DNA of 64,000 nt from an uncultured Flavobacteriaceae bacterium. GTDB taxonomy: Bacteria; Bacteroidota; Bacteroidia; Flavobacteriales; Flavobacteriaceae. Of this stretch, positions 1-64,000 are shown piece by piece. The stretch's first letter is position 1. Every line of letters starts with the position of its first letter. Where the stretch lies: NCBI GenBank assembly GCA_905479475.1, contig CAJQMT010000004.1, forward strand, positions 61,865-125,864, written 5' to 3'. The position numbers and the translations under genes were made by a program. Under the pieces are notes generated by a model, which ran no database searches, was not told the DNA's origin, and was given only the letters and a program-made list of their open reading frames with translations.

Positions 1-1
1 G

Positions 2-547
2 GCTGATAAATCTGCATGGAATATTGTAGAAGGAATTGAGAATTCAAAAAAGATTCCTTTTGAAAAAGTGCTGTTTGCAATCGGAATTCGTTTTGTTGGA
101 GAAACGGTCGCTAAAAAATTAGCCAAACATTTTAAAAGTATGGACGCATTGATGAGTGCAAATTTTGAAGCATTGATCCAAGTAGATGAGATTGGAGATA
201 AAATAGCAGAAAGTATGGTTGCTTTTTCTAATGATGTGTGGAATATGCAGCTGGTCGACCGTTTGAAAAGTTATGGTGTTCAGTTGGAGCTTTCAAAAGC
301 GGTTTTGGAAAATCAGTCGGATAAATTGGAAGGACTCGTGTTTGTGGTTTCAGGTGTCTTTGAAAAAATGTCGAGAAACGAACTGAAAAAAGCGATTGAA
401 GATAATGGAGGGAAGGTGTCGAGTTCTATTTCTAAAAAAACAAACTATGTGATTGCTGGAGAAAACATGGGCCCCAGTAAATTAGAGAAAGCCACAAAAT
501 TGGAAATAACATTACTTACCGAAGAAGAATTTTTAGAGTTGTTATGA
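2..547 (+). CDS. ligA: NAD-dependent DNA ligase, C-terminal part (HhH + BRCT), truncated by window start
   Basis: Open frame from base 2 (ADKSAWNIVEGIENSKKIPFEKVLFAIGIRFVGETVAKKLA...) and BRCT-like C-terminus (LEGLVFVVSGVFEKMSRNELKKAIEDNGGKVSSSISKKTNYVIAGENMGPSKLEKA). Confidence 0.95.
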   Translation, partial: ADKSAWNIVEGIENSKKIPFEKVLFAIGIRFVGETVAKKLAKHFKSMDALMSANFEALIQVDEIGDKIAESMVAFSNDVWNMQLVDRLKSYGVQLELSKAVLENQSDKLEGLVFVVSGVFEKMSRNELKKAIEDNGGKVSSSISKKTNYVIAGENMGPSKLEKATKLEITLLTEEEFLELL

Positions 548-862
548 TTCGTCTTTGTTTTGAGAGGCAAAATATTCTTCAATGCAATCAAATACAAACT
601 GCTTCAAAGATTTTTCTACGGGTGTGTTTTCATAACTCATGGAAGGTTCAGAAACAGTGTTTAAAATCATGTTTCCTTCATCATAAATGACCCAATCCAT
701 ATTCAAATCAGGATAATGTTCTTTGATTGTACGGATTTTATCAACTCCTAAATCTTTCCCAGCTCTTAATATTCCTTCGGAAAGCCCTGTTTTTAAAGAG
801 AATTTTCTTTGACTGATGTCCTTGTATGCCAAATAGGCAATTATTTTTTCTTTAGAACTCAT
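542..862 (-). CDS. Small XRE/phage-repressor-like helix-turn-helix protein
   Basis: N-terminal HTH-like KEKIIAYLAYKDISQRKFSLKTGLSEGIL; 106 aa; divergent from the next ORF. Confidence 0.6.
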   Translation of the reverse strand: MSSKEKIIAYLAYKDISQRKFSLKTGLSEGILRAGKDLGVDKIRTIKEHYPDLNMDWVIYDEGNMILNTVSEPSMSYENTPVEKSLKQFVFDCIEEYFASQNKDES

Positions 863-977
863 ATTTTAACGATAATTATTTTTAAATTGCAGTTGATTAT
901 TGTTTAGGGCAGTGTTACCGATGCGTTACAACAGTGATACAAATATAAAAGATTAACCGAATAATTTTATCGATGCT

Positions 978-1238
978 ATGATAAAAAAAGAAGAAAGAGC
1001 TGTTTTGAAAACAGAATTAGGTGCTAACTATGTGAAAAAAGTAAATGAAGTATTGCGGAGAGCCCATATCTGTAGCCGAAATGGTTTGCCGTATTCTAGT
1101 TCTATGATTCGGCGTGTTTTCAATGGCTATTGTGAACACAAAGATATTGAAGATGCTATTCTGAAGGCTTATGTAAAAAGCAAGCAAGATAACGAAATAT
1201 ACATTGCAACAAAACGTAATATTTTAGGTTTAAAATAA
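978..1238 (+). CDS. Small Cro-like/HTH hypothetical protein
   Basis: 86 aa, LPYSSSMIRRVFNGYCEHKDIEDAILKAYVKSKQ resembles small DNA-binding proteins common in Bacteroidota phages; divergent partner of 542..862. Confidence 0.5.
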   Translation: MIKKEERAVLKTELGANYVKKVNEVLRRAHICSRNGLPYSSSMIRRVFNGYCEHKDIEDAILKAYVKSKQDNEIYIATKRNILGLK

Positions 1239-1352
1239 GAGTTGCGTACGATTTTCCTTCACCAGATTGAAAGTCTATTTTTTTAGGTTACGTATGGAAT
1301 GTAAAGCGACATACCCTTTTTTTGAAACCTTTAGAGTGGTCAACTGTCTTTC

Positions 1353-1907
1353 TTATTTTTCGTCAAGCTCGATGATAACGTTGTGCTTGGTAATTTCATC
1401 TTTGTGATTTTCGTATGAAAATTCGTTTTTGTGAAAATCTTGTTTTCTTTTCTTTTTTGTTTCCAAACGGTCTAAAGAACGGATAAAACGGCGCACACCT
1501 TCTTTACTTGTCAGCTTAAGCTTTGGGACTTCGGCGTTGCTACCATCTTCGTTTTTGGCAACCATCAAAAAATAAGAAGAATTGCAATGCTTAATCTCTC
1601 CTGTTTTTATGTTCTCCGAAGTTACTCGAATTCCTACAGTCATGGAGGTTCGTCCTACGTAGTTTACGCGAGCTTTCAAAGTCAATAACTCACCAACTTC
1701 GACAGGACTTAAGAAATCAACAGTATTGATAGATGCGGTAACGCAGTATTTTCCTGAGTATTTTGAACTGCATGCAAAAGCGATTTGATCCATTAAATTT
1801 AAAATATAGCCCCCATGAATTTTTCCGCTAAAATTAGAATTGGAAGGGAGCATCAATTCGGTAATGGTAACCGAAGATTCTTTGGATGTTTTTACTTTTT
1901 GAGCCAT
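1353..1907 (-). CDS. Acyl-CoA thioesterase, hotdog fold
   Basis: NFSGKIHGGYILNLMDQIAFACSSKYSGKYCVTASINTVDFLSPVEVGELLTLKARVNYVGRTSMTVGIRV is typical of the YciA/BACH family. Confidence 0.9.
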   Translation of the reverse strand: MAQKVKTSKESSVTITELMLPSNSNFSGKIHGGYILNLMDQIAFACSSKYSGKYCVTASINTVDFLSPVEVGELLTLKARVNYVGRTSMTVGIRVTSENIKTGEIKHCNSSYFLMVAKNEDGSNAEVPKLKLTSKEGVRRFIRSLDRLETKKKRKQDFHKNEFSYENHKDEITKHNVIIELDEK

Positions 1908-2072
1908 CGATGTTGTTTTGATAGCGCAAATTTAACCAATATATTAGAACACGATACACAAATCCCCTTTCGTGTCTACGAATCATCATAATTTGAATAT
2001 TAAGAGACTAAAATGAGGATACGGAAAAAAAAGGACAAGCTTTTTTAGGAATAAAAACTTGTCAAGAGCAGT

Positions 2073-3257
2073 TTACAATGTAGTTTTTTGACAAAGCAAT
2101 ACAATTTTGTTTTCGTCCAGATCTGTTGTGAAAAAAAGATACTCCTCGCCACCGTCTTTTAACTTAGTTTTTTTTCGAATTTGAGCCACGGTTTCTGGAA
2201 AATTTCTTGTTGTAATGTTTGCTTTTTTTGATGGTAAATGTTTTAAAAGTGTCTTTTTATCGTATTTCAGCTGTTGTTTAATTTTGAAAATTCTGCCAGG
2301 AAAGTGTGCTATGAGCACATCTGAGGTGTACAAATGACTGTGCTGGTGAATCTTGTTTATTTTGAATTGTGTAGCGACTTGCTGAAAAGCACCTGATTTT
2401 AAAATAGCGGCATTGGGTTCGTATAAAAAACATTTTGGTTCGCTATAGTTAGCTGCGGTCTCATCTCTGTAAAAAAAAGAAAAATATTGAGGCGCTTCAC
2501 GAGTGATATTAATGGTTTTGATGTGCACCCTTTCACGGAAATCTTTTTTTAGAGAAAACAACAATTCTTTAACTTCGTTTTGAACGGCTACAACATGAAT
2601 TTCTTTTATAAATTTTAATTCTTTCAAACTACGCTGTATATCTAGCATAGGGGAATTTTTGATCAATATTTGTGGACTGCACTCGAATAAAAAATCTAAA
2701 TTTTTAGGAATATTTGGCAAGCAATCTTCCAATAAGAACACCTTTCCTTTAGTGTCATTTCTCCGCGAAGGATCTACATAAATCCAGTCAAATTCAAGAG
2801 TTGTTTTTTTTAAAAACGCGAGACTGTCTCCTTCCACAGTATCAATGTTGGTTGACAGGAACAGCTGGTGGTTGTGCTGTGCGATTTTAGACAAAGTAGG
2901 ATTCAATTCACAATGAACAAGCTTTTCGAATTTTTTTGAAAAGTAATAAGAATCCACTCCAAAACCGCCTGTCAAATCAATACAGTTTTTGCCTGTGATC
3001 AAGTTGCTTTTGTATACAGCTGTGGCGTGCGAAGAGCATTGCTCTAGATTTATTTTTGGAGGGTAGTACACCTTTGCCGTTTCGAACCAAAGTGGCAGTT
3101 TTGTTTTGGTTTTTTTCTTCCCTTCAATTTGTTGTGCAATTTCTTGCACGCTTATATGAGCGAATGGACTTCCTTTTAAAATCAGTTTATTGAGGTTGGT
3201 ATCCGCATTTTCATGAATGTATTTTTGAACTGAAGGATGTAAAATTTCTGGATTCAC
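2073..3257 (-). CDS. Class I SAM-dependent methyltransferase with THUMP-like C-terminal domain
   Basis: CIDLTGGFGVDSYYFSKKF (motif I) and DWIYVDPSRRNDTKGKVFLLEDCLPN. Confidence 0.8.
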   Translation of the reverse strand: MNPEILHPSVQKYIHENADTNLNKLILKGSPFAHISVQEIAQQIEGKKKTKTKLPLWFETAKVYYPPKINLEQCSSHATAVYKSNLITGKNCIDLTGGFGVDSYYFSKKFEKLVHCELNPTLSKIAQHNHQLFLSTNIDTVEGDSLAFLKKTTLEFDWIYVDPSRRNDTKGKVFLLEDCLPNIPKNLDFLFECSPQILIKNSPMLDIQRSLKELKFIKEIHVVAVQNEVKELLFSLKKDFRERVHIKTINITREAPQYFSFFYRDETAANYSEPKCFLYEPNAAILKSGAFQQVATQFKINKIHQHSHLYTSDVLIAHFPGRIFKIKQQLKYDKKTLLKHLPSKKANITTRNFPETVAQIRKKTKLKDGGEEYLFFTTDLDENKIVLLCQKTTL

Positions 3258-3263
3258 GACGAG

Positions 3264-4346
3264 CTACAAATCTTTGGTCAAGGATTTTACAATTTTATTT
3301 TGAGATAAAAACTCTTTGAGTATCACCTTTATAGCAGTATAGCATGGGACTGCTACTACCATACCCGCAATATTGAAAAGAATGCCACCAATAATGATGA
3401 CAAGAAATATTTCTAAGGGGTGCGATTTTACACTTTTAGAAAAGATCAGTGGCTGACTCAAGAAATTGTCAATAAGTTGCGCGAGAATATAGCCAGACAT
3501 TACATACAGTGTTGTCGGTAAAATAATAGTTTGAAAATCCATGCCAATATTTTCGGTCATGGTCAAAACGAGCATTAAAAAACCGCCAATAAGTGGTCCG
3601 ATGTAAGGAATGAGATTTAACAAGGCGCATAAAAAGGCAATGACCAATGCGTTTTCAACTTCAAAAAGAGCCAAAACTAAGGTGTAAATGATAAATAAAA
3701 TCGTGATTTGCAATACCAAACCGATGAAGTATCGAGACAACAGTTCTTTGATGGTATCTAAGGATTTTGTCATTCTTTGTTCTTTCGAATCAGGAATGAA
3801 AGAAAACAATGTATTGTGTAAAATAAGATTATCTTTCATAAAGAAAAAGCTAATGAACAATATTGAAAATAAGGCCATGCTCAAAGAACCAATACCACCC
3901 AAAATAGTGTTGAGCACATCCGGAATATTTTTGAAGTTCGAAAGAATGTCTAAATTCTTAAATTGATCCAACAAATCAATACCCCTCTCTAAAAAATAGG
4001 CGTTTGTTTGACGAAACAAGTATTCAATATCTTGTTTAAATTCAGAGGTATCTAAAAGAGAAAGGTTTTTACCTTGTTTTAAAATTAAAGGTACAAATAA
4101 ACGTATGAGGCCGAATAGTGATAGCATAAAAAGAGTCATGGTAACGACTACGGCCAATGTGTTTGGAAACTTTATTTTTTTCTTTAGAAATTTGATAATA
4201 GGACGCGCAATCAAGGATAGAACAGCGGCAATGATGACATAAATGACGACTGATTTGATCAAGTACAAAAAATAAAGAACGGCAAGAATGCCAGTAACCA
4301 TTAACAGTGCTCTAAGAATTCCATTGGCAAGTATTTTTGAGCTCAT
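3264..4346 (-). CDS. AI-2E family transporter (PerM-like)
   Basis: Multi-TM protein with FLCALLNLIPYIGPLIGGFLML signature. Confidence 0.9.
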   Translation of the reverse strand: MSSKILANGILRALLMVTGILAVLYFLYLIKSVVIYVIIAAVLSLIARPIIKFLKKKIKFPNTLAVVVTMTLFMLSLFGLIRLFVPLILKQGKNLSLLDTSEFKQDIEYLFRQTNAYFLERGIDLLDQFKNLDILSNFKNIPDVLNTILGGIGSLSMALFSILFISFFFMKDNLILHNTLFSFIPDSKEQRMTKSLDTIKELLSRYFIGLVLQITILFIIYTLVLALFEVENALVIAFLCALLNLIPYIGPLIGGFLMLVLTMTENIGMDFQTIILPTTLYVMSGYILAQLIDNFLSQPLIFSKSVKSHPLEIFLVIIIGGILFNIAGMVVAVPCYTAIKVILKEFLSQNKIVKSLTKDL

Positions 4347-4419
4347 ATATGCAGTTTCATTGAATTATTAAGAATTGTCAAAATAAATTTCAATACAATA
4401 GTAAGGAATTTTTAGCAAT

Positions 4420-5007
4420 TTAGGCTTGTTCATTTTTTAAAAAACGGTCTGAAAACTCGATCAGTTCTTCAAAAAATAAAGTAAAATCTTCTTCGAACTC
4501 TCCATAGTTTTTTTTGAGGTCTTCTTTTGCCAAATCCATCTGAGAAATACCTCTAGTACGTTTGTTCATGCCCCAAAGTATTTTTGAAATCCCTTCGATA
4601 GTTCTATAGTTGTACAGCCAATTTTGTTCTTTCATGTAGGGAAGCAAATGTTGCGTCTGCTTGGGTAATATCTCAAAATTATCATCAAGTAATTGGTAGT
4701 GATTTTGGCTGTATCGATTCAAACTTATAGCGGAATATTTGCTCCAGTTTTTAGCTAGAAAATGGTCGTAAAGGATGTCGATAATAATCCCTTTGAAATG
4801 CCCGTATTTGGGATCCAACCTTTGTTTGCTTCTGCGTACGATAGGGTGTTGGTCTGTATACGTGTCAATAGCTCTGTGATGGATGATTCCTTTTTGAATC
4901 CCTAAAGGGAGGTGCAAGTATTGCTTGCCTTTGACGGCATCTGCGATGAAATTTCCGATTTGCCCTTGCAGATTTTTTGCCAGATAAAGATGTGCTAAAA
5001 AATTCAT
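4420..5007 (-). CDS. Acyl carrier protein phosphodiesterase-like (AcpH family)
   Basis: MNFLAHLYLAKN...IGNFIADAVKG...HHRAIDTYTDQHPIVRRSKQRL. Confidence 0.85.
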   Translation of the reverse strand: MNFLAHLYLAKNLQGQIGNFIADAVKGKQYLHLPLGIQKGIIHHRAIDTYTDQHPIVRRSKQRLDPKYGHFKGIIIDILYDHFLAKNWSKYSAISLNRYSQNHYQLLDDNFEILPKQTQHLLPYMKEQNWLYNYRTIEGISKILWGMNKRTRGISQMDLAKEDLKKNYGEFEEDFTLFFEELIEFSDRFLKNEQA

Positions 5008-5118
5008 AGTGGAAGGTAAGAAAAAGAATAGAATTAGTCTTGTTTTTAGTTACGAATAAACGCCGCAATAATTTGGTGTTTCTGAGAGTAGGAAATGCAC
5101 ACAATAAATATACCATAA

Positions 5119-6795
<1,677 letters not shown>

Positions 6796-6813
6796 TTTTT
6801 TAAAAACACGTTT

Positions 6814-6850
6814 AAAAAAAGGAACTCATTGCATTGAGTTCCTTTTTTTT
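6814..6850 (+). terminator. Rho-independent terminator after the ABC-F gene
   Basis: AAAGGAACTCA TTGCA TTGAGTTCC followed by T8. Confidence 0.85.
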
Positions 6851-7040
6851 GCCTTATTTATATATGCTGAGGTTTGAATATAATAAATCGAGGAGTGATT
6901 TAACGGCTGTAACTTTTCGAAAGTAAAAAAGGAAAGGTTTGCTTTTTGAGTTAAAATCACCTTGTAGAAATGTGGCATCTCTGCCATAGCTTATGACAAG
7001 TAAGGTTTCATTTATCCTATAGAAATACAGATAGTTTCCT

Positions 7041-7048
7041 TACTTTTG
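7041..7048 (+). promoter_or_regulatory. Putative Bacteroidota -7 box (TACTTTTG) of glmM
   Basis: Exact match to TAnnTTTG, 36 bp before the ATG. Confidence 0.45.
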
Positions 7049-7083
7049 TGTCAGTTTAAAATAAAAAAATAAAACATCAATCA

Positions 7084-8490
7084 ATGACATTAATCAAATC
7101 AATATCAGGTATTCGTGGAACTATTGGAGGAGCTATAGGAGACAATTTAACTCCTTTAGACGCTGTGAAATTTGCCAGTGCCTATGGTACATGGTTGTTG
7201 GATAGGAATGTCAAAGATACTACCGAAAAAAGATTGAAAGTAGTCTTGGGTCGAGATGCTCGCATCTCTGGAAAAATGATTAGTAGTTTGGTATCCAATA
7301 CCTTAGTAGGATTGGGAATTGACGTAGTTGATTTAGGACTGTCTACGACGCCTACCGTGGAGATTGCTGTTCCTATGGAATCTGCCAACGGAGGTATCAT
7401 CATCACAGCCTCTCACAACCCGAAACAGTGGAATGCTTTGAAATTACTGAACGAACAAGGAGAGTTTATAAACGGGGAAGAAGGACAAAAAATACTGACC
7501 TTGGCGGAGAACGATGCCTATCAGTATGCAGAAGTAGATAAATTAGGAACTTATGCCAAAGATAGGTCTTACGTAGCAAAACATGTCAAAGACGTGTTAG
7601 ATTTAGATTTGGTGGACGTAGAAGCTATCAAAAATGCTCGTTTTAAAGTCGTGCTTGATGCAGTAAACTCCACAGGCGGTATTTTTATTCCTGCTTTGTT
7701 GGAAGAACTAGGAGTCACTTGTGTAGAATTGTATTGCGAGCCCAATGGTGAGTTTCCACACAACCCTGAACCCTTGAAAGAACACTTGGGAGCGATTGCT
7801 TCCAGAGTAGTAATAGAACAAGCAGACTTTGGAATTGTAGTAGATCCCGATGTAGATCGATTGGCGATAGTCAACGAAGACGGTTCGATGTTTGGAGAAG
7901 AGTATACCTTAGTGGCCTGTGCAGATTATGTTTTGGGAGAATTGGGAGGTGGAAACACAGTTTCCAATTTGTCCTCATCACGCGCTTTGCGTGATGTCAC
8001 AGAAAAACATGGAGGACTTTATACTGCAAGTGCAGTAGGCGAGGTAAATGTAGTGCTCGCTATGAAAGCCACCGATACAGTTATTGGAGGAGAAGGAAAC
8101 GGCGGTATCATTTATCCAGCATCCCACTATGGAAGAGATTCCTTAGTAGGAGTTGCGTTGTTTTTATCGCATTTGGCAAAAAGCAACCAAAGTTGTAAAG
8201 AATTGCGAGACAGTTATCCGAGTTATTTTATGAGTAAAAATAAAATTGAGTTGACACCTAGTCTGGATGTTGACAAGATTTTAGAAGAAATGGCTCATAA
8301 ACATGCAGATGCCGAGGTCAATACAATTGACGGTGTAAAAATTGATTTTCCTACAGAATGGGCACATTTGCGCAAATCCAATACTGAACCCATCATCCGA
8401 ATATATACAGAGAGTACTTCGCAAGAGGGAGCCGATAAATTAGCGCTAAATATTATTGAGGAGATCAAAGAAATTGCTAAGATTCCGTAA
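7084..8490 (+). CDS. glmM: Phosphoglucosamine mutase / phosphohexomutase
   Basis: SISGIRGTIGG...GIIITASHNPKQWNALKLL...DPDVDRLAIV...GGEGNGGIIYP. Confidence 0.9.
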   Translation: MTLIKSISGIRGTIGGAIGDNLTPLDAVKFASAYGTWLLDRNVKDTTEKRLKVVLGRDARISGKMISSLVSNTLVGLGIDVVDLGLSTTPTVEIAVPMESANGGIIITASHNPKQWNALKLLNEQGEFINGEEGQKILTLAENDAYQYAEVDKLGTYAKDRSYVAKHVKDVLDLDLVDVEAIKNARFKVVLDAVNSTGGIFIPALLEELGVTCVELYCEPNGEFPHNPEPLKEHLGAIASRVVIEQADFGIVVDPDVDRLAIVNEDGSMFGEEYTLVACADYVLGELGGGNTVSNLSSSRALRDVTEKHGGLYTASAVGEVNVVLAMKATDTVIGGEGNGGIIYPASHYGRDSLVGVALFLSHLAKSNQSCKELRDSYPSYFMSKNKIELTPSLDVDKILEEMAHKHADAEVNTIDGVKIDFPTEWAHLRKSNTEPIIRIYTESTSQEGADKLALNIIEEIKEIAKIP

Positions 8491-8516
8491 TTCAAAAAAA
8501 TACTTCAGCGTAAAAT

Positions 8517-8556
8517 AAAAAAGCAATTTGCCTATACCGACAAATTGCTTTTTTGT
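8517..8556 (+). terminator. Rho-independent terminator after glmM
   Basis: AAAAGCAATTTG CCTATACCGA CAAATTGCTTTTTT. Confidence 0.8.
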
Positions 8557-8631
8557 TTGCAGAAAATTCACTTTTTCAAAATGGATGTTTTAGACGCATA
8601 CAAATTTTAATTTCAGTTGTCAGAGAGCTTT

Positions 8632-9870
8632 TCATTCCTCGTTCGCGATTTCGAGAAGAATAGTAGCAAGTTTATCAGGCTGCGAGAAATTGGGTGTATG
8701 ACTGGATTTCAAAGAGTATGATTTTTTTACTTTTCCCTGGTACATGGCTCTTTGTATATCAATCGGGATAGCTCGGTCTTCGGTACATTCAATATAATAT
8801 TTAGGAATGTTGCCAAATGCGCTCTCTGTTATTTTTAATGCATAAGACAATGGAGCCGCAGGTTCTGGTACTATAAAGGGTTTGGCTTTGTCAAAAGCTT
8901 CTTTTGGAATGTCATGAGCAAAAGCATTTTGTATTTCTTCTTCGTTGACAAAGGCATAGGATTTGTCTTCTGAAAAGGCAAAATTATCCACGGCTGTAGA
9001 TCTTTTTACTCCTTGAACAGCACTAAGGAAGGAGCCTCCATTTGGCAATAAAAAAGCAGTCAAGTAAACCAAAGATTTTACTTTATCAGGATGCAATTCT
9101 GCCACCTGGCTTACAGTAATGCCATTAAAACTATGTCCTACCAATATTACAGGCTTGTTTTGTTTGTTTAGAAGAGCACTCAGGGTCTCGATATAGTTAT
9201 TCATTGTGATGTCTCCAGGAGCTGTTTTGTCGCTTCCATGTCCAGGCAAGTCTGGAGTCAAGACTGTATGACCATTTTCTTGCAGCTCTTTTTTTACATT
9301 TTCCCATTGCCAGCCGCCTAGCCAAGCAGCATGTACCAATACATAAATTTCTTTTTTATTCATACGATTGCTGTTTTTAAATTCTTCTTTGACTTCAAAG
9401 TAATCTTCTGAAAGCTTCCAAGTATCTCCTGTTTTGATCCAAGTTTCATTGGTGATGATTCCTTTGCCAACATTCATTTCCCAATCGGAAGAAAGAATGG
9501 CCTTGTTTTCCGTCACGACTTTTATCTGGGTGTTGGTGTATTTGAGGTTTGTGGCTCCAGATTCTATAAACGGTGTCCAAAAGGCTTCAATGGCTTGCCT
9601 TCCCTTGAAAGTTCCAAAAGGTTTCGCTACCATCAATGCATTTTTCGTGTAGGCTTGTGATACGGCTATGGTCTTGCCTTTGTTGAAGTTCGCAATCCAT
9701 TGCTGACTGGCTTTCAAAACTTCTTTTTCTACTTTTTTAGTCGGAGAACACGCAAAACTTAGTAATGCGAGTAATGCGATTGCGAGGTGCATTTTTTGTT
9801 TCATAAGTTGTTTTTTAGTTTTTAAATTATTCTGAAGAGTCGTTAAACAGAGGTTTAAATTACAAAACAA
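8632..9870 (-). CDS. Fusion protein: SnoaL/DUF4440-like lipoprotein domain plus alpha/beta hydrolase (true start probably an internal Met, MKQKMHLAIALLALLSFAC)
   Basis: Lipobox LLSFAC; NTF2-like region (FNKGKTIAVSQAYTKNALMVAKPFGTFKGRQAIEAFW); hydrolase region YVLVHAAWLGGWQWENV...VGHSFNG. Confidence 0.8.
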   Translation of the reverse strand: MFCNLNLCLTTLQNNLKTKKQLMKQKMHLAIALLALLSFACSPTKKVEKEVLKASQQWIANFNKGKTIAVSQAYTKNALMVAKPFGTFKGRQAIEAFWTPFIESGATNLKYTNTQIKVVTENKAILSSDWEMNVGKGIITNETWIKTGDTWKLSEDYFEVKEEFKNSNRMNKKEIYVLVHAAWLGGWQWENVKKELQENGHTVLTPDLPGHGSDKTAPGDITMNNYIETLSALLNKQNKPVILVGHSFNGITVSQVAELHPDKVKSLVYLTAFLLPNGGSFLSAVQGVKRSTAVDNFAFSEDKSYAFVNEEEIQNAFAHDIPKEAFDKAKPFIVPEPAAPLSYALKITESAFGNIPKYYIECTEDRAIPIDIQRAMYQGKVKKSYSLKSSHTPNFSQPDKLATILLEIANEE

Positions 9871-10198
9871 GTATGTTTAAAAAGTTTAGAAGTAACAGAT
9901 GGTCAGAATATCGGTTAAGTGAGATATGTTGTAGTACTCTGAGTAAATAAATTTGACTGTGTTCTGAGGATTGCGTGTTTTACAATGGATTGTAAACAGT
10001 AAGGGGAGGTGTTTTTTGTGTAAGGAGTGGTTTGTTTGAGTTTTTGAAAAAAACAAGGTATTCAGCAGACGCTAGTTTGAGTATAATAAGTCTGAACAGG
10101 CATGTATAGCATCGGTGGAGCAGGTCAAAATTTCTTGTAAGGCAACCTACTTTCATTAAAAAAAAGAGCAATTAAATTTAAAAGGGCCTATGCGTACA

Positions 10199-11110
10199 CT
10201 AGTTTTTAACAAGTATTTTTTGGCTGCTTTTTGAGGGGGCTTTGTCTTTGTGTTTGAAGCGATTGTGTGTCCAGAAATACAAGGCAGGATTTTCGATAAT
10301 TTGTTTCGTTGCTTTCTCTAGGAAAAGATCAGTGATTTCATAATCTTGGAAATCTTTTGGGTTTTCTGCCAGAATTTCAAAAGAAATCGAATAGTGGCTC
10401 CTTTTGATTTTGGTGACGTTCATATAGGCTACTGTGAAATTATGTTTTTTTGCGAGCATTTCAGCCCCGGTATGTATGGGGACGGTAACACCCAGAAAAG
10501 GAGCCCAGTAGTGCGTTTTTTGAATCTGAGGAGATTGGTCACTCAAGAGTCCGTATAGTGAGGTAATATTGTTTTTTTTGTTGTCTAATAGGTTTTTGAT
10601 GGTATGTCTTGTCGGCACAAAATCAGAACCAAAACGGCTTCTGTTTTTTCGAATCAATCGGTCGTAATAGGGGTTTGAAAGCCTTGTGTATGCACCGACA
10701 CAATTGATACTTGTCATGCTTTGAATATTGATAATCCATTCCCAATTCGCGTAATGGGACCCCATCATTATCACACTTTTTTCTAAGTTTTCCAGTGTTT
10801 TGAAAATTTCGGGATTTGTGTATTTGTACCGTTTGTTGAGTTCCGATTCTGAAATCGTAAATGATTTGATCATTTCCACGAAGATATCTACAAAATGGTG
10901 GTAAAATTCTTTGCGAATCTTTTTTAGTTCTTTGGTTTCTTTTTCTGGGAAAGCTAGCTTTAGATTGTTCAAAACAATTTCTTTTCGATAGCCAATGATA
11001 TGGAATAAAAGAAAGTAAATTCCATCAGAAAGTATATGCAGCATCCAAAAAGGAAGTTTTGAAAAAATCCAAATGATAGGATAGGTACATAAAAAAACAA
11101 TTCGGTGCAT
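10199..11110 (-). CDS. Lysophospholipid/lipid A acyltransferase (LpxL/HtrB-like)
   Basis: MGSHYANWEWI (HX4D/E-like motif), LSDQSPQ, ENPALYFWTHNRFKHK. Confidence 0.9.
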   Translation of the reverse strand: MHRIVFLCTYPIIWIFSKLPFWMLHILSDGIYFLLFHIIGYRKEIVLNNLKLAFPEKETKELKKIRKEFYHHFVDIFVEMIKSFTISESELNKRYKYTNPEIFKTLENLEKSVIMMGSHYANWEWIINIQSMTSINCVGAYTRLSNPYYDRLIRKNRSRFGSDFVPTRHTIKNLLDNKKNNITSLYGLLSDQSPQIQKTHYWAPFLGVTVPIHTGAEMLAKKHNFTVAYMNVTKIKRSHYSISFEILAENPKDFQDYEITDLFLEKATKQIIENPALYFWTHNRFKHKDKAPSKSSQKILVKN

Positions 11111-11176
11111 AGAACTACTACTTTTGCCTACAAATATCGGATATAATTTTATCTTTGAATAAAAAACTACTTACAA

Positions 11177-11818
11177 ATGCACCAAACTGTTTTGTTTCTA
11201 ATTATCGCCAATGTTCTTTTTTCTTACAAAGGACTGAAGGATGCTTCTTTTTTTGAAAAGTACAAGTTTCAAATAGGACCTATTTTGAATGGAGAAAAAA
11301 TTCGATTGGTCACATCTGGTTTTTTACATGCGGATTTTATGCATCTTGGCTTCAATATGTATGCTTTGTATCTTTTTTCAACAAATGTCATTGGCGGGGT
11401 GGGGGTGTCTAATTTTGTGTTGTTGTATTTTGGAAGTTTGTTATTTGGGAGTCTATTTACCATGACCTATCATAAAAGTGAACCTTATTACAGCGCTGTC
11501 GGAGCTTCGGGAGCGGTCTCAGGTATCGTATACAGTGCTGTCTTGTTGTTTCCAGACATGACCTTGATTTTATTCCCCATTCCCATTCCTTTGCCCGGCT
11601 ACGTGTTTGGGATCGGATATTTGGTGTATTCTATTTATGGAATGAAAAAGCAAATCGGAAACGTCGGACATACAGCTCATTTGGGAGGAGCCATTGCAGG
11701 CCTTGCCTTGACATTACTCGTAAAACCTCAAATTTTCATAGAGCATACTTGGGTTGTCATAGGTATGGCTATTCCGATTGTACTTTTACTACTTTTCGAA
11801 AAAAAGTTGAGACAATAA
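11177..11818 (+). CDS. Rhomboid family intramembrane serine protease
   Basis: HADFMHLGFNMYALY, AVGASGAVSGIVYS, GHTAHLGGAIAG. Confidence 0.93.
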   Translation: MHQTVLFLIIANVLFSYKGLKDASFFEKYKFQIGPILNGEKIRLVTSGFLHADFMHLGFNMYALYLFSTNVIGGVGVSNFVLLYFGSLLFGSLFTMTYHKSEPYYSAVGASGAVSGIVYSAVLLFPDMTLILFPIPIPLPGYVFGIGYLVYSIYGMKKQIGNVGHTAHLGGAIAGLALTLLVKPQIFIEHTWVVIGMAIPIVLLLLFEKKLRQ

Positions 11819-11847
11819 AAAAGCTCCCTATAAATTAGAGAGCTTTA
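11819..11847 (-). terminator. Terminator-like hairpin shared by the rhomboid gene and convergent tRNA-Gly
   Basis: AAAAGCTC...GAGCTTT inverted repeat, T-run on the minus strand. Confidence 0.6.
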
Positions 11848-11848
11848 G

Positions 11849-11921
11849 AGCGAAAGACCGGGTTCGAACCGGCGACATTCAGCTTGGAAGGCTGACGCTC
11901 TACCAACTGAGCTACTTTCGC
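11849..11921 (-). tRNA. tRNA-Gly, anticodon TCC
   Basis: Reverse complement GCGAAAGTAGCTCAGTTGGTAGAGCGTCAGCCTTCCAAGCTGAATGTCGCCGGTTCGAACCCGGTCTTTCGCT folds as a cloverleaf, loop CTTCCAA. Confidence 0.96.
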
Positions 11922-12075
11922 TTGTGGTATTGCGGTTGCAAATATACCATGTTTTTTAAGTTGTACAAGCATTTTCTGTAAAATTATCTAAGGCTATTCC
12001 TTGTCTTATTTGCTCAAAAAATTCCGGGGATGTTCTAGAAATTTGCATATTAAATTATTTTTTTTTAAGAAAATT

Positions 12076-12690
12076 TTATTTTTTTAGAAGACCCTTTTTA
12101 ATACCGGCCAAAACAGCTATGTTCAAGTGGTTTTCAATGGGAGGTAAGGGACAAGAATATTGATAATTGTATGCGCAATAGGGATTGTAGGATTTGTTAA
12201 AATCCAATACAATTTGATCTTTGAGAATATCACTAATGTATACATTCAAATACCGACCGCCTTCATACGATTCATCTCCATTAGACCTGTCTTTGAAAGG
12301 AAGAAACAAGGATTGATTGTCTACGAGACTGTATTTGTCAGTGTAACTTTGATAAATACTCAGTTCTAGCTTCGTTCCGTTTAAAAAAAAAGTGGCAATG
12401 CCGTATTTTTGATACAAAGGTTTTCTGCGAGTTGTTGTTTTTATGACAAAGTAAGGAGCCAGAGGCGTGCGTTTGAAAGAAGCTATGACGCGATAGTTCT
12501 GGTCGATAGGGAAATAGGGCAAAGCTCTGAAATTTTTCAAGTCTTTTTCCGCCAGCGGAGAGATTTTTTTATTTTGAAAAGTTTCGGTTTGATTTTTTTG
12601 GTACTGCCGGATCTTTTGTTCGTAGTTGCTTTGAGAAAAAAGAATGCCGAAATAAAAAAACACAAAGAGACTTGTAAAAAATGCTTTCAT
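12076..12690 (-). CDS. DUF1684 family protein, secreted
   Basis: Signal peptide; APYFVIKTTTRRKPLYQKYGIATFFLNG...FLPFKDRSNGDESYEGGRYLNV...LDFNKSYNPYCAYNYQYSCPLPPIENHLNIAVLAG. Confidence 0.85.
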   Translation of the reverse strand: MKAFFTSLFVFFYFGILFSQSNYEQKIRQYQKNQTETFQNKKISPLAEKDLKNFRALPYFPIDQNYRVIASFKRTPLAPYFVIKTTTRRKPLYQKYGIATFFLNGTKLELSIYQSYTDKYSLVDNQSLFLPFKDRSNGDESYEGGRYLNVYISDILKDQIVLDFNKSYNPYCAYNYQYSCPLPPIENHLNIAVLAGIKKGLLKK

Positions 12691-12752
12691 GATATGTCGT
12701 AAATTCTAAAAGACAAATATACGTGTTGGATGTTAGAAAAATAAACGCTTTT

Positions 12753-13493
12753 TTATTGTTTTTTTTCTGGGTTGTGCAGCTTAAGCTTGGCTAGATAGTC
12801 GTAATGTGTGCCTTCGTGCAATAGTTCGCAGTCAAGTCCCTGGTAGATAGCACATCTTTTCAAGGTATTGAAATCTACGTACAACCAGTCAAATTTTTCG
12901 GTTGTTTCATCGCAGTATTGCATTTGAAATTCTACCTCGCCATAATAAGCTTGTGCCGAATTGATCCAATGCTCCCCTTGTTCATCTTCAAACATGTAGA
13001 GAATATCTGAAGAATCGATGAGGATTTGTCCATTTTCGTTTAGTAAGTTTTTCAAGTGATTTAAAAAAGGTCCTAAATTTTCTAGTTTTCCACAAATTCC
13101 AGTGCCATTCATCAAGGCTAAAAGTGTGTCGAATTTTTCGTTTTTTAGTTCCCAAATATTTTTGTGAACGGTATGTTGTACCCCTCTTTTCTTGCAGACT
13201 TCGATGGCTCCTATGGAAATGTCCAAAGCAAAGGTGTTTGGGTGTTTTTTTTGCAAGTAAAGAGAATGACTTCCAGTGCCCGCACCAATGTCTAAAATTT
13301 TTCCCTTTGCGGCATTTAGAGCGACTTGCTCTATGTGTGGCATTTCTTCAAAATTTCGAAACAAGTAAGGCAAAGGTATTTCGTCTTTTCCTGCGAGTGA
13401 AGAAAGGGTTGTGATGTTTTCTAGATGCTTGCCTTCTGAAAAATCAAGTAGAGCCTTTCCGTATATGTCTTGCGCCATGGGGTAAATTTTCAC
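12753..13493 (-). CDS. Class I SAM-dependent methyltransferase
   Basis: GKILDIGAGTGSHSLYLQKK motif I. Confidence 0.85.
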   Translation of the reverse strand: MKIYPMAQDIYGKALLDFSEGKHLENITTLSSLAGKDEIPLPYLFRNFEEMPHIEQVALNAAKGKILDIGAGTGSHSLYLQKKHPNTFALDISIGAIEVCKKRGVQHTVHKNIWELKNEKFDTLLALMNGTGICGKLENLGPFLNHLKNLLNENGQILIDSSDILYMFEDEQGEHWINSAQAYYGEVEFQMQYCDETTEKFDWLYVDFNTLKRCAIYQGLDCELLHEGTHYDYLAKLKLHNPEKKQ

Positions 13494-13528
13494 AAAACTA
13501 CGGAATTACAGCGGCTTATTTTGAAGGA

Positions 13529-14071
13529 TTAGTTACAGACTTTACAATCCGCTTTATTTTTTTGTTCACCTCTGAGATGTCCCTGTGCATCCAATTTGTA
13601 ATCACAGCAATCCATAAAACCCTTTTTCAACAAATCCCGGCCTCGTAAAATTCTGGATTTTGTGGCAGGGAGACTTATGTTCAGTTGCTGGGCTACTTCT
13701 TTTTGTTTGTAGCCTTTGATTTCGCTTAAATAAAGAACTTCGCTGTAAATATCAGGAAGGTTTTTGATGAGGGGTAACAAACAATCTTGTGCGTTGTGTT
13801 TCGGAGTTTCTTCAGTATCCACTATTTTTTTATGTGATAGGAGAACAACATCTTTTTGTTTTTTTCTAAAATGGTCGTTGACAGCATTGTTGGCAATGGT
13901 GTAAATCCACGACTTCAAACGGTCCTTTTTTTGTAAGGTTTTTTTTTGAAGGTGTATCTTTACAAAGACTTCTTGCAAGAGATCATCGGCTACCGGGGTG
14001 TCTTTAACTTTGCTTACAATAAAACGGTGCAATGTTGCCGAAAATTCAGCCCAAATTATATTTGTATCCAT
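13529..14071 (-). CDS. sigZ: RNA polymerase sigma factor, SigZ-like (ORF extends to 14125; MDTNIIWAEF start preferred)
   Basis: Region 2 (VADDLLQEVFVKIH...LKSWIYTIANNAVNDHFRKK), region 4 (YKQKEVAQQLNISLPATKSRILRGRDLLKKGFMDCC), Cys-bearing C-terminus. Confidence 0.85.
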   Translation of the reverse strand: MDTNIIWAEFSATLHRFIVSKVKDTPVADDLLQEVFVKIHLQKKTLQKKDRLKSWIYTIANNAVNDHFRKKQKDVVLLSHKKIVDTEETPKHNAQDCLLPLIKNLPDIYSEVLYLSEIKGYKQKEVAQQLNISLPATKSRILRGRDLLKKGFMDCCDYKLDAQGHLRGEQKNKADCKVCN

Positions 14072-14090
14072 ACAAAAGAAGCTTGAGGAG

Positions 14091-14192
14091 TTAACAGCCG
14101 CAATTTTGACAAGTGCACATTTCACAAGTGCAATTTGTACAGTTTTCGTTTTTGCATTCTTCGCATGCGCATGTGCAGTTTGTGTTTTTCAT
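14091..14192 (-). CDS. 33-aa cysteine-rich peptide, metallothionein-like
   Basis: MKNTNCTCACEECKNENCTNCTCEMCTCQNCGC, 11 Cys of 33; internal Met of the 14091..14291 ORF; 19 bp upstream of the preferred sigZ start. Confidence 0.6.
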   Translation of the reverse strand: MKNTNCTCACEECKNENCTNCTCEMCTCQNCGC

Positions 14193-14331
14193 GATATTCG
14201 GATTTAAATGAATAAAGTTATCTATAAGACGCGAACAAAGCAAAAAAGATGCACTTTTTTGGAAAGAATTTTTGAAAACAACAAATTCCATTTAGAAAGT
14301 TTATTTTTGCAGCAATCGTAGCAAGAAAAAA

Positions 14332-14508
14332 ATGAGTTCGTACAATTTACCGAAAATAGAAGAAGGCGATTTTTATTGGAATGAAGAGGGTTATCGAGTT
14401 TTTACAGAACAATATCATTTGAAGAGAGGGTATTGTTGTCGTAGTGGTTGTAAGCACTGTCCGTATCATTATGATAAGAAAACAGATTCCTTTTTAAAAA
14501 AAGAATAG
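14332..14508 (+). CDS. Small DUF5522-like protein, 58 aa
   Basis: MSSYNLPKIEEGDFYWNEEGYRVFTEQYHLKRGYCCRSGCKHCPYHYDKKTDSFLKKE; not in supplied ORF track. Confidence 0.8.
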   Translation: MSSYNLPKIEEGDFYWNEEGYRVFTEQYHLKRGYCCRSGCKHCPYHYDKKTDSFLKKE

Positions 14509-14556
14509 GAAGTTGTTGGTTCGTTAAAATAAGAGAAATTTCTAAATAACAAGGTT

Positions 14557-15525
14557 GTGAATTCTGATTTCAAAACATTTATTTTGGAGGCCACAGGCGC
14601 TGAAAAATTTCAAGAGCTAGAAGTCATTCAAAGTCTCTGGAGCGGCTATGGAAAAATAATCCGAATTGCTTTGAAGGGAGGGCAACAGAAAACTGCAATA
14701 TTAAAATACATTTCTTTTCCAATCAAAACAAAACATCCTCGCGGATGGAATTCTGATGTTTCGCACCAACGTAAAGTGAAATCCTATGAAGTGGAGCGTT
14801 CTTTTTATGAGTATTATGGGAATAAGCAAATTGATGCAAGAATTCCAAACTGTTTGGGGGTGATTGTCAAAGCAGAGGAAACGCTACTTGTTTTAGAAGA
14901 TTTGGATGGGAGCGGTTACCCTGTAAGAAAAACGGATGTGGTTTGGTCAGAGCTTGCATCTTGCTTGCAATGGCTAGCGAATTTCCATGCGGGTTACATG
15001 CAAATTTCCCCTAAAAATTTGTGGGAAATAGGTACCTATTGGCACTTGAGTACACGACCAGAGGAACTGGAAGTATTGGAAGATATACCTCTAAAAAATG
15101 CGGCTCCGAAGTTGGACGCAAGTCTCAATAATGCGAGATATCAAACCATCGTACACGGAGATGCCAAGTTGGCGAATTTTTGTTTTTCAAAAACAGACAA
15201 TCAGGTGGCTGCTGTCGATTTTCAATATGTAGGAGGTGGGGTCGGAATTAAAGATGTTGCTTATTTGGTGGGCAGTTGTTTGCAAGAAGAAGATTGCGAA
15301 CGTTTGGAAGAAAAGATATTGACTACGTATTTTAAAGCCTTGCAAAACGCTCTGCAAAAACAACATTCTTCCTTGTGTTTTGAAGAGTTAGAAGCAGAGT
15401 GGAGATCGCTGTATCCGATAGCATGGACAGATTTTTATAGGTTTCTGAAAGGTTGGAGTCCAGGCCATTGGAAAATAAATAGCTATTCTGAAAAAATAGC
15501 CGCTCGCGTACTGGAGCGTATCTAG
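14557..15525 (+). CDS. Phosphotransferase (APH/choline kinase-like), GTG start
   Basis: [45 protein letters not shown]. Confidence 0.88.
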
Positions 15526-15540
15526 TCCGATTTATTTGTT

Positions 15541-16305
15541 TTAAAATCCTTCAAAAACACCCAGTCCAAAAAGAGCAAAATCGTATTTTACAGGATCCAT
15601 TGGATCTAATTTCCGGAGCGCCTTGTCCAATTCTTGAACCGCTTTTCCATCGTTTTGTTTTCTTTGCAATACATTCAATTTTCGCGCGACATTTCCAGAG
15701 TGCACATCAAGCGGGCAAGAGAGTAAGGAAGGAGAGATGCTTTTCCAAATTCCAAAATCCACGCCTTGATTGTCTTGTCTTACCATCCAACGCAGAAACA
15801 TGTTGATCCTCTTTGCTGCAGAGCCTTTGATTGGGTCAGAAATATGTTTAGTCGTTCGTTGTGGGTGCTGAATTTCAAAGAATATTTTCTTGAATTCGTG
15901 TATAGAAGATTGCAAAGAATCTTTGGTTTGGAAGGATTGAAAAACTTTTTCGAGACCGTCGTGTTGTGTATAAATATTTCGAAGTGATTTTATAAAAAAA
16001 CGAAAGTCTTCTAGATTGAAGGTACGGTGCACAAAAGGAGCTAGCTTGTCCAAATGTTTTTGCTTGTGCTCCATGACAAAATCAAAAGGAGCATTTCCTA
16101 GTGCATCCATCATGCGGAGGCTGTTTTTTATAATCATAGGTCGCTTTCCCCAGGCAATGGTGGCTGCTAAGAAAGCAGCAATTTCAATATCTTCTTTTTG
16201 TTGGTACAAATGAGGTATTTGGACAGGGTCACTTTCTATAAAATCAAAGGTATTGTATTGGCTTACTTTGCTGTCAAGAAATTCTTTTAATTCGGATTGT
16301 GTCAT
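15541..16305 (-). CDS. TIGR02757 family protein
   Basis: DPVQIPHLYQQKEDIEIAAFLAATIAWGKRPMIIKN...NMFLRWMVRQDNQGVDFGIWKSISPSLLSCPLDVHSGNVAR. Confidence 0.85.
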   Translation of the reverse strand: MTQSELKEFLDSKVSQYNTFDFIESDPVQIPHLYQQKEDIEIAAFLAATIAWGKRPMIIKNSLRMMDALGNAPFDFVMEHKQKHLDKLAPFVHRTFNLEDFRFFIKSLRNIYTQHDGLEKVFQSFQTKDSLQSSIHEFKKIFFEIQHPQRTTKHISDPIKGSAAKRINMFLRWMVRQDNQGVDFGIWKSISPSLLSCPLDVHSGNVARKLNVLQRKQNDGKAVQELDKALRKLDPMDPVKYDFALFGLGVFEGF

Positions 16306-16324
16306 ACTAAAAGGGCGTCTTTTT

Positions 16325-16906
16325 TTAGCCGTGGATCAATTGTTGGTCTCCAAAGTTTTTTAAAATTTCTGCTTCGAAATTCAGAAGGTCATCCCATTTT
16401 CTGTCAACTTCTTTACGAATGCCGTAGTTTCTTGCAAATTTTAAAAATAGGCTATAGTGGTTGGCTTCTGACACCATTAAATCTCTGTAAAATTTAGCCA
16501 ATTCTGGGTCTTTCAATTCTTTAGACAGTAAGCGAAAACGTTCACAGCTCCTCGCTTCTATCAAGGCCGCATATAACAATCGATGTACCAATTGATCGGT
16601 ACGGCTGCCTCCTTTTGGGAAAAATTTCAAGAGTTGAATCACATAGTCGTCTTTTCGATCTCTACCCAATACAATTCCTTTTTTTATCAATCGATCGTGT
16701 ACCAGTTTGAAATGACTCATTTCTTCTTTGACCAGTGCCACCATTTCCTGCACCAGATCGGTATATTCAGGAAAACTAACGATCAATGAAATCGCTGTTG
16801 AAGCTGCTTTTTGTTCGCAGTGAGCATGATCTATTAAGATTTCGCCAATATTTTTTTCCGCGATATTCGCCCATCTTGGGTCTGTTGGTAATTTTAATCC
16901 TAGCAT
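16325..16906 (-). CDS. miaE: tRNA-(ms[2]io[6]A)-hydroxylase
   Basis: DHAHCEQKAASTAISL...KEEMSHF, SEANHYSLFLKFAR ferritin-like ligands. Confidence 0.88.
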   Translation of the reverse strand: MLGLKLPTDPRWANIAEKNIGEILIDHAHCEQKAASTAISLIVSFPEYTDLVQEMVALVKEEMSHFKLVHDRLIKKGIVLGRDRKDDYVIQLLKFFPKGGSRTDQLVHRLLYAALIEARSCERFRLLSKELKDPELAKFYRDLMVSEANHYSLFLKFARNYGIRKEVDRKWDDLLNFEAEILKNFGDQQLIHG

Positions 16907-19134
16907 ACTTGCATTGGTTTTATTTTTTCATTTTTCCTAACGATGGTCTTTCTCAAACGCAGAGCAAAGTCACTCATTGCTTTGATTTCTTTTACACTTG
17001 CCAAGCGTTCTTTGTGAAATATTAACAAACCCTTGTCTGTAGACTCTATATGATAATAGGTATTGCTTTCAAAAAATAGTACCAATTCATCTGTAAAAAA
17101 CGTTTCGATTTCTTTTTGATCGTTTCCGTACAAGAAAAAACGCTTCGAAAAATCAGGATGTCCTTGGATGGTAATGACATTATAGCCAACTAGATGATAG
17201 AAAAATTCAAACAGGCCATCTCTGTCTAGTGTGAACAAAGGCAATGATTTATCTAGTTTGACGTGTATCATGGTACTTCGGATCACTTGCTTGGCGATGA
17301 ATTCTCCTTCGGTATAAATGACATCAAACAAAGTACACTCACCATTGGTCATAATATTCTTTACTTTGCTGATGTTTTTGGTTTTGAAATAACCGAATTC
17401 GGTTAAAATTTGAAAGGGTTGTTTGCGCAAAGGTTTGTAGGACCAATTGAAATCTTGGGCAATAGAGCGCAAAGATTTTTGTCTTTTCGTAAGATTTCGA
17501 GAGGCCATCCTTTTGGTGGCAGAAATACGTCTCAGGGCAAAAGGATGATTTGTGTGTGCTCCGTGTAAATCGAGTCCAATGACCTCAAAATAAACTCCTT
17601 TGGATATGAATGTTTGTATGTAATTGTGTAGGTTTTCCATGACCGTATGATCTACAAAAGAACAGCGCGAAAAATCAACAATGACATCTTCGTGTTCTGG
17701 AATTTGATCTAGTTTTGATTTTAATTTTGAATAATTTAAAAAACTACAAAAATTAACAACACTTATATAATAATTTTCTTTTTCATCAGCTTCTTTGTAC
17801 ATGAGAACATTTGGTTTGAAAATGTTTCTTATGAAAAAACCAATGCTCTTTTTTAAAATAGTATGAATCACAAAAGTGATGGCGATACCTGCTAAAATTC
17901 CTGAAATTAAATTTGTAAAGATTGTTACCAATAGAGTGGTAAGAAAAATAAGCAACTGCTCTTTTCCAATGCTAAAAATTTTGGAAATATTTTTTGGAGA
18001 GGCCAGTTTGAAACCCGTATAAACAAGGATTGCTGCCAATGCAGGCAAAGGTATTTTTGTCAATTGCTCTTGAAAGAGTATTACAAATAGGACTAAGAAA
18101 CTTGCATGAAAAAAATTGGCAAGTCTGTTGGTGGCACCATTGTTTGCACTTACGGAGCTGCGGGCAATGACAGTTACGACGTTCAATCCTCCGAGTAATC
18201 CACTGATGCTACTTGCAATTCCTAAAGCTTTCAAATCTCTGTTTACATTTGAACGTCTTTTGAGAGGGTCTAATTTATCTACGGCTTTGATACTCAATAA
18301 AGATTCGATACTTGAAATCAGTGTAATTGAAATCACAACATTGATAAAATTTCCCTGAAATAGGATTGAAAAATCAGGAAAAGCCAAGTTTGACAAAACC
18401 TTGTCAGGAATATTGATCAATAATTCTTTGCTTATAGGATAAGGCTGTTGTAAAACCAGTTCATAGTAGTAACTATAACCAACTGCGAATACAACAATCC
18501 ACATGGGGGCAGGAATCAATTGAAAATAGCGGTTCCTGATTTTGGAATAATAAATCATGACAAGCAAGCTTAGAATTCCCTCAATACCTGCAATGAAATT
18601 ACTGTGGTCATCCAACAGAAAATTGTAAACGGTATAAGGAGCCTCTAAAAGCAAATCCACTGTGTTTCCTTGAATATTCACATATCCGAACATCACATGA
18701 AATTGTTTTGCAAAAATTCCAATTCCAATGGCAGCAAGCATTCCTTGGATGGCAGAAGAAGGGAAAAAATCACTCAAAATTCCCATTCGTAAAAAGCCCA
18801 ATACCAGCATCAAGCCTCCGGAAATTACAATGGCGGCCAAAGTATATAGATATCCTTGTTGGAGATCCCCTGCAGCCAAGGTTGTAATGGCGCTTAGCAA
18901 TACGACTACCAATCCGTTTCCAGGTCCTGTAATGGTAATGTTTGATCCACCAAGAACAGCTACCAAAATCCCACCGACTACGGAAGAAATGACCCCAGCA
19001 ATGGGGGGAGCCTCAGAGGCAATAGCAAGACCCAAGCCTAAAGGCAGGGCAATTAATGAAACTACAAAACCCGCGAATATGTTTTTAGGAATCGAACTGA
19101 CAAATGATTGAATTTGGGTTTGTTTTTTTACCAT
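16900..19134 (-). CDS. SulP family anion transporter with STAS domain
   Basis: ALPLGLGLAIASEAPPIAGVISSVVGGILVAVLGGSNITITGPGNGLV; STAS-like DVIVDFSRCSFVDHTVMENLH. Confidence 0.92.
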   Translation of the reverse strand: MVKKQTQIQSFVSSIPKNIFAGFVVSLIALPLGLGLAIASEAPPIAGVISSVVGGILVAVLGGSNITITGPGNGLVVVLLSAITTLAAGDLQQGYLYTLAAIVISGGLMLVLGFLRMGILSDFFPSSAIQGMLAAIGIGIFAKQFHVMFGYVNIQGNTVDLLLEAPYTVYNFLLDDHSNFIAGIEGILSLLVMIYYSKIRNRYFQLIPAPMWIVVFAVGYSYYYELVLQQPYPISKELLINIPDKVLSNLAFPDFSILFQGNFINVVISITLISSIESLLSIKAVDKLDPLKRRSNVNRDLKALGIASSISGLLGGLNVVTVIARSSVSANNGATNRLANFFHASFLVLFVILFQEQLTKIPLPALAAILVYTGFKLASPKNISKIFSIGKEQLLIFLTTLLVTIFTNLISGILAGIAITFVIHTILKKSIGFFIRNIFKPNVLMYKEADEKENYYISVVNFCSFLNYSKLKSKLDQIPEHEDVIVDFSRCSFVDHTVMENLHNYIQTFISKGVYFEVIGLDLHGAHTNHPFALRRISATKRMASRNLTKRQKSLRSIAQDFNWSYKPLRKQPFQILTEFGYFKTKNISKVKNIMTNGECTLFDVIYTEGEFIAKQVIRSTMIHVKLDKSLPLFTLDRDGLFEFFYHLVGYNVITIQGHPDFSKRFFLYGNDQKEIETFFTDELVLFFESNTYYHIESTDKGLLIFHKERLASVKEIKAMSDFALRLRKTIVRKNEKIKPMQVC

Positions 19135-19171
19135 TTTGGGTGTTTTGGGATCTGGTCTCTGAAATGCGTGT

Positions 19172-20014
19172 TTATTTTATAATGAGTACATCTGAAGGAA
19201 GTTCGGACAAAATGTATTCCATATCATGCGGGAAAATTCGATCTAGCATACCTGTTTTGTTGGGGGCATTCATGATTAACAAATCCGCTCTGACTACTCT
19301 CGCGTAATGACCTATGGAGTACCCTCTTTTTCCAAAAATACTTTGAGTTTTTATATCGATTCCGTTTTTTAGAGTGGTTTCGATTGTGTCTAAGATATCT
19401 TTGACACGAATGTCTTCTCTTTTTACCAGTTTTTCTTTCGCAATGGTTGCTCTTCGCAAGGAAATGTCATCGTTCACTTTTACATGAATTTCTCTTTGTG
19501 TAATTTCTTCAACAATGGTGATTTTTTTACAACCCAATTTTTGTGAAACATAGAACGATGTCGCCATGGTTTCTGCTGTTTTTGAATCTTTCAACCCATT
19601 GACAACAATGTGTTTGCAAGGAATTCTAACCACAGAGTGCTTGATTAATAATAGAACCGAACAAGGCGCTTTTCTTGTGAGTTTTCTCGCAATGGAGCCC
19701 ACGTAATATTTAAAAATGTTTTCTTTTTGCAAGGCACCCAAAATGAGCAAGTCAATTTTTTCTTGCTCACAGACATTCAAAATAACATCTACAGGAGCTC
19801 CAGTTTGAAACAAAAGTTTCACGTCATTTGTTACCTGATGTCCTTCTTTTAAGATGTCCTGTAAGAGGGCTTCTTTTTTTTCTGAACGGTCACCGACATG
19901 CACGCAAATCAGCTGTGCGTTGAACATGTTTGAAAGCCGAATCGCTTCAAATATGTTTTCTTTTAAGTTTGGGGAAAAAGCAACGCCTATTAAAATTTTA
20001 CGAAATTGATGCAA
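19172..20014 (-). CDS. Universal stress protein family, tandem domains
   Basis: KILIGVAFSPNLKENIFEAIRLSNMFNAQLICVHVGD...IDLLILGALQKENIFKYYVGSIARKLTRKAPCSVLLL. Confidence 0.88.
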   Translation of the reverse strand: MHQFRKILIGVAFSPNLKENIFEAIRLSNMFNAQLICVHVGDRSEKKEALLQDILKEGHQVTNDVKLLFQTGAPVDVILNVCEQEKIDLLILGALQKENIFKYYVGSIARKLTRKAPCSVLLLIKHSVVRIPCKHIVVNGLKDSKTAETMATSFYVSQKLGCKKITIVEEITQREIHVKVNDDISLRRATIAKEKLVKREDIRVKDILDTIETTLKNGIDIKTQSIFGKRGYSIGHYARVVRADLLIMNAPNKTGMLDRIFPHDMEYILSELPSDVLIIK

Positions 20015-20119
20015 AGTCTGTCTGGATTAATTCGGCGTACAATATATTAAAAAAACACATTGAAAAAGATAGTTGGGTTTGTTTTTTAAGGCAATCCAAA
20101 GACTTTTGTAAAAAGGGAA

Positions 20120-21846
20120 CTACAAATCGAGTCCAAACATGTTTTTTAAAATTTCAATATCTGGATTGATTTCTTTGAGTTTGTTGTATTTTTCTTGTGG
20201 GGTGTAAATAAATTTTTTGACCTCTGTTTCAATTACATTGACTTCCATGTCAATACTGAAATTATTAAGATGCTCTCTCAAATATTTGAGCAATCGGGGT
20301 TTCAATCTTTCCAATTGATCTGCCATCAAATTGTTGGGAAGGGTATACTGAATGCTCCATTCGTTTAAAATTGGTTTGGATGCGTTTAGAATGGAAGCCA
20401 AGCTTTTATCTCCTTTTTGGATGAGTTGCTCCGCATAAGCATTCCATAATGATAGAAATTTTGTTTCTGTAAAGCTAGCTTTTGGAAGTGTGTTTCTGTC
20501 AATTTCTGTTTCGTCTGTAAAGGTAACGGTTGCTGCTTTTTCAGTCAAACTTTTCAAAGAAAGTGCAGATGCTCTTTTTCGTTCGCGTGATACAGGCGTC
20601 TTAAGTTCCGGTTTTTTTTCGGTCCTTTTTTTGCTAGTTTCTATGGGTTTAGAAGGAGGAACTCCTTTTTTGAAAGTTGTTTCAATCGTCCCTTTTACCA
20701 GTGTGTCTCTGAAAAATGAAGGGGGAATTATAAAGTTGCTACTTTTTTTTTTTCTGCCTCGAAGGTGATGGATGCAATTTGCATGAGGGTCAGTTCCACC
20801 AACAGTCGTTGGTTTTTACTGGTTTTGTATTGGAGATCACAGGCATTGGCTTTCTCGATGGCTTGCAGCAGAAAAGGAAGCGATGCTGCTGCCGCTTGCG
20901 TGAGGTATTGCTTTTTGGAGTTGTCTCCTACTTCGAGAAGAGGAATAGTTTCTTTGTCTTTTGCAACTAACAGGTCTCTAAAATGAGAAGCCAATCCATT
21001 GATGAAATGGTGTCCTTCAAATCCTTTACTTAGGACCGTATTGAATGCCACTAAAATTTGTGGAATATTATTTTTGATAGCGAGATCTGTTACTTGAAAA
21101 TAGACATCGTAATCCAATACGTTTAGATTTTCGGTTACAGCTTCTCGAGTGAGGTTTTTTCCAGAAAAACTGATGACTCTATCAAAAATAGACAAGGCAT
21201 CACGCATGGCGCCATCTGCTTTTTGAGCAATGATATGCAAAGCATCGTCACTTGCGTCAATTCCTTCTTGTGAGGCAATTTTTTTCAAATGATTTTTAGC
21301 GTCAACGACTCCAATGCGTTTGAAATCAAAAATTTGACAACGAGACAAGATCGTTGGGATGATTTTATGTTTTTCTGTTGTGGCTAATATAAAGATAGCA
21401 TGCGCAGGTGGTTCTTCTAAAGTTTTTAAAAAAGCATTGAATGCGGCTTGCGACAGCATGTGTACTTCGTCGATAATATAGACTTTGTATTTTCCTGTTT
21501 GTGGAGGAATACGAACCTGATCTGTAAGGGAACGAATGTCGTCTACAGAATTGTTTGAAGCGGCATCCAATTCGAAAATATTAAAAGCAAAATCTTCGTT
21601 TTGATGCAATCCTTCCTCGTCGTTTATTTTTTTTGCGAGAATACGTGCACAACTTGTTTTTCCAACACCTCTAGGACCGGTAAACAACAAAGCCTGTGCT
21701 AGATGGTTGTTTCTAATAGCATTCTCCAAAGTGTTGGTGATGGCTTGTTGCCCCACAACATCTTCAAAAACCTGGGGACGGTATTTTCGAGCTGATACTA
21801 TAAATGGTTCCATGTTTGGTTGAAAATTGAGAAACAAATGTAGCAA
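20120..21846 (-). CDS. dnaX: DNA polymerase III subunit gamma/tau; frame 0 ends at 20728 (gamma-like), tau C-terminus open in the -1 frame from the A11 run (20743..20753) to 20120
   Basis: YRPQVFEDVVGQQAITNTLENAI...LLFTGPRGVGKTSCARILAKK...DEVHMLSQAAFNAFLKTLEEPP; -1 frame continues SSNFIIPPSFFRDTLVKGTIETTFKKGVPPSKPIETSKKRTEKKPELKTPVSRERKRASALSLKSLTEK... without stop into ORF 20120..20557. Confidence 0.93.
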
Positions 21847-21935
21847 TATACAAATGGATTCACAACTATATTTTTTGAGAACTTTTGGAAGATTTCTAGA
21901 AAAGTGTTTTGTGGATTGTAAAGAAGAATAAGTAA

Positions 21936-22403
21936 TTACTTGTCTTTTTGTACAGATACAAGCGGGTAGTTGGGAATGTCTTCTAAGAAAATATATTTCT
22001 CATTGTTACGATCCATTTGACAATAAAAATGTTGCAGGCCATTGGTCACAATTAAAAAAGAGGCGTTTAATTTTAAATTGTAGCGCGCAATCTGGTCAAA
22101 AGTGGTTTGGGTAATGGGTACAGACGGAGCTTTGCACTCTACAATGATATCTGGGAGGCCCTGTTTGTTGAATATTAAAATGTCAGTTCTTTTTTTTAAA
22201 CCATTGATTTTCAATTCTTTTTCTATAGCGATAAGAGGAGCGGGGTATTTTTTTTCGGAAAGTAAATAGGATACAAAATGCTGACGTACCCATTCTTCGG
22301 GAGTCAATACCACATATTTTTTTCGTAATTGGTCAAAAATGAGTCGCTTATTTTCGCTACTTTTGATACTAAATTTGTACAATGGGAGATTCAAGGCTGT
22401 CAT
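21936..22403 (-). CDS. Type I restriction enzyme R protein N-terminal domain-like nuclease-fold protein
   Basis: RKKYVVLTPEEWVRQHFVSYLLSEKKYPAPLIAIEKELKINGLKKRTDILIFNKQGLPDIIVECKAPSVPITQTTFDQIARYN. Confidence 0.85.
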   Translation of the reverse strand: MTALNLPLYKFSIKSSENKRLIFDQLRKKYVVLTPEEWVRQHFVSYLLSEKKYPAPLIAIEKELKINGLKKRTDILIFNKQGLPDIIVECKAPSVPITQTTFDQIARYNLKLNASFLIVTNGLQHFYCQMDRNNEKYIFLEDIPNYPLVSVQKDK

Positions 22404-22468
22404 AGAAGCGAATTTAAGAATTATAAATAGAATACCATCCTTATGTGATGGATCGTGATCCGCTCCGA

Positions 22469-23470
22469 ATGAATGAAGTAAACCAAATAGTATCCGAAAT
22501 CAAAGAAGGGAAAGCCAAGCCCATCTATTTTTTGATGGGAGAGGAACCATATTATATTGATAAAATTTCTGAGTATATCGAAAAGAATGTGCTCAGCGAA
22601 GAGGAGCGGGGTTTCAATCAGATGGTACTTTATGGAAGAGATGTGAGTATTGAGGACGTCGTGTCCAATGCCAAACGTTTTCCAATGATGGCTGAGAAAC
22701 AAGTGGTGTTGGTGAAAGAAGCACAAGATTTGTCAAGAACAATTGAAAAATTGGTTTCTTATGCAGAAAATCCGCAGCCTTCGACGGTGCTGGTTGTCAA
22801 TTATAAATACAAAACTCTTGACAAAAGAAAAAAGCTTTTCAAAACAGTCAACAAAAATGGTGTTGTTTTCGAAAGTAAAAAATTGTACGAAAATCAAGTA
22901 GCTGATTGGATTCGAAAAGTACTGAACGGGAAAGATTATCAAATGGAGCCCAAAGCAGCTCAAATGCTTGTGGAGTTTTTAGGAACAAATTTGGGTAAAA
23001 TCAACAATGAATTGGAAAAGTTGATGTTAATTTTGTCCGAAGGGACAATTATCAACCCGACCCATATTGAAGAAAATATTGGAATCAGTAAAGATTTTAA
23101 TAATTTTGAATTGCGCAAAGCAATTGGAAATAGAGCTGTTTTAAAAGCAAATCGTATTGTGAGTTATTTTGCAAACAATCCAAAGAGCAACCCTTTGGTA
23201 ATGACCATTTCTTTGTTAAGTAGTTATTTTACACAGTTGTTTTTATACCATGGATTGCAAGACAAGTCGAAAGCTAATATTGCCAAAAAACTTGGAGTGA
23301 GTCCTTATTTTGTAAGTGATTATGTGACAGCTGCTAAAAATTATCCGATGCGAAAAGTTTCGCAGATCATTGCACTTCTTCGTGATGCGGATGTGAAAAG
23401 TAAAGGAGTCGGAGCGCAAATTTCACATAGGGATTTACTAAAAGAATTGCTGTTTAAAATCATGCATTGA
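22469..23470 (+). CDS. holA: DNA polymerase III subunit delta (ORF opens at 22445)
   Basis: KAKPIYFLMGEEPYYIDKISEYIEKNVL...FESKKLYENQVADWI...LGTNLGKINNELEKL. Confidence 0.92.
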   Translation: MNEVNQIVSEIKEGKAKPIYFLMGEEPYYIDKISEYIEKNVLSEEERGFNQMVLYGRDVSIEDVVSNAKRFPMMAEKQVVLVKEAQDLSRTIEKLVSYAENPQPSTVLVVNYKYKTLDKRKKLFKTVNKNGVVFESKKLYENQVADWIRKVLNGKDYQMEPKAAQMLVEFLGTNLGKINNELEKLMLILSEGTIINPTHIEENIGISKDFNNFELRKAIGNRAVLKANRIVSYFANNPKSNPLVMTISLLSSYFTQLFLYHGLQDKSKANIAKKLGVSPYFVSDYVTAAKNYPMRKVSQIIALLRDADVKSKGVGAQISHRDLLKELLFKIMH

Positions 23471-23553
23471 TTTTCGAATGTTTTAAAAAAAATGGTCAAA
23501 AAGTTGACTGAAATTTCGGTCGTTTCCTTTCCAAACAATTCTACTCAAAACAA

Positions 23554-23570
23554 TCTACTATTCAAATAGG
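23554..23570 (+). promoter_or_regulatory. Putative Rrf2 operator copy 1: TCTACTATTCAAATAGG
   Basis: YCTACT-N7-TAGG motif shared with two other sites; upstream of the Rrf2 gene. Confidence 0.45.
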
Positions 23571-23602
23571 ATAACTAGGTAAAAAAGTTTTATCTTCGTT
23601 CC

Positions 23603-24016
23603 ATGCTTTCAAAAAAGACAAAATACGGAATCAAGGCATTGACATATTTAGCCAATAGAATAGAGAATTGTCCGGTTCAGATTTCTGAAATTTCCAAATC
23701 AGAGAATATTTCTCATAAGTTTTTAGAAAGTATTTTGTTGACATTGCGAAAAGCTGGGGTTTTGGGTTCCAAAAAAGGAAAAGGAGGAGGGTACTATCTC
23801 TTAAAACCTGCTTTGGAAATTAAAATGACGGATGTAATTCGTGCTCTGGAAGGCCCCATTGCAATGGTGCCTTGTGTGAGTTTGAATTTTTACGAAAAGT
23901 GCGACGATTGTCCAGATGAAAATGCTTGTTCCGTTCATAAATTAATGATTCAGGTACGTGACAATACACTGCATGTTTTGCGAAATACGACCCTCGCAGA
24001 CTTGAACGCGTCCTAG
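23603..24016 (+). CDS. Rrf2 family transcriptional regulator
   Basis: MLSKKTKYGIKALTYLANR...ISEISKSENISHKFLESILLTLRKAGVLGSKKGKGGGYYL. Confidence 0.95.
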   Translation: MLSKKTKYGIKALTYLANRIENCPVQISEISKSENISHKFLESILLTLRKAGVLGSKKGKGGGYYLLKPALEIKMTDVIRALEGPIAMVPCVSLNFYEKCDDCPDENACSVHKLMIQVRDNTLHVLRNTTLADLNAS

Positions 24017-24031
24017 CCTTTTTTAAATTAA

Positions 24032-24048
24032 CCTACTATATTACTAGG
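24032..24048 (+). promoter_or_regulatory. Putative Rrf2 operator copy 2: CCTACTATATTACTAGG
   Basis: Same 17-bp motif. Confidence 0.4.
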
Positions 24049-24085
24049 ATTTATAGTTTTTTTCCAAACTTTTACTAGAAATATG

Positions 24086-24116
24086 TTGCCTGTTTGTAAG
24101 GAATCTATTACTTTTG
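24086..24116 (+). promoter_or_regulatory. Putative promoter of the cys operon (-33 TTG, 20-bp spacer, -7 TACTTTTG)
   Basis: Match to Bacteroidota TTG / TAnnTTTG layout. Confidence 0.55.
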
Positions 24117-24125
24117 CGTTATAAT

Positions 24126-24142
24126 CCTACTGTTCCGATAGG
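24126..24142 (+). promoter_or_regulatory. Putative Rrf2 operator copy 3: CCTACTGTTCCGATAGG
   Basis: Same 17-bp motif, about 10 bp downstream of the predicted -7 box. Confidence 0.5.
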
Positions 24143-24173
24143 GTAATAGGGTTAAATAGAAAAGATAGAAAAA

Positions 24174-24431
24174 ATGTTAGTAGATCAACTAAACAAAAAC
24201 AAAAAGAATGAGAGTTATCAGCAGGCCGTGGCTTCTGATAAGCCGATTCGTAGTGTTGTCAAAGCGATTAGTTGGAGGGTTGTAGGAACCATTGATACCT
24301 TGATTGTGTCATTGTTCATTACAGGTGAAATAAAAACGGCTACCGCAATAGCTGGAGTGGATTTTGCTACAAAAATGGTTCTGTATTTTTTTCACGAAAG
24401 AGTTTGGAATACAATAAAATGGGGAAGGTAA
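24174..24431 (+). CDS. DUF2061 domain membrane protein
   Basis: RSVVKAISWRVVGTIDTLIVSLFITGEIKTATAIAGVDFATKMVLYFFHERVWNTIKWGR. Confidence 0.92.
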   Translation: MLVDQLNKNKKNESYQQAVASDKPIRSVVKAISWRVVGTIDTLIVSLFITGEIKTATAIAGVDFATKMVLYFFHERVWNTIKWGR

Positions 24432-25060
24432 TGCAAACAACGTATACAGAAGTACAATTGAAAACTATAAACGATTCTTTGCAAGGTAAGACTTCGCAAG
24501 AAATCGTAGCATGGGCGCTAGAAAACGCAAAGAACCCCGTGATTACAACAAACTTTCGTCCGTACGAAGGGTCTATTTTGCATTTGACCACGTCTCAGGA
24601 CAAAGAGTTAAAAGTGATTTGGTGTGATACGGGTTACAATACACCACAAACGTATCGACATGCGGAGGAACTGATTGAAAAATTCAAATTGGATATTCAC
24701 TTGTATGTGCCGAAGCAAACAACTTCTCACAGAGATGTTGTGATGGGAATTCCTCAGATTGATAATCCCATGCACAAGGTATTTACAGAGCAAGTCAAAT
24801 TGGAGCCATTTCATAGAGCAATGTCAGAGCATCAACCTGATGTGTGGTTTACAAACCTTAGAAAAGGACAGACGGCTTTTAGAGACAGTATTGACATTGT
24901 TTCACAAGGATTGGACGGCGTATTGAAAGTGAGTCCTTTTTACGATTGGACTGATGCGCAGTTGGATGCTTATAACGAAGAAAATGGAATTCCAAATGAA
25001 TTCAAATACTTTGACCCAACTAAAGTTTTAGGGAATAGAGAGTGTGGTTTACATGCTTAA
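24431..25060 (+). CDS. cysH: Phosphoadenylyl-/adenylyl-sulfate reductase
   Basis: VITTNFRPYEGSILHLTTSQDKELKVIWCDTGYNTPQTYRHAEEL...FTNLRKGQTAFRDSIDIV...ECGLHA; overlapping TAATG with the previous gene. Confidence 0.93.
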   Translation: MQTTYTEVQLKTINDSLQGKTSQEIVAWALENAKNPVITTNFRPYEGSILHLTTSQDKELKVIWCDTGYNTPQTYRHAEELIEKFKLDIHLYVPKQTTSHRDVVMGIPQIDNPMHKVFTEQVKLEPFHRAMSEHQPDVWFTNLRKGQTAFRDSIDIVSQGLDGVLKVSPFYDWTDAQLDAYNEENGIPNEFKYFDPTKVLGNRECGLHA

Positions 25061-25125
25061 AAAACAATATATGAGTGTGAGTTTATAGAAAAATGAAAGC
25101 ACAGACAATAAATAAAAAAATAAAA

Positions 25126-26028
25126 ATGAGTACAATATTACATTCCAACGCTTTAGAAAACGAAGCTATCTATATCATGAGAGAGGTTGCGGCACAGTTT
25201 GAAAAACCAGTGTTGTTGTTTTCAGGAGGAAAAGATTCCATTACTTTGGTAAGGTTGGCACAAAAAGCCTTTTATCCAGCAAAAATACCTTTTCCATTTT
25301 TACATGTAGATACAGGGCATAATTTTCCAGAAACTATTGAGTTTCGGGATAGGCTTTGTGAAGAACTGGGTGTAGAACTTATTGTTCGAAACGTGCAAGA
25401 CAACATTGATGCTGGGAAAGTACAGGAGGAATCTGGAAAATATGCAAGTAGAAATATGTTACAGACAGAAACCCTATTAGATGCTATTGAAGAATTCGGA
25501 TTTGATGCAGCTATCGGAGGAGCCCGAAGGGACGAAGAAAAAGCAAGAGCTAAAGAGCGTATTTTTTCTGTAAGAGATGACTTTGGTGGATGGGATGAAA
25601 AAAACCAACGCCCAGAATTGTTCGATTTGCTCAATGGGAGAATAGATTTGGGACAAAATGTACGTGTTTTTCCCATTTCGAACTGGACAGAATTGGATGT
25701 TTGGTCGTATATCGAAAAAGAGGACATTGAAATTCCATCCATTTATTTTGCACACAAACGTGAAACATTTGTTAGAGATGGCATGATTTGGACAGCTGAT
25801 GATGACGTAGTTTACAGAGAAGAAGATGAAGAAGTTGTAGAAAGAATGGTACGATTCAGAACTGTTGGAGACATGAGTTGTACTGCAGCAGTGCTTTCAG
25901 AAGCAGTAGACATTGCAAAAGTAGTAGAGGAAATTAGAGATTCTTCTATTTCTGAAAGAGGCGCAAGAATTGATGACAAACGTTCAGAAGCCGCTATGGA
26001 AAAAAGAAAGCAGCAAGGGTATTTCTAA
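25126..26028 (+). CDS. cysD: Sulfate adenylyltransferase subunit 2 (ORF opens at 25093)
   Basis: PVLLFSGGKDSITLVRLAQKAF...FPFLHVDTGHNFPETIEFRD. Confidence 0.96.
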   Translation: MSTILHSNALENEAIYIMREVAAQFEKPVLLFSGGKDSITLVRLAQKAFYPAKIPFPFLHVDTGHNFPETIEFRDRLCEELGVELIVRNVQDNIDAGKVQEESGKYASRNMLQTETLLDAIEEFGFDAAIGGARRDEEKARAKERIFSVRDDFGGWDEKNQRPELFDLLNGRIDLGQNVRVFPISNWTELDVWSYIEKEDIEIPSIYFAHKRETFVRDGMIWTADDDVVYREEDEEVVERMVRFRTVGDMSCTAAVLSEAVDIAKVVEEIRDSSISERGARIDDKRSEAAMEKRKQQGYF

Positions 26029-26112
26029 AAGGAACTTTTGTTAGATTGAGTAAAGAATAGAAACACAAATTAGGCCAATAGTCAAAAACTAAAAGCCAAC
26101 AGCATTATAAAA

Positions 26113-27360
26113 ATGGAAGTTTTAAAAATAGCAACAGCAGGAAGTGTAGACGATGGTAAAAGTACGTTGATTGGACGTATTTTATACGACACAAAATCTT
26201 TGACTGACGATAAATTAGAAGCGATAGAGCGCAGTAGTAAGCAAAAAGGGTTTGATTATTTGGATTTTTCCTTGGCCACGGATGGTTTGGTTGCCGAAAG
26301 AGAACAAGGAATTACCATTGATGTAGCCCATATTTATTTTTCAACAGCCAAAAAAAGTTACATCATTGCCGATACACCAGGACATGTAGAATATACAAGA
26401 AACATGGTGACTGGTGCATCTACTTCTCAAGCGGCTATTATTTTGGTAGACGCTCGAAAAGGGGTAATCGAACAAACGTACCGTCATTTCTTTATCAACA
26501 ATCTTTTGAAAGTGAAAGATATTGTTGTGGCAGTCAATAAAATGGATTTGGTAGATTTTTCAGAGGAAAAATTCAACGCAGTGAAAGAAGAAATTATCCG
26601 TTTGGCTGCCCGTTCTGATTACAAAGGACAGAACATTACGTTCATTCCTGTAAGTGCTTTGAAAGGAGACAATGTTGTGAACAAATCAGTTCAAACACCA
26701 TGGTATCATGGGGCAACAATGCTCGAGCACTTAGAAGGTTTGAATGCGCAAGATGTTTACGAAGTTTCACAAGCTCGTTTGCCAATTCAAAACGTCATTC
26801 GTCCAAAAACAGAAGAATTTCATGATTTTCGAGGATATGCAGGGAAACTCTACGGTGGTTCTTTGAGCGTTGGAGATGAGGTGACTGTATTGCCTTCAAA
26901 AACATCTTCTAGGATCAAAGAGATTTATCATTTTGACAAGACCTTTGAAAGAGCAGAAAGAGGGGCCTCTGTAAATATTACTTTGGAAAATGACATCAAT
27001 ATTTCAAGAGGAGATTTGTTAGTGAAGTCTTCAGAATTGCCGAAAGAAGCTAAGCAAATTGAAGCCAAAGTATGTTGGATGGATGCTAAAAATTTGGTAG
27101 CAGGTACAAAGTATTTGATCCAGCACGGTGCCAACAGAGTTGTCGCTAAAATTGCAGACGTACAAAAAGTCATTAAAACCGATTTTTCTGGTGAAGATGC
27201 AGCTGTCAATAAGTTGACCATAAACGACATCGGAGTGGTGCAAATCAAATTGGCAAAATCCTTGTTTTATGATTCTTATGTAGACAACAAAGCAAACGGT
27301 TCTTTTATCATAATAGACGCACAAACAAACAATACATCCGGAGTAGGATTTATACAATAA
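26113..27360 (+). CDS. cysN: Sulfate adenylyltransferase subunit 1 (GTPase), no fused APS kinase
   Basis: ATAGSVDDGKSTLIGRILYDTKSL...DTPGHVEYTRNMVTGAS...VAVNKMDLV. Confidence 0.96.
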   Translation: MEVLKIATAGSVDDGKSTLIGRILYDTKSLTDDKLEAIERSSKQKGFDYLDFSLATDGLVAEREQGITIDVAHIYFSTAKKSYIIADTPGHVEYTRNMVTGASTSQAAIILVDARKGVIEQTYRHFFINNLLKVKDIVVAVNKMDLVDFSEEKFNAVKEEIIRLAARSDYKGQNITFIPVSALKGDNVVNKSVQTPWYHGATMLEHLEGLNAQDVYEVSQARLPIQNVIRPKTEEFHDFRGYAGKLYGGSLSVGDEVTVLPSKTSSRIKEIYHFDKTFERAERGASVNITLENDINISRGDLLVKSSELPKEAKQIEAKVCWMDAKNLVAGTKYLIQHGANRVVAKIADVQKVIKTDFSGEDAAVNKLTINDIGVVQIKLAKSLFYDSYVDNKANGSFIIIDAQTNNTSGVGFIQ

Positions 27361-27423
27361 AGATTTTAGAATTGAGTGGCGCGAAAGAAAGCTTCCCAAT
27401 TCAAACATTAAAAAGACAAAGAC

Positions 27424-29520
27424 ATGCAAAGTTTTAGATCAGAAATAGAGAATCCAATCGTTGAGAAAGACATCATTGATTTGGCAGATAAAATTCAATT
27501 ATTCCACGAAGGGAAAATTGATGAAGAAAAATTTAGAAGCTTGCGTTTGGCGCGTGGAGTATACGGACAACGCCAGTTTGGAGTGCAAATGATTCGTATC
27601 AAATTGCCTTATGGAAAAGTAACGAGCGATCAACTACATCGAATAGCAGATGTTTCTGATGAGTATTCAAGAGGGCGTTTGCATATTACCACAAGACAAG
27701 ACATTCAGATTCATTATGTGAGTTTGGACCGAACTCCTGAATTGTGGGCAGAATTGGAAAAAAGTGATATCACATTGCGCGAAGCTTGTGGAAATGCAGT
27801 ACGTAATGTAACAGCGTCTGAAACGGCAGGAGTTGACCCAAAAGAACCTTTTGATGTTTCTCCTTATGCCCATGCTGTGTTCCAATTTTTTCTAAGAAAT
27901 CCAATTTGTCAAGAATTGGGACGTAAGTTCAAAGTATCTTTCTCAGGAACTGATGATGATACGGCATTGAGTTTTATGCACGATATTGGATTTATTGCAA
28001 AGGCAAAAGTAATCAATGGAGAAGAGGTAAGAGGGTTTAAAGTGATGATTGGTGGAGGTTTAGGGTCTCAGCCTCGTTTTGCAGATGTTGCTTTTGAGTT
28101 TTTAGAAACCCATAAGATTATTCCTTATATGGAAGCAGTTTTACGTGTTTTTGATAGATATGGAGAGCGTTCAAAGAGAGCGAAAGCACGTTTGAAATTT
28201 TTTATCAAAGATGTTGGTTTGGAAAAGTTCAATGAAATTGTAACTATTGAGACAAAAGCTTTGTCACACCAAACAGTGGCAATTTCTCCAGAAGGATTTG
28301 ATACGCCAGATGTATCAGGAATTGTCGCTCCAAAAGTTGTTGTCAACGAACAAGCTTTCAACGCATGGAAAAACAGCAACGTGATTGCTCAGAAACAAGA
28401 AGGTTTGTTTGCGATTGGAGTCAAAGTAAATATCGGTGATTTTTACACAAAAGAAGCGAGGATTTTAGCGGACTTGGTTAAAAACTATGCAGGAGATGAA
28501 GTACGTTTGACTTTGCGTCAAAATATTTTAATTCGTCACGTACGAGAAGATTTATTACCATTTTTCTACCAAGAATTGGAAAAATTAGGAATGGTAGATT
28601 TGGGGTACGAATCTATTCAAGATGTGACAGCGTGTCCCGGAACAGATACCTGTAACTTAGGAATTGCTTCTTCCACGGGAATTGGTGATGAGCTAGGAAA
28701 GGTCTTGCGATCTGAATACCCACAATTTGCAGACAACAAAGATTTGATGATCAAGATTAGTGGATGTATGAACGCTTGTGGTCAGCACAATATGGCAAAC
28801 ATCGGTTTTCAAGGAATGTCTGTGAAATCAGGAAAATTAGTAGCACCAGCATTGCAGATTTTATTAGGTGGTGGGATTTTGGGAGACGGTCAAGGCCGCA
28901 TTTCTGATAAAGTAATCAAGATTCCTAGTAAAAGAGGGCCAGCATCTTTGCGTTTGATTTTGGATGATTTTATTGCCAACGGAAATGGGAAAAACTTTAT
29001 TGAATACTACTTGGCACAAGGAGAAAAATATTTTTATGATTTCTTAAAACCCCTGTCTGATGTGACAAATTTGGTCGATTCAGATTTTGTCGATTGGGGC
29101 AACGAAGAAAAATACGAAAAAGCAGTTGGTATTGGTGAGTGTGCAGGAGTAGTGATTGATTTGATTTCGACGCTACTTATGGACAGTAAAGATAAATTGA
29201 CCAATGCAGAGGAGTCTTTGGAAGAGGGAAAATGGTCAGATGCCATCTACTACTCATACAGTGCCATTGTGAATACAGCAAAAGCTTTGCTCACAGCAAA
29301 AGGAAAGAAAACCAACACCCATCATAAAATTATCACGGATTTCAATGAAGTTTTTGTAGCTGAAGGAGAAATCAATGTAGGGTCAGATTTTGAAGCTTTT
29401 GTTTGTCAAATCCATCAACACGAACCTTCAGAAGAATTTGCAAAATATTATTTAAAGGAGTCTCGAAAATTCTACAATTTGATAGAAGAGTACAGAGCAA
29501 CGAAATTAGAAGAGGCTTAA
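27424..29520 (+). CDS. Nitrite/sulfite reductase hemoprotein with C-terminal HEPN-like domain
   Basis: ACPGTDTCNLGIASS and KISGCMNACGQHNMANIGFQG (siroheme/4Fe-4S motifs); C-terminal NAEESLEEGKWSDAIYYSYSAIVNTAKALLTAKGKKTNTHHKII. Confidence 0.93.
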   Translation: MQSFRSEIENPIVEKDIIDLADKIQLFHEGKIDEEKFRSLRLARGVYGQRQFGVQMIRIKLPYGKVTSDQLHRIADVSDEYSRGRLHITTRQDIQIHYVSLDRTPELWAELEKSDITLREACGNAVRNVTASETAGVDPKEPFDVSPYAHAVFQFFLRNPICQELGRKFKVSFSGTDDDTALSFMHDIGFIAKAKVINGEEVRGFKVMIGGGLGSQPRFADVAFEFLETHKIIPYMEAVLRVFDRYGERSKRAKARLKFFIKDVGLEKFNEIVTIETKALSHQTVAISPEGFDTPDVSGIVAPKVVVNEQAFNAWKNSNVIAQKQEGLFAIGVKVNIGDFYTKEARILADLVKNYAGDEVRLTLRQNILIRHVREDLLPFFYQELEKLGMVDLGYESIQDVTACPGTDTCNLGIASSTGIGDELGKVLRSEYPQFADNKDLMIKISGCMNACGQHNMANIGFQGMSVKSGKLVAPALQILLGGGILGDGQGRISDKVIKIPSKRGPASLRLILDDFIANGNGKNFIEYYLAQGEKYFYDFLKPLSDVTNLVDSDFVDWGNEEKYEKAVGIGECAGVVIDLISTLLMDSKDKLTNAEESLEEGKWSDAIYYSYSAIVNTAKALLTAKGKKTNTHHKIITDFNEVFVAEGEINVGSDFEAFVCQIHQHEPSEEFAKYYLKESRKFYNLIEEYRATKLEEA

Positions 29521-29580
29521 GAGATTGTCGTTTGAATTAGGTGAGAACATAACGGTCAATCCTAGTTTTAAAAGAATGAA

Positions 29581-30342
29581 ATGAACAAACAACCCAAATT
29601 GACATTAGTGGGCGCTGGTCCTGGAGATCCAGAATTGATTACTTTAAAAGCAGTCAGAGTTCTTGAGGAAGCAGACGTGGTTTTGTACGACGCTTTGGCA
29701 AACGAAGAATTGTTAGCACATGCAAAAAATGCTGAAAAAATATTTGTTGGAAAAAGAAGAGGAATGCATAAATTCATTCAAGAAAAAATTCACGACTTGA
29801 TTGTTTCACATGCATTGAAAGGAAAACATGTCGTGCGTTTGAAAGGAGGTGATCCTTTTATTTTTGGAAGAGGCTCTGAAGAATTGAAATTCGTCATATC
29901 CAAAGGCATTGAAATAGACATCGTACCTGGAGTTACCTCCGCGATTGCAGCACCTGCCAGTTTTGGTATTTCCTTGACGCAAAGAGGAGTGAATGAAAGT
30001 TTCAGAGTGATTACAGGAACACGTTCTGATTTGAAGTTGAGTGAAGATATTGAAGCAGCTGCGAGTTCAAATACAACCATTGTCATATTGATGGGAATGA
30101 GTAAGCTCGAGTCAATTGTTGGCAAATTTATTGCCAAAGGAAAGAATCATATTCCCGTCGCGATTGTAGAAAATGGGACAAAAAAAGAAGAGCAATTGGC
30201 AGTAGGGACGATAGAAACTATTTTAGAGCTTGTGAAAGAAAAGAAGCTTTCGAATCCTGCTATTATCGTTGTCGGAGAAACGGTCAAAGAAAGTGAAGTG
30301 TTGTATCAGCAACTATTAAATCAAAAAGGAAAAGTACTGTAA
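29581..30342 (+). CDS. cobA: Uroporphyrinogen-III C-methyltransferase
   Basis: LTLVGAGPGDPELITLKAVRVLEEADVVLYDALANEELL...VRLKGGDPFIFGRGSEEL...VVPGVTSA-like. Confidence 0.95.
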   Translation: MNKQPKLTLVGAGPGDPELITLKAVRVLEEADVVLYDALANEELLAHAKNAEKIFVGKRRGMHKFIQEKIHDLIVSHALKGKHVVRLKGGDPFIFGRGSEELKFVISKGIEIDIVPGVTSAIAAPASFGISLTQRGVNESFRVITGTRSDLKLSEDIEAAASSNTTIVILMGMSKLESIVGKFIAKGKNHIPVAIVENGTKKEEQLAVGTIETILELVKEKKLSNPAIIVVGETVKESEVLYQQLLNQKGKVL

Positions 30343-30917
30343 TGCAAAATCAATTATACCCCGTATTTTTAAAAGTTACCGAGCTCAATACTTTGGTTGT
30401 TGGAGGAGGAAACGTTGCCTTGGAAAAATTAACATTTCTCTTGAAATCTAGTCCTGATGCGAAAGTAGAAATGGTGTCTCCGATGTTTCGAGAAGAAACC
30501 GTTGCCTTGGCGAATAAACATGGTGTGAAAATGTTTGAGCAGCCTTACGACACAAGTTTTATTGCTGGGAAGCATATTGTCATTGCGACTACAGACAATG
30601 ATGCTGTCAACCAACAAGTACATGCAGATTGTAAGGAGAGAAATATTTTGGTTAATTTGGCAGATAATCCACCATTTTGTGATTTTTATATGGGAGGTAT
30701 TGTGACCAAAGGAAATGTAAAAATAGCCATTTCTACCAACGGTAAATCTCCTACAATGGCAAAGCGTTTGCGTCAGTTTTTTGAAGAAGTAATCCCAGAT
30801 AACATCAATGATCTTGCGGAAAATTTAAACGAATACAGAAAAACAATCAAAGGAGATTTTGAAGAAAAAGTAGAAGCATTGAATGAGTTCACCAAAAGTT
30901 TGGTGTCAAAAAAATAA
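30342..30917 (+). CDS. Precorrin-2 dehydrogenase/sirohydrochlorin ferrochelatase-like (Met8/CysG N-terminal)
   Basis: YPVFLKVTELNTLVVGGGNVALEKLTFLLKSSPDAKVEMVSP...IAISTNGKSPTMAKRLRQFFEE. Confidence 0.92.
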   Translation: MQNQLYPVFLKVTELNTLVVGGGNVALEKLTFLLKSSPDAKVEMVSPMFREETVALANKHGVKMFEQPYDTSFIAGKHIVIATTDNDAVNQQVHADCKERNILVNLADNPPFCDFYMGGIVTKGNVKIAISTNGKSPTMAKRLRQFFEEVIPDNINDLAENLNEYRKTIKGDFEEKVEALNEFTKSLVSKK

Positions 30918-30987
30918 TAAAATTAATTAATGTAAGGTGAAATCGTAATTAATTCCGATTTTTGCCATGATAAAAAAGAGTACAAAA

Positions 30988-32043
30988 ATGATTAAAACAG
31001 ATATTTTAATAATTGGAGCGGGCCCTGTAGGAATGTTTGCCGTTTTTGAAGCTGGTTTGTTAAAGTTGCGATGTCATCTTATTGACGCTTTGGCAGAACC
31101 AGGAGGTCAATGTTCGGAAATTTATCCTAAAAAACCGATTTACGACATTCCTGCTTACCCAGAAATTTTAGCAGGAGATTTGGTTAAAAATTTGGCAGAT
31201 CAAATTGCGCCTTTTGAACCAACATACACACTCGGTGAAAGAGCCGATACCATCGAAAAGTTGGAAGATGGAACTTTTGTAGTCACTACAAATAAGGGAA
31301 CAAAACACAATGCACCTGCAGTATTTATAGCAGGAGGATTGGGGTCTTTTGAGCCGCGTAAACCACCAATCAAAGAAATCGTTGATTTCGAAGATAAAGG
31401 TGTAGAGTATATTATCAAAGATCCTGAAATTTATCGTGGAAAAAGAGTGGTGATCTCTGGAGGAGGAGATTCTGCTTTGGACTGGTCTATTTTTTTGGCC
31501 GACGTTGCTGATGAGGTTTCTTTGGTACATAGAAGAAAAGATTTTAGAGGAGCTTTAGATTCTGTTGAGAAAGTAGCAGAATTGGCGAAAGAAGGAAAAA
31601 TCAATTTGATTACAGATGCAGAAGTGAAAGAAATTCACGGTGCAGAGAAAGTAGAATCGGTAATGATCAAACACAAAACAGATGGAGACATTGTCAAAGA
31701 GTGTGATCACTTTATTCCTTTGTTCGGCTTGTCACCAAAACTTGGTCCGATTGCTGATTGGGGGCTAGAAATTGAAAAAAATGCAATTGTAGTAAACAAT
31801 GCTTTGGATTACGGGACAAACATTCCGGGAATCTTTGCCATTGGAGATGTCAATACCTATCCGGGAAAACTGAAATTGATTTTGAGTGGATTCCACGAAG
31901 CAACGATTGCTGTGCAGTTTGCCTATAACATCATCAACCCTGGAAAAAGATATGTAATGAAATACACAACAGTAAATGGCGTTACAGGTTTTGATGGAGA
32001 GAAGAAAGAAGCAAAAAAAGCAGTTGTTAAAAGTATAGGGTAA
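30988..32043 (+). CDS. NAD(P)/FAD-dependent oxidoreductase, TrxB-like ferredoxin-NADP reductase type (ORF opens at 30967)
   Basis: TDILIIGAGPVGMFAVFEAGLLKLRCHLIDALAEPGGQCSEIYPKKPIYDIPAYPEI. Confidence 0.93.
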   Translation: MIKTDILIIGAGPVGMFAVFEAGLLKLRCHLIDALAEPGGQCSEIYPKKPIYDIPAYPEILAGDLVKNLADQIAPFEPTYTLGERADTIEKLEDGTFVVTTNKGTKHNAPAVFIAGGLGSFEPRKPPIKEIVDFEDKGVEYIIKDPEIYRGKRVVISGGGDSALDWSIFLADVADEVSLVHRRKDFRGALDSVEKVAELAKEGKINLITDAEVKEIHGAEKVESVMIKHKTDGDIVKECDHFIPLFGLSPKLGPIADWGLEIEKNAIVVNNALDYGTNIPGIFAIGDVNTYPGKLKLILSGFHEATIAVQFAYNIINPGKRYVMKYTTVNGVTGFDGEKKEAKKAVVKSIG

Positions 32044-32369
32044 TGTCAGATATCAAAGTTAAAATTACAGATAGAGAAGGAGTAGTTCATGAATTGGATG
32101 CGCCTACGGATATGGGAATGAACATTATGGAGCTTTGCAAAGCCTATGAACTACCCGTAGAAGGTACTTGTGGCGGTATGGCCATGTGTGCTTCTTGTCA
32201 ATGTTACGTGTTGTCAGGTCATGAATTGCCAGAGCGCGGAGATGCTGAGGAAGATATGTTAGATCAGGCCTTTTATGTAGAGGACAATAGTCGTTTGGGT
32301 TGTCAATTGCATATCACACCTGAGATGGATGGACTGGAAATAGAATTGGCTCCAGAAAGCGAGGTTTAA
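32043..32369 (+). CDS. 2Fe-2S ferredoxin
   Basis: EGTCGGMAMCASCQCYVLSGHELPERGDAEEDMLDQAFYVEDNSRLGCQLHI. Confidence 0.95.
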   Translation: MSDIKVKITDREGVVHELDAPTDMGMNIMELCKAYELPVEGTCGGMAMCASCQCYVLSGHELPERGDAEEDMLDQAFYVEDNSRLGCQLHITPEMDGLEIELAPESEV

Positions 32370-32426
32370 ATAGAATAGTAAAAAATAGCTTATTTGAAAC
32401 AGGCTCTTTTCTTATTTGAGAGATTC

Positions 32427-32467
32427 AAAAAAAACCAGTACACGATCCGTGTACTGGTTTTTTTTTT
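32427..32467 (+). terminator. Strong Rho-independent terminator at end of the cys operon
   Basis: AAAACCAGTACAC GATCC GTGTACTGGTTTT followed by T-run. Confidence 0.92.
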
Positions 32468-32507
32468 AGTTGTAGCGGCTATAGCCTTTAGTATTTCTTT
32501 TGTAGAC

Positions 32508-33353
32508 TTATTGTTTTGAGTCTAACAAGTCAAAAAACTGATCCAATTTAGGCATGATGATAATTTTCGTTCTTCTATTTTTTGCCATGTTTTCAGGAGT
32601 GTCATTTTCTACTAAAGGAACGTATGAACTTCTTCCGGCTGCAATTAGTCTTGCCGGAGTCACATCAAATTCGTTTTGTAAGATTCTTACAATCGAAGTA
32701 GAACGTTTTACAGACAAGTCCCAATTGTCATCCAAAACATCTGTTTTGATTGTTTTGGAGTCTGTATGTCCTTCTACCATCACATCCATCTCAGGCTGCG
32801 CGTTGATAACGTCCGCAACTTTTTTCAAGATACTCGTCGCTCTGCTTGAAACTTTGTAGGAACCGCTTTTAAATAATAATTTGTCTGCGATGGATATGTA
32901 AACGATTGTTTTTTCGATGTTTACCTGAATGTCGTCATCGTTTAGTCCGTTGTTCAAAACTTTTTTCAAGTTAAAGGCAACAGCCAAGTTGATAGAGTCT
33001 CTCCTCGAATTCACTGCTTGAATGTATCTAATGTATTCGTCTTTTTTGTTCAATTGAGTCAATGTCGCTTTTACATTTTCAGATGCAGATTTTGAAAGTA
33101 CTGTTAAGTTGTCTACAAATTCCAAGGTCTTTTCGTTGCCTTTTAAGAGGTATTTGATTTTGTCTTCCAACGAAACGATTTTGTTTTGTTCTTTGTCTAA
33201 TTCCGATGAAGTATCGGACAATTGTTTTTTTGCAATTGCTAGTTGCTGAAGGTTATTTGAGTTTTGATTTTGCAACTCGGTAAATTGCTTCTTAGAGACA
33301 CAAGAGCTCAAAAATAAAGAAGTGACTGAAAATAATAGAATGACTTTTTTCAT
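32508..33353 (-). CDS. OmpA family lipoprotein (start MKKVILLFSV preferred; ORF opens at 33407)
   Basis: Lipobox LFLSSC; C-terminal MDVMVEGHTDSKTI...WDLSVKRSTSIVRIL...RRTKIIIMP. Confidence 0.92.
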   Translation of the reverse strand: MKKVILLFSVTSLFLSSCVSKKQFTELQNQNSNNLQQLAIAKKQLSDTSSELDKEQNKIVSLEDKIKYLLKGNEKTLEFVDNLTVLSKSASENVKATLTQLNKKDEYIRYIQAVNSRRDSINLAVAFNLKKVLNNGLNDDDIQVNIEKTIVYISIADKLLFKSGSYKVSSRATSILKKVADVINAQPEMDVMVEGHTDSKTIKTDVLDDNWDLSVKRSTSIVRILQNEFDVTPARLIAAGRSSYVPLVENDTPENMAKNRRTKIIIMPKLDQFFDLLDSKQ

Positions 33354-33463
33354 GATGATGTTAAAAAATGATTTAATTTTACGCAAATATATTAAATAAA
33401 CCCTCAAATTTGTCTCAATAATCGAAGGAATGTTGAGGTAGAGAAGCTTTTAAATTACTGAAA

Positions 33464-34468
33464 ATGTTTATGCTATCCAAATTCAAATTCAATTGTATTT
33501 GCTTGTTGTTAATTTGTATGTTGTTCTCTTGTTCAAAAACCAAGCCAAACACACAGTATCTTCAAGGGAATGTTTTTGGTACGACTTTTCATATTTCATA
33601 TGTGTCGAGTGACCCGTTGAATTGCGAGAAACAAGTGGATAGTTTGTTTCATTTGCTGAATAAGTCTTTGTCAACGTATATACAATCTTCCGATATTTCG
33701 AGAATTAACAATAACGATACAAACGTTGTTGTAGACTCTTTTTTCTTGGAGGTTTATGGCAAGTCACAGAGAATTTTTAAAGAGTCAAAAGGCGTGTTTG
33801 ATCCCACTGTAGGAATACTGGTGAATGCATGGGGTTTTGGGCCGGAAAAAGCGGTGCAAAGTTTGGATTCGACCAAAGTAAAAGAATTGTTGCGATATGT
33901 GGGCTTTGACAAAGTAGCCATTCAAGACGGTAAGGTGAAAAAAGAACACCCAGACATGTATTTTGATTTCAATGCGATTGCCAAGGGATATGGAGTAGAT
34001 ATTATTGCTCGTTATTTAGAATCGAAGTCGATCAATAATTATCTCATTGAAATTGGAGGAGAGTTGAGAGCGCGGGGAACAAATGGTATGGGGAATTTTT
34101 GGAGGATAGGTATTGAAAAGCCGAATTTTGATGGAACTCGAGGAATTCAAAAGGTGTTGTCTCTGGAAAATAAGTCATTGGCTACTTCAGGGAATTATAG
34201 AAAATTCAAAGTAGATCCAATAACAGGAGAAAAATTTGTGCACACGATGGATAGCAGAACAGGTTTTACAGCAAGGCGAAATTTGTTAAGTGCCACCGTT
34301 ATTGCTGATATGGATTGTGCAGATGTCGATGGGTACGCCACTACTTTTATGGCGATGGGGTATGAGAAAACCCTCCAGTTTTTAGAGAAACACCCAGAAT
34401 TAAAAGTGTTTTTGATTGTCGCGAATCACCAAGGAGAGTTCATAGAATACACTTCGGAAGGACTGTAA
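33464..34468 (+). CDS. apbE: FAD:protein FMN transferase
   Basis: DPTVGILVNAWGFGP...YFDFNAIAKGYGVDIIARYLE...IEIGGELRARG...HTMDSRTG. Confidence 0.95.
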   Translation: MFMLSKFKFNCICLLLICMLFSCSKTKPNTQYLQGNVFGTTFHISYVSSDPLNCEKQVDSLFHLLNKSLSTYIQSSDISRINNNDTNVVVDSFFLEVYGKSQRIFKESKGVFDPTVGILVNAWGFGPEKAVQSLDSTKVKELLRYVGFDKVAIQDGKVKKEHPDMYFDFNAIAKGYGVDIIARYLESKSINNYLIEIGGELRARGTNGMGNFWRIGIEKPNFDGTRGIQKVLSLENKSLATSGNYRKFKVDPITGEKFVHTMDSRTGFTARRNLLSATVIADMDCADVDGYATTFMAMGYEKTLQFLEKHPELKVFLIVANHQGEFIEYTSEGL

Positions 34469-34507
34469 TTTTGCAAACCTCTTTTTGACAGGTATTGTAA
34501 GAGAGGG

Positions 34508-35275
34508 TTAATCTGGTTTTTTACAAACAGGAAGAATCTCATTTTTCATCAAACGATAGTTGTTTATTTCATCTTCTGTAGCGATATCCGTACATTTTAT
34601 TTCAGAGACCTCAAATCCAATATCACGCAATTTTTCAAAATAGTCTTCCCCATAAATTCTAACATGGTCGTATTGGCCAAAATGTTTTTTGCGCTCCTGT
34701 GGAGAGGTGATTTTAAAATCTTCATAAGTCTTGTGCCGATTCAAGTCTTGAGGAACTTGAAAAATACCAAAGCCTCCTGGTTTTAGTACACGAAACAATT
34801 CTTGCATTGCTTTTTTATCGTCATTGACATGTTCGAGCACGTGATTGCAAAAAACAACATCGAAGGCATTGCTTTCCAATGGTAAGTTACAAATATCTGC
34901 CTTTATATCTGCCAAAGGAGAGTGCAAGTCACAAGTCAAGTACGACAGGTTTTCTTGTTTTTTAAACCGTTTGAAAAAGCATTGTTCGGGAGCGATGTGC
35001 AGTACTTTCTGAGTGTTTGAGAAAAAAGAGCTTTTTCGTTTTAAATACAGCCATAAAAATCGGTGTCTTTCCAATGAAAGCGTTGAGGGAGCGAGCACGT
35101 TTTCACGTTGGCTTTCGTATCCATAAGGAAGGAATTTTCGAAATTTTTTGCCGTCAATAGGATCTGTATATCTCTTTCCTCTCAGTAGAAAGCTTATGAC
35201 TGGCCTGGTAAGGTAGCTCACTTTGATAAGAAGAGGTCGTGGAATGGCATTTAAAAGAAACTTAAAAATAGACAT
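34508..35275 (-). CDS. SAM-dependent methyltransferase (methyltransf_11 type)
   Basis: CNLPLESNAFDVVFCNHVLEHVNDDKKAMQELFRVLKPGG. Confidence 0.9.
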   Translation of the reverse strand: MSIFKFLLNAIPRPLLIKVSYLTRPVISFLLRGKRYTDPIDGKKFRKFLPYGYESQRENVLAPSTLSLERHRFLWLYLKRKSSFFSNTQKVLHIAPEQCFFKRFKKQENLSYLTCDLHSPLADIKADICNLPLESNAFDVVFCNHVLEHVNDDKKAMQELFRVLKPGGFGIFQVPQDLNRHKTYEDFKITSPQERKKHFGQYDHVRIYGEDYFEKLRDIGFEVSEIKCTDIATEDEINNYRLMKNEILPVCKKPD

Positions 35276-35298
35276 CTTTGGTGATTGTTTGAAAGGAA

Positions 35299-36108
35299 TT
35301 ATTTCAGATTTCGGAATTCATCTTCTGCATCGGTTTTTATTCCTAAAGCTTTGTCAATGTATTTAAAAGTAGATAACAATTCGGGTTTTCCGTTGACGAT
35401 CGCTACATCGTGTTCGAAATGAGCAGATGGTTTCCCGTCTTTGGTTAAAATAGTCCAGCCATCATTCAGCTGTTTGATGTCTTTGGTTCCAAGATTGATC
35501 ATTGGTTCTATAGCCACTACCATGCCTTCTGTAAACTTTTTCCCTCTACCACGTTTCCCGTAGTTCGGCATTTCTGGATCTTCATGCATGACTTTTCCCA
35601 AACCATGTCCTACCAATTCTCGTACAACTCCATATCCAAAATCTTCGGTATATTTTTGAATGGCATATCCTACATCGCCCACTCTATTACCTGATTTGAA
35701 TTGACGAATACCTTCGTAGAGACTTTGTTTAGTGACTTCCAATAGTTTTTTAGTGTCTTCTGCGACTTCTCCTACTTCAAAGGTATAGGCATGGTCTCCG
35801 TAAAAGCCATTTTTTAAAGCACCACAATCAATGGAAATAATATCTCCTTCCATCAAAACATCGTTGTTAGGAATTCCATGTACAACTTGCGCGTTTGGAC
35901 TCATGCACAAGGTGTTGGGAAAATCGTACAAGCCTAAAAAACCAGGTTCGGCACCATGATCTCTGATGTGTTCTTCAGCCAATTTATCGAGATGTAAAGT
36001 AGTGACGCCAGGTTGCACCTCTCGAGCTAGCATTCCCAATGTCTTTGACACAATCAATGCACTTTCTCGCATCAACTCGATTTCTTCTGGTGTTTTTATT
36101 ACAATCAT
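35299..36108 (-). CDS. map: Type I methionyl aminopeptidase
   Basis: MIVIKTPEEIELMRESALIVSKTL...DIISIDCGALKNGFYGDHAYTF...GHGLGKVMHEDPEMPNYG. Confidence 0.96.
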   Translation of the reverse strand: MIVIKTPEEIELMRESALIVSKTLGMLAREVQPGVTTLHLDKLAEEHIRDHGAEPGFLGLYDFPNTLCMSPNAQVVHGIPNNDVLMEGDIISIDCGALKNGFYGDHAYTFEVGEVAEDTKKLLEVTKQSLYEGIRQFKSGNRVGDVGYAIQKYTEDFGYGVVRELVGHGLGKVMHEDPEMPNYGKRGRGKKFTEGMVVAIEPMINLGTKDIKQLNDGWTILTKDGKPSAHFEHDVAIVNGKPELLSTFKYIDKALGIKTDAEDEFRNLK

Positions 36109-36196
36109 GAAAAGTACTTTTGAGTGTTCAAAGATACCTTTATTTCTTTCAATTTAAAAAGAAAGAAAAGATCCGTTTTGAGGAGGTTCTTTGAAA

Positions 36197-36240
36197 TGAA
36201 AAACACCGACAAAAACAGTTTTTTTGTCGGTGTTTTTTCA
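36197..36240. terminator. Hairpin terminator between map and gpmI
   Basis: AAAAACACCGACAAAAA CAGT TTTTTTGTCGGTGTTTTTTC. Confidence 0.85.
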
Positions 36241-36256
36241 TGAAATAATTTAAATA

Positions 36257-37774
36257 TTATAACAAAGCATGTCGTGTCATTTCCTTTGGCTGAGCGACTC
36301 CCATCAACTTTAAAATCGTAGGCGCAACATCTCCAAGAACGCCGTCTTCGATGTTTTTCAAATCGTTGTCAATTAAAATCATTGGAACCGGGTTTGTTGT
36401 ATGTGCGGTATGCGGACTTCCATCAGGGTTCATCATAGTTTCACAATTTCCATGATCCGCAATAAGTAAGGTAGAGTATCCATTTTCGAGTCCTGTTTCA
36501 ATCACAGCTTTGGCACATGCGTCTACGGCCTCACAAGCTTTGATTGCAGCATCCATAATACCTGTATGACCTACCATATCTCCATTTGCAAAATTCAAGC
36601 AGACAAAATCAGCTTCTCCTTTTTTCAAGTCTTCACACAAAGCGTCTTTCAATTCGTAAGCACTCATTTCCGGTTGAAGGTCGTATGTAGCTACTTTTGG
36701 AGAGTTTCTTAGAATGCGAGATTCTCCTTCAAAAGGCTCTTCTTGTCCTCCAGAAAAAAAGAAGGTGACATGCGGGTATTTTTCAGTTTCGGCAATACGT
36801 ATTTGCTTTTTGCCGGCAGCAGACAATACTTCTCCAAGGGTGTTTTTGATATTGTCGTTGTTGTAGATGACATTGATTCCTTTGAAGCTTTCATCATATA
36901 AGGTGATGGTTGTGAAATACAAGTCCAATTTTTTCATTCCGTGTTCTGGGAAATCATTTTGTGAAAGTGCATTGGTCAATTCTCTACCACGGTCTGTTCT
37001 ATAGTTGAAGAATAAAACAACATCTCCCTCTTTGATTTGTGCTTTTGGATTTCCGTCTGTATCTGTCACAATTAGAGGTTTGATAAACTCATCGGTGATG
37101 TTATTCTCGTAATTTTCTTTCAAAGCAGCGACGGCATCCATTGTCTTTGTCCCTTCTGCTTTTACTACGGCATTGTATGCTTCTTGAACACGCTCCCATC
37201 GATTATCTCTGTCCATGGCGTAGTACCTTCCTGTTACAGAGGCCAATTCACCGGTGCTTTCTTTCATGTATTCTTGAATGTCATTGATGAAATAGCTACC
37301 CGATTTTGGGTCGCAATCTCTGCCATCTGTAAATGCGTGCAAGTAAACGTTGTCTACACCGTTTTCTTTGGCGACATCTAGGAGTCCTTTTAAATGATCT
37401 ATATGTGCATGAATTCCACCGTTAGAAACCAATCCCAACAAGTGTACATTTTTATTGTTTTCTTTGGCATACTTGTACGTATCTAGCAAGGCTTTCTCTT
37501 GTCCCAAGGTTTTGTCCTTTACAGCCTTGTTGATGCGCGCTAAGTTCTGATACACAATTCTACCTGCTCCCAAGTTCATGTGTCCCACTTCCGAGTTCCC
37601 CATTTGTCCTTCAGGCAATCCTACATGTTCTCCGTCTGTGCGCAATGTCGCATTTGGGTATTGGTTGTATAATGCGTCTATATAAGAAGTTTTGGCATTG
37701 AAAACGGCAGATACTTTGGGGTCTTGTGTTACGCCCCAACCGTCTAATATCATTAAGATGACTTTCTTGTTCAT
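36257..37774 (-). CDS. gpmI: 2,3-bisphosphoglycerate-independent phosphoglycerate mutase (ORF opens at 37798)
   Basis: MNKKVILMILDGWGVTQDP...GQMGNSEVGHMNLGAGRIVYQNLARI...DHGNCETM. Confidence 0.96.
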   Translation of the reverse strand: MNKKVILMILDGWGVTQDPKVSAVFNAKTSYIDALYNQYPNATLRTDGEHVGLPEGQMGNSEVGHMNLGAGRIVYQNLARINKAVKDKTLGQEKALLDTYKYAKENNKNVHLLGLVSNGGIHAHIDHLKGLLDVAKENGVDNVYLHAFTDGRDCDPKSGSYFINDIQEYMKESTGELASVTGRYYAMDRDNRWERVQEAYNAVVKAEGTKTMDAVAALKENYENNITDEFIKPLIVTDTDGNPKAQIKEGDVVLFFNYRTDRGRELTNALSQNDFPEHGMKKLDLYFTTITLYDESFKGINVIYNNDNIKNTLGEVLSAAGKKQIRIAETEKYPHVTFFFSGGQEEPFEGESRILRNSPKVATYDLQPEMSAYELKDALCEDLKKGEADFVCLNFANGDMVGHTGIMDAAIKACEAVDACAKAVIETGLENGYSTLLIADHGNCETMMNPDGSPHTAHTTNPVPMILIDNDLKNIEDGVLGDVAPTILKLMGVAQPKEMTRHALL

Positions 37775-37948
37775 TCTGAAAAAATTTAAGTGAAGCAAAT
37801 ATATAAATCATTTTAAGAATTTGAACAATAAGAAATGCTTATTCACGAATTCGTTTGCGAATGAAGTAGCTGTAAAATTTTAAGAACATTCTAGTCCGAA
37901 TTTTCGAGATTATGTCTAATTTTGTAATTCAATAGAATACTTAATGTT

Positions 37949-38236
37949 ATGGCAAATTTCGACAACGATAAAATTCAGGAATTTTTAAAAAATGGTGCAG
38001 TGGTTTTGGATGTAAGAACAGATGCAGAATATGAGGAAGGACACGTTCCTGGTTCAGAGCATATTGTTTTGGATCGGATTCCAGGAAATATTGCAACTGT
38101 AAAAGGATATGAAAAACAAGTAATTGCTGTATGTAGAAGTGGAGCTCGAAGTGGACAAGCTACCGATTTTTTAAAACAACAAGGGGTTGATATCATTAAT
38201 GGAGGTCCTTGGGAAAATGTCAACCAATACCTTTAA
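37949..38236 (+). CDS. Rhodanese-like domain protein
   Basis: AVVLDVRTDAEYEEGHVPGSEHI...VIAVCRSGARSGQATDFLKQQG. Confidence 0.93.
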   Translation: MANFDNDKIQEFLKNGAVVLDVRTDAEYEEGHVPGSEHIVLDRIPGNIATVKGYEKQVIAVCRSGARSGQATDFLKQQGVDIINGGPWENVNQYL

Positions 38237-38242
38237 ATTCTT

Positions 38243-39235
38243 TTAAAAGTCAATTCCTAAATCTTTTTTGAGAAGATTTTTTTTACGCTCGAGGTTTTTG
38301 AGAAATTTTTGATGGTTTGTCGATTCTTTGTGAAAAGGTTTGTGCGAGAGGTCTTTTTGAATACTGTCTATGTTTTTGAAGTGTTTTTTTGAGACTTCTG
38401 AAATCCAGTTTTTTGAAAATTGTTCCCAAATATAATCCACTGCAATGTCATTAGGGTGGAGCATGTCTTTTTTGTAAAATCGGTACTCTCTCAAGTCATC
38501 CATCACAATCTCATAGGCCGGAAAATAAAAACAATTTTCAGTTTTACATATTTGATGAATAGCCGTGTTTAAATGAGATTTGCTTAAAGTGTTTTCTATA
38601 AAACCGTCTTTGAGATGTCGCACCGGACTCAAAGTGAATATGATTTTTAAAGAGGGATTGAATACAGCTAATTTCTTCTGAATTCGCCCCAAGCATTCTT
38701 CTATTTCAATTGGACTTAAAAGTGCTTTTTCAAAGGCCTGCTGGGGTACTTTGTGACAGTTGGTTACAATGTTACCTGTTTTTTTTTGTTTATAAACCCA
38801 TGCGGTTCCTAAGGTAATGATAAGATGAGATGCTTTTTTTAAAAAAACAGATGCCGTCTCGATTACATTATTGATATTGTGCAATACTTTTTCTTCAGAG
38901 GTGTCTGAAAAAGAGGAATGATGGTGATAACTATGGAACAAATCGTTGAAAGTAAACAAGTCGCTCTGAAGGTATTGCTTTTCGATAACACAATCAGCGA
39001 TAAATGTCTCAATCGCTTTGGGATGGAATAAAACTCCGTAAGGATTGGTCAGTTGGTTGAATTTGAAATACGCTAATTTGTTACCGATGTTTTCAGAAAA
39101 GCAAGAACCCAAAAGTAGGATTTCCGATGAGTGATTGATAGATTCGTAGGATTCTGGAATTTTTATTTCAGTTCTAAAATTCAATATGGACACATTTTTA
39201 GTTGTTTGGATTGTAAAGATACAAATTAGCCCCAT
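38243..39235 (-). CDS. GSCFA domain-containing protein (true start uncertain; GTG at 39193 possible)
   Basis: LLLGSCFSENIGNKLAYFKFNQLTNPYGVLFHP gives the GSCFA signature. Confidence 0.9.
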   Translation of the reverse strand: MGLICIFTIQTTKNVSILNFRTEIKIPESYESINHSSEILLLGSCFSENIGNKLAYFKFNQLTNPYGVLFHPKAIETFIADCVIEKQYLQSDLFTFNDLFHSYHHHSSFSDTSEEKVLHNINNVIETASVFLKKASHLIITLGTAWVYKQKKTGNIVTNCHKVPQQAFEKALLSPIEIEECLGRIQKKLAVFNPSLKIIFTLSPVRHLKDGFIENTLSKSHLNTAIHQICKTENCFYFPAYEIVMDDLREYRFYKKDMLHPNDIAVDYIWEQFSKNWISEVSKKHFKNIDSIQKDLSHKPFHKESTNHQKFLKNLERKKNLLKKDLGIDF

Positions 39236-39277
39236 TTGAATTTCAAATGGGGCTTTTCTTATAGGGGCTAGAAAAAG

Positions 39278-41932
39278 TTATAAAATGTAGTCTTTTACTT
39301 TTTCAATTGCAGCAGTTATACCTGCTGGGTTTTTTCCTCCTGCGGTAGCAAAGAATTTTTGGCCACCACCGCCACCCTGGATAAGTTTCCCTAATTCTCT
39401 GACGATTTTACCTGCATCGAGTTCTTTTTCTTCTACTAAGTTTTTAGAAATATAGCAGGTCAATAGAGCTTTTCCGTTGGTTGCTGTTCCGGCAAAGAAA
39501 AATAGGTTGTTGGTCTCATTTCCTAATTCGTGCGCCAAATCTTTCAGAGCAGCTGCTTCCAAATCAATTTGTGTCGAAATATAATTGACACCGTTTATTT
39601 CTTGAATTTCATTTTTCAATTGCGATTTGATGGTTTTGGCTTTTTCTTTTACCAAAAGTTCGATTTTCTTTTTAAGTACCGTGTTTTCTTCTTGTAAAAT
39701 TTCAATGGATTTGACAGGGTCTTTGGTGTTTTTGAGAACTGTTTTGACATCCTCAATAGCTTGAGATTGTTTGGCAAAATAGTTTTTAGCTGCGTTACTG
39801 GTAATGGCTTCAATTCTTCGCACTCCTGCTGCAACAGCGCCTTCAGTCCTGATTTTAAAGTGCCAAATATCTGCCGTGTTTTTTACATGAATCCCACCGC
39901 ACAATTCCATGGACGCACCAAAACGAATGGAGCGAACTTTGTCACCGTATTTTTCTCCAAACAATGCAATGGCTCCCTCAGAAATTGCCTGATCGTATTG
40001 GTTGGTTCTGTTTTCTTCTAAGGATAACTTTTCAAGAATTCGGGAATTGACAAAAGTTTCAATTGCTTTGAGCTCTTCTTGATTTACTTTGGTATAATGG
40101 GAAAAATCAAATCGCAATCCTTTGCTTTGAACCAAAGAACCTTTTTGTTCTACATGCGTTCCTAAAACACTTCGCAGGGCTTGGTGCAGTAGGTGGGTTG
40201 CTGTGTGGTTTGCAGCTGAGTCATTTCTATGGGAAGCATCTACGATCGCAGTAAATGTCTCTTCAGGGTTTACAGGTAATTTTTTTACAAGGTGAATGAT
40301 TTGGTTGTTTTCTTTTTTTGTATCGAAAACAGCAATTGCTTCGCCATGGGTTGTTTGGAGAAGACCTTTGTCACCTACTTGTCCACCGCCTTCTGGATAA
40401 AAGGGGGTCTGATTGAAAACAAGCTGGAATAGTGCACCATCTTTTTTACTCGCAACTTTTCTGTAACGTGTGATTTTAACCTCTGAGGTCAAGGTGTCAT
40501 ATCCTATAAAATTTTGATCCGTTTGCTCCGATAGTATGTTCCAGTCTCCTGCAGATACTTGTGCGGCAGCTCGAGATCTGTCTTTTTGTTTTTGCAATTC
40601 TAAATCAAACTCTTTTTCGTTCAATGAAAATCCTTTTTCGCTTAAAATTAGGGCTGTTAAGTCTATTGGAAAGCCAAAGGTATCGTACAATTCAAATGCT
40701 TTTTTTCCAGAAATGGTATTTTCATTGGTTTGTTCGATTACTTCGTCTAGTAATAGTAGTCCTTGTTCTAAAGTCTTTAAGAAAGAAATTTCTTCTTCTT
40801 TGATAACATTTACAATCAAGGTTTTTTGAGATTTCAATTCAGGAAAAGCTGCTCCAAGTTGTTCGCTTAAAACGCTTACCAATTGATAAATAAAAGGTTC
40901 TTTGGTTTGTAAGAAAGTAAAACCATAGCGAATAGCTCTTCGTAAGATTCTTCGAATGACATATCCTGCACCGTTGTTGGATGGTAATTGTCCATCGGCA
41001 ATAGCGAAAGCAACTGCTCTCACATGGTCTGCAATGACTCTAATGGCGACACTTGTTTTTCCACTTTCTTCAGTAGGAATACTATTTTTGTCATATGGTG
41101 TATTCGTGATGCGTTCTATTTCTTGAATCAATGGAGTAAATACATCTGTATCGTAGTTGGATTGTACGTTTTGCATCACCATACACAAACGCTCAAATCC
41201 CATACCTGTATCGACATGTTGTGCAGGTAGCTTCTCTAAGGAACCGTCTGCTTTGCGGTTGAATTGCATAAAAACCAAGTTCCAAATTTCTACAACCTGC
41301 GGGTGGTCCATATTGACGAGGTCACGACCAGGAACTTTTTCCTTTTCTTCTTTGGAACGAATGTCGACATGAATTTCTGAACACGGTCCGCAAGGACCTT
41401 GTGCTCCCATTTCCCAAAAGTTATCTTTTTTATTACCCAAGATGATTTTTTCTTTTGGAACAATTGCTTTCCAAAAATCATAGGCTTCTTGATCAATTGC
41501 AAGATTTTCAGCTTTGTCTCCTTCAAAAATACTTACATACAAAGAATCTTTGTCAACTTTTAGGCAATCTGTCAAGAACTCCCATGCCCAGGCGATGGCT
41601 TCTTTCTTAAAATAGCCCTCTGATTGTCCTGAAGGGTCCCCAAAACTCCAGTTTCCAAGCATTTCAAACATAGTATGGTGGTAGGTGTCCATGCCCACTT
41701 CTTCCAAGTCGTTGTGTTTTCCCGAAACGCGTAAACATTTTTGAGTGTCGGTTACTCTTGAGCTGGTGATGGCTTTTTGTCCTAAAAAATATTCTTTGAA
41801 TTGATTCATACCGGCATTGGTAAACATCAATGTTGGATCTTCTTTCAGGACAATAGGCGCAGAAGCAACAATTTTGTGATTCTTTTCTTCAAAGAAAGTT
41901 AAAAATTGTTGTCTGATTTCTTGTGACTTCAT
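39278..41932 (-). CDS. alaS: Alanine--tRNA ligase
   Basis: [51 protein letters not shown]...[13 protein letters not shown]...[10 protein letters not shown]. Confidence 0.98.
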
Positions 41933-42076
41933 GTGGTGCTTTTATAATTTTTAATTACTAAAAAGAGATCTTTTTAAGTAGTTTTAAAACATTTTGTAAA
42001 TTTGCTCATCTCAAACTCATATCCTTTGTGGATTTGCGTGTTCAAATGAGCTTACAAAAGTAGTATATTTAGCATT

Positions 42077-43048
42077 ATGGCGAAAGTAAAATTTTATTAC
42101 GATTCTGATACGCTTTCTTATAAGAAGATCATCGTAAAGAAAAGTGCGAAAATTAAGAAGTCAGTTTATTTTTTGTTGGCAACTCTATTGATCGGTTTTT
42201 TGGGTTTTATCGGTTTCAGTTATGTAGTCAAGTCTCCGAGTCAAATCCAACTTGAAAGCGAATTGGAGAATATGAAATTACACTACGAACTACTTTCGAA
42301 AAGAGTAGATGAGGGGACAGAAGTTTTGAAAGGGATTCAAGACAGAGACGACAATATTTACCGAGTGTATTTTGAAGCGGAGCCTATTTCCAAAGAACAG
42401 CGTATGGCAGGTTTTGGAGGAGTCAATCGTTACAAGTCATTGGATGGATTTGAAAATTCAACAATGATCAAAGAGGTAACGAAAAAAATAGATGTACTAT
42501 CCAAACAGCTTGTGGTGCAATCCAAATCCTTGGATGAAATAGTTGAAATGGCAAAAAACAAAAAAGAAATGTTGGCATCCATACCTGCGATTCAACCTGT
42601 TGCCAATAAAGATTTGAAACGCATGGCGTCGGGATATGGCTATCGCATACATCCGATATACAAAACAAGAAAATATCATTGGGGGATGGATTTCTCTGCT
42701 CCGAAAGGGACTCCAGTGTACGCCACGGGAAATGGAAAAGTAGAAAAAGTAAAACGTTCTCGACGTGGCTATGGAAATCAAGTTAAAATTGACCATGGGT
42801 TTGGATACAAAACGTTTTACGCACATCTACAAAAATATACGGTACGAAAAAATCAAAAAGTCAAAAGAGGTGATGTGATAGGTTATGTAGGGACTTCTGG
42901 AACTTCAACGGCACCCCATTTGCATTATGAAGTGATCAAAGGAAAGCGCAAAGTAAACCCGGTGTATTATTATTTCAATGACTTGACACCGGAAGAGTAC
43001 GATAAAATGTTAGAAATGTCATCACAAGAAAACCAATCACTGGATTAA
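42077..43048 (+). CDS. M23 family metallopeptidase, membrane anchored
   Basis: GYGYRIHPIYKTRKYHWGMDFSAPKGTPVYATGNGKVEKV...TAPHLHYEV. Confidence 0.95.
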   Translation: MAKVKFYYDSDTLSYKKIIVKKSAKIKKSVYFLLATLLIGFLGFIGFSYVVKSPSQIQLESELENMKLHYELLSKRVDEGTEVLKGIQDRDDNIYRVYFEAEPISKEQRMAGFGGVNRYKSLDGFENSTMIKEVTKKIDVLSKQLVVQSKSLDEIVEMAKNKKEMLASIPAIQPVANKDLKRMASGYGYRIHPIYKTRKYHWGMDFSAPKGTPVYATGNGKVEKVKRSRRGYGNQVKIDHGFGYKTFYAHLQKYTVRKNQKVKRGDVIGYVGTSGTSTAPHLHYEVIKGKRKVNPVYYYFNDLTPEEYDKMLEMSSQENQSLD

Positions 43049-43378
43049 ATGATTGTCAATTTACCTGAGAAAAGATATTATAAAATAGGAGAAGTCTCCA
43101 AAGCTTTTGGAGTGAATACTTCCTTGATTCGCTTTTGGGAAAAAGAATTTTCTATCATCAAACCTAAAAAAAATGCGAAAGGGAATCGCATGTTCACTCA
43201 GGAAGATGTTAAAAATTTTCAATTGATTTTCCATTTGGTAAAAGAAAAAGGTTTTACACTTGAAGGAGCGAAAAACAAATTGAAAACACAGCCTAAAAAT
43301 ACGATTGAAAATCATGAAATCATCACACGATTGGAAGCTGTTAAGGCGGAGTTGTTGAAAATAAAAAATGAATTGTAA
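43049..43378 (+). CDS. MerR family transcriptional regulator
   Basis: YYKIGEVSKAFGVNTSLIRFWEKEFSIIKPKKNAKGNRMFTQEDV. Confidence 0.93.
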   Translation: MIVNLPEKRYYKIGEVSKAFGVNTSLIRFWEKEFSIIKPKKNAKGNRMFTQEDVKNFQLIFHLVKEKGFTLEGAKNKLKTQPKNTIENHEIITRLEAVKAELLKIKNEL

Positions 43379-43464
43379 ATAGTATTTTTACAGAACCACA
43401 TCACGGAACCAAAAAGACCCGACACAAAGTCAACTTCCTGACAAAATCGCCAAAAAACAGCCAA

Positions 43465-43480
43465 TGGCATGCCTATTGAT
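43465..43480 (+). promoter_or_regulatory. Putative sigma54-like -24/-12 element: TGGCATGCCTATTGAT
   Basis: GG-N10-GA spacing matches TGGCACG-N4-TTGCW with two mismatches; about 90 bp upstream of the Bax-inhibitor-like gene. Confidence 0.45.
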
Positions 43481-43569
43481 ACTAGGAGTGCAGTGTCTGA
43501 TAAATGTCAAAAAAATAAAACACAATCAGAATTAAGGCGAGAGCTATAAATCTTATAAATTCTAAAAAA

Positions 43570-44271
43570 ATGAATAATAATTTAACTTTAGAACAACAAA
43601 TAACACAAGTACAAGCAACGTTTATATCCAAAGTATACGGATGGATGAGCTGTGCGCTCGTCGTTACAGGAATCGTGGCGATATGGGCGGCTACTACACC
43701 AGCGGTATTGGAATTTATTTTCCCTGCTTCAGGGAGTATGATGACTTTTTACCTGTTAATTGCTGCAGAGTTTGGAGCGGTTATTTACTTGACAGCTCGG
43801 ATAGATAAGATGTCTGCAGAAACAGCAGGAACTGTATTTCTTCTATATTCGGTTTTGAACGGTTTGACTTTGTCTGTCGTGTTTTTGATGTATACAAGTT
43901 CTTCCATAGCTTCTACCTTTTTAGTGACGGCAGTTACTTTTGGAGTGATGAGTGTCTACGGATATACGACTAAGAAAGACTTGACTTCTTTTGGGAATCT
44001 TGTTTTTATGGCTTTGATTGGTCTTGTGATCGCTTCGGTTGTAAATATTTTTATGCAAAGCGAAATGATGTATTGGATAATCACTTATGCCGGAGTGCTT
44101 ATTTTTGTTGGATTGACAGCGTATGACACACAAAAAATCAAGCGTATGGCAGCTGCTGACGATGGAGTTGAAGTATATCAGAAAAAAGCCATTTATGGAG
44201 CATTGACCTTGTATTTGGATTTTGTCAATTTGTTTTTGTATTTGTTGCGTCTGCTTGGAGATCGAAAGTAA
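43570..44271 (+). CDS. Bax inhibitor-1/YccA family membrane protein
   Basis: FISKVYGWMSCALVVTGIVAIWAA...FVGLTAYDTQKIKRMA...ALTLYLDFVNLFLYLLRLLGDRK. Confidence 0.95.
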   Translation: MNNNLTLEQQITQVQATFISKVYGWMSCALVVTGIVAIWAATTPAVLEFIFPASGSMMTFYLLIAAEFGAVIYLTARIDKMSAETAGTVFLLYSVLNGLTLSVVFLMYTSSSIASTFLVTAVTFGVMSVYGYTTKKDLTSFGNLVFMALIGLVIASVVNIFMQSEMMYWIITYAGVLIFVGLTAYDTQKIKRMAAADDGVEVYQKKAIYGALTLYLDFVNLFLYLLRLLGDRK

Positions 44272-44379
44272 TATGAAGATACAAGTAAGACTTCTGAATA
44301 ATGAGATTGGAGTTTGGAGACAGATGTGCTAGCTGAGATATGTAGTTTACTTACAAAAGTCAATTTTCGAAAGGCAATG

Positions 44380-44420
44380 CAACAAAAAAAGAGGTGTTTT
44401 TAAACACCTCTTTTTTGTTG
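44380..44420. terminator. Bidirectional terminator between the BI-1 gene and rpe
   Basis: CAACAAAAAAAGAGGTGTTT TT AAACACCTCTTTTTTGTTG, near-perfect palindrome. Confidence 0.92.
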
Positions 44421-44433
44421 TTTACTGTTTTTT

Positions 44434-45090
44434 TTAATTGACCAGAGATTTCAAATTGGCAATAGTTTCCGTAGGATTTTCAGCGCCAAAGACATAACTT
44501 CCAGCTACCAAAACATCCGCACCGGCTTCGATGAGTTGGTTGGCATTTTTATCCGTCACACCACCGTCTATTTCAATCAATGTGTCAGCCTCAGAAAATG
44601 CAATGAGATTTTTTAATTGTTGTACTTTTTTATAGGTATTTTCGATAAAGGATTGTCCTCCAAATCCAGGGTTTACACTCATAATACAGACCATATCAAT
44701 ATTCTTGATCACATCTTCTAAAACAGAGATAGGTGTGTGTGGGTTTAGGGCAACACCTGCTTTCATACCTTCTGCTTTGATGGCTTGCAGTGTTCTGTGT
44801 AAATGTGTACAAGCTTCGTAGTGTACAGTTAAAATATCGGCTCCTATTTCTTTAAATGTAGGGATGTATTGGTCTGGGTTGACAATCATCAAATGTACAT
44901 CTAAGGTTTTTTTTGCATGTTTTTTTATAGCACTAATAACTGGCATTCCAAAAGAGATGTTTGGAACAAAAACACCGTCCATTACGTCAATATGAAACCA
45001 ATCCGCATCACTATTGTTAACCATTTCAATATCTCTTTGCAGGTTGGCAAAGTCAGCAGCAAGTACTGAAGGGGCAATTAATTTGCTCAT
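44434..45090 (-). CDS. rpe: Ribulose-phosphate 3-epimerase
   Basis: LIAPSVLAADFANLQRDIEMVNNSDADWFHIDVMDGVFVPNISFG...MSVNPGFGGQSFI. Confidence 0.97.
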   Translation of the reverse strand: MSKLIAPSVLAADFANLQRDIEMVNNSDADWFHIDVMDGVFVPNISFGMPVISAIKKHAKKTLDVHLMIVNPDQYIPTFKEIGADILTVHYEACTHLHRTLQAIKAEGMKAGVALNPHTPISVLEDVIKNIDMVCIMSVNPGFGGQSFIENTYKKVQQLKNLIAFSEADTLIEIDGGVTDKNANQLIEAGADVLVAGSYVFGAENPTETIANLKSLVN

Positions 45091-45112
45091 TTCTATTTTT
45101 TTGTATTATTTA

Positions 45113-45976
45113 TTAACCAAGGTAAGTCATCAAAATCTTAGACCTTGAGGTGTGTTTCAGTCTTCGGATTGCTTTTTCTTTAATTTGACGCACTCTTTCA
45201 CGTGTCAAATCAAATGTTTCTCCAATTTCTTCTAAAGTCATTGGCTGGTGCTCTCCTAAACCAAAGTATAGTTTTACCACATCTGCCTCTCTTGGAGTTA
45301 GTGTTTCTAGAGCTCTTTCAATTTCAACTCTTAAAGATTCGTGGAGCAAGCTTTTGTCAGGGTTTGGAGATTCTCCAGAATTCAGAACGTCGTAGAGATT
45401 TGAATCTTCACCTTCAATTAAGGGAGCGTCCATAGATACGTGACGTCCAGAATTTTTCATAGATTCTTTGACATCATTAACGGTCATGTCTAGTTTTTTG
45501 GCAATTTCTTCCGCAGAAGGAGGACGTTCGTTTTCTTGCTCTAAGAAAGCGTACATTTTGTTTATCTTATTGATCGATCCAATTTTATTCAAAGGCAAAC
45601 GAACAATACGAGATTGCTCCGCAAGGGCTTGCAAAATAGATTGACGAATCCACCATACGGCATACGAAATAAATTTAAAACCACGTGTTTCATCAAAACG
45701 TTTGGCTGCTTTGATCAATCCAAGATTTCCCTCGTTGATAAGGTCGGGTAAAGTAAGTCCTTGGTTTTGATATTGTTTGGCAACTGAAACCACAAAACGG
45801 AGGTTTGCTTTTGTTAATTTTTCGAGTGCTACTTGGTCGCCTGCTTTGATGCGTTGTGCCAATTCAACTTCCATGTCGGCAGTAATCAAATCTACCTTTC
45901 CAATTTCTTGTAAATACTTGTCTAGGGATGCAGTTTCTCTATTTGTTACCTGCTTGGTGATTTTTAGTTGTCTCAT
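45113..45976 (-). CDS. rpoD: Primary RNA polymerase sigma factor (RpoD/SigA-like)
   Basis: [39 protein letters not shown]...[29 protein letters not shown]. Confidence 0.96.
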
Positions 45977-46121
45977 GTGTTTGTGGGGTATAGGGTCGCA
46001 ATTTTTAAATTGTCGGATGTTGTTTTTATATATACGTTTGAATGAGCCCTTTTGTTACAGCCAAAAGAATATTTTTTTTATTTTTTTTTGGAAGATAATA
46101 TAAAAGACCTGTGTAGGTCTT

Positions 46122-47954
46122 TTATATTTTGAAATCAATAGGTTTTCCCATGTAGACTAATTCAAATCCTGATTTGATAGTTTCAGTTTTTAAATTGTGT
46201 GAAGAGATGATATGAAGAGTTCCTTTTTTATCTTTGATAAATAGCGGGATGATATCATGGTCTTTTTTTGTAATCTCAATAAGTTGCTCATAATGCTTTT
46301 TATCAGTTAAAGCGATTTCGTGAATTGACGGATGTCGAAAAGTTAGTTCTAAAATGGAGTTGTAATTGTCAGTGTCAAATAACAGGCCCTCTTTTGGTTT
46401 TTTGTCCTTTTTCGAGAATTCCTCTGAGGTGACTAACCGGAAGGAGCCATTTTCTCCAAATTGTTTTTTAAATTTTTCGATGGCGTATTGGTTGATGTCC
46501 GAATTCCCTGTCAACGCCATCAAGAAACCGATGTCGTTGAGCTCAATATTATTCATCAAATCATCAGAGTAGATGTCGGTATGCATCGCTTCTAGGTCTA
46601 ATTTTTTTGCCTCTTCTATATTGGTTTGATTGCTGTCTATCAGTACAACATGTCTATTGTTTGTTTTTAGATATGTAGCCAGCAATCTAGAAATGTTTGA
46701 AGCGCCAACAATCAGTATTCCCTCAGATTTTTGTAAAAAAACTCCTGCAATTTTAGCAAAAAATCTTGCGGTCGTGGCATTTAACAAAACTGTTCCCAAA
46801 ACGACCATAAATACTAGAGGTGTTATATATTCAGCACCTTCAATACCCTTTTTAATGAGTTTGCTACCAAAAAGCGAAGCGATACCTGCAGCAACAATCC
46901 CACGCGGTCCTACCCAACTGATGAATAGTTTTTCATTGAATTTTAGAGAAGAATTTGCAGTGCAAATAAAGACGCCAAGGGGTCTGATTAAAAAAACAAT
47001 CGTTGTAAATAGAATGACTGTTTTCCACGTATAGATTAATAGCAAGTCTTCAATGTTGATATTTGCGGCTAACAAGATAAAAAGTATCGAAATTAGTAGG
47101 ACACTCAAAGATTCTTTAAAATATAATAATTCCTTTATGTTTTCTAATTTACTGTTACCTAAAACCATTCCCATTACCACAACAGCGAGAAGACCAGACT
47201 CGTGTGCGAAAAAATCAGAAGCTACAAAAACAAGTAAAACAACGGATAGCGAAACAACATTCAATAGGTAATGAGGGACTAGTTTTTTATTCACGCAGAT
47301 TGCCAATGCTTTTGCAAAGGAAAAACCAAACAGTGTTCCAAAAGTTATGATTTTTGCAAATTCTATAAAGGCAGTTTTTGTAAATCCACTGTCACCCTCT
47401 ACACTAATAAACTCATAAACCAAAACGGCGATCAAGGCTCCAATGGGATCGATTAGAATACCTTCCCATTTTAATACGGTAGAAATATCTTTCTTTAAGG
47501 GAATATTTCTCAATATAGGTGTGATCACAGTAGGGCCTGTAACAATGATTAATCCAGAAAATAAAAAAGACAGCTCCCAGCTGAGTTTGAAAACGGCATG
47601 CGCTATGACCCCTGCCCCTAAAAATGTGATTGCTGAACCGATAGTGATTAATTTTGTGATGACAGTACCTACAGTTTTTATTTCTGAGCGTTTCAGTGTA
47701 AGCCCTCCTTCAAAAAGGATGATACTGATCGCAAGTGAAACAAAATAATACAAACCTTCCCCTGGAAACAGCCCTTTTTCCCCATTCCAAACGGGTTCAA
47801 TCCATTTACTTCCATTTTCGCTCAGAAATTCAGCGGCTACAGGCCCAACAAGAAGACCTGTCAAGATCAATGGTAGAATTGCGGGGATTTTAAATCTCCA
47901 AGCAACCCATTGCGCTAACATTCCTAAAATTATGATTCCTGCAAGTTCGAACAT
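46122..47954 (-). CDS. Cation:proton antiporter (CPA family) with TrkA-N-like domain
   Basis: Multi-TM with LPLILTGLLVGP, FEGGLTLKRSEI, SWVGPRGIVAAGIASL; ILIVGASNISRLLATYLKTNNRHVVLID. Confidence 0.92.
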   Translation of the reverse strand: MFELAGIIILGMLAQWVAWRFKIPAILPLILTGLLVGPVAAEFLSENGSKWIEPVWNGEKGLFPGEGLYYFVSLAISIILFEGGLTLKRSEIKTVGTVITKLITIGSAITFLGAGVIAHAVFKLSWELSFLFSGLIIVTGPTVITPILRNIPLKKDISTVLKWEGILIDPIGALIAVLVYEFISVEGDSGFTKTAFIEFAKIITFGTLFGFSFAKALAICVNKKLVPHYLLNVVSLSVVLLVFVASDFFAHESGLLAVVVMGMVLGNSKLENIKELLYFKESLSVLLISILFILLAANINIEDLLLIYTWKTVILFTTIVFLIRPLGVFICTANSSLKFNEKLFISWVGPRGIVAAGIASLFGSKLIKKGIEGAEYITPLVFMVVLGTVLLNATTARFFAKIAGVFLQKSEGILIVGASNISRLLATYLKTNNRHVVLIDSNQTNIEEAKKLDLEAMHTDIYSDDLMNNIELNDIGFLMALTGNSDINQYAIEKFKKQFGENGSFRLVTSEEFSKKDKKPKEGLLFDTDNYNSILELTFRHPSIHEIALTDKKHYEQLIEITKKDHDIIPLFIKDKKGTLHIISSHNLKTETIKSGFELVYMGKPIDFKI

Positions 47955-48230
47955 GGTTTTGTGTCAATTAGATAGTCCTACTTTTTTTGTTTAAAATTCT
48001 TTTTGAATTCTTATTTGTGTCTTGTGATTGTAAATAAAAAGATACCTACTTTACAATTTATTGTACCATCTGAGATATACTTGATATGTAAAGATGCTAT
48101 TTTTTTTCTAATATTTCGTCAATGATCAGTTTCAAAATTAGAGATTCATTTTTTAATCATCTCAACGACTTGTCATATACAGGATATTGAAAAGCTGTAA
48201 AATAGGTTTTTATTCATCTGAAGATACCAT

Positions 48231-48270
48231 AAAAAAAGCTCTTACCAAAATAGGAGGTAAGAGCTTTTTT
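48231..48270 (-). terminator. Rho-independent terminator downstream of pnp
   Basis: AAAAAAAGCTCTTACC AAAATAGGA GGTAAGAGCTTTTTT. Confidence 0.88.
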
Positions 48271-48289
48271 ACAGTATTTAAAAGTCTAA

Positions 48290-50515
48290 TTAAGAACCTT
48301 TTCTTTCTTCTCTAGGCTTTCTATCATCTCTACGATTGTCGCGTCCTCTGTTGTCTCTTCCTCTGTTATTGTCTCTCGGTGGTCTCGCTACATAACCTTC
48401 TGGTTTTTCAAGCAAGGCTTTGCGAGAAACTTTTTCTTTCCTTGTTTTTGGGTCAACTCCGAAGTATTTTACTTCAAATTCATCTCCCATATTCACAACG
48501 TCAGAAACGTTTTCTGTGCGTTCCCAAGCCAATTCACTTACGTGCAATAAGACTTCGTTCCCTGGTGCATCTAAATATTCTACAACCGCTCCAAAATCTA
48601 ACATTTTGATCACTTTGACCTTGTATGTTTCTCCTTTGGTAGGTTTGAATAGTAAGGAGTCAATTTTAGCCATTACTGTATCAATTCCTTCGGATCCAGT
48701 TCCTAAAATTTCTACGATACCTTCTTCAGTAACAGGATCTTCATTGATTACAATGGTGCATCCTGTTTCTTTTTGCATTTCTTGAATTACTTTTCCTCCA
48801 GGTCCAATCAAAGCTCCAATAAATTCATTTGGAATTCTTCTTGTTACCATTTTAGGAGAATGTGATTTTACATCTGTGTTAGGTGTAGCAATCGTGTCTG
48901 TAATTTTTCCTAGGATATGCAAACGTCCGTCACGAGCTTGTTTTAGAGCGTTTACTAGTATCTCGTATGAAAGACCTTTTACTTTGATGTCCATTTGACA
49001 AGCTGTAATTCCGTCTTCTGTACCCGTTACTTTGAAGTCCATGTCTCCTAGGTGATCTTCATCTCCTAAAATATCAGATAGTACAGCGTAACGATCGCCA
49101 TCAGAAATCAATCCCATTGCGATTCCAGAAACAGGTTTGGTCATTTGAACTCCTGCATCCATCAGCGCCATTGTTCCAGCACAAACGGTTGCCATTGAAG
49201 AAGATCCGTTGGATTCTAATACTTCAGAAACAACTCTTACTGTATAAGGGCAGTCGTCAGGAACCATTCCTTTCAAAGCACGTTGCGCCAAGTTTCCATG
49301 TCCTACTTCTCTACGCGAAGTACCTCTTAAAGGTCTTGCTTCTCCTGTACAAAAAGGAGGGAAGTTGTAGTGTAAGTAAAAACGTTCTTCTCCTTCTGTT
49401 GTTGGTGAGTCAATGATGTTCGCATCTCTTGATGTACCCAAAGTAACTGTTGCCAATGCTTGTGTTTCTCCTCTTGTAAAAATAGAAGAACCATGTGTAG
49501 AAGGTAAGTAGTCTACTTCACACCAAATTGGGCGAATGTCTGTTGTTTTTCTTCCATCCAATCTCAACCCTTCACTCAACGTCAATTCTCGAACGGCATT
49601 TTTTTGAGATTTGTTGAAATATTTACCAATCAAAGCGCCAAATTCTTCGGTTTCTTCTTCGGAAAAAGTAGCAATCAATTCTTCTTTTACAGCAGCGAAA
49701 GCCTCCGATCTTTCTGATTTTGATGTCCCTTTTTTGGCAATGTCATAACATTTTTGGTAAACTACATCGTTTACACGAGTAGCCAATTCCTCATTTTCTT
49801 CGGCGTCTGCGTATTCACGAGTAGCTTTTTTTCCAAATGCTTCTGCTAGCTTTACTTGGGCAGCACATTGTACTTTGATGGCTTCGTGGGCAAATTTAAT
49901 TGCATCCGCCATTTCTTCTTCAGAGATTTCGTCCATTTCACCTTCTACCATCATCACAGAGTCTGCAGAAGCACCAATCATCATATCGATGTCTGATTCC
50001 GCCAATTGTGCTCGGTTAGGGTTGATGACGAACTCGCCATTTACTCTAGCAACACGTGCTTCGGAGATAGCTGTTTCGAAAGGTAGATCACTTAATTGGA
50101 TAGCGGCTGAAGCAGCTAATCCAGCCAAGGCATCTGGCATTACATCCTCGTCATGCGACATCAACTGAATCATCACTTGTGTTTCTGCATGGTAGTCTTT
50201 CGGGAATAATGGACGCAATACGCGGTCCACCAAACGCATTGTCAATACTTCTGCATCGCTCGGTCTAGCTTCTCTTTTGAAAAATCCTCCTGGGTACTTT
50301 CCTGCAGAAGCAAATTTTTCTCTGTAATCTACAGTTAACGGTAAAAAATCGACATCACTCTGTTTGTAGTTGGATACTACGGTACAAAGCAACATGGTTT
50401 TTCCCATCTGTACAACCACACTACCGTGTGCTTGTTTTGCTAATTTTCCTGTTTCTAGTGAGATGGTTCTTCCATCTCCGAGGTCGATGACCTCATTGAA
50501 TACTTTTGGCATCAT
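48290..50515 (-). CDS. pnp: Polyribonucleotide nucleotidyltransferase
   Basis: RNase PH domains, KH ([34 protein letters not shown]-like), S1; RG/RD-rich tail. Confidence 0.98.
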
Positions 50516-50609
50516 AATTTTACTCTAATTTTGTATGAATTAATCTGTGTTGTGTGTTGTTTGGGTTTGTTGAGTTCCCTGTGGAGTAAAGATGATCAGT
50601 TTCAAATAA

Positions 50610-50642
50610 AAAAAGAGACAAACTGCTTTGCCTCTTTTTTTG
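50610..50642 (-). terminator. Possible rpsO terminator
   Basis: AAAAAGAGACAAACTGCTTTGCCTCTTTTTTT imperfect hairpin. Confidence 0.5.
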
Positions 50643-50649
50643 AAACGAT

Positions 50650-50919
50650 TTATTTTCTTAAATCTAATTCTTTGATAATCGCACGGTATCTTACGATGTC
50701 TGTTTTGATCAAGTAATCAAGTAAACTTCTTCTTTTACCTACTAATTTTACCAATGAGCGTTCCGTATTGTAATCTTTACGGTTTGATTTTAAGTGCTCT
50801 GTAAGGTGGTTGATTCTGTGTGTGAACAAAGCGATTTGACCTTCTGTTGATCCTGTGTTTGCTTCAGCTCCTCCGTGCTTTTTAAAAATGTCTTTTTTTA
50901 CTTCTTTTGTTAAATACAT
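50650..50919 (-). CDS. rpsO: 30S ribosomal protein S15
   Basis: GGAEANTGSTEGQIALFTHRINHLTEHLKSNRKDYNTERSLVKLVGKRRSLLDYL. Confidence 0.98.
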   Translation of the reverse strand: MYLTKEVKKDIFKKHGGAEANTGSTEGQIALFTHRINHLTEHLKSNRKDYNTERSLVKLVGKRRSLLDYLIKTDIVRYRAIIKELDLRK

Positions 50920-51170
50920 GCTAACATTAAATTTTATTATTAATAATTTTTATGTATTGATATGTCTTGTGATATCAAGGCTGCAAAGATACTATTATTT
51001 TTCGATTGTACAACCGAATTTATGTAGAAGATTGAACGGGAACCCTTCGTTTAAAATGGAGGAATGAGGCACCAACTTTTCAAGCGTGAAAAGTTGGTTT
51101 TGTAAAACGAAGTCGAGTTATTTGAGAAACTGTTTGATTTCTTCTCAACTTCGCTTTGCAAAATTATTGT

Positions 51171-52031
51171 TTACGATCTAATTTTTTCGTTTAAGATCAA
51201 GTCTATGTAAAGATTGATTTGTTGTTTCAAATCTTTTCTTTCGTAGATAGCGTCCAGAAAACCATGCTCTAACAAAAATTCAGAGCGTTGAAATCCTTCG
51301 GGTAAATCTTGTCCTGTGGTATCCTTTACGACACGAGGTCCTGCGAAAGCAATCAATGCATTGGGTTCGGCTATATTGATATCGCCTAACATCGCAAAAG
51401 ATGCAGTGATTCCTCCAGTAGTAGGGTCTGTACACAATGAAATATAAGGAACTTTTGCTGCTGCCAATTGTGCAAGCTTTGCAGATGTTTTTACCATTTG
51501 CATTAACGAAAGAGGCGCTTCTTGCATTCTTGCACCACCTGATTTCGAGATCATCAAAAATGGAATTTTATGTTGGATTGAATGATCAATAGCGCGGGCA
51601 ATTTTCTCACCGACCACACTTCCCATAGATCCTCCAATGAAGGCAAAATCCATCGCTGCAATGACAATATCTTGTCCCAATGATTTTCCAACAGCAGTTC
51701 GAACTGCATCTTTTAATTTTGTTTTGTGCTGCGCGTCTTTTAGACGGTCTGGGTATTTTTTTGTGTCTTCAAATTGCAAAGGGTCACCTGCTTCCAAGGA
51801 AGCATTTAATTCTTTGAATTGGTTGTTGTCAAAAAGGATTTCAAAGTATTCTGTACTTCCAATTCGAACGTGATAGCCGTCTTCACGACTTACATAAAGA
51901 TTCTGTTTTAAGTCTTCAGTGTCTACTATTTTCCCACTAGGTGTTTTGTACCAAAGTCCTTTAGGAACGTCTTTTTTTGCTTCTGTAGGGGTTTGAATCC
52001 CTTTATCGATTCTCTTAAACCAAGATGACAT
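51171..52031 (-). CDS. accD: Acetyl-CoA carboxylase carboxyltransferase subunit beta
   Basis: [14 protein letters not shown]...[41 protein letters not shown]...[17 protein letters not shown]. Confidence 0.97.
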
Positions 52032-52070
52032 ATGATTCTGTTTTTTATGGGGCTAATTTACTAAAAAAAT

Positions 52071-52105
52071 AAAGAGAAACTGAAAAATAATTCAGTTTCT
52101 CTTTG
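52071..52105 (-). terminator. Terminator hairpin downstream of fbaA
   Basis: AAAGAGAAACTGAA AAATAA TTCAGTTTCTCTTT, T-rich on the minus strand after the stem. Confidence 0.8.
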
Positions 52106-52134
52106 TGAAAAAAATTGTCAGGGATGTCCCCTAA

Positions 52135-53202
52135 TTATAAAGTATTGATGTTGTTTAGGTCTTCAAAAGCTTTAATCAATCTTGCTTTTAAAGTAGCTTC
52201 ACCTTTACGCAACCAAACTCTTGGGTCATAGTATTTTTTGTTTGGTACATCTGCTCCAGATGGATTACCAATTTGAGATTTTAAGAAGTCTGTATTTTCT
52301 GACATATAATCTCTAATACCTTCCATGAAAGCATATTGTAAATCGGTATCGATATTCATTTTGATAGCTCCATAACCAATAGATTCTCTTATTTCTTCTA
52401 CTGAAGATCCTGAACCACCGTGGAATACAAAATCAATTGGGTTGTGCTCCAATCCGTGTTTCTCTTCGATAAATTTTTGAGAGTTGTCTAAGATTTTCGG
52501 AGTCAATTTCACATTTCCTGGTTTGTAAACACCGTGTACATTTCCAAAGGCTGCGGCAACTGTAAATCTAGAAGAAACTTCAGATAATTGTTCGTAAGAG
52601 TAATTTACTTCTTCTGGTTGTGTGTACAATTTCGACTCATCAACGTCAGAATTGTCTACACCGTCTTCTTCGCCTCCTGTAATACCCAATTCAATTTCCA
52701 AAGTCATTCCCATTTTGTCCATACGCTTGAGGTATTCTTTACAAATAGCAATGTTTTCCTCTAAAGGTTCTTCAGACAAATCAATCATATGAGACGAGAA
52801 CAAAGGAGCTCCTGTTTCTTCAAAATGCTTTTCAGAGGCATCCAACAATCCGTCAATCCAAGGCAATAATTTTTTTGCAGCATGATCGGTATGCAATATC
52901 ACAGGGACACCATAGGCAACTGCCAACTCATGTACGTGTTTTGCTCCTGCAACTGCTCCAGCAATTGCACTTTTTTGATCTGCGTTGTCCAATCCTTTTC
53001 CTGCATTAAAAATCGCTCCTCCGTTAGAAAATTGTATAATAACAGGTGCGTTTAATTCTTTAGCAGTTTCCAAAACTGTATTAATCGTGTTGTTTCCTGT
53101 TACGTTCACAGCAGGCAATGCGAATTTTTTCGCTTTTGCTAATTTGAAAATTTCTTGAACTGCATCTCCTGTTGCAACTCCTGGTTTTATATTGTGACTC
53201 AT
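52135..53202 (-). CDS. fbaA: Class II fructose-bisphosphate aldolase
   Basis: VILHTDHAAKKLLPWIDGLL...LEIELGITGGEEDGVDNS...FVFHGGSGSS. Confidence 0.97.
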   Translation of the reverse strand: MSHNIKPGVATGDAVQEIFKLAKAKKFALPAVNVTGNNTINTVLETAKELNAPVIIQFSNGGAIFNAGKGLDNADQKSAIAGAVAGAKHVHELAVAYGVPVILHTDHAAKKLLPWIDGLLDASEKHFEETGAPLFSSHMIDLSEEPLEENIAICKEYLKRMDKMGMTLEIELGITGGEEDGVDNSDVDESKLYTQPEEVNYSYEQLSEVSSRFTVAAAFGNVHGVYKPGNVKLTPKILDNSQKFIEEKHGLEHNPIDFVFHGGSGSSVEEIRESIGYGAIKMNIDTDLQYAFMEGIRDYMSENTDFLKSQIGNPSGADVPNKKYYDPRVWLRKGEATLKARLIKAFEDLNNINTL

Positions 53203-53400
53203 AGTTTGTTGATTTAATGAATTTTGTCACAAAAGTAGGTATTAATATCTTTTTTTAAAAACTTGTGGAGCGAGAATGTACGAAAACGTTGTAGGTTATA
53301 ACTTTCAAACTATGAAAGAGTTAAATAATCAATTTTTAACAGATTATATAGAAGTAATGTACAATGAGTTGAAAGTCAGCGTTGTTTTTGAGAGTTATTT

Positions 53401-56007
53401 TTAAAATGGGTAATTGATCCCGATATTTAGCACCGAATTTTGAAGATTGTAGTTTTGAAACCATTTAGTGTTCCTCAAATAGGGTTCGTAGGTTTTGAAG
53501 CCCAAATCTAGACGTAATACAAGGAAGTTAAAATCATAGCGAATTCCAAATCCCGTGCCAACCGCCATATTTTTTAAGGATTTTAGTCCTGTGAATTTTT
53601 CCTCTGCTGTCGTTAATTTTGAATTGGTAATGTCCCAAATGTTTCCGGCATCTATAAACAGGGCTCCTTTGAAACTTCGGTTGATGTCAAAGCGATACTC
53701 CAAACTATTGATGAATTTAAAGTTAGAAACATTGAATTCAAGTCCTGTGTTGCTTGATCCAGGTCCAAGATCATAGGTTTTCCATGCTCGAATATCACTT
53801 GAGCCACCAATAAAGTAACTGTTGCTAAAGGGGATTTCATCGGAGTTTCCATAAGGGAGGGCAACACCGAGAAAAGATCGAAAAGCAAAGACACTCGCAG
53901 ATGAAGTTTTCCAGAATTTTTTAAATTCCACATCGGCTCTTGTAAATTGTGCAATTGGAATGTCTAGAAATGTTTTTACACCGTCTTTTTCTGTTGTCGC
54001 CAGCATCGAGGCAATGTTCCCAGAAGTGGCTACTTTGGCTCTGAAAAAAAAGTAGTCATTGTCTTTGAAATCGAATTGTGTGTTGTAGGAGAACGCATAA
54101 GAAATCGAAGGACTGACATTGTTTAGGGTCAAGATATCGTATCGTTTTTCAATATTTTTTGCCGTTTGGTAATCTTCCGGATGGTTCGCTTGAAAGGGGA
54201 TGTTTATTTCATCTGAAATAAAAGTCAAAGCATTGTTTGTTGAAAGATTTTTGTCCGGAAAATACTCCTCTTGAATGGTTTTTAATTTATTGAATTCTGA
54301 AGAGTAAATTGAGAAATAAGAATTGGTGTTGAGGTTTTTTACAAATTGCGCATTGAGCATCTCGATGGTATGTGTTTTTCGAGGAGTCGATTTCCATGAC
54401 AATTCAATAATGCCGGTAAATTTTTGTTTGTCTAATCCAATGTTTTTTTGAAAGCTCGTACCCAAGGAGAAAACTGTTTTTGGGCCCATGTTTTTCGGGA
54501 TGATTTTATTGCTTAAAAAAGGAAATACAAAGCGAGGTATCTCTAAAGAAGCATCAGTACCAACTTCCCAGGAGTTGAATGGCGTATCATCGGAGCCAGT
54601 ATTATTTGAGATATCAAAAATAGATCCTTGGAAGGAGAGTTTGAAAATTTCAGCTCCTTTAAAAGTGTTTCGATTTAAAAAAGAAAATCCGCCTGAAAAT
54701 CCAAGTTGCTTGATGTTGGAATGAATAGCTTCGGTATTCAAACGTATGGAATACTTCTTGAGCGGCGTTAAAAGTATAGACGCCGAAAGTTCATCGCTAT
54801 TGAGCTCATTGTATTTCAATTTTACCAGTTTGAAATTCTTGAGAGATTTCAAATGGTTTCTCGTCAAGTTTCGAGCGCTGTCTTTGTAGATTTGACGAGG
54901 TTCTATAAAAATCGAGTTCAAAAGAGATTTGGGACGGTATTTTATTTTGTCATGTGCATAGAACTGAAATCCATTGTAGCTTGTCGAGTCGAGAAGAGCT
55001 TGCCCTTTTTTATGATAGCTGTAATCCGTGTAAATTTTGATGTTTTTTAATGTTTGGATTTTTAATGGATGACTGATGAGTTTGCCTTCTTTTTCAGAAA
55101 CCCTGTTGGCTATTTTTAACAAAACATCTGTACGACGATTGCTTTTTAGGGTATCTATGTTGTAGAATCCAATGAGGTTTTCGGAAAAGTGATAAACACC
55201 GGAATTTCGAAAAAGATTGGTCAGTCGTTTGGCTTCTTTTCTGAAATTTTGATCGATGTAACGATCTCCTTTTTTGAGAAAGGTAGCTTTTGCGTTTTTT
55301 TTAAAAATAGAATCTACAATAGATGATTCAATCGAAGATTGTATGTTTTCCAGATGGTAAGGCTTCTTTTTTTCTATATAATAGTGAACGGATGATTTTT
55401 TGAAGTTTAGAGTAACTTCTTTTTTGACAAGTGCATCAAAATAACCTTGGTTGAAATAATACGTTCTGATTTTCTTGGCGCTTGCTATTGTTTTGTTGAT
55501 GTCGTGTACAACGGGAGCTTCTCCCTTGGATAAGAACCACTTGTTGCGTGCTTTGTAGTTTTCTTCTTTTTTTCGAACTTGTTTTTCGGAAAATACAGCA
55601 GCTAAGAAGTTGAAGTATTTTGGGTTTTTTTCTTTCTTTTTCTTGTAAGCATCTTTATAATCAAGGTTTCCTAAATTGTAAAAATACAAAGGGAGTGGAA
55701 GTCCCAAGGATTTTTGATTGGGTCTTTGAATGATCAAATCCGTTACTTCTGTGTTGTGGATCTTTTTTTTCTGAATGGTCATTTCCTCCGATTTCTTTGT
55801 TTGTTTCGTTTCAAAGATGCTGTTTTGGGTCAGCAAGTAATCTCCTTTAGGAACGTATTTCGTCGAATTACACGAAAAAAACAGAAGTGTGCCTAAGGTG
55901 AAAATAAAAAAAGATATGTGCGTATTGCTCTTCAACAAAGAATGATTTATAGGGTCAAAAATAATACTTTTCAATGGTTCTTTAACTACTTGTTGTAATG
56001 GATTCAA
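53401..56007 (-). CDS. BamA/TamA (Omp85) family outer membrane protein
   Basis: Lipobox-like LLFFSCNSTKYVPKGDYLL; C-terminal barrel SNSYFIGGSSDIRAWKTYDLGPGSS...GTGFGIRYDFNFLVLRLDLGFK. Confidence 0.92.
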   Translation of the reverse strand: MNPLQQVVKEPLKSIIFDPINHSLLKSNTHISFFIFTLGTLLFFSCNSTKYVPKGDYLLTQNSIFETKQTKKSEEMTIQKKKIHNTEVTDLIIQRPNQKSLGLPLPLYFYNLGNLDYKDAYKKKKEKNPKYFNFLAAVFSEKQVRKKEENYKARNKWFLSKGEAPVVHDINKTIASAKKIRTYYFNQGYFDALVKKEVTLNFKKSSVHYYIEKKKPYHLENIQSSIESSIVDSIFKKNAKATFLKKGDRYIDQNFRKEAKRLTNLFRNSGVYHFSENLIGFYNIDTLKSNRRTDVLLKIANRVSEKEGKLISHPLKIQTLKNIKIYTDYSYHKKGQALLDSTSYNGFQFYAHDKIKYRPKSLLNSIFIEPRQIYKDSARNLTRNHLKSLKNFKLVKLKYNELNSDELSASILLTPLKKYSIRLNTEAIHSNIKQLGFSGGFSFLNRNTFKGAEIFKLSFQGSIFDISNNTGSDDTPFNSWEVGTDASLEIPRFVFPFLSNKIIPKNMGPKTVFSLGTSFQKNIGLDKQKFTGIIELSWKSTPRKTHTIEMLNAQFVKNLNTNSYFSIYSSEFNKLKTIQEEYFPDKNLSTNNALTFISDEINIPFQANHPEDYQTAKNIEKRYDILTLNNVSPSISYAFSYNTQFDFKDNDYFFFRAKVATSGNIASMLATTEKDGVKTFLDIPIAQFTRADVEFKKFWKTSSASVFAFRSFLGVALPYGNSDEIPFSNSYFIGGSSDIRAWKTYDLGPGSSNTGLEFNVSNFKFINSLEYRFDINRSFKGALFIDAGNIWDITNSKLTTAEEKFTGLKSLKNMAVGTGFGIRYDFNFLVLRLDLGFKTYEPYLRNTKWFQNYNLQNSVLNIGINYPF

Positions 56008-56068
56008 TCAATTTTTAAAATTCCTTGTTAAAAAATGTATTTTTGTTTTTCATTTAGAAAAATGATCT

Positions 56069-56794
56069 ATGAGTTTGTCAAAAAATAAAATCAAAGTAAT
56101 CCAATCGTTACAACGTAAAAAAGGAAGAATACAGCATGGTTTATTTCTTGCAGAAGGAATCAAAGTAGTACAGGAGTTGGTAGCTTCTTCTTTTGAGTTA
56201 CATTCTTTGTATGTGACAGAAGGACATGAACATCATTTTGATGCTGAGTTGGTTCAATTGGTTACTGAGGATGAATTGAAAAAAATAAGTACGTTTAAAA
56301 CTCCAAGTGGAGTGCTTGCTTTGTTTCGATTCGCTAGGATCCAAGATTTGCAATTGGATGGATTGGTATTGGCATTGGACACTATAAACGACCCAGGAAA
56401 TTTAGGAACCATTATACGTTTGTGTGATTGGTTCGGCGTAAAACAATTGCTCTGCTCTGAGAATACGGTCGACTGTTACAATTCAAAAGTAGTTCAATCT
56501 ACTATGGGCTCCTTGTCACGCGTACAGATCAATTATGTCGATTTAGAGGAGGTGTTGCAAAAAATACCCACTCCAAAGTTGGTTGCAGATCTGGATGGAG
56601 AAAACTTGTATCAGGCGGCATTGCCTAAAAAAGGTGTTTTAATTTTGGGCAATGAATCCAATGGGATTGGTACTGAATTAAAGAAATTGAAAGATAGGTC
56701 GTTGACAATTCCCCGATTTGGTATTGAAACTGAAAGTTTGAATGTCGCTACTGCGGCGGCTATCATTTTGAGTGAATTTCGGAGAAATCAATAG
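56069..56794 (+). CDS. TrmH/SpoU family RNA 2'-O-methyltransferase
   Basis: ALDTINDPGNLGTIIRLCDWFGV...VLILGNESNGIG...IPRFGIETESLNVATAAAIILSEF. Confidence 0.96.
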   Translation: MSLSKNKIKVIQSLQRKKGRIQHGLFLAEGIKVVQELVASSFELHSLYVTEGHEHHFDAELVQLVTEDELKKISTFKTPSGVLALFRFARIQDLQLDGLVLALDTINDPGNLGTIIRLCDWFGVKQLLCSENTVDCYNSKVVQSTMGSLSRVQINYVDLEEVLQKIPTPKLVADLDGENLYQAALPKKGVLILGNESNGIGTELKKLKDRSLTIPRFGIETESLNVATAAAIILSEFRRNQ

Positions 56795-56850
56795 TCTTTT
56801 TTGAAGCGATGCATTTGGGAAAGGCACAAAAAATCAGTTGAATAAATTGT

Positions 56851-57588
56851 TTATTCAAAAGCAAACTTTAGAAAAATTGCACTTGTTCCTAGAAAGTCAA
56901 TCGGATCGGTGTATGGGCTTGTTGGATGCGTTGCGTCTTTGTTGTCGCCAAAAAGTTCATTCGTAATGGCAAACTGTCCGCGGATAGAGGGCGAGAATTT
57001 GAAATAAGGGAAATAAATATCAATTCCCATTCCCACCTCATACATCAAATTGTGTGTACGCATTCGAAAAACGTTTGTGCGATTGTCGTCTTTGTTTTTT
57101 TGTTTGCTCGAAAAATTCAAGTCATAAGATACACCACCTATCACATAGGGCCTGATGTTGTTCAAACGGTTTGTACTCCATTTCAGTAAGACGGGGAAAT
57201 GAAAGTATGTAGAGCTTATTTCGGCATTTTCATAGGCGAAATCTGTTGTTGCTGTTGTTCCGTCAATAAAATTTTGGTCTCGAAAATGGATGGTACTTGT
57301 GTTGCTCCACAAACCTGGTTCAAGGCGTATATTTAGATTCTCAAGAATGCGCATGTCTCCTATCAAGCCTACGTTAAACCCCGTTTCATTTTCGAAAGAA
57401 ACATGTGTATTTTTAAAATCACTTTCTTGGTAAGCGACTTTAAAATCTCTAGAATTCAATCCTAAATAAAATCCCCAATGGTATTTTTTCTTGTCAAAAT
57501 TAGGCAATTGGTTCAATATTCTTCGTTGGGAAGAAAGTGTCTGTAGTACCAAAAAAAAGAAGACAAAGAAGAAACGGTGTTTTTTCAT
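56851..57588 (-). CDS. Outer membrane beta-barrel protein, PorT-like (ORF opens at 57636)
   Basis: Signal peptide MKKHRFFFVFFFLVLQTLSSQ; YHWGFYLGLNSRDFKVAYQ; located directly after ubiE. Confidence 0.8.
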   Translation of the reverse strand: MKKHRFFFVFFFLVLQTLSSQRRILNQLPNFDKKKYHWGFYLGLNSRDFKVAYQESDFKNTHVSFENETGFNVGLIGDMRILENLNIRLEPGLWSNTSTIHFRDQNFIDGTTATTDFAYENAEISSTYFHFPVLLKWSTNRLNNIRPYVIGGVSYDLNFSSKQKNKDDNRTNVFRMRTHNLMYEVGMGIDIYFPYFKFSPSIRGQFAITNELFGDNKDATHPTSPYTDPIDFLGTSAIFLKFAFE

Positions 57589-57601
57589 TTTTAGAATCGA
57601 T

Positions 57602-58330
57602 TTATTTACTTGCTGTGTAGATGGAGGCGACTCCAAATGTCACAGGAATATCTTTCGTATCTATAAACCCATTTTTCTCTAAAATATTGTTGAAAGCTTT
57701 CCCACAAGGAAAGGCATTGGCAGATTCGGACAAGTATGAGTAGGCAATTTTGTCTTTGGAAAACAATTTTCCGATCAAAGGCAACACATATTTTGAATGG
57801 ATGGCATAGCCGAATTTATACAATGGATGGGTCGGAACTGCCGTTTCTAAAACAACAAAAACACCTCCGGGTTTTAGTACTCTTGAGATTTCTTGAAGTC
57901 CTTTGTCAAGGTTTTCAAAATTTCGAACTCCAAAAGAAACTGTGATGGCATCGAAGTAATTGTCTTCGAAGGGAATGTTTTCAGAATCTCCATGTACCAT
58001 GTCAATCTTGTGAGTCAGCTGTTGTGCAGCAATCTTGTGTTTTCCCACTTCTAACATGCCTTGAGAAATGTCCAATCCTACAATTTTATCTGCATTTAGC
58101 TCGGACATCATGATTGCCAAGTCTCCAGTTCCGGTTGCAATGTCTAATATTTTTTTAGGCTTGGTTGCCCCGATGAGTTGGATTACTTTTTTTCGCCATT
58201 TTACATCAATACCAAAAGAAATAACGCGGTTCAGGCCGTCGTAGTTTTCTGATATATTGTCGAACATTTGAGCAACTTGTTCTTTTTTTCCAAGATTGGA
58301 GTCTTTGTAAGGAGTAATTTTTTTTGACAT
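57602..58330 (-). CDS. menG: Demethylmenaquinone methyltransferase
   Basis: [29 protein letters not shown]...[16 protein letters not shown]...[25 protein letters not shown]. Confidence 0.96.
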
Positions 58331-58341
58331 AAAAAAAGGAA

Positions 58342-59238
58342 TTAACCGTTGATAGCAACAACGCTACTGATTTTGTTGGGAAGCATTTCTTTGAGCATGG
58401 TTTCAATACCATTTTTTAGGGTGACTGTAGAGGAGGGGCATCCACTGCAAGCTCCTTGCAAAATGACATTGACAACCTGGGTTTCTTCGTCGTAAGACTG
58501 AAATGTGATGTTTCCACCATCTGAGGCAACCGCAGGTTTTACATATTCCTCTAGGATTCCAGCGATGTCCAAAGAGGTGCCTTCTAAGGTGTTGATGTCT
58601 ACATTAGGCGTCTCTATTTTTGGCATTGCTTTGGTTTCGTCGACAATCAATTGATTGCTTTCGATGTAATTTTTTATAAATGATCGAATGTCATTCACGA
58701 TGTCCGCAGTCCATTCTACCGAGTCATTTTTTGTGATAGAAACATAGTTTTCAGCAAGATAGACTTCTTTCACATAAATGTATCCAAAAAGGTCTTTTGC
58801 CAAGGGAGAGTTCGTCGTTTCTTCTATTTTTTTGTATTCGTAGTCTTTTTCAGAAAGCAAACGATTGCTACCGAATTTCATTACGGATGGATTTGGGGTG
58901 CTTTCTGCATAGATTTCGACCACTATTTTTTTTGGAGTCGCTGCAGCTGTAATTATCGAATTTCCTTGATTTAAATACATTTCAATCAACTCTCTGATGT
59001 CTTCTTGGATGTCTGCCCATTCTACGAGGTCAAACTTCTCTATGGCCACAAAATTGGCACTGATAAAAACTTTACTAACAAAAGGCAGGTGAAACAACTG
59101 CTGAGATAGCTGAGATTCTTTGGCTTCGTCGATATTGTTGAACTGATAGCTTCCACCTTTTGTCAAAAGTTGGTTGCTGTTAAATTTCACAATACTTGGA
59201 TTGTTTGTTTCTTCAACGGTGATGTTGTGGGTTGTCAT
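58342..59238 (-). CDS. NifU family Fe-S scaffold-like protein with two N-terminal Nfu_N-like repeats
   Basis: C-terminal [33 protein letters not shown]; repeats [20 protein letters not shown] and [19 protein letters not shown]. Confidence 0.95.
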
Positions 59239-59343
59239 AAATACGAATAATATTTCTGCAAAAATAGGCTAATTCACCCGAAAGGAAAAACTAGAAACTT
59301 CCAAACTTTGAAAGCTTCCTAATAAATATTTTTGGAAGCTGCT

Positions 59344-60735
59344 TTACAATAAAAAGGTAAGGGTCAATCCTATTTGTGAATTTTGCAAATTTAAGGTGGC
59401 AGGATTGATTTGATTGTATTGTTGGTAAAAATCGTACAATTCGCTGTTGTCGCTTTTTTCATAAGAAAGATCCACTTTGGCATTTTTGAATTGGAACCCG
59501 AGTCCGAAAGAATATTTTTTGGTGTCAAAACTACTCGGTTGATAGGCAAGGATGTTTTCTTGCTGTACATATCCACCTCTAAAGCTCCATTGTTTCACTC
59601 TCCATTCAGAACCAATTCTCAAAGTGCTCGCCTGATTGTTAGCAATTGAAGTTATACTGTTGTTGCTGTTTGTAAAACTGTTATAGTTGTCGTCTAGATG
59701 CGTGTTTTTAAAATTTTGTAGGGAGTAATCCAGGCTTATCAGTCCACTTTTGTTAAATAAAAAGGCCGAGCTAAAGGTTACTTTAGAAGGTGTTTTGAGT
59801 GTGTAGTTGTAATTGTTGTAAAAGGGGTTGTTTTGATAAAGAGACGAAATGTTGTCTGCTTCTATATAAATTTCCTCATTGTAGCCATCGGCATCATTGA
59901 TGTTTGTTTCTTCTTGTACGTCGTAGTACCAAACAGGGCTTTGGTAGGAGAGTCCCAGACGAATGTTTCGGTTTGGTTTTGTAATGATTCCGAGTCCTAC
60001 TGAAACACCACTTCCTATTTGCGATTGGTATTGAATAAAATCAGAAAAAAGAGTATTTCCTGCTCCATCTGTGTTTTCTTCGTGCAAAAAGGCGTCTTGG
60101 GTGAAATCAATGCTGTGTGTGTTCAGAGAAGCTCCAATATAAAGCGTGTTTTCGTAGGCGGTAGAAAAAGAGAACGTATACACTTCGTTCAAACCTCTGG
60201 TGTCGTTTGTAAAAGATTGATTTTTGGAGTGTAAATAATCTATTTGCGGATCGTTGGTGTCGTCGGGGTGATTGATAAATGTTGCATAATTAGCCGTATT
60301 GTTTCCGTTCACACTGTAATTGTTGTTGAAATTTTGTTGTATGCTGTAATTGACCCCAAGGGCAAATTTGCGCCAAGGAGATTGTTGGTTGAAATTGTCA
60401 AACACAAAAACCGCTCCCCATTGTGGCGCATTTAGTTTGGTGAATTCATTGTAAGTTGTTGTCCCATAATAGTCTGCATTTGTTTTGCGGGTACTACTTT
60501 GTAGGCTGCCCGAAAACTCATTTTGATTGAAAACGGCTCCACTAGCCGGATTGATATAAGAGGCACTGATGTCGCCTCCTAAAGCTCCGAAGGCACCTCC
60601 CATGGCATTGAATCTTGCAGTCCCTTGAAATTTTTGATTGGAAAAAAGAAGTGCCAAATGATCGTAATCCAACGCCTGTGCAAAGGAAATAAGAGGTTGA
60701 AGTACAAATAGAATAAGAAGTATGAAATTTCTCAT
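59344..60735 (-). CDS. Outer membrane protein transport protein (OmpP1/FadL-like)
   Basis: FQGTARFNAMGGAFGALGGDISASYINPASGAVFNQNEFSGSL; aromatic C-terminal residues. Confidence 0.88.
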   Translation of the reverse strand: MRNFILLILFVLQPLISFAQALDYDHLALLFSNQKFQGTARFNAMGGAFGALGGDISASYINPASGAVFNQNEFSGSLQSSTRKTNADYYGTTTYNEFTKLNAPQWGAVFVFDNFNQQSPWRKFALGVNYSIQQNFNNNYSVNGNNTANYATFINHPDDTNDPQIDYLHSKNQSFTNDTRGLNEVYTFSFSTAYENTLYIGASLNTHSIDFTQDAFLHEENTDGAGNTLFSDFIQYQSQIGSGVSVGLGIITKPNRNIRLGLSYQSPVWYYDVQEETNINDADGYNEEIYIEADNISSLYQNNPFYNNYNYTLKTPSKVTFSSAFLFNKSGLISLDYSLQNFKNTHLDDNYNSFTNSNNSITSIANNQASTLRIGSEWRVKQWSFRGGYVQQENILAYQPSSFDTKKYSFGLGFQFKNAKVDLSYEKSDNSELYDFYQQYNQINPATLNLQNSQIGLTLTFLL

Positions 60736-60761
60736 GTAAAAAATGTAAAAGTTAGTTGGAA

Positions 60762-61655
60762 TTATCTTCTTCTTGATGATGATGTGCTTCTTCCTGAGGA
60801 TGAGGATCTTCTCATTCCACCGGAAGAACTCCTTCTAGAAGGAGAGTAGCTCGATGACTTGTAATTCGACTTGGAAGAAGAGCGATACGTTTTTGGATTG
60901 TTGCTTCTACTTTGTGCCTTAGAAGCGTTGTTACTTGTCGAAGAACTGTTTCTTCTGTAAGTTGTATTTTTGTTATTTGTCGTTCTTCTGTTGTAGGAAC
61001 TTGACGTGTTCGATGAAGCTCTTCTTCCAAAAGTTGCAACTCGGTTGTTGCTTCTTCTGTTCCTGTTGGAATAAGCCCTGTTGTGATTTGTGTACGCAAT
61101 TCCTCGACTGTTCCTTTTTCCGTAGTATCTATTGTTTGGCGTAAATAGCCATCGCTGTCTATGATAACGTGGAGCGATAAACCCATTGTTCCAACCCCAA
61201 TAATTTCCGAATCGGTAATTGTTGTAATAAGGCCCGTTCCATGGGTTGTTGAATCCAAAAGGTCTTGCGTATCCAAAATTCCATCCCCAATAAGGGTCTT
61301 GGTAAGAGTTCCAAAAAGGGTCCCAATAATTGTAGCCAGCGCCAATGTTTATGGAAACGTTGCCATTTCTAGCTTCTTGAATGGTATGCTCTTGGTTATT
61401 TTCTGCATCTTCAAAATACATTTCGTTTTCCAAAGTGCCGTCCAAGTCCAAATCGGCAATCCCGTTCGAAAATGTTCGTCCATTATTGAGGTATGAGCTT
61501 CTATCTCTGGAATAGGTATTTGAAGAATAGATGCCATCAGAGTTTTCTGAGTAGTATTGATAGGTTCCGCAGGATTGCAAAACGCTTATTAAAATCAACA
61601 AAAAAGCAAAAGTACTTGCGGATTGAAAAGAAGAAGAACAAACTTTCATAAACAT
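60762..61655 (-). CDS. Hypothetical lipoprotein with Ser/Arg/Asn-rich low-complexity tail (ORF opens at 61796)
   Basis: MFMKVCSSSFQSASTFAFLLILISVLQSCGTYQYYSENSDG; tail SPSRRSSSGGMRRSSSSGRSTSSSRRR. Confidence 0.75.
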   Translation of the reverse strand: MFMKVCSSSFQSASTFAFLLILISVLQSCGTYQYYSENSDGIYSSNTYSRDRSSYLNNGRTFSNGIADLDLDGTLENEMYFEDAENNQEHTIQEARNGNVSINIGAGYNYWDPFWNSYQDPYWGWNFGYARPFGFNNPWNGPYYNNYRFGNYWGWNNGFIAPRYHRQRWLFTPNNRYYGKRNSRGIAYTNHNRAYSNRNRRSNNRVATFGRRASSNTSSSYNRRTTNNKNTTYRRNSSSTSNNASKAQSRSNNPKTYRSSSKSNYKSSSYSPSRRSSSGGMRRSSSSGRSTSSSRRR

Positions 61656-61756
61656 TGTGTTTTTTATTGTTGAAGAATTGAAAATTAAGTAGTTTTGTGG
61701 TCTGTTGCCAGCACTACAATGTTGGAAATTACAATATTTATGCCAAACTTTTTTAG

Positions 61757-63235
61757 ATGAGTAAAAAATTAACGAAACGAAGCGAAGATTATTCAAAATG
61801 GTACAATGAGTTGGTGGTCAAAGCGGACTTGGCAGAAAACTCAGCGGTCAGAGGATGCATGGTAATTAAGCCCTACGGATATGCTATTTGGGAAAAAATG
61901 CAAAAAGCCTTGGATGAAATGTTCAAAGAAACAGGTCATGAGAATGCTTATTTTCCATTGTTAGTGCCTAAAAGTTTGTTTGAGGCAGAAGAGAGGAATG
62001 CAGCAGGTTTTGCCAAAGAGTGTGCAGTGGTTACCCATTACCGCTTGAAAAACAACCCGGACAAAGAAGGGAAGTTGATGGTGGATCCCAATGCCAAATT
62101 GGAAGAAGAATTGGTTATTCGTCCTACAAGCGAAGCGATTATTTGGAACACTTACAAAGGTTGGATTCAGTCTTATCGTGATTTGCCTTTGTTGGTGAAT
62201 CAATGGGCGAACGTGATGCGCTGGGAAATGCGAACACGTTTGTTTTTGAGAACTGCGGAGTTTTTATGGCAGGAAGGGCATACAGCGCATGCAACGGAGC
62301 AAGAAGCGGTGGCGGAGACGACAAAGATGCAAGGAGTGTATGCTGATTTTGCTGAAAACTTTATGGCAATGCCAGTTGTCAAAGGAGTCAAAACAGAGAG
62401 CGAACGTTTTGCGGGAGCAAAAGACACCTATACCATCGAAGCCTTGATGCAAGACGGAAAAGCTTTGCAGGCAGGAACTTCTCACTTTTTGGGACAGAAT
62501 TTTGCGGAAGCTTTTGATGTTAAGTTTACCAACAAACAAGGAAAGCAAGAATATGTTTGGGCTTCTTCATGGGGTGTTTCGACCCGTTTGATAGGTGGTT
62601 TGATTATGACGCATTCGGATGATTTTGGTTTGGTGTTGCCGCCCAAATTAGCACCGATTCAAGTGGTCATTGTTCCGATATATAGGAATGAGGAGCAGCT
62701 GGATGCCATTTCTGAAAAAGCAAATACTATTGTAAAATCCTTGAAAGCAAAAGGAATATCAGTCAAGTTTGATTCGAGAGACACGCACAAGCCGGGATGG
62801 AAATTTGCAGAATACGAATTGAAAGGAGTGCCTTTGCGAATTGCTATGGGACCAAGAGATTTGGAAAATGGGACTTTGGAACTGGCGAGAAGAGATACTT
62901 TAAAAAAGGAAAGTGTTCCACAGGACGGAATTGAAGATAGGATAGAAGGTTTGTTAGTTGAAATTCAAGAGAGTTTGTATAAAAAAGCACTTGACTACAG
63001 AAATGAACATATTACTGAAGTGGATAATTTTGAGGACTTTCAAGAAGTTTTAGATAGCAAAGGAGGTTTTGTTTCGGCGCATTGGGATGGAACTACAGCA
63101 ACGGAAGACAAGATCAAAGAATTGACAAAAGCAACCATTCGTTGCATTGCATTGGATGCTAAAAATGAAGCTGGAAAATGTGTGTATTCAGGGGCCTTTT
63201 CGAAGAAGAGGGTTCTTTTTGCAAAAGCTTATTGA
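61757..63235 (+). CDS. proS: Proline--tRNA ligase
   Basis: [19 protein letters not shown]...[16 protein letters not shown]...[17 protein letters not shown]. Confidence 0.97.
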
Positions 63236-63261
63236 GAATTGTGAAAAAAAAGTAAAATTTG

Positions 63262-63292
63262 TTTGCAGAAATTGAAATGTCGTGTATCTTTG
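63262..63292 (+). promoter_or_regulatory. Putative promoter (TTTG, 19-bp spacer, TATCTTTG) upstream of tRNA-Glu
   Basis: Exact match to the TTTG / TAnnTTTG layout. Confidence 0.6.
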
Positions 63293-63376
63293 CAACCGCA
63301 AATCGAAAGAGCTGCAGGCGTTTTTTTAAATAGTGAATAAGTCAAAGTAGAAAACTTAAAATAATTGCAAAAATTA

Positions 63377-63408
63377 TTTTGTCAGTTGTAAAAAAGATTC
63401 TATTTTTG
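63377..63408 (+). promoter_or_regulatory. Second putative promoter (TTTTG, 19-bp spacer, TATTTTTG) just upstream of tRNA-Glu
   Basis: Exact match to the TTTG / TAnnTTTG layout, about 25 bp before the tRNA. Confidence 0.6.
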
Positions 63409-63432
63409 CCTCGCTTTGAAAAGCAACCAAAT

Positions 63433-63504
63433 GGTCCGTTCGTCTAGGGGTTAGGACGCCAGGTTTTCATCCTGGTAACAGGGGTTCGATTCCCCTACGG
63501 ACTA
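63433..63504 (+). tRNA. tRNA-Glu, anticodon TTC
   Basis: GGTCCGTTCGTCTAGGGGTTAGGACGCCAGGTTTTCATCCTGGTAACAGGGGTTCGATTCCCCTACGGACTA cloverleaf. Confidence 0.97.
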
Positions 63505-63534
63505 CGAAAAATTAAGTTTTTAAAACAGTTTATT

Positions 63535-63786
63535 ATGGCAAACCATAAGTCAGCATTGAAAAGAATTAGAAGCGACCGCGAAAAGCAGTTGAGAAACAAA
63601 TACCAGCACAAAACAACCAGAAATGCTGTTAGGAGTTTGAGAGCACTTACAGATAAAAAAGAGGCAGAAATATTGCTTCCTTCTGTAGTAGCGAAATTGC
63701 AAAAACTTGCAAAAAACAACATCATCCACAAAAACAAAGCTGCCAACTTGCAAGCGAAGTTGACCAAGCATGTTGCGGCCTTGTAA
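63535..63786 (+). CDS. rpsT: 30S ribosomal protein S20
   Basis: MANHKSALKRIRSDREKQLRNKYQHKTTRNAVRSLRALTDK...NIIHKNKAANLQAKLTKHVAAL. Confidence 0.97.
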   Translation: MANHKSALKRIRSDREKQLRNKYQHKTTRNAVRSLRALTDKKEAEILLPSVVAKLQKLAKNNIIHKNKAANLQAKLTKHVAAL

Positions 63787-63804
63787 ATTGTTGTCAAAAA
63801 AAAT

Positions 63805-63842
63805 TAAAAAAAACCTCAAAATTTATTTTGAGGTTTTTTTTT
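63805..63842 (+). terminator. Rho-independent terminator after rpsT
   Basis: AAAAAAAACCTCAAAA TTTA TTTTGAGGTTTTTTTTT. Confidence 0.9.
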
Positions 63843-63915
63843 GCAAAGAATATTTTTGTGATAAGCATGAATTTGTAAGTAATTTTAAGTTGTTGCCTCC
63901 ACTAAAAACACACCG

Positions 63916-64000
63916 AACTTCTTAGAAGTTAGGCATCTGCTTGTCGGGATGACAGGATTTAGAGAATCCTTTTACATCGTGTTTGTTGCAAATAGATGCC
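63916..64000. repeat. Nested inverted repeats at window end, possibly an intergenic repeat or structured RNA
   Basis: AACTTCT-T-AGAAGTT palindrome; GGCATCT...AGATGCC outer arms enclosing TGTC-GGGAT-GACA and GGATT-TAGAG-AATCC. Confidence 0.4.

Follow-up and report, generated by a model that had tools for sequence, protein, structure and literature searches.

A conserved metallothionein-like peptide gene upstream of a SigZ-type sigma factor with a cysteine-bearing tail in Flavobacteriaceae

The peptide gene and sigZ

The DNA analyzed here (the window) is a stretch of 64,000 nucleotides from an uncultured Flavobacteriaceae bacterium that carries, on its minus strand, a very small gene followed by sigZ, encoding an ECF sigma factor. 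Translation of the small open reading frame (14192..14091; gene at 14091..14192, minus strand) yields MKNTNCTCACEECKNENCTNCTCEMCTCQNCGC, a peptide of 33 amino acids with 11 Cys, whose stop codon precedes the sigZ ATG by 19 nt. An earlier note on this DNA had reported this arrangement, and reading of the frames confirmed it. With 33% Cys in CxC and CxxC arrangements and no F, W, Y or H, the peptide has the composition expected of a metallothionein. It cannot be placed in a known bacterial metallothionein family by sequence: neither the window peptide nor any of 27 relatives scanned matched a Pfam or NCBIfam family, and comparison of PDB sequences with a profile of the relatives gave no credible match. 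Its metal binding is inferred, without binding data.

Loci for comparison were fetched from genomes of the same family, of which 200 were searched, and from other genomes. The peptide was detected in 35 of the 200 family genomes and SigZ, at E <= 1e-30, in 49. An alignment of 27 homologues from other genomes showed no change at M1 or at any of the 11 Cys, and the ATG and stop codon are retained, while numerous non-Cys positions vary. Both TGT and TGC occur at each Cys position; thus, it is the protein that is under selection, and the small gene is conserved and not a chance reading frame. In the fetched loci this form, here called type A (MKNxxCTCNCExCKxGNCxNCTCENCTCxNCNC), lies 19-250 nt upstream of SigZ, and the pairing is kept in more than 20 genera. 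Flavicella marina (L039), a culturable relative, is one of its carriers. Failure of the frame to persist in relatives that retain sigZ, proposed beforehand as grounds for refutation, was therefore not seen.

The sigma factor (13529..14071, minus strand; 180 aa) scored 170.2 bits against TIGR02959 (SigZ), above the curated cut-off of 168.65, in agreement with its earlier designation as SigZ type. Its score against PRK09637 (NF007215) was 185, below the cut-off of 212 for that family. Sigma70_r2 (PF04542) and r4_2 (PF08281) were the only domains found, and neither Pfam nor the structural model contained a separate large sensor domain. Conserved cysteines fall in two places. Cys97 (codon at 13781..13783, minus strand), in the linker between sigma2 and sigma4, is present in 29/29 SigZ labelled type A and 6/6 peptide-linked SigZ of a second type, B. 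The C terminus bears the motif C155-C156-x19-C176-x2-C179 (13535..13609, minus strand), a putative metal(loid)-sensing knuckle corresponding to the cysteine-bearing tail remarked on previously. Within this motif, C155, C156 and C176 are invariant in peptide-linked SigZ, and C179 is present in 97% of the proteins labelled type A and in 83% of those of type B. In an AlphaFold model of SigZ (mean pLDDT 88), the tail forms a helix end, a beta hairpin and a short helix, with mean pLDDT of 73-84 over the tail blocks. The model is compatible with a four-thiolate site in the tail, although distances between the cysteines were not measured.

Searches with Pfam and NCBIfam revealed no anti-sigma domain in the window neighbors tested. 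The absence of an adjacent classical anti-sigma gene, noted before, therefore holds for these neighbors, and the window SigZ adjoins no anti-sigma factor of the ZAS or membrane kind. A wider operon was rejected, as no third gene is conserved across 36 peptide loci; hence, there is no recurrent anti-sigma candidate. The neighboring genes for DUF1684, a methylmalonyl-CoA-mutase-like protein, MFS and Lrp look like syntenic background. Two further features of the surroundings were recorded. Just upstream of the gene pair, a divergent 58-aa Cys-bearing DUF5522 protein (CCRSGCKHC) is encoded at 14332-14508 on the plus strand, with no link seen. At about 15 loci (L070, L164, L167, L172 and others), an uncharacterized 131-aa protein (MNYNIPSHLSELPIYQKAMDILVLSRSISTYIN...) paired with an Lrp/AsnC regulator sits just downstream of SigZ or of the peptide.

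Promoter and predicted regulon

Upstream of the peptide gene lies a conserved element, TGCATCTTTTT-N11-CGTCT, in which TGCATC and CGTCT are separated by exactly 16 nt; ECF promoters typically show this spacing together with a -10 of the CGTC type. In the window the predicted SigZ-type promoter, TGCATCTTTTTTGCTTTGTTCGCGTCT, occupies 14227..14253 on the minus strand, with the -35 TGCATC at 14253..14248, a 16-nt spacer and the -10 CGTCT at 14231..14227, and the peptide ATG follows 34 nt further on. The search pattern was found in 33 of 36 peptide loci, and the element stands about 20-35 nt from the start codon in nearly all of them. The promoter put forward in the earlier note, TTTTTTG-N20-TAACTTTA, was rejected: its right half is shared by the closest genera only, and the element at 14253..14227 is the one conserved.

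The motif has a single exact copy in the 1.84-Mb genome from which the window derives. Allowing three mismatches gave 53 matches in this genome versus 35 with the reversed pattern, and given these counts and the lone exact match, no second SigZ target was accepted. Among 31 relatives scanned with the strict pattern TGYATCTTTTTN12GTCTNNT, 20 genomes had one match each, always at the peptide locus, and the reversed control had 1. With one mismatch allowed, the locus was matched in 25/25 genomes, and the few stray matches did not exceed the control. Besides sigZ itself, the peptide gene is the sole gene behind a SigZ-type promoter in the relatives' genomes. With one motif per genome, at its own locus, SigZ seems to act on no operon but its own. 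Such a regulon is inferred from motif occurrence, not measured; moreover, the scan used one motif strength, and weaker targets could have been missed.

SigZ relatives with and without the peptide

A maximum-likelihood tree placed the window SigZ in a clade of 27 rows, all with a type A peptide (support 99/91). A sister group, itself a single clade (100/98), has a different upstream peptide, type B (MNNCKCTNCxCTKCNCGNCLExxCxCSKCxCxKCxCC), which also lacks a Pfam family. In Microscilla (L043) and in one genome of the Dadabacteria (L044), the Cys-rich peptide that precedes SigZ is different again. Types A and B together with these two form one SigZ clade (98/92), and at every locus in it a Cys-rich peptide precedes SigZ by 4-250 nt. 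Elsewhere in Bacteroidota (L190, L191, L192 and L198, from other families, and L048/L009), unrelated small Cys-rich frames such as MKNLTECTCTECDCVVSPCGCDCCSS lie directly downstream of SigZ, and those of L191 have their own SigZ-type promoter.

Eight family genomes yielded a peptide match and no strong SigZ; several are incomplete, so SigZ may not be truly missing from every one of them. Five of these loci (L163, L165, L166, L169 and L170) retain 11/11 Cys without a detected SigZ or a visible ECF motif, suggesting that the peptide is valuable on its own. At L169, a CDF-like His-rich transporter is encoded two genes upstream of the peptide. Cysteines have been lost from the peptide at the syntenic place in L164 and L167, which looks like decay after loss of SigZ, and L168 is a weak peptide match. 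A separate irregularity was seen at L084 (G134:C3, around 142045-142774), where the SigZ frame contains an in-frame TGA, the peptide frame is apparently shifted and the promoter is intact; this state reflects either a decaying gene pair or assembly errors.

Of 46 SigZ loci (272 kb) that have neither peptide type, A nor B, 22 contain the same motif; the scan gave 29 matches, versus 0 in reversed sequence. These matches stand before sigZ or before the next gene, which is often arsM, encoding an arsenite methyltransferase, as in Bacteroidota (L178, L179 and L090), Acidobacteria (L042), Gammaproteobacteria (L046) and Desulfobacterales (L047). In Pelotomaculum (L049), arsM is preceded by one weaker motif. 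Elsewhere the motif precedes a gene for an ArsI/CadI enzyme (L011 and L188), followed in L188 by ACR3. NCBIfam searches of the representatives scanned confirmed ArsM (364 and 373 bits), ArsI/CadI and ACR3, and detected MerTP beside another SigZ. That genes for arsenic detoxification directly follow SigZ-type promoters in several phyla suggests responsiveness to metal(loid)s as a general property of the TIGR02959 SigZ factors. No paper tying SigZ to metals, arsenic or metallothionein was found in the literature. As an additional observation, one SigZ subclade (L080, L087 and L195) precedes genes for a small CC-bearing thioredoxin-like protein and a SaoE/Cu-Zn-efflux-like permease, and in L080 a SigZ-type promoter lies between SigZ and these genes.

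The identity of the inducing metal is a matter of inference. Of 25 peptide genomes, 20, among them that of the window, lack ArsM. One genome (G122) has two SigZ genes, one (L013, C1:464204) next to arsM (464811) and the other with the peptide (C1:1242017), from which the two kinds of SigZ probably answer different ions or doses. Arsenite was consequently rejected as a certain signal, and the peptide clade may respond to something else. We regard arsenite, on the basis of SigZ family context, as one candidate inducer; for the peptide clade, Cd/Zn/Hg or Cu(I)/Ag(I) are just as possible.

A proposed metal(loid)-response cassette and its relation to known systems

The peptide had been suggested to be either a metal buffer or a metal/redox sensor. 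The first role fits better and the second less well, because SigZ itself has sensor-like cysteines, the peptide gene is the only other gene behind a SigZ-type promoter, and at least five genomes keep the 11-Cys peptide with no SigZ found. The pairing is real, conserved and functionally suggestive: a peptide resembling metallothioneins is apparently controlled by a sigma factor that is devoted to it and probably acts as its own sensor. We consider it likely, with some reserve, that the elements observed (two conserved genes, one promoter per genome, conserved cysteines and, among relatives of SigZ, arsenic genes preceded by the same promoter) reflect a self-contained and autoregulated two-gene metal(loid)-response cassette, with SigZ as its own sensor and the peptide as output. 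In this scheme, a thiophilic metal or metalloid would bind the SigZ thiols (C97 of the linker and the CC-x19-CxxC tail) without an anti-sigma partner, the role of the tail as sensor being inferred. Ion-loaded SigZ would then join RNA polymerase; that metal activates rather than inhibits is likewise inferred, with relief as the alternative. The holoenzyme is predicted to recognize TGCATC-16-CGTCT, present in these genomes only before its own operon, and, if SigZ indeed uses this promoter, would transcribe the peptide and more SigZ. The 33-aa, 11-Cys peptide would bind and buffer the ion, presumptively a metal(loid) whose identity is undetermined, and as free ion drops the SigZ sensor would be stripped and the loop closed. 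Such a loop would explain why there is a single target, why the peptide gene comes before the sigma gene, why the peptide can persist after SigZ has gone, and why different outputs (arsM, arsI or peptide) stand behind a single type of promoter. Against it may be set the lack of metal-binding, expression or mutant data, and the fact that a Cys tail can also mediate metal inhibition, as in OrbS.

A role for the peptide as a small anti-sigma factor or metal-loading partner, binding the SigZ tail or handing metal over with no part in buffering, would account for its tight co-inheritance with one SigZ clade, the translational coupling possible across 19 nt in the window and the failure to find another anti-sigma nearby. 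We nonetheless think it unlikely. The peptides beside related SigZ (type A, type B, Microscilla, Dadabacteria and the downstream types) differ in Cys spacing, which is easier to reconcile with a loose metal ligand than with a protein interface. In addition, many of the non-Cys residues vary, five genomes keep all 11 Cys without a detected SigZ, and most arsenic-gene SigZ loci have no peptide. Slimmer support exists for a redox switch (disulfide or zinc release), in which thiol oxidants would be the signal for both SigZ and the peptide, and the latter would counter oxidative stress by buffering thiols or zinc. The Cys pairs of both proteins could form disulfides, and sigma/anti-sigma systems commonly have Cys-Zn sites under redox control. 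ZAS proteins are the example cited (PMC8999054). The targets behind the SigZ motif in relatives, however, are arsenic and heavy-metal genes (arsM, arsI/cadI and acr3) and not oxidant-defense genes, making this reading quite improbable. It is harder still to credit the peptide as a RiPP precursor akin to the copper-binding bufferins made by MNIO enzymes, which are known as Cys-rich RiPPs with a role in copper stress (PMC12452194): no maturase gene was found in the conserved neighborhood, and the MNIO family PF05114 is absent from 24 of 25 peptide genomes, that of the window included, a search that did not cover other maturases in trans. Finally, a spurious reading frame, with the conserved stretch an RNA leader of sigZ and its Cys pattern incidental, might be entertained for something so short, close to a promoter and unmatched in protein libraries, but is contradicted by the codon pattern, 11 Cys being kept as amino acids through silent codon change, with ATG and stop, in 27 sequences, and scarcely merits belief.

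Returning to the self-sensing cassette, a broader generalization can be offered only tentatively, as we stop just short of favoring it: SigZ may be a widespread anti-sigma-free ECF class that senses thiophilic metal(loid)s by its own tail and reads TGC(A/G)TC-16-CGTCT, with arsenic detoxification outputs in many lineages and one clade whose whole regulon is a metallothionein-like peptide plus SigZ, the product competing with the sensor for the same ion. If true, the cassette would be a minimal one-operon circuit by which a toxic metal or metalloid makes the cell produce its own metal-trapping peptide. The cassette would in addition amount to a new metallothionein family, of a length that ordinary gene finders can overlook. 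SigZ has so far been a name without a function; with a conserved promoter, a tail predicted to be a sensor, and outputs that concern arsenic or metal binding, its role can now be tested directly. A metal-response circuit this small (one sigma factor, one peptide and one promoter) could serve as a biosensor or buffer module.

SigZ of Bacillus subtilis shares the family name, and TIGR02959 has a match over cut-off in B. subtilis; a 2023 table of sigma factors gives it no function (PMC10141391). The closest parallels are CorE and CorE2 of Myxococcus xanthus (ECF238, formerly ECF44), ECF factors that respond to Cu and to Cd and Zn, respectively, with metal-binding Cys-rich C termini, a CXC in the linker and, in the cases known, metal-dependent activation (PMC8999054). 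Like them, SigZ has a C-terminal Cys cluster and linker Cys and no anti-sigma factor, and activation of SigZ by metal at its C terminus is an inference only. SigZ differs in its CC-x19-CxxC tail and single linker C97, as opposed to C-x4-C-x2-C-x-C in CorE, CC-x3-C-x2-C-x-C in CorE2 and the linker CXC, and does not qualify as CorE-like; it also belongs to TIGR02959 and is predicted to control a single operon, which encodes a metallothionein-like peptide. In OrbS of Burkholderia cenocepacia (ECF243), which is inhibited by Fe(II) and targets siderophore genes, a Cys metal sensor is likewise carried on board in the C terminus (PMC9023288), as predicted for SigZ. Its Cys spacing, C-x2-C-x3-C-x5-C, is unlike that of SigZ.

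Among bacterial metallothioneins, SmtA is regulated by an ArsR/SmtB repressor. The peptide resembles SmtA and PflQ2MT (PMC10612145) in being small and Cys-rich, with CxC and CxxC arrangements, and would be expected to bind several soft metal ions. It differs from both in having no detectable sequence match, a length of 33 aa with 33% Cys, and neither His nor aromatic residues, and in its predicted control by an ECF sigma factor instead of an ArsR/SmtB repressor.
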